Virus record (IMG/VR): IMGVR_UViG_3300006752_000166
Span: 1 to 27,514 of that record
Origin: a virus
Length of the DNA stretch: 27,514 nt
Strand: one strand, 5' to 3'
In this document: piece after piece, positions 1 to 27,514 of the stretch
How positions within the stretch are numbered: position 1 is the stretch's first letter
Layout: each line of letters opens with the position of its first letter
Made by a program: the position numbers and the translations under genes
Notes under the pieces: generated by a model
The model's input: only the letters and a program-made list of their open reading frames with translations
Database searches by the model: none
Told to the model about the DNA's origin: nothing

Positions 1-38
1 TATAACGTAGAAAGTATAAAATAAATAAATTTTTAATT

Positions 39-68
39 TGTGTAAATTTATATAAAAAAAATTATATT
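39..68 (+). promoter_or_regulatory. Promoter of the TGTGTAAA class, before polA
   Basis: TGTGTAAA lies at 39-46 and TATATT at 63-68, 16 bases apart. The same arrangement recurs at five other gene starts in the window. The -10-like box ends only 6 bases before the ATG of the polymerase gene at 75, so transcription would begin at or within a base or two of the start codon. The motif and spacing are seen in the sequence; promoter activity is inferred. Confidence 0.55.
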
Positions 69-74
69 AAATTT

Positions 75-1127
75 ATGCTAGATTTAATAAAACAATACAA
101 AATAAATAAATTAGATAGATTCAATAAGTTTTTTTCTATGTTTGATTTAATAGAATATAAAGATATTGAATCTATACTTCCTGAATATTATTATGATGAA
201 TTTAAAGAGTTAGAGTTTGAATCTTTAAATATTATAGACGAAATGGACTTAGATTATGGTTATGTAGAAATATTTAATATAAAGCAAAAGATATTAAACA
301 ACTTATATAATGCAAAAATAAATTTAATAGTTTATAAAGCTTTTAAAGAAATAGAAAAAAACGAAACCTTATTATCAAATCTAAATAGTTTTCAGCCTAT
401 TAAAGGTTTTTCAAAGCCTGTAAAATATAATCAAAATAAAACAATTACAGGTAGACTAGTAACATTAAAGTCTAGTCCTAGTATTTTAACTTTACCTTCA
501 AAATATAGAAGAATATTTAAAAGTAGATGGGACAAAGGAACAATTTATCAAATAGACTTTAAAACGCTTGAACCTCGTGTAGTTAGAAAAATAAACAACA
601 AAGAATCAAGCGAAGACATTTATTTAGAAATTTCAGATAAGTTTGAATTTCCTGTAGATAGATCTGTTATAAAAAGAGCAATCATATCTGTTTTATACGG
701 TAAAACAACTCAAATAGAAGGCTTAAGTAAAGAAAGAAGTAATACTATCTTAGAAGAAGTTAATAACTTTTTTAATATTAAGTCAATATTTGAAAAAGCA
801 AAAATAATATACACAGATGAATGCAGAAGAAATTTTTATGGAAAACCTATATGGAATATCAAAGAAGAAAATAAAAACAAAATCGTGAACAACTACATAC
901 AATCTACAGCTGTTGATGTATCACTACTTTATTTTTCTGAATTGTTTGATAAATTTAATAAAGACTTATGTAAACCTATATTCATAATTCATGATGCACT
1001 TTTATGTGACGTTAGCGAATGTTACAAAGAAGAATTTTTTAAAATAGTTTCAACAGGATTTAATTGCAAAAAACTCGGTTACTTTCCTGTAGAAATAACA
1101 GATATATTGGAGAACAATAATGAATAA
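75..1127 (+). CDS. Minimal family A DNA polymerase (palm/fingers only)
   Basis: Template-directed DNA synthesis is inferred from family A polymerase motifs. TGRL lies at residues 125-128. Motif A is DFKTLEPR, with the first catalytic Asp at 161 and the conserved Glu at 166. Motif B has R196, K200 and Y208-G209 with the Pol I O-helix spacing, but Ile at the usual Phe/Tyr position (204). NNYIQ at 272-276 and motif C HDA (H306, D307) complete the site; HDE is usual, but the metal-binding Asp is kept. At 350 residues it is far shorter than typical phage PolA proteins, and no 3'-5' exonuclease or 5' nuclease domain is visible. The frame stays open upstream to base 6, but ATG 75 is the first standard start and has no Shine-Dalgarno. 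A second, family C polymerase is encoded at 21-26 kb, so this one may be a repair or gap-filling enzyme. An exonuclease domain could be encoded left of the window. Confidence 0.85.
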   Translation: MLDLIKQYKINKLDRFNKFFSMFDLIEYKDIESILPEYYYDEFKELEFESLNIIDEMDLDYGYVEIFNIKQKILNNLYNAKINLIVYKAFKEIEKNETLLSNLNSFQPIKGFSKPVKYNQNKTITGRLVTLKSSPSILTLPSKYRRIFKSRWDKGTIYQIDFKTLEPRVVRKINNKESSEDIYLEISDKFEFPVDRSVIKRAIISVLYGKTTQIEGLSKERSNTILEEVNNFFNIKSIFEKAKIIYTDECRRNFYGKPIWNIKEENKNKIVNNYIQSTAVDVSLLYFSELFDKFNKDLCKPIFIIHDALLCDVSECYKEEFFKIVSTGFNCKKLGYFPVEITDILENNNE

Positions 1128-1731
1128 ACTTCCAGAAAGAGATATAGAAAATCTCTGGAAAAAATATGAAAATCTTTTAGGTTTTTTAGAAGAAGAAGGA
1201 GTTAATAATCTTTTAAAAGAAAATGGTCAAAGAATTATTGAATGTTCTTATTCTCAAAGAACAACAGAAGTTTTCTGTGGCATTGGAGGTCTTGTAGAAT
1301 ATAGTTTAGAATTAGCTAAAACATCAAAAGAATTATCTAAGTCACTTAACTATTGTGTAGAGCCAAAACAAATAATAAAAATAGCACTCCTATCAGAAAT
1401 TGGTAGAATAGGTACTTTACATTGTGACAGATTTAAAATTTCAGATTCTGAATGGCACAAAGAAAAGTTAGGACAGTATTACGACTGGAATGAAAGTTGT
1501 GAAAAATATAACATATATCATATGACTTTGTTTTATCTTCAAAAATATAATATATATTTGACATGGGAAGAAATGCAAGCTATACTTTTATTAGAAGGTA
1601 TAACTTCTGAAAATTCAAAATTTTACAGCGAATACAAATCACAGTTAACTTTATTAATGCAGATTTCAAAAGAAGTTGTAATAAAAAAGCAAAAAGAAAT
1701 TATTAATGGAACACATAAATTACCTTTTTAA
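1120..1731 (+). CDS. Degenerate HD-domain protein (phosphohydrolase fold, active site lost)
   Basis: The 203-residue protein follows the layout of HD phosphohydrolase-like proteins that I recall from marine T4-like phages: a GGL-x-H-S/A-L helix, an LLHD-I/L-G-R/K helix, a DWHRDKLGQLY-like stretch and a C-terminal Lt-x-E-E/W-x-A-I helix. Here these read GGLVEYSL, LLSEIGR, EWHKEKLGQYYDW and LTWEEMQAILLLEG. The His of the first helix is Tyr, the HD pair is Ser-Glu, and no His is present in the last helix, so metal-dependent hydrolysis is unlikely. It may be structural or regulatory. The ATG overlaps the end of the polymerase gene by 8 bases, with GGAG just upstream, suggesting translational coupling. 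The fold assignment rests on motif layout only. Confidence 0.6.
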   Translation: MNKLPERDIENLWKKYENLLGFLEEEGVNNLLKENGQRIIECSYSQRTTEVFCGIGGLVEYSLELAKTSKELSKSLNYCVEPKQIIKIALLSEIGRIGTLHCDRFKISDSEWHKEKLGQYYDWNESCEKYNIYHMTLFYLQKYNIYLTWEEMQAILLLEGITSENSKFYSEYKSQLTLLMQISKEVVIKKQKEIINGTHKLPF

Positions 1732-1756
1732 TATTTATTAAAAAAAGGATTTTGAT

Positions 1757-1978
1757 ATGAGCAGCAAAGAAACAGAAGATATTTACTACATGTTATTAGA
1801 ACGATTATTAGCTGAAGAAGAGCTTAATGAATTTAGTTCAATGTCTGGAGGAAATGTTGGAGGAGTTTCTGTACCTTTAGGTGCTGGTCCTAGAGGAAAA
1901 GTTGTTTATAAAAAAAGCAAGAAAAAGAAAAAAGTTAAACCAAAATCTGTACAGTGGTATTTAAAAAATAATAAATAA
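1757..1978 (+). CDS. Small Gly-rich/Lys-rich phage protein
   Basis: This 73-residue protein has an acidic N-terminal helix (LLERLLAEEELNEF), then a glycine-rich stretch ending in VPLGAGPRGK, then a strongly basic tail with seven lysines in an eight-residue run (KKSKKKKK). Similar Gly-x-PLG-containing short proteins are, in my memory, frequent in marine phages, often as small head or prohead-core proteins, but the function is not established here. The ATG is preceded by AAAAAAAGGA with good spacing. The gene is followed by the promoter of the ssb operon. The basic tail would suit nucleic-acid contact. The function is unknown. Confidence 0.6.
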   Translation: MSSKETEDIYYMLLERLLAEEELNEFSSMSGGNVGGVSVPLGAGPRGKVVYKKSKKKKKVKPKSVQWYLKNNK

Positions 1979-1982
1979 AAAA

Positions 1983-2012
1983 TGTGTAAAATTAAATTAA
2001 TCATATTATAAT
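1983..2012 (+). promoter_or_regulatory. Promoter of the TGTGTAAA class, before ssb
   Basis: TGTGTAAA at 1983-1990 and TATAAT at 2007-2012 are 16 bases apart, directly after the small protein gene ending at 1978. It would start transcription near 2020 and drive ssb, uvsX, exonuclease, helicase, dut, nrdA and nrdB, which follow with no other clear promoter of this class. The activity is inferred from position and from recurrence of the pattern. Confidence 0.65.
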
Positions 2013-2080
2013 TCAAACATAATTGGTTAACAAAAAATTAAACAATTAAAAATATAACAAAATAATAAAATAACAAAAAG
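2013..2080 (+). promoter_or_regulatory. A-rich leader of ssb, possible autogenous translational operator
   Basis: The roughly 60-base leader of the ssb message is almost free of G and C and cannot form a stable structure. It carries TTAAACAATTAAA at 2038-2050, which recurs exactly at 2908-2920 just upstream of uvsX. In T4, gp32 represses its own translation by cooperative binding to an unstructured A/U-rich leader. The same logic is plausible here. This is an analogy, not demonstrated. Confidence 0.35.
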
Positions 2081-2095
2081 AAAGGAATGATTCTA

Positions 2096-2887
2096 ATGGG
2101 AATCGACTTAGCTTCTATAAGAAAAAAATTAAACCAACTTAGTGGTCAAAATTCAAAACGAAACGTAATGTGGAGACCAGAAGAAGGTACTGAAACAACA
2201 GTTAGATTAATGGCATATCCTGATAATGATGGTCAACCATTTAAAGAGCTTATGTTCTACTACAACATCGGCAACAATCCGGGTCTTTTAGCTCCTTACC
2301 AATTTGGAAAGGCAGATCCAATTCAAGAACTAATTACAAACTTAAGAGATGAAGGTTCTAAAGAATCTTATGAATTAGCTAAAAAACTTTACCCTAAAAT
2401 GCGTTGTTATGCTCCAGTTATTGTTCGTGGTGAAGAAGATAAAGGTGTTCGTTTATGGGCATTTGGAAAGCAAATTTATCAAACACTTTTAAACTTTATG
2501 CTTGATGAAGACTACGGCGATATTACTGATCCTTCAAGTGGTCGTGATATTAGAGTTGTATGTACTAAAACGCCAGGAAGAATGTGGGCTACTACAGAAG
2601 TTAGACCTAGAGGAAAAGATACACCTTTAAGTGAAGATCAAAGTAAAGCAAAAAATTGGTTAGACAATATTCCAGATGCAAATGAATTATATGATCTAAA
2701 ATCCTATCAGGAATTAGAAAATATCGTAAATGCATGGTTAAATGGAGAAGAAGAATCAGAAAGAGGAGGAAATAATAATAATTCTTCTAATAATTCTTCA
2801 CCTAGTAATTCTGAAGAAGATAGTAATTCTCCAGATAAGCTTGCTAAAAGAAGTTTAGATGATGCATTTGCTGATCTTGACTTTTAA
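2096..2887 (+). CDS. Single-stranded DNA-binding protein, T4 gp32-like
   Basis: This protein is predicted to coat single-stranded DNA at the replication fork and during recombination, partnering UvsX and the helicase. The N-terminus MGIDLASIRKKLNQL matches the basic self-interaction segment of gp32 proteins. The central part (FYYNIG, MRCYAPVIVRG, VRLWAFGKQIY) resembles the gp32 OB-fold core, and the C-terminus is an acidic Ser/Asn-rich tail ending in DDAFADLDF, typical of tails that recruit partner proteins. I do not see the gp32 zinc ligands: only one Cys lies in the equivalent region. The ATG at 2087 abuts AAAGGA with no spacer, whereas the in-frame ATG at 2096 has 9 bases of spacing and gives the expected N-terminus, so 2096 is chosen (263 residues). 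Its context immediately before uvsX is T4-like in logic. Confidence 0.85.
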   Translation: MGIDLASIRKKLNQLSGQNSKRNVMWRPEEGTETTVRLMAYPDNDGQPFKELMFYYNIGNNPGLLAPYQFGKADPIQELITNLRDEGSKESYELAKKLYPKMRCYAPVIVRGEEDKGVRLWAFGKQIYQTLLNFMLDEDYGDITDPSSGRDIRVVCTKTPGRMWATTEVRPRGKDTPLSEDQSKAKNWLDNIPDANELYDLKSYQELENIVNAWLNGEEESERGGNNNNSSNNSSPSNSEEDSNSPDKLAKRSLDDAFADLDF

Positions 2888-2940
2888 TAAATTAATAAAT
2901 TAAAAATTTAAACAATTAAATAATAAAGAAGTAAATTTAA

Positions 2941-4140
2941 ATGCCAAAAAGTAAACAGAAAAAGCAGCAGCTTGATGATTTTACCTCTGACTTAATAAAG
3001 TCCTTAAATAAAGAAAGAGGTAATAGAGTTGCGTATAATCTTAGCTGTGATGAATCACCAACACACGTCAATAGATGGATTAGTACTGGTTCTAAACAAT
3101 TAGATTATATCATTGCAAATCAAAAAGAGGGTGGTTTACCTGAAGGCCGTATAGTAGAAATATTTGGACCTCCATCTATTGGTAAATCACATATTGCAAC
3201 TCAAATTGCAAAAAGCACTCAACAAATGAATGGTATTGTCGTATACATTGATACAGAAAATGCTACTTCTATTGATAACCTAAGAGCACTAGGTGTTGAC
3301 ATTACAAAGAGATTTGTTTATGTAGATACGCATTGTACTGAAGAAGTTTTATCTATAGCTGAGTCTACCATTATTAAAGCTAAGGCTATGGATAAAGATG
3401 TACCTGTAACTATTATATGGGATTCTGTTGCAGCAACATCGCCTAAAGCAGAATTAACAGGTGATTACGATAAAGATTCAATAGGATTACAAGCTAGAGC
3501 TATTTCTAAAGGTATGAGAAAAATAACTGGTGTTATAGCAAATGAAAAAGTTTTATTTGTTTGTCTAAATCAGATTCGTACTAAAGTAGGTGTTCTTTAC
3601 GGTGATCCAACTACTACTCCTGGTGGTCATGCAATTCCATTTCATTCATCTGTCAGAATTAAATTAGGTGCTGGCTCTCAAATTCTTAACAAGAATAAAG
3701 AGCCTATAGGTATTAATGTTTCTGCTAAAACAATCAAGAATAAAGTATCAGCTCCTTTTAGAAAATGTGATTTTGAAATTCACTTTGGTAAAGGAATTGT
3801 AGAGCATGAGCAAATTTTTGATATGTTAAGAAAGAACGGTGAAGAAAAAATTGATGATCATATTGTTGATGTAGGTGGTAATGGTGCTTGGAAAACAATG
3901 TGTGTATATTCGCCTGAAGGTGAAGTTATAATTGAAAAGAAATTTTACAAAGCTGATTTTGGTAGTCTTTTATCAGATAAAATCCATGGTCCTTGGATTG
4001 AAAAGTTACTAGAAAAAGTTATGGTAAGAAATAGTACTAGCGAGTATGAAGTTGACGCTGACAGTTATGTTGAAGTTTCTGCAGTTGTTGATGAACTTGA
4101 AGAGTTAAACGATAGCGAAGCTTTTAGTCACATAAAGTAA
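2941..4140 (+). CDS. uvsX: UvsX/RecA-family recombinase
   Basis: This is an ATP-dependent strand-exchange protein for recombination-dependent replication and repair. Walker A is GPPSIGKS (76-83). The catalytic Glu lies in YIDTEN (E107). Walker B is TIIWDS (Asp161). The L1/L2 region includes LNQIRTKVG with the sensor Gln at 211 and TTTPGGHA (224-231), which is diagnostic of RecA/UvsX. The 399-residue length fits phage UvsX. A 53-base AT-rich gap separates it from ssb and contains the same 13-mer as the ssb leader. No strong Shine-Dalgarno is seen before ATG 2941 (only AAGAAG further up), so the level may depend on the leader. The next gene follows after 5 bases. Confidence 0.93.
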   Translation: MPKSKQKKQQLDDFTSDLIKSLNKERGNRVAYNLSCDESPTHVNRWISTGSKQLDYIIANQKEGGLPEGRIVEIFGPPSIGKSHIATQIAKSTQQMNGIVVYIDTENATSIDNLRALGVDITKRFVYVDTHCTEEVLSIAESTIIKAKAMDKDVPVTIIWDSVAATSPKAELTGDYDKDSIGLQARAISKGMRKITGVIANEKVLFVCLNQIRTKVGVLYGDPTTTPGGHAIPFHSSVRIKLGAGSQILNKNKEPIGINVSAKTIKNKVSAPFRKCDFEIHFGKGIVEHEQIFDMLRKNGEEKIDDHIVDVGGNGAWKTMCVYSPEGEVIIEKKFYKADFGSLLSDKIHGPWIEKLLEKVMVRNSTSEYEVDADSYVEVSAVVDELEELNDSEAFSHIK

Positions 4141-4145
4141 TTACA

Positions 4146-5105
4146 ATGAAAAAGTCAGAAATTTATATTGATGGCTTAAATGTTTTTATGCGTCATTTTG
4201 CTGCTAACCCATCCAAGTCCTTAAACGGTCAGCTATGTGGTGGTGTTTTTGGTGTTTTGAGAAATATACAACATTTAGCTGAAAAGTTTAAGCCTGAACG
4301 AATAACTGTTGTTTGGGAGGGTGGTGGATCTTTAAGAAGAAGAAACATTGACCCTAACTATAAAAATGGTAGAAGGCCTGTAAAGCTTAATAGAAGTAAA
4401 TTTAATGAAGATGTACCAGAATCTCTAGAAAACAGAAACTGGCAATTAAAAACATTGATTAATATTCTTTATAAGACACCAATATATCAAATATATGTAG
4501 AAGATTGTGAAGCTGATGATATTATATCTTATCTCGTAAAAACAAAAAATTTTGATAATCAAAAAATAATTGTGACATCAGATAAAGATTATTATCAGTT
4601 AGTAAACGATGATGTAAAAATTTGGTCTCCTAATAGAAAAATATTAATAGATCAAAAATACATATTAGAAGAATGGAGTATTTCACCTGAAAACTTCTGC
4701 ACAGCAAGAGCATTTATTGGAGATCAAAGTGATGGAATTAAAGGAATTAAAGGTGCTGGTTTTAAAACAATGAGCAAAAGATTCCCGGATTTAAGCACGT
4801 GTAAATCAATAATGCCAAATGATATAATTAACATGTCAAAGATAGAAGTTCAAAGAGGCAGTAAACTAAAGTTATTTAATAATATATTAAGTGAATCTAG
4901 TGTTGCTCAAAAGAATTGGAAACTAATGTATTTAGATTCTGCAATGCTAAGTGGTGATCAAATTAAAAAAGTAAACTTTCAGATTGAAAACAAAGAAGAA
5001 AAAATAAACAAATTTGATTTATTAAAAGAACTTAACAAACAAGGTTTAAATAGCTTTGATATTCACACATTTCTACTAACAATTAAATCAAGCATAAGGA
5101 CATAA
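4146..5105 (+). CDS. 5'-3' exonuclease / flap nuclease (T4 RNase H, T5 D15 family)
   Basis: It is predicted to remove RNA primers and 5' flaps during lagging-strand synthesis. The PIN/FEN metal site is visible: IYIDGLN with Asp9; VEDCEADD at 118-125 supplying several carboxylates; TSDKDYYQL with Asp146 and Asp148; and GDQSDGIKG (192-200) with paired Asp followed by IKGAGFKT, the helix-hairpin-helix DNA-binding segment. Its 319 residues match phage RNase H-like enzymes. It is the fourth gene of the ssb operon, starting 5 bases after uvsX and ending one base before the helicase gene. No clear Shine-Dalgarno precedes the start. Confidence 0.9.
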   Translation: MKKSEIYIDGLNVFMRHFAANPSKSLNGQLCGGVFGVLRNIQHLAEKFKPERITVVWEGGGSLRRRNIDPNYKNGRRPVKLNRSKFNEDVPESLENRNWQLKTLINILYKTPIYQIYVEDCEADDIISYLVKTKNFDNQKIIVTSDKDYYQLVNDDVKIWSPNRKILIDQKYILEEWSISPENFCTARAFIGDQSDGIKGIKGAGFKTMSKRFPDLSTCKSIMPNDIINMSKIEVQRGSKLKLFNNILSESSVAQKNWKLMYLDSAMLSGDQIKKVNFQIENKEEKINKFDLLKELNKQGLNSFDIHTFLLTIKSSIRT

Positions 5106-5106
5106 A

Positions 5107-6477
5107 ATGAGTTTAGAGAAAAACTTTGCCAAGTTTGGCAAAGCATTCCAAGAAAAAGTATTTCAAGGAATGTTAACAGATACAACGTGGTCAGCTCAAA
5201 TGATCGAAGTAGTTAATCCTGATTATTTTGACCTAAAATATCTAGGTTTTCTATGTAGTAAATACTTTTCTTATTACGAAAAATATAAAACTTTTCCAAC
5301 TCTTTCAATTCTTATTACTATAATTAAAGAAGATTTAACTAAATCAAAAGATATTATTTTAAGAGATCAAATTATTGAGTATCTTCATCGTATGAGAACA
5401 AATCCAGATATGGGTGATTTACAATATGTAAAAGATAAATCTTTAGAATTTTGCAAACGACAAGCTTTTAAAGAAGCTTTAGAACAAAGTGTCGAACTAA
5501 TTCAAACAGAAAAATACGAATCAGTTCTTAATATTATGAAAGAAGCAATTTCTGTAGGAATGCCAAACTCTTCAGGACATGATTTCTTTGATGATATAGA
5601 AGCAAGATTTGTAGAAATAAATCGTCAAGTTTGTCCTACTGGTCTTGATAGAATTGATGCACAAGATATTCTTAGAGGTGGTTTAGGTAGAGGTGAGTTA
5701 GGTGTAATAGCTGCTAATACAGGTGTTGGTAAATCTCATTTCTTAGTTGCTATGGGTTGTGCTGCAATGCAAGCTGGTAAAAATGTAATTCATTATACTT
5801 TTGAACTTTCAGAATTTGAAACTGGTAAAAGATATGATTCACACTTGTGTAATATTCCTTCTAATGAAGTTATTCAAAGAAAGAAAGAAGTTATTGAAAA
5901 ATACAAAGAAATGAATCTTGGTAAGTTAATCATTAAAGAATATCCAACAGGATCAGCTTCTGTTCTTACTTTAAGAAATCATATTGAGAAGTTAACTTTA
6001 AAAGGTTTTAAACCTAGTATATTAACAGTTGACTATGCTGATGTAATGAAGTCTTCTAGAGCATATGATTCGTTACGTCATGAGTTAAAATTAATATATA
6101 CTGAACTAAGAAATTTAGCTGTAGATTTAAACATACCTATTTGGACAGCATCTCAAGCTAATAAAGATTCTTCAAAGTCTGATGTTGTAGGTTTAGAAAA
6201 TCTAGGTGAATCATATGGTAAAGCACAAGTTGCCGACGTGGTACTTTCTATTAGTCGTAAACCAATGGAAAAGTCAACTGGCGAAGGTAGAATTTTTGTT
6301 GCAAAAAATAGAGCAGGAAAAGATGGTTTACTTTTTCCTATTAACATTGACACATCAAAATCTAAATTTACTATATTAGACGAATCTGAAATGACTTTAA
6401 AAGAAGTTGTTACTCAAGATGAAAGCAATTTAAAAAATAAATTAAGAGAAAAGTGGAACGAGGTTAATAAAAAATGA
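5107..6477 (+). CDS. Replicative DNA helicase, DnaB/gp41-like
   Basis: This is a hexameric 5'-3' helicase that would unwind the fork. The N-terminal ~150 residues are a helical DnaB-N-like domain (YKTFPTLSILI). The RecA-like motor follows: Walker A ANTGVGKS (203-210), YTFELSE with the catalytic Glu at 233, Walker B ILTVDYAD with Asp309, and the sensor region WTASQANKD with Gln350, followed by GESYGKAQVADVVLSI, typical of DnaB/gp41. The 456-residue length is normal. AAGGA lies shortly before the ATG. The stop TGA overlaps the dUTPase ATG (ATGA) and is followed at once by TAA, a tandem stop. No primase gene was recognised in the window, and no primase domain is fused here. Confidence 0.93.
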   Translation: MSLEKNFAKFGKAFQEKVFQGMLTDTTWSAQMIEVVNPDYFDLKYLGFLCSKYFSYYEKYKTFPTLSILITIIKEDLTKSKDIILRDQIIEYLHRMRTNPDMGDLQYVKDKSLEFCKRQAFKEALEQSVELIQTEKYESVLNIMKEAISVGMPNSSGHDFFDDIEARFVEINRQVCPTGLDRIDAQDILRGGLGRGELGVIAANTGVGKSHFLVAMGCAAMQAGKNVIHYTFELSEFETGKRYDSHLCNIPSNEVIQRKKEVIEKYKEMNLGKLIIKEYPTGSASVLTLRNHIEKLTLKGFKPSILTVDYADVMKSSRAYDSLRHELKLIYTELRNLAVDLNIPIWTASQANKDSSKSDVVGLENLGESYGKAQVADVVLSISRKPMEKSTGEGRIFVAKNRAGKDGLLFPINIDTSKSKFTILDESEMTLKEVVTQDESNLKNKLREKWNEVNKK

Positions 6478-6947
6478 TAAAAATTTATTGTAACGAAATA
6501 TTAGAAAACGTTTTAAAAAACAAAAACATTGATCAATATACGCCTGCTTACGGAGGAGAAAGTGCCGGATTAGATTTATATAATTGTGGAAAAGATATTA
6601 TAATTAATCCTATCACGAATACAGACGAAAGAGTTTTAATACCTACAGGAATAAGAATGATTGTACCTAAAGGTTATGTTGCTTTAGTTCAAGAAAGAGG
6701 ATCAATTACAAAAACTAAACTAAAAGTAAGAGCAGGAGTAATTGATAGTGGTTATACAGGCGAAGTATTTGTAAACCTTGTAAATTTATCAGAAAAAGAA
6801 AAAATTATTTATGAAGGAGAAAAGCTGCCTGTGCAAATTGTTGTAATTAAATGCGATAATCACTTTGACTGTATTTCAAAAGAAGAATATATAAACTTAT
6901 CTAACTCTTCTGAAAGAAAAGAAGGAAAAGTTGGAAGTTCAGATTAA
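6474..6947 (+). CDS. dut: dUTP pyrophosphatase (trimeric dUTPase)
   Basis: This enzyme hydrolyses dUTP to dUMP and pyrophosphate, keeping uracil out of DNA and feeding thymidylate synthase. The five dUTPase motifs appear in order: AGLDLY; ERGSIT in place of the common PRSGLA-type motif 2; GVIDSGYTGEV with the catalytic Asp and Tyr; EKLPVQIVV as motif 4; and a C-terminal SSERKEGKVGSSD replacing the RGxGGFGSTG arm that closes over the base. The last motif is divergent, with Lys-Val-Gly instead of Gly-Phe-Gly. Length is 157 residues, as usual. Start overlaps the helicase stop by four bases, so it is translationally coupled. The ribonucleotide reductase genes follow. Confidence 0.92.
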   Translation: MIKIYCNEILENVLKNKNIDQYTPAYGGESAGLDLYNCGKDIIINPITNTDERVLIPTGIRMIVPKGYVALVQERGSITKTKLKVRAGVIDSGYTGEVFVNLVNLSEKEKIIYEGEKLPVQIVVIKCDNHFDCISKEEYINLSNSSERKEGKVGSSD

Positions 6948-6958
6948 AAGAGGATTAT

Positions 6959-8740
6959 ATGATTAAAGAATACCACGGGATTAAAATAAATCTTGAATTA
7001 GACAAAAATTTAACAGAATTTGCAAAAAAACTTCTTAAAGATTACTATATGGATTCAACAGAATCTTCTCCTCAAGAAAGTTTTGCACGTGCTGCTTTAG
7101 CTTTTTGTGAAAACGATTTAGAATTAGCACAAAGAATATATGATTATTCTTCTAAACAGTGGTTTATGTTTAGCTCTCCAATCTTATCAAATGCTCCTGC
7201 TTTTGAAAAAAAATCTAAAGGAATGCCAATTAGTTGTTTTTTAACTTATGTAGATGATTCTTTAGAAGGATTAATTGAACACACAGATGAATTAAGATGG
7301 ATGAGCGTTAAAGGGGGAGGTGTCGGGGGTCATTGGAGTTCTATTAGATCAAATAGTGAAATATCACCTGGTCCAATTCCTTTCTTAAAAACTGTCGACA
7401 GTGATATGACAGCATACCGTCAAGGTAAAACAAGAAAAGGTAGCTATGCAGCTTATATGGATATCTCACACCCTGATGTTTTAGAGTTTCTAAACATTAG
7501 AGTTCCAACAGGCGGCGATGTTAATAGAAAATGCTTTAACTTAAACAACGCTGTAAATATAACAGATGAGTTTATGAAAGCTGTAGTTGATGGCAGAAAA
7601 TGGAATTTAATTGATCCAAATGATAAAACAGTAAGAGATACTTTAGATGCAAGATCATTATGGCAAAGAATCTTACAAATTAGATTTAGAACTGGAGAGC
7701 CTTACATTAATTTTATTGATGAATCAAATAAACATTTACCACAATTTCAGAAAGACTTAGATCTTAAAATTCACGGTAGCAATTTGTGCAACGAAATACA
7801 CTTGGCAACTTCTGATGATAGAAGTGCTGTTTGTTGCTTGAGTTCTCTTAATTTAGAAAAATGGGAAGAGTGGAAAGATTCAAATATAGTTGAAGATCTG
7901 ATTACTTATTTAGATAACGTCATTACATTTTTTGTTAAAGAAGCACCTGACGCTTTAAATAAAGCAAGATATTCAGCAATGAGAGAAAGAAGTTTGGGCT
8001 TAGGAGCTATGGGATTTCATTCTCTGTTGCAATCTAAGGATGTGCCGTTTGAATCCGTTATTGCTAAAAGTATAAATACACATATTTTTAAAGAAATTAA
8101 AAACAGAGCTAAGCAGCAAACACAGAAATTAGCGCAATTAAAAGGCTCTTGCCCAGATGCTGGTGAATTAGAAATAAGAAACTCTCATTTATTAGCAATT
8201 GCGCCTAATGCAAATAGTTCAATTATAGGATGCACATCACCTTCAATCGAGCCCTGGAAGAGTAATGCATATACACACCGTACTAGAGTAGGATCTTACT
8301 TAGTGAAAAATCCTTACTTAGAAAAAGTTTTACAAAAATATTCTAAAGAGAAAAAAGAAAAAGAACAATGGTTAAAAGACCAGTGGAAGTCAATTATCTT
8401 AAACGAAGGTTCTGTTCAACATTTAGATTTCTTAACAGATTGGGAGAAAAAAGTTTTTAAAACAGCTTTTGAGTTAGATCAACGTTGGATTATAGATCAC
8501 GCTGGCGATAGACAAGAATTTATATGTCAAGGACAAAGCGTTAATCTTTTCTTTCCTGCAGGAACAAACAAATCTTATGTAAATAAAGTTCATATTAGAG
8601 CATGGGAAAAAAAATTAAAAGGTTTATATTATCTAAGAACAAACTCTGGCGCTGCTGCAGAAAAGGTTTCACAAAAAGTAGAATCAAACAAACTAAAAGA
8701 TTTTCAAGATGATGATGATTGCTTAAGTTGTCAAGGATAA
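6959..8740 (+). CDS. nrdA: Ribonucleoside-diphosphate reductase large subunit, class Ia, without ATP cone
   Basis: This is the catalytic subunit that reduces ribonucleotides to deoxyribonucleotides. Active-site features are all present: Cys93 in PISCFLT and Cys292/293 in VCCLSSLNL as the redox pair, the N-x-C-x-E radical site in SNLCNEIH (N275, C277, E279), the tyrosine pair Y557-Y558 in GLYYLRT for radical transfer, and a C-terminal CLSC motif (588-591) that accepts electrons from thioredoxin or glutaredoxin. At 593 residues it starts directly in the barrel and lacks the N-terminal ATP-cone, so dATP feedback inhibition is probably absent, a common state in phages. AGAGGA precedes the ATG. 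No intein or intron interrupts it, although phage nrdA genes are frequent insertion targets. Confidence 0.95.
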   Translation: MIKEYHGIKINLELDKNLTEFAKKLLKDYYMDSTESSPQESFARAALAFCENDLELAQRIYDYSSKQWFMFSSPILSNAPAFEKKSKGMPISCFLTYVDDSLEGLIEHTDELRWMSVKGGGVGGHWSSIRSNSEISPGPIPFLKTVDSDMTAYRQGKTRKGSYAAYMDISHPDVLEFLNIRVPTGGDVNRKCFNLNNAVNITDEFMKAVVDGRKWNLIDPNDKTVRDTLDARSLWQRILQIRFRTGEPYINFIDESNKHLPQFQKDLDLKIHGSNLCNEIHLATSDDRSAVCCLSSLNLEKWEEWKDSNIVEDLITYLDNVITFFVKEAPDALNKARYSAMRERSLGLGAMGFHSLLQSKDVPFESVIAKSINTHIFKEIKNRAKQQTQKLAQLKGSCPDAGELEIRNSHLLAIAPNANSSIIGCTSPSIEPWKSNAYTHRTRVGSYLVKNPYLEKVLQKYSKEKKEKEQWLKDQWKSIILNEGSVQHLDFLTDWEKKVFKTAFELDQRWIIDHAGDRQEFICQGQSVNLFFPAGTNKSYVNKVHIRAWEKKLKGLYYLRTNSGAAAEKVSQKVESNKLKDFQDDDDCLSCQG

Positions 8741-8776
8741 TTATATTAAACAAACATATAACAAAGGTTAAACAAA

Positions 8777-9739
8777 ATGTCATTACTAAAATACAATACA
8801 ACATATAAGCCTTTTAAGTACAACTGGGCTATGGAAATTGCTGAGTCTCACGAGAAAATACATTGGGGTTCGTGGGAAGCTAAGTTAGCTGAAGATGTAA
8901 ATCAATGGAAAGGCGGAAAAGTTAGTGAAGTAGAAAAGAATCATATAACTCAAATACTTAGATTATTTACGCAAAGCGATGTACAAGTTGGAGGTAACTA
9001 TTGTGATCTGTTTATTCCTAAATTTAAAAGTAACGAAATTAGGAGTATGCTATTAAGCTTTGCAAATCGTGAAGGTACACATCAACGTAGTTACGCTCTT
9101 TTAAACGATACACTTGGTCTACCTGAAGAAGAATACAAAGCTTTCTTAGAATATGAACAAATGCGTGATAAGATTGAATTCATGCAAAAAAACGACGTTT
9201 CAACTAAAAAAGGTCTAGGTCTTGCTCTTGCTCAATCTGCTTGTAATGAAGGAATGAGTTTATTTTCAGCATTTATTATGTTGCTAAATTATCAGAGATT
9301 TGGAAAGATGAAAGGAATGTGTGAAATTGTTGAATGGTCAATACGAGACGAAACAATGCATGTTCAAGGCATGACTCAGTTATTTAGAGAGTATGTAAAA
9401 GAAAATCCTAGAGTAGTTAATAATAAATTTAAAGCAGAAATATACCAGATGTATAGAGATGCAGTTGATTTAGAAGATAAAGTTATTAATTTAGCGTATG
9501 AAATGGGAAGAATTGAGGGTTTAGAAAAAGAAGAAGTTAAGAAGTATATTAGATATCTTGCTGATAGACGTTTAATTCAGCTTGGACTAAAACCTAACTT
9601 TGGAGTTAAGAATAATCCTTTAGACTGGCTAGACTGGATTATTAACGGAGATTCATTTAAAAATTTCTTTGAAGGAACAGTGACAGATTACAATGCTGAT
9701 GGTATGAGTGGAGATAGTTGGGGTTGGGATAATTTATAA
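8777..9739 (+). CDS. nrdB: Ribonucleoside-diphosphate reductase small subunit (class Ia)
   Basis: This is the ferritin-like radical-generating partner of NrdA. The di-iron ligands are visible: Asp68 in FTQSDVQ, E99 and H102 in NREGTH, Glu158 in ACNEGMS, and E192 and H195 in RDETMH. The radical tyrosine is Tyr106, four residues after His102 as in E. coli Y122. The C-terminus SGDSWGWDNL is acidic and aromatic, suited to docking on NrdA. Length is 320 residues. AAAGG lies before the ATG after a 36-base gap from nrdA. The last codons form one arm of an AT palindrome. Confidence 0.95.
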   Translation: MSLLKYNTTYKPFKYNWAMEIAESHEKIHWGSWEAKLAEDVNQWKGGKVSEVEKNHITQILRLFTQSDVQVGGNYCDLFIPKFKSNEIRSMLLSFANREGTHQRSYALLNDTLGLPEEEYKAFLEYEQMRDKIEFMQKNDVSTKKGLGLALAQSACNEGMSLFSAFIMLLNYQRFGKMKGMCEIVEWSIRDETMHVQGMTQLFREYVKENPRVVNNKFKAEIYQMYRDAVDLEDKVINLAYEMGRIEGLEKEEVKKYIRYLADRRLIQLGLKPNFGVKNNPLDWLDWIINGDSFKNFFEGTVTDYNADGMSGDSWGWDNL

Positions 9740-9754
9740 AAATAATTTTATAAA
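9733..9754 (+). repeat. Perfect AT palindrome over the nrdB stop codon
   Basis: TTTATAAAA (9733-9741) and its exact reverse complement TTTTATAAA (9746-9754) flank a 4-base loop, and the nrdB stop codon lies in the left arm. A weak hairpin is possible, and RNA processing or partial termination between nrdB and the next gene is conceivable. The stem has no G or C, so it may only reflect base composition. Confidence 0.35.
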
Positions 9755-9776
9755 TGTTATAATAAAATACTATAAT
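9749..9776 (+). promoter_or_regulatory. Possible promoter before the ClpP-like gene (weak)
   Basis: TATAAT at 9771-9776 sits 16 bases after TATAAA at 9749-9754, the spacing used by the TGTGTAAA promoters, but the upstream box matches that class poorly. A second TATAAT lies at 9758-9763. The 67-base gap is the natural place for a promoter for the protease-to-thyX group. Confidence is low because the gap is nearly all A and T. Confidence 0.25.
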
Positions 9777-9806
9777 ATTAAAAAATAAGGAGATAATAAT
9801 TTTATA

Positions 9807-10409
9807 ATGCATTACTATACTAATATTTCACCGCTAATTAAAGAAATTGAGTTAAAGCAGCAACCTGTAATAATTACTGTAAACGAATTTACTGAAGAGA
9901 GTGTTAAAAAATTTAATGAGCTTATGTGTCAAGCACAAAATAGCGGACAAAAGGTAATTCCAATTGAAATTGATTCTTTCGGAGGACAAGTTTATTCTTT
10001 AATGGCGATGATTTCTGCTATTAAGACTTCTAAAGTTCCTGTTGCAACAATAGTACAAGGAAAAGCTATGAGCTGTGGTGCAATATTGGCTTCGTTTGGC
10101 TCTGAAGGATTAAGATTTATGGATAAAGATTCAACAATGATGATTCATGACGTTTCTTCTTTTGCTTTTGGTAAAATTGAAGAATTAAAATCTGATGTAA
10201 GAGAAGCTGAAAGATTAAATGACAAAGTCTATAAAATGATGGCTAGAAATTGTGGAAAGTCTGATGATTATTTTACAAAACTAATCCATGATAAAGGTCA
10301 CTCTGATTGGTTTTTAGATGCTGAAGAAGCTAAAATTCATGGTATTATTGATCACGTAAGAGTTCCTGAAATGAAGATTGAAGTTGAAGTTAACATTACT
10401 GTTGAATAG
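9807..10409 (+). CDS. ClpP-fold serine protease
   Basis: A ClpP/crotonase-fold peptidase. The catalytic serine is Ser89 in KAMSCGAIL, the His is His114 in MIHDV, and the probable Asp is Asp167 in SDWFLDAEEA, followed by the typical AKIHGIIDHV. The Ser-His spacing of 25 residues equals that of E. coli ClpP. The oxyanion strand IDSFGGQV matches the ClpP NSPGG region. Length is 200 residues, with no signal peptide. Its role could be a prohead maturation protease (several phages use ClpP/S49-type head proteases), or turnover of host or phage proteins. No capsid genes are adjacent, so this stays open. AAGGAG lies an unusually long 14 bases before the ATG. It ends with TAG, rare here. Confidence 0.85.
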   Translation: MHYYTNISPLIKEIELKQQPVIITVNEFTEESVKKFNELMCQAQNSGQKVIPIEIDSFGGQVYSLMAMISAIKTSKVPVATIVQGKAMSCGAILASFGSEGLRFMDKDSTMMIHDVSSFAFGKIEELKSDVREAERLNDKVYKMMARNCGKSDDYFTKLIHDKGHSDWFLDAEEAKIHGIIDHVRVPEMKIEVEVNITVE

Positions 10410-10432
10410 TTAGTCTTAAAAAGGAACCTTTT

Positions 10433-10825
10433 ATGAAACAAAATTTAAATCTATCTTTATTAATTGAAAATTGGAAAAAGTTTTTAAATACACAAGTAAC
10501 TGAAAGTATATCAGGTAAAGAAAAATTAAAAGTTGATTCTAATTTATTTAGTAAACAAAATGCTGAAGATTTTATTAAATTATTTATTAAGTCAAGGGAA
10601 TCTGGATTATTAGCTTTGTCTTTGTTAAATAAAACTTTAGATGACTATCAAGATCTTAAGATAAAGTCTCTTGATTCTAGAAAATACACGAAGTTAGCTG
10701 ACGATGTTTTTAATGATCAAACTACTGTATTAACAGATGATCAAATAGACAATATATGCAATCAAATATCTATTCTAATTAAAGAAGTAGAATTAAAATT
10801 AGGATTAAAAAATGGAACAATTTAG
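10433..10825 (+). CDS. Hypothetical protein with an LLIENWKKFL N-terminus
   Basis: The 130-residue protein is not recognised. Residues 6-17 form an amphipathic helix (LSLLIENWKKFL), followed by a charged, mainly helical protein ending in a long helix (QISILIKEVELKLGLK). A similar N-terminal helix with an LxE followed by Trp occurs in the minus-strand gene at 20.2-21.0 kb. The start follows AAAAAGGAACC with 8 bases of spacing; AAAAGG and CCTTTT around the start could pair weakly and mask the ribosome site. The stop TAG overlaps the amidase start by 14 bases, so the two are probably co-translated. Confidence 0.6.
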   Translation: MKQNLNLSLLIENWKKFLNTQVTESISGKEKLKVDSNLFSKQNAEDFIKLFIKSRESGLLALSLLNKTLDDYQDLKIKSLDSRKYTKLADDVFNDQTTVLTDDQIDNICNQISILIKEVELKLGLKNGTI

Positions 10826-11591
10826 TCATATAAATAAAAATAAAAATTATGTAAGACAAATACAAGAAGAAGTTGGAACTACTATTGATGGAGTTTATGG
10901 ACCAGGAACACATAAAGCTGTTCGCGAGTATTATGGAAACGTTATATTTCATATGGGAAAAGTAGTACCAATTGACTTTGACGTAGAAGTAGATATGTCT
11001 GCACCTTTATACGAGTTAGACGATGGAACTAAAAATTGGTACTTAAGAAAAAAAGATCCTGACTCTATATGTGTGCATTGGGGTGGTTTAAATAGTAGAC
11101 ATTGTTATAATGTATTTAATATGGCAAGAGGAAGACATGTATCTTCGCATTTCTTATTAGGTTACAATCACAAAAAGCAAAAATTAGAAATATTACAATG
11201 TTTAGATACAGGATTAGTTGCATATCATGCAGGTAAGTTTAATAAATATTCTATAGGTATTGATATCTGTATGCATCCTGATACTAAATATTGGGAAAAA
11301 ACACAAAACTGGTATCATGATGCTTCTTTACAAGTTTGTAAGATACCAGATTCTAGAGTTAAAGGTCGAAAAATTGTTATGATTGGAGATGAATTTGCTG
11401 AATTCTGTCAAGAATTTTTAAGATCTTTAAGAGAAGCTGTAAACTTACAAGACAAGCCTATTTGTAAAGATAATGAAGTATATTCTGTTAAAGATGCATC
11501 ACAATTTAGTATTGTAGGACATCACAACATTTCAGCTAAGAAATGGGACGTTATTCCTTGGGCAGAAAAACTATATCATAATATTGACTAA
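10812..11591 (+). CDS. Endolysin: N-acetylmuramoyl-L-alanine amidase with peptidoglycan-binding domain
   Basis: It is predicted to cleave the MurNAc-L-Ala bond of host peptidoglycan at lysis. Residues 13-41 look like a peptidoglycan-binding type 1 motif (VGTTIDGVYGPGTHKAV). The rest is an Amidase_2/T7 lysozyme-like domain with His89 in CVHWGG, His237 in VGHHNIS, and Lys244 and Asp246 in KKWDVIPW as the likely zinc and catalytic set, plus SHFLLGY and YSIGIDICM typical of the fold. Having the binding module at the N-terminus is usual for phages of Gram-negative hosts. No signal peptide is seen, so release would need a holin encoded elsewhere; none was recognised here. AGGA lies 7 bases before the start. 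The gene sits unusually inside a nucleotide-metabolism cluster. Confidence 0.88.
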   Translation: MEQFSHINKNKNYVRQIQEEVGTTIDGVYGPGTHKAVREYYGNVIFHMGKVVPIDFDVEVDMSAPLYELDDGTKNWYLRKKDPDSICVHWGGLNSRHCYNVFNMARGRHVSSHFLLGYNHKKQKLEILQCLDTGLVAYHAGKFNKYSIGIDICMHPDTKYWEKTQNWYHDASLQVCKIPDSRVKGRKIVMIGDEFAEFCQEFLRSLREAVNLQDKPICKDNEVYSVKDASQFSIVGHHNISAKKWDVIPWAEKLYHNID

Positions 11592-11602
11592 AAAGGATAA
11601 AA

Positions 11603-12316
11603 ATGAAAATAAAACTATATAATGACAGTATTGGTTTTGTTGAGCTAGTTCAATCAATGGGCGAGGATATAACTGTAGTAAATTCTGCGAGGGTTTCTTT
11701 TGGAGTTCATAAAGAATCATTAGATGACAAAGATAAAAAGTTAATTAACTATTTGATTAAACATAGACATACTTCTACTCTAGAACACAATATTGCAACT
11801 TTTAGAATTAAAGTTCCTTTATTTATTAGAAGTCAACATCATCGTCACAGGACATGGTCTTACAACGAGATTAGCAGAAGATATACAGATGTAAACTTAG
11901 AATTTTACGAGTCAGATCTTCTTAGAACACAACACAAATCAAATAGACAATCTTCGAATCATGAGTACATAAATCCTAAATTGTCAATGAGTACAGACTT
12001 TGCATCTACACCTAGAATTATAAAAGCTACTGAAGCTATAAAAGAGCATCACAAATTATCTCTAGAAATATTTGATAAGCTTTTACAATCAGGAGTTTGT
12101 AGAGAACAAGCAAGAGGAATTTTGCCACAAAATTTATATACAGAATATTATGCTACAGCTAATTTAAATAATATTTTAAAGTTTATAGATTTAAGAACAC
12201 ACGAAGGTGCTCAATGGGAAATTCAAAAGCTTGCTGAAGGTATGTTAAGTATTATTGAATCTTTATGGCCAGAGACTATTAAATGCTATACTAATATTAA
12301 AAATAGTGTAAAATAA
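11603..12316 (+). CDS. thyX: Flavin-dependent thymidylate synthase (ThyX), canonical
   Basis: This enzyme converts dUMP to dTMP using methylene-tetrahydrofolate, FAD and NADPH. The ThyX signature RHRxxSxNExSxRY is complete at residues 81-94 (RHRTWSYNEISRRY). The second conserved block is also intact: REQARGILPQ, then the helix with DLRTHEGAQWEIQ that carries the substrate-binding Arg. Length is 237 residues. The ribosome site AAAAAGGATAAAA immediately before the ATG is identical to that of the epimerase gene at 16.87 kb. Together with dUTPase and ribonucleotide reductase it supplies dTTP for this AT-rich genome. A second, atypical ThyX is encoded at 15.0 kb. Confidence 0.95.
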   Translation: MKIKLYNDSIGFVELVQSMGEDITVVNSARVSFGVHKESLDDKDKKLINYLIKHRHTSTLEHNIATFRIKVPLFIRSQHHRHRTWSYNEISRRYTDVNLEFYESDLLRTQHKSNRQSSNHEYINPKLSMSTDFASTPRIIKATEAIKEHHKLSLEIFDKLLQSGVCREQARGILPQNLYTEYYATANLNNILKFIDLRTHEGAQWEIQKLAEGMLSIIESLWPETIKCYTNIKNSVK

Positions 12317-12374
12317 ATTAAAAAATAATACAATATAGTATAATATTTATTATTACAACATAAAAGGCGTAATA

Positions 12375-12734
12375 ATGAATAATATATTGTTAGAAAGACA
12401 TAAAGATTTAGAAAATCTACTTTGTAGATGTAGAATTAAAATAGAAGATCGTGAAGATCCTACTGTTTTGGATATTATGACTGATATGAGAGCTTTAGCA
12501 GGTATTGTTACAGTAAGACAAACTAGACCAGTTAGTGAAGTAATTACTAATTCAGGTCACAGAATAATTGAGCTTAATGTTTCTTATTTGCCTAAGTTTA
12601 TTAAAGGTAAAAATAAAATAACAGTTGTAGGTAAAACTTTAAAATCAATAGAAGGAGTTGACATAATAAAGTTAATAGAACACGACAATGACATTATAAA
12701 TCTTTCTTTAAAAAAATCACCAATTATCTTATAA
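12375..12734 (+). CDS. Hypothetical protein
   Basis: The 119-residue protein is not recognised with confidence. It contains VLDIMTDMRALAGIVTVRQT followed by a beta-rich part (HRIIELNVSYLPKFIKG), a helix-strand-strand layout compatible with a small ferredoxin-like alpha/beta fold. I recall similar DILTDIRALPGV-type proteins in marine phages without known function. AAAAGGCG precedes the ATG. It follows a 58-base AT-rich gap after thyX containing TATAAT at 12339-12344, but no matching upstream box at the usual distance. Confidence 0.6.
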   Translation: MNNILLERHKDLENLLCRCRIKIEDREDPTVLDIMTDMRALAGIVTVRQTRPVSEVITNSGHRIIELNVSYLPKFIKGKNKITVVGKTLKSIEGVDIIKLIEHDNDIINLSLKKSPIIL

Positions 12735-12743
12735 AGGAAACAT

Positions 12744-12989
12744 ATGAGAAAAAATAACGTATTACAATATTCATTAAATGATTCAACTATAGCTCATATA
12801 GCAAGATTACTTCAAGTTGCTATGTTAACAGGAACTGATATTATAGATCATATGCGAACTATAAGACTTGAAAGCGATGCAAGTAATAGTTTAGTTTTAG
12901 AAGGTGAATATAAATCTATTTTTGATGGATCACTAGATCAAATGTTACAAAATGCTAATCAAAAGTTAAGCGAAAGTGAAGATGAATAA
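12744..12989 (+). CDS. Small hypothetical phage protein with a TGTDIIDHMR motif
   Basis: The 81-residue protein contains RLLQVAMLTGTDIIDHMRTI, a block I remember as recurrent in small proteins of marine myoviruses, but no function is known to me. It is mostly helical with an acidic C-terminus (LSESEDE). AAAGGA lies just before the ATG. It starts 10 bases after the previous gene and overlaps the next by 8 bases, so it belongs to the same operon as the pyrophosphatase. Confidence 0.6.
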   Translation: MRKNNVLQYSLNDSTIAHIARLLQVAMLTGTDIIDHMRTIRLESDASNSLVLEGEYKSIFDGSLDQMLQNANQKLSESEDE

Positions 12990-13359
12990 AGATAGTTTAC
13001 AAGAAATTTTTAATTCAAGAGAATCTTTTATGACTCTTATTAAAGAAAAATATCCAGAATCATATCCTTCATGGCCTGTTGATTTATCAAACAAAGAATC
13101 ACAAAAAGTTTGTAGAGAAACAGCGTTAAAAGGTGTTGAAGAAATGTTTGAAGCTTTAGGTCATTTAAAAAACTGGAAGCCTCATCGTGAAACTGATATT
13201 CCTGAAATTGATAGAAAGGAATTTCTTGAAGAAATAGTTGATTCTTTTAATTACTTCTTGTCTTTACTTGTTTTAATAGGCGTTGACAAAAAAGAGTTTT
13301 ATGATGCTTTTAAAAGAAAAGATATAATTATAAGAGAAAGACTTAAAAACGGATATTAA
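12982..13359 (+). CDS. MazG-like / dimeric dUTPase-type all-alpha NTP pyrophosphatase
   Basis: It is predicted to hydrolyse (d)NTPs to monophosphate and pyrophosphate using Mg ions. The family pattern is present: a first helix with E-x-x-E in KGVEEMFEALGHLKNWK, a second helix with E-x-x-D in FLEEIVDSFNYF, and a C-terminal K-x-x-x-x-x-R helix in KRKDIIIRERLKNGY, which contacts phosphates. T4 dCTPase gp56 and the Campylobacter-type dUTPases belong to the same superfamily, so dUTP or dCTP are likely substrates. The ATG at 12982 overlaps the previous stop and is preferred to an in-frame GTG two codons upstream. A second domain of this type, partly eroded, is fused to a HAD phosphatase at 14.0 kb. 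Confidence 0.78.
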   Translation: MNKDSLQEIFNSRESFMTLIKEKYPESYPSWPVDLSNKESQKVCRETALKGVEEMFEALGHLKNWKPHRETDIPEIDRKEFLEEIVDSFNYFLSLLVLIGVDKKEFYDAFKRKDIIIRERLKNGY

Positions 13360-13362
13360 AAC

Positions 13363-14013
13363 ATGATTGAAATTGATAATCTATATTTTAAAAACAAGTA
13401 TAGAGGTTCAATTTTAATTGATAAAATTTGGAACGACATTATTCAAAACAATATTATTTATTATTCAGGCTTTATGGAAAATTTTTGTTTGTTTTTTGAT
13501 TTAGACGATGTTTATTATACTTTAGACATATTAGATAGTAAAAATCAAAAAGTAATTAAACAAAAAACTGGAATTATATCTTCTAATAATCTAAGCTTTA
13601 TTTGCTCTTTTATGTCTTTGAATATAGATTTAACTTTAAATAAAAAAGATAAATTTAAAAAGATTTGTAATAGTACTAGATTTTATTATAACAAGGACGG
13701 TAAAGATTTAGGGATTGTCGACTGTGTTTCTGAATATGATTTTAACATAAGTCATATATACGACTTGCAAAGTGAAATATTACCTAAACTTTCTAGAGAA
13801 ATACAGTATTCTGTTTTAAAAAATATTATGTATGTAGACATAGAATTTGATTCAAAACTAACTTACTTGGCTGACTTTGAATATTATACACATAAATCAA
13901 AAATATTAAAACAAGATTTCATACAATTATTAGAAAGAGAAGTCAATAACAAAAAAGATAAAGAATTAATAATAAATATTCACAATCAATTTAAGGAAAA
14001 AAATGAGCTTTGA
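13363..14013 (+). CDS. Hypothetical protein
   Basis: The 216-residue protein is not recognised. It is rich in Lys, Ile, Asn and aromatic residues, with alternating beta-prone segments in the N-terminal two thirds (FCLFFDLDDVYYTLDIL, GIISSNNLSFICSFMSLNIDLT) and a helical C-terminus. There is no signal peptide, P-loop or metal motif. It begins 3 bases after the pyrophosphatase gene without a clear Shine-Dalgarno, and its end overlaps the next gene by 11 bases. It ends with TGA, one of only four TGA stops in the window. Being sandwiched between two nucleotide hydrolase genes suggests a related role, which is only context. Confidence 0.55.
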   Translation: MIEIDNLYFKNKYRGSILIDKIWNDIIQNNIIYYSGFMENFCLFFDLDDVYYTLDILDSKNQKVIKQKTGIISSNNLSFICSFMSLNIDLTLNKKDKFKKICNSTRFYYNKDGKDLGIVDCVSEYDFNISHIYDLQSEILPKLSREIQYSVLKNIMYVDIEFDSKLTYLADFEYYTHKSKILKQDFIQLLEREVNNKKDKELIINIHNQFKEKNEL

Positions 14014-14926
14014 AAAATTATTAGATAATCACAGAAAATTTACTGAAAAGTTTTATAATGTTAATCTTTTTGACTCCAAACAAAAAGAAGAAATGTTAAA
14101 AACATTATGTTTAGCATTACATCATGAAGTTTCAGAAATAGTAAAGTCAACTAATTTTAAAGTTTTTGATAAAAAAGAATATACTGTTAATAAAAATGAA
14201 ATTGTTTATAACGCTGTAGATGCTACAAGATATATTTATGCAATACTTGGATTATACAACATTGATGCAAAAGAATTTATGTATGCTTATGAAGAAAAAG
14301 ATTTATATCTTGATGTAATACAAAACAAAAAAGAACACAAAAAAGATCAACCTGTAGCAATTATTGATATAGACGATATACTGTGTAACTTTAGAGAATA
14401 CTTTAATAAATACTTGTATAAACAATATAGCATAGTTATAGATAAAAACAGCACATCATATTATTCTTCTAAAGAAGTAAAAGACTTCGGATTAAGTCCA
14501 GAAGGTGTATTTGAAAAGTTTATTCAAAAAAATGAGCTACTTAACATACCTGTAATTGAAAGCATGAAAAATTTTATATTAGAGTTAAAAGAACAAGGTT
14601 ACTATATACAACTGCTTACTAGCAGACCTGAGTCTAATTTAAAATGTAAATATCAAACTTATTATTGGTTAGAAAAAAACGATGTCTATTATGATAATTT
14701 AGGTTTTGCTTTTGAAAAGTATATTTGGGTTTCAAAAAAAGATTACTATATGCTGGGTAATGTTAAGTTTGCTGTAGATGATAGTCCAAAACATTCTATG
14801 GAATATGCAACTCACGATGTAAAAGTTATCATGCCAGATCTTCCTTATAATAAAAATGCTAGACATGATAATATTATAGTATTTGAAAAAGAAAATATTA
14901 ATATTGATTTAATTAAAAATTTATAA
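14003..14926 (+). CDS. Fusion: MazG-like pyrophosphatase domain + HAD 5'-nucleotidase domain
   Basis: The protein has two domains. Residues ~1-105 resemble the all-alpha NTP pyrophosphatase fold: HHEVSEIVK with E-x-x-E (42-45), then EIVYNAVDATRYIYAILGLY and a K-containing third helix. The second acidic pair reads N-A-V-D instead of E-x-x-D, so the metal site may be weakened. Residues ~116-307 are a HAD phosphatase similar to the NT5C-type deoxyribonucleotidases: nucleophile Asp122 and Asp124 in IIDIDDILCNF, motif II LLTSRP, and motif IV FAVDDSPKH. If both halves work, the product would degrade a (d)NTP to the nucleoside in two steps, or hydrolyse a selected (d)NMP. AAGGA precedes the ATG. A TGTGTAAA-class promoter follows, so this gene closes its transcription unit. 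Confidence 0.7.
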   Translation: MSFEKLLDNHRKFTEKFYNVNLFDSKQKEEMLKTLCLALHHEVSEIVKSTNFKVFDKKEYTVNKNEIVYNAVDATRYIYAILGLYNIDAKEFMYAYEEKDLYLDVIQNKKEHKKDQPVAIIDIDDILCNFREYFNKYLYKQYSIVIDKNSTSYYSSKEVKDFGLSPEGVFEKFIQKNELLNIPVIESMKNFILELKEQGYYIQLLTSRPESNLKCKYQTYYWLEKNDVYYDNLGFAFEKYIWVSKKDYYMLGNVKFAVDDSPKHSMEYATHDVKVIMPDLPYNKNARHDNIIVFEKENINIDLIKNL

Positions 14927-14932
14927 AATTAA

Positions 14933-14962
14933 TGTGTAAATTTTAACTTAATAATGTATAAT
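14933..14962 (+). promoter_or_regulatory. Promoter of the TGTGTAAA class, before the second thyX
   Basis: TGTGTAAA at 14933-14940 and TATAAT at 14957-14962 are 16 bases apart. The predicted start near 14970 leaves a ~30-base leader ending in GGAGG before the ATG at 15000. It would drive the thyX-like gene, the deoxyribosyltransferase and possibly the genes up to the epimerase. Confidence 0.65.
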
Positions 14963-14999
14963 ATATTTGTTATAAACAATATAAAAAAATGGAGGCGAA

Positions 15000-15968
15000 A
15001 TGCCAATTAATAATAATTTAACTCCTATTAATCTTCCTATGGATTTAAAATTTAATCAAGAAGTTCGTACTAATTTTATTAATAATTTAGAATCATTAAA
15101 AATTGATTTAATTGATGGTCCGACAAGAGAACAAGCACAAAAAATTGCATGGCATATGACAAAAGCAACATGGGCTGATCAACCAACATCAACTAACTTT
15201 GAAGGTGCTGATCCTAAAGAAGCATCTATTAACTTGCAAGATGTTTTAAACTTTCGTGCTTTACCTACTCCTATGGAATGTTTAGGCTTTACATTTAGAA
15301 TTAGTGGTATTGACACACAAACTGTAACACATCTAATCAGACATCGTGCTGGATCTTTTGCAGCACAATGTACAGGTGATCGTGATTTAAGATTTGATAA
15401 TGCTTTAGTTCCAGAATCTATTGAAAATTCATCATATTACGATAGATTTAAAAAAATTGTAAGTGATGCAAAAAAATTATATGCAGACATGTCTGATAGT
15501 AAATGTATTTCAATGATGGATGCACGAGTTATTCTTCCAAAGTGTATGGAAACATTCTATATTGCGCGTTTTAATCTTAAAGATCTTATTGGTTTTATTA
15601 AACAACGTCAAGACGTACAAATTCAACCTGAAGTTGACAATATAATTGCGACAAGAATTGCAAAAATTGTTTGTACGCAAATTCCTGAAGTTGCAACTTG
15701 TCTTAACTTTGAAAAGCCTGATATGCATTATGTTCGTACTTTTAGAGTAAAACTTTCTGACGGAACGTATACTTCTCGTGGAACAAACTTATATCAACCA
15801 GAACCTAAAAATGATTTATTTGAATATCATGAAAATGATTCTATATATCAATGTAGACGTGAAGAGTTAAATGGAGATATGCCTACAAATGAAGCTAAAA
15901 ACTTTACTGTTATGTGGCATGATGATATCTCTTCTATTGATGCAATTAAAAAAACATTAAACTTTTAA
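15000..15968 (+). CDS. Divergent ThyX-family flavoenzyme (signature residues changed)
   Basis: The 322-residue protein is clearly in the ThyX superfamily: THLIRHRAGS (RHR at 114-116, Ser119), then DARVILPKCMETFYIARFN and a helix with KQRQDVQIQPEVD that matches the conserved Arg and E-x-x helix of ThyX. The signature RHRxxSxNExSxRY is not kept: the Asn-Glu pair is Ala121-Ala122, followed by QCTGDRDLRF. It also has ~50 extra N-terminal residues and a long C-terminal extension with no counterpart in the canonical ThyX at 11.6 kb. It may therefore use another pyrimidine nucleotide or another one-carbon chemistry, or be a specialised dTMP synthase. GGAGG four bases before the ATG is the strongest Shine-Dalgarno in the window, and a dedicated promoter precedes it, so high expression is likely. 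Confidence 0.75.
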   Translation: MPINNNLTPINLPMDLKFNQEVRTNFINNLESLKIDLIDGPTREQAQKIAWHMTKATWADQPTSTNFEGADPKEASINLQDVLNFRALPTPMECLGFTFRISGIDTQTVTHLIRHRAGSFAAQCTGDRDLRFDNALVPESIENSSYYDRFKKIVSDAKKLYADMSDSKCISMMDARVILPKCMETFYIARFNLKDLIGFIKQRQDVQIQPEVDNIIATRIAKIVCTQIPEVATCLNFEKPDMHYVRTFRVKLSDGTYTSRGTNLYQPEPKNDLFEYHENDSIYQCRREELNGDMPTNEAKNFTVMWHDDISSIDAIKKTLNF

Positions 15969-15992
15969 ATTTAAAAAGTAAGGTATAAAATT

Positions 15993-16439
15993 ATGAAAAT
16001 TTATTTAGCAAGTGGTTGGTTTAATCCTGTTCAAGCAGAAGAGTTAACAAAGCTCGAAAGAATATTTGATGAAAGAAGCGAATATTTTGACTTAGCTTCT
16101 CCAAGACGTATTTTTGTATGTCCTCCAGATGCTCCAAAGTCTGTACAAGATGAAACATTTTCAGGTAATTTACATCATATTGAAACAGCAGACTTTTTAT
16201 TAGTTAATACTCGTGACAAAGATATTGGAACTATTTGGGAAGCAGGATATGCTTATGCAATGAAAAGGCCTATTGTTTATTTTTGCGCAGGTTTACCAGA
16301 AGGTGCAAAATTTAATTTAATGCTCGCACGAAGTGGAATTAAAGTATGTACTTCATTTGATGAATTAGAAGAATACCTTGATAGAGCAATTCAATTAAAC
16401 GAATTGCCTTTTGAGCCATACGATAAAGATATTGAATAA
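15993..16439 (+). CDS. Nucleoside 2-deoxyribosyltransferase-like enzyme
   Basis: It is predicted to exchange the base of a 2'-deoxynucleoside or hydrolyse deoxynucleoside monophosphates. The family layout is visible in 148 residues: KIYLASGWF at the N-terminus (Rossmann-like first strand), a middle FSGNLHHIETADFLLVN, then DIGTIWEAGYAYAMKRP with the catalytic Glu83 and the glycine turn that binds ribose. It begins 24 bases after the divergent ThyX in the same unit, so the two may act in one pathway. The substrate cannot be told: both base-swapping transferases and DNPH1-like N-glycosidases have this signature. Confidence 0.8.
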   Translation: MKIYLASGWFNPVQAEELTKLERIFDERSEYFDLASPRRIFVCPPDAPKSVQDETFSGNLHHIETADFLLVNTRDKDIGTIWEAGYAYAMKRPIVYFCAGLPEGAKFNLMLARSGIKVCTSFDELEEYLDRAIQLNELPFEPYDKDIE

Positions 16440-16638
16440 AATTGAAAGAAAAGAATTTACTGAAAAGTATAAAAACAAATTAATATCTTTTAATTTTATA
16501 TTTGTAGAAAAGAAAAGTATTGCGATTGTTTTAGATGTAACTTATGACTATAACTTTGGATATACTTTTGTATTGTTTAGTGAAAATAAAAAGTTTAATG
16601 CTCCTATACTGCATATTGATTTTGAGGTTTTAAAATAA
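16432..16638 (+). CDS. Small beta-rich hypothetical protein, non-ATG start
   Basis: The reading frame has no ATG. The most likely start is the TTG at 16432, which overlaps the stop of the preceding gene in the same way as ATGAATAA at 1120; a second TTG lies 7 codons upstream at 16411. From 16432 the product is 68 residues, with alternating beta strands (ISFNFIFVEKKSIAIVLDV, FGYTFVLFSE) that could form an SH3-like barrel. No function is recognised. The gene lies between the deoxyribosyltransferase and another small gene one base downstream. Good codon-level continuity with its neighbours supports it, but the start is uncertain. Confidence 0.5.
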   Translation: MNKIERKEFTEKYKNKLISFNFIFVEKKSIAIVLDVTYDYNFGYTFVLFSENKKFNAPILHIDFEVLK

Positions 16639-16639
16639 A

Positions 16640-16831
16640 ATGAGTGGTAAAATTATTTTATCTGAAACTGATTTGTTACAAGTTTATAATGAGTTATTTG
16701 TCGAAGAAGAAATATATCTAAAGCTTTCAGATATAGAAGAACTAATTCTTCATCAAGTAAAAGATAAAAATTCTATTACTATAAAAATAGAAAAGAAAGA
16801 TTTTTTAGAAATTGTAAAGTCTTTTAAATAA
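16640..16831 (+). CDS. Small hypothetical protein
   Basis: The 63-residue protein is acidic-helical at the centre (LQVYNELFVEEEIYLKLSDIEEL) with a basic end. No motif is recognised. A weak GAGG lies 12 bases upstream of the ATG, within the end of the previous gene, so coupling is likely. It is the last gene before the accessory stretch that begins with the epimerase. Confidence 0.5.
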   Translation: MSGKIILSETDLLQVYNELFVEEEIYLKLSDIEELILHQVKDKNSITIKIEKKDFLEIVKSFK

Positions 16832-16869
16832 AATTTTTAGAAAATTTACTAAGTTAAAAAAGGATAAAA

Positions 16870-17856
16870 ATGAGAATAGCAATTACAGGTGAAAAAGGTT
16901 TTATTGCTAAAAATTTGGCAAATGAAATTACAAAGCAAGGACATGAATTTGTATCATTGGACGAATCAGAATTTGCTAATTCAACGATGACAAAAACAAA
17001 GTCAGGTGAAGTTTGTGTTTATAGCAATAGTGTTGAAAGTTGGTTTAACTTATTCAAAGCTACAAATTTAGACTGTATTGTCCATAATGCTGCAGTTGTT
17101 GGAACAGATGTTGTTGCTCTTAACTCAAAACATGCTATTAATACAAATGTTTTAGGTACTCAAAATATTGTAGAAGCTGCTAATAAAAAAAATATATTAG
17201 TTGTTTATACTGGAACTACAGTAATTTATGATACAGTAAAATATCAAAATAAGTTTATATTAGAAGATAGTAAAATATTTCCTAAAACTTTATATGCTAT
17301 ACAAAAATATGCAGGTGAAATGATTGTTAGGAGTTTAGCAAAGGAATGGTTAGTTATGAGACCTTTATTTGCTTATGGCGGTGTAGGAGATATGAATTCT
17401 TTAATTGCTAAATCAATGTATGCAGCAAAAAACAATATCGAAAATATTGATATGTTTTTAGATCCTAACAAAATAAAAGATTATATGCATGTAAATGATT
17501 TTTGTAATGCTATAATGACAGCAATATTGTCAAATGTTAGAAATAAAGATTTTAACGTTTCAGCAAATAATCCTTATAAAACTTCTATGATTATTAAAAA
17601 AGTTTCTGATGAAATTAAGTTAAATCTAGAAAGTACTTTAAATTGGCACCCAGAGACAGATTATTTAGGCAATCATAGATTATCACCAGATAAATTTAGA
17701 GATCACTTTGATTGGAAACCACATGTTTCATTGGAGCAAGGAATAAAAATGTCTTGGGCTTCAATCTGCGATGACAATACAAATTATAATCCTCTTGTTT
17801 ATTTAGAGCAAGCAAAAAAAGAGAATATTGACTTAAAAGATTTTTTTCCTAAATAA
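16870..17856 (+). CDS. NAD-dependent epimerase/dehydratase (extended SDR)
   Basis: This is a sugar-nucleotide epimerase, dehydratase or reductase. The NAD-binding glycine motif is GEKGFIAKN (G7, G10), NAA is in VHNAAVV (73-75), and the catalytic pair is Tyr142/Lys146 in LYAIQKYAGE, with the TGTTVIY strand carrying the Ser/Thr of the triad. The C-terminal half has DYMHVNDFCNAI, typical of GDP-fucose synthase and UDP-glucose 4-epimerase relatives. Length is 328 residues. The ribosome site AAAAAAGGATAAAA is strong. No glycosyltransferase is recognised in the window. It could modify glycans on the host surface, on virions, or on modified bases. Confidence 0.85.
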   Translation: MRIAITGEKGFIAKNLANEITKQGHEFVSLDESEFANSTMTKTKSGEVCVYSNSVESWFNLFKATNLDCIVHNAAVVGTDVVALNSKHAINTNVLGTQNIVEAANKKNILVVYTGTTVIYDTVKYQNKFILEDSKIFPKTLYAIQKYAGEMIVRSLAKEWLVMRPLFAYGGVGDMNSLIAKSMYAAKNNIENIDMFLDPNKIKDYMHVNDFCNAIMTAILSNVRNKDFNVSANNPYKTSMIIKKVSDEIKLNLESTLNWHPETDYLGNHRLSPDKFRDHFDWKPHVSLEQGIKMSWASICDDNTNYNPLVYLEQAKKENIDLKDFFPK

Positions 17857-17902
17857 TTTATTTTTTACTCGATATACTTACCCTATAAAGGAGATATTTT
17901 AT

Positions 17903-18670
17903 ATGGGTAGGCCTAGTAATAAAGTTTCTAAAAAATGTTCTCATTGCAACGCAGACTATTTAGTTTCACCTTCAAAATTTGAAACTTCTAAGTTTTGTTC
18001 TAGAAAGTGTATGAGAGAATCAAAAAGTGTATCTAAAGAATATGACTGTTTAAATTGTGGAAAAAAATTTGTTTCTTATAAAAATAAGTCTTATTGCAGT
18101 AGATCATGTTATCTTACTAAAGTAACGAAAAAAAGAATTGATTTAAAGTGTGGTAATTGTGGAAAAGAATATGTAAAACCAGAAGGTCAATTGACAAAGT
18201 TTTGTAGTAAAAAATGTGCTTTAATAGCTCAAAGTTCTGGATTACAAGAAATACCTTCAAATGGAAGAAAAGGTTTTAGAAGAGATTTAAACCCGAAATA
18301 TTTTTTTAAATCTTCTTTAGAAGCAGACTACGCTAGATGGTGTGATTTCGTAGGAAAAGATTATATTTATGAACACAAAACTTTTAATGTTGACTTTGGC
18401 AATAAAACAAAAGTTTATACTCCAGACTTTTATCATCCTGACGAAGACAGATATGTTGAAACAAAAGCTATAAGAAGAGATAGAAAATTTAATTCAAATC
18501 TTCTTGCTGCTGATATTTTAAAAACACAAGGATTAAACATTGAAGTTTTGTTAATGGATGAATTTTATAGAAATATAAAACAAAGTGGTCATTATTGGTT
18601 AATAGACAATATTGAAAACAAAAACTATAACGGAACTAGACATTTAATCTACTTAAAAAAGAAAGTTTAA
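17903..18670 (+). CDS. Free-standing endonuclease: zinc fingers + PD-(D/E)XK (T7 endonuclease I-like) domain
   Basis: This is a probable homing-type or junction-type endonuclease. The first ~110 residues hold three Cys4 zinc knuckles of the form C-x2-C followed by F/YCSxxC (C12/C15/C32/C36; C49/C52/C65/C69; C83/C86/C101/C105). From ~130 a PD-(D/E)XK core follows: FKSSLEADYARW (Glu140), IYEHKTFNVDF, VYTPDFY (Asp175) and YVETKAI (Glu186, Lys188), the spacing of Phage_endo_I-like nucleases. Length is 255 residues. AAAGGAG precedes the ATG. Such genes often insert between conserved phage genes and cut the empty site of rivals. A role in debranching DNA is the alternative. Confidence 0.75.
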   Translation: MGRPSNKVSKKCSHCNADYLVSPSKFETSKFCSRKCMRESKSVSKEYDCLNCGKKFVSYKNKSYCSRSCYLTKVTKKRIDLKCGNCGKEYVKPEGQLTKFCSKKCALIAQSSGLQEIPSNGRKGFRRDLNPKYFFKSSLEADYARWCDFVGKDYIYEHKTFNVDFGNKTKVYTPDFYHPDEDRYVETKAIRRDRKFNSNLLAADILKTQGLNIEVLLMDEFYRNIKQSGHYWLIDNIENKNYNGTRHLIYLKKKV

Positions 18671-18673
18671 ATA

Positions 18674-18856
18674 ATGTATAAAGAAGGTGATTTAGTAAAA
18701 GTATATAAAGCAAGGATAAGTAGAAAATCTTTTAATTACGGTATTGTAATATCAAAAACACAAAAAGAATTAAACAATAATAATACAACAGTATATTGTA
18801 TTTTATCAAATAACAAAATTACATTTTCAATTTCTAGATATCTAAGTAAAGTATAA
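18674..18856 (+). CDS. Small basic hypothetical protein (SH3/KOW-like)
   Basis: The 60-residue protein begins MYKEGDLVKVYKARI and continues in alternating strands (NYGIVISKTQ, VYCILSN), a pattern typical of small SH3-like or KOW beta barrels. It is basic. It starts 3 bases after the endonuclease gene with no clear Shine-Dalgarno. The function is unknown. The 143 bases that follow contain nothing that I can name. Confidence 0.45.
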   Translation: MYKEGDLVKVYKARISRKSFNYGIVISKTQKELNNNNTTVYCILSNNKITFSISRYLSKV

Positions 18857-18999
18857 TAAAAAAATTCGTAGCAAGTCTTTATAACTTTAAATTTGAAACT
18901 ATAAACTTCTTATTAATTGATATAAGTAATAATACAGCTAATTTTTAATAGAACGAAAAAAATCATCTATTAATTTAAACATCAAGGATATTGTTTTAT

Positions 19000-20196
19000 A
19001 TGCAAAAAAGATATCATAATCAAAAAGGATTCATATCAGTAGTTATATTGTTTATGGCTGCAGTATTAGCTTTTATATCATATAATATAATAGATATAGG
19101 CACTACAAGCATTAAAGTAAACACTGAAAAGCAAACTTTAGATGCTTGTAGTGTTTTAGCAGGGCAAATCTTAATAAAGACAAATAATATACAAGAAGCA
19201 TGTAGTTCTCAAAACTTAAATCAATGCTCTGAGTTAACAGGTAATACTGATTCTAATATGTCTTGTATTGACTTAGGTCTAGAATGTAATAACTTAGACG
19301 AATGCAAAAGAAAAATGCTCATAACTTCAGAATATAATCCCGGAAATTTAGAAGTTGCTAAATCAGTTGAAATACATGTTAATGAAGAAACTCACGAAGT
19401 CAATCTTGTTGATGCTGCAGTAATAATGCTTTTAGACTTTAGCGGTTCTATGCAAGGAAATAGAATAAATCAATTAAAAGCCGCAGTAGCAGAGTTTATA
19501 AGTTCAAACTATAATTTAAATTACTCTGTTATTCTTTATAATAACAGCATTATATCATTATCAAATATTGATAAAGGATTAAACCACGATCAAAACGTGC
19601 TGTCTATAGTTGAAAGTAACAGTGCAAGAGGAGGTACAAATTTTTTATTGCCTTTACAAGAAGCTTTAAGACAAATAAATAACACAAATCATGAAGCATA
19701 CTACATAATGTTAATATCAGACGGTGCTCCAAATGAAGGACCTAATCCTTCTAGAAACTTTGTTACAAACAATATCATGAATATTGACAATAGTTTTTGT
19801 TTAGTATCAACTAGACAAAATCCTTGTATCACAATTTTTACTTTAGGCGTTGACAATGCTGACTTAGGAACATTAAGAATGTTAAGTGGTAATACAATTA
19901 GTCAAGACCCAGTTAATTATTCTTATACAGCTAGTTCAAACCAAACTTCTGATGCGTTTAATGCAATTATAGAAGAAATAATTTGTAGAGTAGGTCCTGT
20001 TAGATCTGAAGGTTTTCTTAAAGTTTTTAACGACTTAGAGATATTAGAAGAAAATATTGACTATATTTTTGATGTTCAAAATAAAATACTTAAGTTTTAT
20101 GATTCAGAGCCGTTTAATATATGTACAGAGATGATAAATAATAGAAGCAATATTACTTTAAGGTGGGGAAATCCAGAACTATATGTTATACATTAA
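19000..20196 (+). CDS. TadG-like membrane-anchored von Willebrand factor A protein
   Basis: Residues ~10-30 (GFISVVILFMAAVLAFI) form a hydrophobic segment followed by DIGTTSIKVNTEKQTLDACS, which resembles the N-terminus of TadE/TadG pilus-assembly proteins. The protein would sit in the inner membrane with the bulk in the periplasm. A von Willebrand A domain follows, with a complete MIDAS metal site: DFSGS (146-150), Thr213 in RGGTNF and Asp241 in LISDGAP. Ten cysteines, an even number clustered before and after the A domain, fit disulfides outside the cytoplasm. AAGGA at 18984 is 11 bases before ATG 19000; the upstream in-frame TTG at 18991 is only 2 bases away, so 19000 is chosen (398 residues). 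Such a protein is unexpected in a replication region and may have been acquired. It could act in superinfection exclusion, adhesion or virion decoration, which is not determined. Confidence 0.8.
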   Translation: MQKRYHNQKGFISVVILFMAAVLAFISYNIIDIGTTSIKVNTEKQTLDACSVLAGQILIKTNNIQEACSSQNLNQCSELTGNTDSNMSCIDLGLECNNLDECKRKMLITSEYNPGNLEVAKSVEIHVNEETHEVNLVDAAVIMLLDFSGSMQGNRINQLKAAVAEFISSNYNLNYSVILYNNSIISLSNIDKGLNHDQNVLSIVESNSARGGTNFLLPLQEALRQINNTNHEAYYIMLISDGAPNEGPNPSRNFVTNNIMNIDNSFCLVSTRQNPCITIFTLGVDNADLGTLRMLSGNTISQDPVNYSYTASSNQTSDAFNAIIEEIICRVGPVRSEGFLKVFNDLEILEENIDYIFDVQNKILKFYDSEPFNICTEMINNRSNITLRWGNPELYVIH

Positions 20197-21044
20197 AAGT
20201 CTAAACAGACTAATATCTTATTTTCTAATTTATTAATTAATAATTGAATTTGATCATTAGATGGTTTGTAAGCATTAAAAAATATTCTTCGAAGTCTTTC
20301 TTTCTCGCTATTATCAATTGTTTTTGCGTTGTTTATTATGCTAAAATCTTTTGGACTGTCCATTTTAGAAATACAATACGCAAATATAGAAGCAGGAAAA
20401 TCATTTTCTCCAACAGACTCTGTAAATTTTATTTCTGTAAAAAATTTATGTAAAGCTAAATGATTAAGAAAACCTTTCATTTCTTTATCGCTAAGCATGT
20501 TGTCTTCTTCATAACCATCTTTAACATTTTGTATTTCAATACTATAGTCATCGTAAGCACCTTCCCATTGACACCAGCCTCTATGATATTCTCCAAGTAT
20601 AGAGTTTTCACCGTATATTAAATGCTCAATATCATGAAGTAACCAATAAAAAGCATCACTATCTAAATTTTCTCCTCCAAGGTTATCACCAATACTGCTA
20701 GCAATTATAATTGGCTCTTTGTTATCTGTAACTATTAGCTGTCTAGATAATTCTTTGTCACCTTTGCTTTTGAAAAAATTAATAAGTTTACTTTTGGTTT
20801 CTCTATCATTTGATATTACTTTACCAAAACCTAAATTTAATGTTGATACATCTTGCAGTATTTCTATTTCATTGCTTTCATTTAAAAATTTCTTAAGCAA
20901 GTTTGCTTGATTAAAGTTTAATGTAATAATAGTAGCAGGTTTTGTTTGTTTAACAAGATAACTGTACTTCCCTCTTTCAGACAATAAATTACTATTCCAT
21001 TCAGTTAACAACTCTTTAAATTCTCTTCTGCTTAATTTGCTCAT
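20193..21044 (-). CDS. Hypothetical protein with HDxxH motif, the only minus-strand gene
   Basis: The 283-residue protein is not recognised. It opens with a basic amphipathic helix (MSKLSRREFKELLTEWNSNLL). The centre has WLLHDIEHLIYGE with His137-Asp138 and His141, a possible metal-binding HDxxH, followed by an acidic, aromatic segment (GWCQWEGAYDDYSIEI). The C-terminus is helical. AAGGA lies before the start on the minus strand. It converges with the von Willebrand gene, and the two stop codons share four bases. It is divergent from dnaE. Being oppositely oriented to more than 30 genes suggests independent, perhaps early or late, expression or recent insertion. I see no clear minus-strand promoter of the TGTGTAAA class. 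Confidence 0.65.
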   Translation of the reverse strand: MSKLSRREFKELLTEWNSNLLSERGKYSYLVKQTKPATIITLNFNQANLLKKFLNESNEIEILQDVSTLNLGFGKVISNDRETKSKLINFFKSKGDKELSRQLIVTDNKEPIIIASSIGDNLGGENLDSDAFYWLLHDIEHLIYGENSILGEYHRGWCQWEGAYDDYSIEIQNVKDGYEEDNMLSDKEMKGFLNHLALHKFFTEIKFTESVGENDFPASIFAYCISKMDSPKDFSIINNAKTIDNSEKERLRRIFFNAYKPSNDQIQLLINKLENKILVCLDF

Positions 21045-21068
21045 TTATAATCCTTAGTAATTTTTATA

Positions 21069-21098
21069 TGTGTAAATTAAATATTAATTAATTATAAT
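21069..21098 (+). promoter_or_regulatory. Promoter of the TGTGTAAA class, before the N-half of dnaE
   Basis: TGTGTAAA at 21069-21076 and TATAAT at 21093-21098 are 16 bases apart. The gene starts at 21125 with AGAAAGG in between. This promoter matches the one at 24978-25007 in front of the other half of the same polymerase. Confidence 0.65.
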
Positions 21099-21124
21099 AA
21101 ATAAAAACAAGAAAGGTATATAAT

Positions 21125-24049
21125 TTGTCTATTGAATTAATAACACCACCAAATAGATTTGTATCTCTTCATTCACACTCAACTTTTAGTACTTTTGATG
21201 GTCTAGGTTATCCAGCAGATCACATAAACTTTGTTCTTTCTGAATCTCAAGGTATGGATGCATGGGCTTTAACAGATCATGGAAACGGCAACGGTCTTGC
21301 TCATGCACATTCACATGCTGTTAAAATGCAAAAGAAAGGTCAAAAGTTTAGGCAAATCTACGGTGTTGAATTCTATTTTGTACCTTCTCTAGAACAATGG
21401 TCAAAAGAATACTCAGATCATCGTCAAGCTGTTAAAGATGCAAAAACAGCAGCAGCTGCCGAAAAGAAATCAAAAGAAAAAGTCGATATCGATGCTGATG
21501 ATGAAAGTGGTGGTCTTGTTGTTGAAGACGAAGATGAAACAAAAAAAATAGATATTCTTAAAGATGAATGGAAACGACGCTATCACCTTGTAGTCACTGC
21601 GCGTAATAGAAAAGGTTTAAACAATTTATTTACTCTAGTTAAAAAGTCATATAAATACGGTTTCTATAGATATCCTCGTATTGATTTTAAAATGCTTAAA
21701 GAACATGGTGAAGGTCTACATGTATCAACAGCTTGTTTAGGAGGTATTTATAGTAATCGTATTCTTCGTGGTAATGCACATAATAAGTCACATGATGAAA
21801 TACAAAAAGATTTATTAAACCTAACAGACAGATTTACAGACGCTGTAGGTATTGAAAACTTTAAATTAGAATTACAATTTAATAAACTAGAAAAGCAACA
21901 TATTGTTAATAACTTTTTAATTGAACATCATAAGTTAACTGGTATTCCTTTGATTTCTACAGCTGATTCTCATTATCCTACTAATGATAAATGGCAAGCA
22001 CGCGAGTTATACAAGAAACTTGGTTGGTTAGGCAAAAAAGACGGTATGACTCTTCCTGAGTTTGAAGATTTAAAGTGTGAACTATATCCTAAGAATTCAC
22101 AACAAATGTGGGATGAGTTCTTAGAATCTTATCCTTTATATGACTTCTATAAAGGTAATGAACAGCTAGTTAAAGAATCAATTGAAAGAACACACGATAT
22201 TGTCTGGAATGATTTTGAAGATACTTGGATTGATACAAGCGCCAAATTACCAACAATATCAGTACCAGGAAAAACTCCATTTCAACATTTGGCAGAATTA
22301 GTAAAACATGCTTTAATAAAAGAAGGTTTACATAAAAGTAAAGAGTATGTTGATAGAGCAAAATATGAATTATCAGACATTAAGTATTTAGGTCACGCTG
22401 CTTATTTTATTACAATGTATGAAATATTTAAAAGAGCTGAAACTAAAACTTTATTTGGTGCAGGAAGAGGTAGTGGTGCAGGATCTTTAGTAAACTATCT
22501 TTTAGGTATTACTCAAATAGATCCAATACCTTATAATTTACTTTGGAGTAGATTTTTAGGTAGACATAGAACTTCTTGGCCTGATATTGACACAGATGCA
22601 GGTGACAGAGATGAATTAATAAAGGCAGCAAGAGAATTATACGGTGACGATGCTGTAATTCCAGTATCAAACTTTAATACACTTAAACTTAAGTCGCTTG
22701 TAAAAGATATTGCTAAGTTTTATGATATTCCTTTTGATGAAGTTAACAAAGTAACAGGACCATTGCAAGATCAAGTTATGTCTTTAGCTATGGATAAAAA
22801 TCAAGAAAAGTCTGTATTCGTTTTAAAACATGTAGATTGTATGAAATATTCTCCTGAGTACAATGAATTTATGACAAAATATCCAGAAGTTGCAAAACAT
22901 GTAGAAACTTTATTTATGCAAAATAGAGCTATTGGTCGACATGCTGGAGGTGTTATTATAGCTGACGCAGATAAGCTTGAACAATCAATGCCTATCGTTG
23001 GTGTGCGTGGTGAACTTCAAACTCCTTGGACAGAAGGTATGAACTTTCGTAATTTAGAAGATAATGGATTTCTTAAGTTTGACTTTCTAGGATTAACTCT
23101 TCTTAAAGATGTTGAAAATTGTATTTATCGCATTCTTAAAAAACAAGGAAACATTAACCCGACATTTACAGATGCAAGAGCATTTTTTGACAAGCATCTA
23201 AATTGTAGATTTCATAAACAAGAAGATATGGATGTTTGGAAACATGTTTATCACAATGGTAGATTTTGTGGAATATTTCAATTTACAAATCAAGGTGCAA
23301 GACAGTTTGCTTTAGACGCAAAACCAGATAATATCGAAGAACTTGCTGCACTTACTGCGATTTATAGACCTGGACCTTTAAAAGCAAATGTTCATAAAAA
23401 ATATGTTAAAGCTAAACATAATAAAGAATCTATAACTTATCCTCACCCTATCATTGAAAAGATATTAGGTCCTACATTTGGATTTATAACTTTTCAAGAA
23501 CAGTTTATGTTATTAGCACAAGAGCTTGCTGGCTTTGATCCTGGTGAAGCTGATAAACTTAGAAAAACTTTAGTTAAAAAATCTTTAGATACATTACATT
23601 CAAAAGGCTCTGAAAAAGCTATTGCTAGAGAAAAGTTTATTAAAGGATCTAAAGAGTTAAATGATATTCCTGAATCGATATCTTCTAAATTATGGGCAGA
23701 AATAGAATTCTTCAGTGTTTATGGTTTTAATAAAAGTTTACTATTTGATACACTAGTGGATACTTATGATCATAAAGGAAACTTTTTAGCAACAAAGGAG
23801 ATTCAAGATGTTATTCCAGGTGTTTATGTTAAGTCTAGAGATGAAGAAAGTAAAGAAGATATATTTACACAGGTTTTGTCAAACCACGATCATGGAGAAG
23901 TTCCGACATTTAAGATTACTCTTGAAGACGGGCAAAGTGTTGAATGTACAATGCATCATAAATTTAGAGTTGAAGACGGAAGGATGTTACCACTATGGTT
24001 CATAATACAAGAAGATCTTTCGATTGTGTGTGCGGAAAAAGTTATGTAA
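21125..24049 (+). CDS. dnaE: DNA polymerase III alpha (family C), N-terminal half fused to N-intein
   Basis: Replicative-type DNA polymerase. Residues 1-~290 are a PHP domain with all nine metal ligands expected of active PHP nucleases (H16, H18, D25, H52, E82, H154, C204, D281, H283). Residues ~95-150 form an extra charged, low-complexity insert. The palm has GAGRGSGAGSLVNYLLGIT, the catalytic pair Asp487/Asp489 in WPDIDTDAG, and the third Asp653 in LKFDFLGLT. RAIGRHAGGVII and YRPGPL are standard DnaE blocks. The extein ends at Lys870 of YGFNK; the next 104 residues are the N-part of a split intein, so this gene alone cannot give a complete polymerase. The start is TTG, supported by AGAAAGG about 8 bases upstream; no ATG fits. 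Protein splicing with the product of 25.03 kb would restore YGFNKSHA. Confidence 0.93.
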   Translation: MSIELITPPNRFVSLHSHSTFSTFDGLGYPADHINFVLSESQGMDAWALTDHGNGNGLAHAHSHAVKMQKKGQKFRQIYGVEFYFVPSLEQWSKEYSDHRQAVKDAKTAAAAEKKSKEKVDIDADDESGGLVVEDEDETKKIDILKDEWKRRYHLVVTARNRKGLNNLFTLVKKSYKYGFYRYPRIDFKMLKEHGEGLHVSTACLGGIYSNRILRGNAHNKSHDEIQKDLLNLTDRFTDAVGIENFKLELQFNKLEKQHIVNNFLIEHHKLTGIPLISTADSHYPTNDKWQARELYKKLGWLGKKDGMTLPEFEDLKCELYPKNSQQMWDEFLESYPLYDFYKGNEQLVKESIERTHDIVWNDFEDTWIDTSAKLPTISVPGKTPFQHLAELVKHALIKEGLHKSKEYVDRAKYELSDIKYLGHAAYFITMYEIFKRAETKTLFGAGRGSGAGSLVNYLLGITQIDPIPYNLLWSRFLGRHRTSWPDIDTDAGDRDELIKAARELYGDDAVIPVSNFNTLKLKSLVKDIAKFYDIPFDEVNKVTGPLQDQVMSLAMDKNQEKSVFVLKHVDCMKYSPEYNEFMTKYPEVAKHVETLFMQNRAIGRHAGGVIIADADKLEQSMPIVGVRGELQTPWTEGMNFRNLEDNGFLKFDFLGLTLLKDVENCIYRILKKQGNINPTFTDARAFFDKHLNCRFHKQEDMDVWKHVYHNGRFCGIFQFTNQGARQFALDAKPDNIEELAALTAIYRPGPLKANVHKKYVKAKHNKESITYPHPIIEKILGPTFGFITFQEQFMLLAQELAGFDPGEADKLRKTLVKKSLDTLHSKGSEKAIAREKFIKGSKELNDIPESISSKLWAEIEFFSVYGFNKSLLFDTLVDTYDHKGNFLATKEIQDVIPGVYVKSRDEESKEDIFTQVLSNHDHGEVPTFKITLEDGQSVECTMHHKFRVEDGRMLPLWFIIQEDLSIVCAEKVM
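23735..24046 (+). other. N-terminal half of a split intein in DnaE
   Basis: The 104-codon segment begins SLLFDTLV, the intein block A pattern (C/S-L-x-x-D-T) with Ser as the splicing nucleophile, and includes ITLEDGQSVE and CTMHHKFRV, the block B TxxH motif. It is preceded by extein residues YGFNK, and the host protein resumes at SHA in another gene. It ends at its own TAA and has no endonuclease domain in frame. This is class 1 chemistry with Ser1. Confidence 0.9.
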
Positions 24050-24984
24050 ATAAGTCTGGGTTACATAATCACCAGAAAAAATGTAAAGTTTATTTATCGC
24101 AAGCAATAGAGGGTGTAGATTACGTAAAATGTAAAATATGTGGTTTTACGGGAAAAAGCATAACAGCTCATGTTAAAAGAAATCACTCTCTGTCTAAAGC
24201 TGAGTATGAAAAGAAATACGGCCCTACTGTATGTGATAGTACAAAAAGTACGTATTCAGAAACTGCAAAAATAAATGGTGACTGGATTAATAGAGCAAAA
24301 GAAAGAGGAGAAGATCTTACAGAATATTTTAATAGCCTTGGGAGTAAAATATCTAAAGGTATTATGAAATCTGACTCTGCAAGAGAAGCAAGAAGACAAA
24401 CACTTTCTAGACTAAATGCAACGAAGGAGTTTAGAGAAAGATCTTCAGAGACAGCTAAGAAAACATCTAGTAGAAAAGATATACAAGATAAAAGATCAGA
24501 ACAACTGGCAAAGTGGCGTGAAAATAATCCAGAAGAGTTTTATGAAAAATGCACTTCAGTTATGCATAAGTCTTGGCAGTCTAAACCTGAAATGGATTTG
24601 TTCAATGTTGTAGATCAATTTTTTCCAGATACATTTAAGAAAAATCAAATTCTTAAAAGAACTGGTAAGTTTTTGTCTACTAAAACAAACATTAGACAAA
24701 TTGATATTATGTCCCTAGAAAATAAAATTGTAATAGAATTTGACGGAATACATCATTTTAAAGACGTATTTAAGAAAAAAGGTAATCTTAATGAAGTTAG
24801 CAAGAAAGATCAAGAATTAAACTGTGTATTAGTAGAAGAAGGATGGACTGTGATTAGGGTTTCTTGCGACGAATATGATTATAGAGAAAGAGGAAAGTTT
24901 AATCAAGAGACATTAGACAAGATATTTGATATCGTAACTAATAAAAAAAGAGGATTATGGCTGTTTGGAAAGTCATACGTGTAA
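23995..24984 (+). CDS. EDxHD-type homing endonuclease inside the split dnaE
   Basis: The 329-residue protein starts inside the N-intein frame (55-base overlap) with GGAAGGA 10 bases upstream. Two N-terminal zinc fingers are visible: C11-x-C13, H26 and C30; and C46/C49 with H59/H64 in KCKICGFTGKSITAHVKRNH, a ROS/MucR-like finger followed by LSKAEYEKKYG. A central basic helical stretch (~85-195), with SDSAREARRQTLSRLNAT, resembles NUMOD-type DNA-binding repeats. The C-terminus is a Vsr-like nuclease of the EDxHD family: RQIDIMS (Asp237), IVIEFDGIHHF (Glu248, Asp250, His253/254), KKDQELN (Asp272) and WTVIRVS. It probably cuts intein-less dnaE alleles, spreading the cassette by gene conversion. 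Its stop overlaps the promoter of the C-half. Confidence 0.85.
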   Translation: MVHNTRRSFDCVCGKSYVNKSGLHNHQKKCKVYLSQAIEGVDYVKCKICGFTGKSITAHVKRNHSLSKAEYEKKYGPTVCDSTKSTYSETAKINGDWINRAKERGEDLTEYFNSLGSKISKGIMKSDSAREARRQTLSRLNATKEFRERSSETAKKTSSRKDIQDKRSEQLAKWRENNPEEFYEKCTSVMHKSWQSKPEMDLFNVVDQFFPDTFKKNQILKRTGKFLSTKTNIRQIDIMSLENKIVIEFDGIHHFKDVFKKKGNLNEVSKKDQELNCVLVEEGWTVIRVSCDEYDYRERGKFNQETLDKIFDIVTNKKRGLWLFGKSYV

Positions 24985-25007
24985 AATTTTAAAAAATAAT
25001 TTATAAT
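24978..25007 (+). promoter_or_regulatory. Promoter of the (C)GTGTAAA class, before the C-half of dnaE
   Basis: CGTGTAAA at 24978-24985 overlaps the stop codon of the endonuclease, and TATAAT at 25002-25007 is 16 bases further on. Only the first base differs from the TGTGTAAA form. It would transcribe the C-half of dnaE independently of the endonuclease gene. Confidence 0.6.
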
Positions 25008-25030
25008 ATAATAAAAAAGAAAGGGTTAAG

Positions 25031-25141
25031 ATGCCAAGAATTTCATCAATTGAGTTTACAGGAAAACAGCAAACATATGACTTAGAAGTTGCACATCATG
25101 ATCACCAGTATTATTTAAGTAATGGTATTTTACAGTCTAAC
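25031..25141 (+). other. C-terminal half of a split intein in DnaE
   Basis: The 37 codons begin at the gene start and contain the intein F block (TYDLEVAHHDHQYYLSNG) and the G block ILQSN followed by extein SHA. The terminal Asn37 and the +1 Ser are the residues required for splicing. The penultimate residue is Ser rather than the usual His, an accepted but less common variant. Confidence 0.88.
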
Positions 25142-26107
25142 TCCCATGCAATTTCTTATGCTATTGGATCTTATTACGCAGCTTGGTTGCATACTCATCA
25201 TGAAACTGAATGGTTAGCAGCTATATTACAATCTGAAAATGGAAATCCTAAAGGAATGTCAAAAGCTATATCTGAAATAAAATCATTTGGATATGAAATT
25301 GCTGCTGTTGATGTTAATTATTCTGGAAAAGAATGGGAATATTCAGAAGAATTACAAGCTTTTGTTCCTCCATTAACTTCTTTAAAAGGTGTAGGAGATA
25401 AAGCTGTTGAAGAAGTTTTTGCTAATAGACCTTATAAAAACTTGAATAGTTTATTCTTTAATGAAGAAGGTAGTTGGAAACATTCAAAATTAAATAAAAC
25501 AGCTTTCGTTTCATTATGTAAAATGGAGGCCTTTAAATCATTGGATGAAATGCAAAGTAAAAAACTGCTTAATCACAAGCAGCTCCATGATTTAATTGTT
25601 GACAATTATAGTACATTAAAAAAAGGTGTTTGGGGAATTACAAAGACTGCTTATAAAAGAGCAATGAAAAAAGAAGAGATTGTATTACCTATTGTTGATG
25701 TTTTAATTAATGAATATTGTGATAAAGAAGATTGGTCTAGATCTGTTAAAATTGGAAATTATTTTGACTTATCAAATGATGCTTCTGAAGATTTATTGTT
25801 TCCTCCTGAGTTAATGGAAAAAATCAAAGAAAAAGAAATTGACTCTATATTTGAAATAGAAAGTGGTGAAAGAGGAATAGGATACTTTACAGTTACTGAA
25901 GTTATTAGGAAAACTACAAAAAATGGAAAGCCATTTATGAGATGGAAGTGTATTGATTGTGACAATAGAAGTGGATGGTTAAGAGTTTGGGGTAATTTAG
26001 ATCAAGAAATAAAGTATACTACTTGGTTATCAGATGTTAAAAACGACGGTGGATGGGGAATGTCAACGACTTCTGCAAAAGTAAAATTAATTAATGCTTT
26101 TGATTGA
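25031..26107 (+). CDS. dnaE: DNA polymerase III alpha (family C), C-intein plus C-terminal half
   Basis: After the 37-residue C-intein the polymerase resumes with SHAISYAIGSYYAAWLHTHH, the standard continuation of the bacterial DnaE fingers. Further on are a helix-hairpin-helix (LTSLKGVGDKAVEEV) and an OB-fold-like part (GYFTVTEVIRK, KPFMRWKCID, WLRVWGNL). DLLF about 25 residues before the OB-like part could be a sliding-clamp contact, which is only a guess. The C-extein is 321 residues, so the spliced polymerase would be about 1191 residues, normal for DnaE. GAAAGGG precedes the ATG, and a private promoter lies upstream. It ends with TGA. Neither a tau-binding domain nor an epsilon-like exonuclease gene is seen. 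Confidence 0.9.
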   Translation: MPRISSIEFTGKQQTYDLEVAHHDHQYYLSNGILQSNSHAISYAIGSYYAAWLHTHHETEWLAAILQSENGNPKGMSKAISEIKSFGYEIAAVDVNYSGKEWEYSEELQAFVPPLTSLKGVGDKAVEEVFANRPYKNLNSLFFNEEGSWKHSKLNKTAFVSLCKMEAFKSLDEMQSKKLLNHKQLHDLIVDNYSTLKKGVWGITKTAYKRAMKKEEIVLPIVDVLINEYCDKEDWSRSVKIGNYFDLSNDASEDLLFPPELMEKIKEKEIDSIFEIESGERGIGYFTVTEVIRKTTKNGKPFMRWKCIDCDNRSGWLRVWGNLDQEIKYTTWLSDVKNDGGWGMSTTSAKVKLINAFD

Positions 26108-26126
26108 AATTTTAATTAAATTATTT

Positions 26127-26155
26127 TATGTAAAATATAAATTTTAATTTATAAT
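26127..26155 (+). promoter_or_regulatory. Promoter of the (TA)TGTAAA class, before the kinase fusion
   Basis: TATGTAAA at 26127-26134 and TATAAT at 26150-26155 are 15 bases apart, one shorter than the other five sites. The predicted start near 26162 leaves a ~27-base leader with AAGGA before the ATG at 26189. It would drive the kinase fusion and the thymidine kinase. Confidence 0.5.
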
Positions 26156-26188
26156 ATAAAGTATAAATAAAAAGTAATAAGGAATTAA

Positions 26189-27076
26189 ATGAGATTTACG
26201 AATATACGCCTTGAAGGGCCTGATTGTAGTGGGAAAACTACATTGTTTAATAATATACATAAAGCAACAAATTATAAGTACAACATTCAAGATAGAAGCT
26301 GCTTATCAATGTATGTATTTGCTTGCATGTACGATAGAGATCAAAGTTTTTGGTATAATAAGTTTTTAGAAGATTTAAAAAAATTAGATACGTTATACGT
26401 TTTGTTAATGCCGTCTAAAGAAGAATTAGTTAAAAGAATTAAAAAAAGAGGAGATAACATACAAGATGAAAATACAATAATAGATGTATGGAATTCCTTT
26501 AATAATGAAGTAGTTTTACCTTTTGGAAAAGATATACCTAACTTAATGATAATAAATCCAAAAGATAAAATGGAAAATGTTAAAAAAGTACTAGAAAGAA
26601 TGGACTATTTAAATTCAGAAAAAGGTAGTAAGTTAATTAAAAATCTAGTTATAGAGATAAAGTCAAATGAATTAACTGACGTTAGCTGTGTTTCCTATAT
26701 AAACAAAGATGAACTAGAATATTCTGTAATGGACTTTAAAGAAGAATCTGAATACTATCAAATGATTATGAATCATTTTCTTGAAAAGATATCAAAAGAG
26801 TTATTAGGTCTAAACGAATATAAAAAACCACAAGATGAACTTAGTAGAAGATTTATTTATACACATGACAGCTGTATTTCTATGATACACATGTTATTTA
26901 GAGAAAACAAAATTGATTTTAATGTAACAATGAGATCTTCAAATGTTTTAAAAACTTTATGGGCTGATTATGAATTTTTAAAAATTTTAGCTTTTGAATC
27001 TTCAAAAGAGTTAAAGTTTAAGCATGTGCCTATAAAAATGACATTAAACATAAGATCAGCACACTTAATACCATAA
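26189..27076 (+). CDS. Fusion: dNMP/thymidylate kinase-like domain + ThyA/dCMP hydroxymethylase-like domain
   Basis: Residues ~1-140 are a P-loop nucleotide kinase: EGPDCSGKTT (9-18), QDRSCLS (34-40) as the DR-x-S substrate loop, and KKLDTLYVLLMPSKEELVKRI. Residues ~205-295 resemble the thymidylate synthase core: SRR at 219-221, a Cys at 229 in HDSCIS, RS at 249-250 exactly 20 residues later as in E. coli ThyA (C146-R166), and SAH at 290-292. At the position of ThyA Asn177, which selects uracil, the residue is Asp260; T4 dCMP hydroxymethylase has Asp there too, and the block KIDFNVTMRSSNV resembles T4 gp42. Two features differ: the segment between SRR and Cys is about 11 residues shorter than in ThyA, and the protein stops right after SAHLIP, without the usual C-terminus. 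Activity on dCMP is inferred. AAGGA precedes the ATG. Confidence 0.65.
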   Translation: MRFTNIRLEGPDCSGKTTLFNNIHKATNYKYNIQDRSCLSMYVFACMYDRDQSFWYNKFLEDLKKLDTLYVLLMPSKEELVKRIKKRGDNIQDENTIIDVWNSFNNEVVLPFGKDIPNLMIINPKDKMENVKKVLERMDYLNSEKGSKLIKNLVIEIKSNELTDVSCVSYINKDELEYSVMDFKEESEYYQMIMNHFLEKISKELLGLNEYKKPQDELSRRFIYTHDSCISMIHMLFRENKIDFNVTMRSSNVLKTLWADYEFLKILAFESSKELKFKHVPIKMTLNIRSAHLIP

Positions 27077-27085
27077 GGAATAGTA

Positions 27086-27496
27086 ATGAATCCATTTTTT
27101 AATATTTATATCGGGCCTATGTTTGGATCTAAAACGACAAGACTTTTAGGTGATATTGATAGACAAAAACATAAAGGTAAAAACATACTGACTATCAAAC
27201 CAGGAATAGATAAAAGATATGCAACTCAAGAAATAGTTTCTCACAGTGGAGGTAAGGTTAAAGCTCATTGTATAGCAAACGTTCAAGATCTTCATAACTT
27301 AGTTGCTAAAGGTGAAATATATGATATTATAGCTGTAGATGAAGCTTTTATGATCGAAGAAATAGATGAAGCTTTAATTGAATATTATAAAAGTGGTATA
27401 TCTATTATCGTATCATCTATACAAATGGATGCAGGTGCATATCCACTTCAAAATATTAAAAATATGTTAACGTGGGGTACAAAGATTGAAGTTTGA
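27086..27496 (+). pseudogene. tdk: Thymidine kinase (TK1 type), interrupted by an in-frame TGA
   Basis: Type II thymidine kinase, which phosphorylates thymidine salvaged from the host. Visible are the P-loop region YIGPMFGSKTTRLL, the lid strand ILTIKPGIDKRY, and IIAVDEAFM as the Walker B/catalytic Glu block. The usual P-loop GPMFSGKT appears here as GPMFGSKT, with Ser at the normally invariant Gly. The frame stops at TGA (27494-27496), yet the next codons in the same frame read T-A-V-C-K, matching the conserved K-L-x-A-V-C of TK1 proteins, so the stop replaces the conserved Leu. One base change from TTA would explain it. The zinc-binding C-terminus would lie beyond the window. It may be a decaying gene, a readthrough gene or a sequence error. 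AAGGA precedes the ATG. Confidence 0.7.
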
Positions 27497-27514
27497 ACTG
27501 CTGTTTGTAAAAAA

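What the first reader, a model, noticed from the sequence alone, without database searches (positions are those of the whole stretch)
23735..25141. dnaE is a fractured gene: trans-splicing split intein with an EDxHD homing endonuclease between the halves
Seen: the polymerase stops at YGFNK, continues into an intein N-part starting SLLFDT with a TxxH block, ends at a stop, is followed by an unrelated endonuclease frame, and then a new gene starts with a 37-residue intein C-part ending Asn before SHA. Joined, the exteins give YGFNKSHA, the invariant DnaE block. Known: the same architecture was described for gp41, NrdA, NrdJ and IMPDH split inteins with EDxHD endonucleases in environmental phage DNA. 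A complete DnaE version with Ser1 and a penultimate Ser instead of His would add a natural split intein with unusual junction residues, of interest for fast trans-splicing.
Basis: partly seen in the sequence, partly recalled or inferred. Interest (0 to 1): 0.85.

Follow-up and report, generated by a model that had tools for sequence, protein, structure and literature searches.

The report
Phage polymerase broken by split intein
In this environmental virus the DNA polymerase gene is cut in two by a mobile cassette (two halves of a self-splicing protein around a DNA-cutting enzyme gene), so the two polymerase pieces must be glued together after translation; the same cassette sits at the same spot in many other viruses, and its closest tested relative is the well-known split intein of cyanobacteria.

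Summary
dnaE is interrupted inside the conserved motif YGFNK|SHA by a 104-aa N-intein (23735-24046), an overlapping nuclease gene (23995-24984) and a 37-aa C-intein (25031-25141). Joined, the halves align co-linearly with the Npu DnaE intein (E 1.8e-16). The nuclease is Vsr-like in fold, with invariant E, D, H and D. Intein halves and nuclease are under purifying selection. The cassette's tree conflicts with the extein tree, so it has moved between phages.

The same broken site occurs in 18 further loci; 66 others have intact YGFNKSH. In three of the 19 the nuclease is lost or replaced. In four lineages dnaE is broken twice, needing two trans-splicing reactions. Among the inteins compared, this group is nearest the cyanobacterial split DnaE intein, whose insertion point lies four residues away.

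The 'unusual junction' claim is only partly right: penultimate Ser is normal for cyanobacterial DnaE inteins, and Ser1/Ser+1 split inteins are known in phage PolB. Architecture: new member of the known 'fractured gene' kind. The founding paper (Dassa 2009) was not held, so whether it already listed DnaE is unchecked. Splicing and cleavage are inferred, not shown.

The parts
21125..23734 (+). dnaE N-extein (PHP, polymerase and finger domains) ending SVYGFNK
   Evidence: Pfam PHP, DNA_pol3_alpha, DNA_pol3_finger; TTG start shared with L005
23735..24046 (+). N-intein, 104 aa, Ser1 and TxxH; stop codon 24047-24049
23995..24984 (+). Nuclease gene, 329 aa: C2H2 and Ros/MucR-like fingers plus Vsr/EDxHD-like domain; overlaps the N-part by 55 nt
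25000..25011 (+). TTTATAATATAA, possible phage promoter element ahead of dnaE-C, repeated at 26148
   Evidence: 0.16 expected by chance, 2 found; promoter role is a guess
25031..25141 (+). C-intein, 37 aa, with its own start codon, ending Ser-Asn
25142..26107 (+). dnaE C-extein starting SHA (Ser+1)
   Evidence: DnaE profiles and HHH_6

Best explanation
The phage's dnaE is a fractured gene. Two separate proteins are made: DnaE-N fused to an N-intein, and a C-intein fused to DnaE-C. The intein halves associate, fold as one HINT domain and carry out class 1 trans-splicing: Ser1 acyl shift, transfer to Ser+1, Asn37 cyclisation. This leaves a seamless YGFNKSHA polymerase. The gene between the halves encodes a zinc-finger, Vsr/EDxHD-type nuclease that probably cuts intein-free dnaE at YGFNKSHA, so that repair copies the whole cassette (split intein plus nuclease) into the empty allele. 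Shown: anatomy, intein homology across both halves, purifying selection, empty and occupied alleles, and cassette movement between phages. Inferred: splicing, DNA cleavage and homing.
For: Joined halves align co-linearly with the Npu DnaE intein over residues 40-141, E 1.8e-16. N-intein model matches Npu N-intein structures. Class 1 residues are present: Ser1, Thr-x-x-His, block F Asp/His, Asn37, Ser+1 (residue roles from PMC4031507). Intein halves and nuclease have dN/dS far below 1. Nuclease model matches Vsr endonuclease, probability 1.00, with E/D/H/D invariant in 14 homologues. The nuclease occurs once per record, at the fractured dnaE. 66 empty alleles have intact YGFNKSH. The extein tree rejects window+L004 (p-AU 3e-11), while the cassette tree unites them at 100/100; window-L004 synonymous distance is 0.39-0.56 in the N-intein and nuclease against 1.6-2.0 in the exteins.
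Against: No experiment and no complex model: the halves could not be folded together here. The fold match of the N-half alone has low TM (0.42). NCBIfam intein_Nterm and Pfam Intein_splicing hits are below their curated cut-offs. Nuclease specificity is untested, and horizontal transfer could come from ordinary recombination.
Confidence: 0.9

Rival explanations
1. The intein halves are relics; DnaE-N and DnaE-C work as a non-covalent two-subunit polymerase without splicing.
For: No splicing was shown; some organisms have split polymerase genes (general knowledge).
Against: Both intein halves are under strong purifying selection, catalytic residues are conserved across the family, and unspliced tails would sit inside the invariant FNKSHA motif.
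Confidence: 0.05
2. One long contiguous intein with a nested nuclease, apparently broken by sequencing or assembly errors.
For: Nested nucleases at this point of the intein fold are the usual arrangement in contiguous inteins.
Against: The same stop, out-of-frame overlap and new start codon recur in many independent contigs; L055 has an opposite-strand ORF between the halves.
Confidence: 0.01
3. The split intein splices, but the nuclease is not a homing enzyme for this site; the cassette spreads by ordinary phage recombination.
For: Cleavage is untested; in L055, L129 and L130 the intein persists without this nuclease.
Against: The nuclease is conserved (dN/dS 0.11-0.19), occurs once per record and at this site in different dnaE types.
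Confidence: 0.12

Closest known systems
Fractured genes with split inteins and EDxHD/Vsr nucleases (Dassa et al. 2009, NAR; gp41, NrdA, NrdJ, IMPDH)
   Same: Enzyme gene broken by a split intein with a free-standing Vsr-type nuclease gene between the halves, in environmental phage DNA; C-intein of 37 aa as in gp41-1.
   Different: Host gene is dnaE at FNK|SH; intein is nearer to cyanobacterial DnaE than to gp41-1 (80 against 48 bits); Ser1 in most members. The original paper was not held, so its full list of enzymes could not be checked.
Cyanobacterial split DnaE intein (Npu, Ssp)
   Same: Same gene, co-linear alignment across the same split point, C-terminal Ser-Asn as in Npu, best sequence and structure match.
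   Different: Cyanobacterial C-extein starts CFNK (PMC2664965), so its site is four residues upstream; Cys1/Cys+1 instead of Ser1/Ser+1; no nuclease, and halves at distant loci (own knowledge).
Ser1 naturally split PolB inteins (Aes123, CP21, LCGC14, GOM-OPS-1)
   Same: Ser at positions 1 and +1, naturally split, in DNA polymerases of phages or metagenomes (PMC12707363, PMC11923092).
   Different: Different gene; this intein keeps two non-junction cysteines, one of them (Cys71) in nearly all members.
Vsr mismatch endonuclease / EDxHD homing endonucleases
   Same: Predicted fold (1vsr, 1cw0 top hits) and an E, D, H, D pattern.
   Different: Extra N-terminal C2H2 and Ros/MucR-like fingers and a long helical linker.

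Membership tests
Class 1 intein | Cys, Ser or Thr at position 1, C-terminal Asn, Cys/Ser/Thr at +1 | tested here: met
   Ser1, Asn37 of the C-part, Ser+1 (criteria in PMC4031507)
Class 1 intein | Block B Thr-x-x-His and block F Asp/His | tested here: met
   TMHH; Asp17 and His25 of the C-part align to Npu Asp and His
Class 1 intein | Penultimate His (common, not essential) | tested here: not met
   Ser36; the same exception as in cyanobacterial DnaE inteins (PMC5874633), so not excluding
Naturally split intein | Two genes whose intein parts together make one HINT domain | tested here: met
   Co-linear match of the joined halves to Npu DnaE across the split; complex model not run
Naturally split intein | Trans-splicing activity | not testable with these tools
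   needs expression or mass spectrometry
Fractured gene | Conserved enzyme gene broken by a split intein with a free-standing nuclease gene between | tested here: met
Fractured gene | Uninterrupted allele exists in relatives | tested here: met
   66 loci with intact YGFNKSH
EDxHD/Vsr homing endonuclease | Vsr-like fold with E, D, H, D catalytic pattern | tested here: met
   Foldseek 1vsr probability 1.00, E 1.8e-3; four residues invariant in 14 homologues; exact motif of the founding alignment not compared
EDxHD/Vsr homing endonuclease | Cleaves the intein-free target site | not testable with these tools
   needs a cleavage assay
Cyanobacterial split DnaE intein allele | Same insertion point (before CFNKSH) | tested here: not met
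   insertion is at FNK|SH, four residues downstream
Cyanobacterial split DnaE intein lineage | Groups with Npu/Ssp DnaE to the exclusion of other inteins | tested here: inconclusive
   99/94 support, but only ten other inteins in the tree, and long branches

The most novel reading that the evidence does not exclude
The phage site-2 cassette and the cyanobacterial split DnaE intein descend from one ancestral split intein that moved with a Vsr-type nuclease in dnaE; the cyanobacterial intein would then be a fossil fractured gene that lost its nuclease. In the same phage group, breakage by split inteins recurs at several dnaE sites, giving polymerases assembled from three separately made pieces by two orthogonal trans-splicing reactions.
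Probability: 0.3. Interest if true: 0.8.

Novelty: new member of a known kind. Interest (0 to 1): 0.6.

Why it matters
It gives a family of at least 17 complete, natural, mostly Ser1 split inteins related to the most-used tool intein (Npu DnaE), with the presumed mobilising nuclease still in place for most, and with nuclease-free and nuclease-swapped versions alongside. That makes the origin of the cyanobacterial split DnaE intein testable. Doubly broken dnaE genes supply natural pairs of presumably orthogonal split inteins for three-segment protein assembly.

Tried and rejected
Assembly error or frameshifted contiguous intein: rejected, same architecture in many independent contigs. Close relation to gp41-1: rejected as nearest, since Npu DnaE is about ten orders of magnitude better in E-value. 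Inteins at the other sites of the same gene as source: rejected, 11-34 bits against the site-2 profile. Isolated phages with the cassette: none among 50,697 records. A contiguous intein at site 2: none found, although VSTA|C, GRHR|TSW and GRG|S each have one. Sequence search alone did not tie the nuclease domain to Vsr; the fold search did. Sigma-70 promoter scan no better than shuffles. One alignment contained a stray fragment by mistake and was not used. Dassa 2009, Caspi 2003 and Aranko 2014 are not held. Literature searches found no report of a gene with two natural split inteins, but coverage is partial.

Full report
Observation. The window is an IMG/VR virus record. dnaE starts at 21125 with TTG and reads PHP, polymerase and finger domains up to SVYGFNK (ends 23734). 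It then continues for 104 codons of N-intein to a stop at 24049. A 329-codon gene starts at 23995 in another frame. A new gene starts at 25031 with 37 codons of C-intein ending QSN, followed by SHAISYA.

The halves make one intein. The N-part alone finds Npu DnaE N-intein structures in the PDB (E 6e-9; gp41-1 0.011). The joined halves align across the split point to the Npu DnaE intein, E 1.8e-16, against 1.9e-6 for gp41-1. The C-part passes NCBIfam intein_Cterm (16.2 bits, cut-off 15.6); the N-part is below the cut-off of intein_Nterm. The AlphaFold model of the N-part (pLDDT 87) has Npu DnaE N-inteins as best Foldseek matches, though with TM 0.42. Class 1 residues are all present except the penultimate His, an exception shared with cyanobacterial DnaE inteins (PMC5874633).

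The nuclease. It has no hits among annotated phages. Its N-terminus matches C2H2 and Ros/MucR fingers. The C-terminal domain was not recognised by sequence in the PDB, but the model's best PDB matches are Vsr endonucleases (1vsr E 1.8e-3, 1cw0 E 5e-3, both probability 1.00). E199, D237, H254 and D272 are invariant in 14 homologues, which fits the name EDxHD. The link between EDxHD and Vsr nucleases is also described in PMC12350094.

Relatives. Nineteen loci including the window carry a split intein at YGFN[K/R/Q/E]|SH: window, L003, L004, L005, L008, L055, L057, L058, L060, L095-L101, L129, L130, L131. L002, L007 and L090 are a second contig whose matched proteins are 100% identical to the window's; L057 is probably the same virus as L004. 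L057 and L130 end before the C-part. The cassette sits in quite different dnaE types (L097-L101 against the rest) and in contigs, probably of phages, inside bacterial or archaeal genome bins. Sixty-six other loci have the motif uninterrupted. Sixteen of the nineteen carry the window-type nuclease (only its start is seen in L057). L055 has an opposite-strand ORF instead, L129 a 114-aa ORF, and L130 an unrelated repeat-containing nuclease-like ORF. The split therefore persists after nuclease loss, and nucleases can be swapped.

Position 1 is Ser in 13 loci (taking L004 and L057 as one), Cys in L097 and L131, Ser followed by Cys in L005 and L058, and Thr followed by Cys in L060. If splicing in the last three used Cys2, the product would keep one extra residue inside FNKSHA; this is unexplained.

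Mobility. dN/dS between the window and L003, L004 and L008 is 0.06-0.14 (N-intein), 0.01-0.03 (C-intein) and 0.11-0.19 (nuclease). The extein tree rejects window+L004 (p-AU 3e-11); the cassette tree unites them with 100/100 support. Synonymous distance in the N-intein and nuclease is a quarter to a third of that in the exteins for this pair. The cassette therefore moved horizontally relative to the exteins. Whether the nuclease drove that movement is inferred.

More breaks in the same gene. Other loci have inteins at VSTA|CLGG (split in L018, L029, L055, L064; contiguous in L061), at GRHR|TSWPDID (split in L003, L004, L045, L047, L057; contiguous in L052) and at GRG|S (split in L096; contiguous in L061). 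In L003, L004/L057, L055 and L096 two split inteins break one dnaE into three genes. The site-1 nuclease of L003 is 40% identical to a stand-alone gene present in the window (17903-18670) and conserved as a separate gene in relatives, suggesting that resident nucleases are recruited into inteins. All occupied site-1 alleles have Thr at +1, while about half of the empty ones have Val.

Kinship with cyanobacterial DnaE. A site-2 profile scores Npu DnaE 80 bits, Ssp DnaE 50, gp41-1 48, and the inteins at other sites of these same phage genes 11-34. In a small tree, site-2 and cyanobacterial inteins group at 99/94. The cyanobacterial C-extein begins CFNK (PMC2664965), so the two sites are four residues apart. 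Sampling is thin and long branches exist, so common origin is a proposal.

Novelty. The architecture equals the fractured genes of Dassa et al. 2009, which could not be read here. From its abstract as I remember it, eight enzyme types were listed; whether DnaE was one is not established. Natural Ser1 split inteins are known in PolB (PMC12707363). I therefore file it as a new member of a known kind.

Not shown: splicing, cleavage, homing. These are inferred from conserved anatomy, selection and distribution.

Noticed in passing
L003:2197-3552, L004:759-2114: Second split intein with a different nuclease gene at GRHR|TSWPDID of the same dnaE; polymerase encoded in three genes.
   Followed up: yes
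L055:2916-8284: dnaE broken by two split inteins, both without a nuclease; a 97-aa ORF and a 384-aa opposite-strand ORF sit between the halves.
   Followed up: partly
L060:6240, L005:4720, L058:4460: Intein starts Thr-Cys or Ser-Cys; which residue is the first nucleophile is unclear.
   Followed up: partly
L130:2560-3942: Nuclease replaced by an ORF with short Cys-containing repeats and an EDxHD-like end, by eye resembling the CapR-repeat nucleases of phage group II introns (PMC12350094).
   Followed up: no
L047:1583-4887: 3.3 kb between the site-1 intein halves holds several ORFs and an opposite-strand 524-aa nuclease-like gene.
   Followed up: no
window 17903-18670: Stand-alone nuclease conserved in relatives at 61-72%, likely kin of the site-1 cassette nuclease.
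   Followed up: partly
window 25000 and 26148: Perfect 12-mer TTTATAATATAA ahead of dnaE-C and ahead of the next gene; 0.16 expected; possible phage promoter.
   Followed up: partly
window 18991-20196: TadG-like protein with a von Willebrand-type DFSGSMQ motif in a phage (by eye).
   Followed up: no
window 11603-12316 and 15000-15968: Two ThyX-like thymidylate synthase genes in one phage fragment (by eye).
   Followed up: no
L098:4932-5288, L100:4960-5244: C-intein preceded by extra, non-intein residues in the C-part (about 82 and 58).
   Followed up: no
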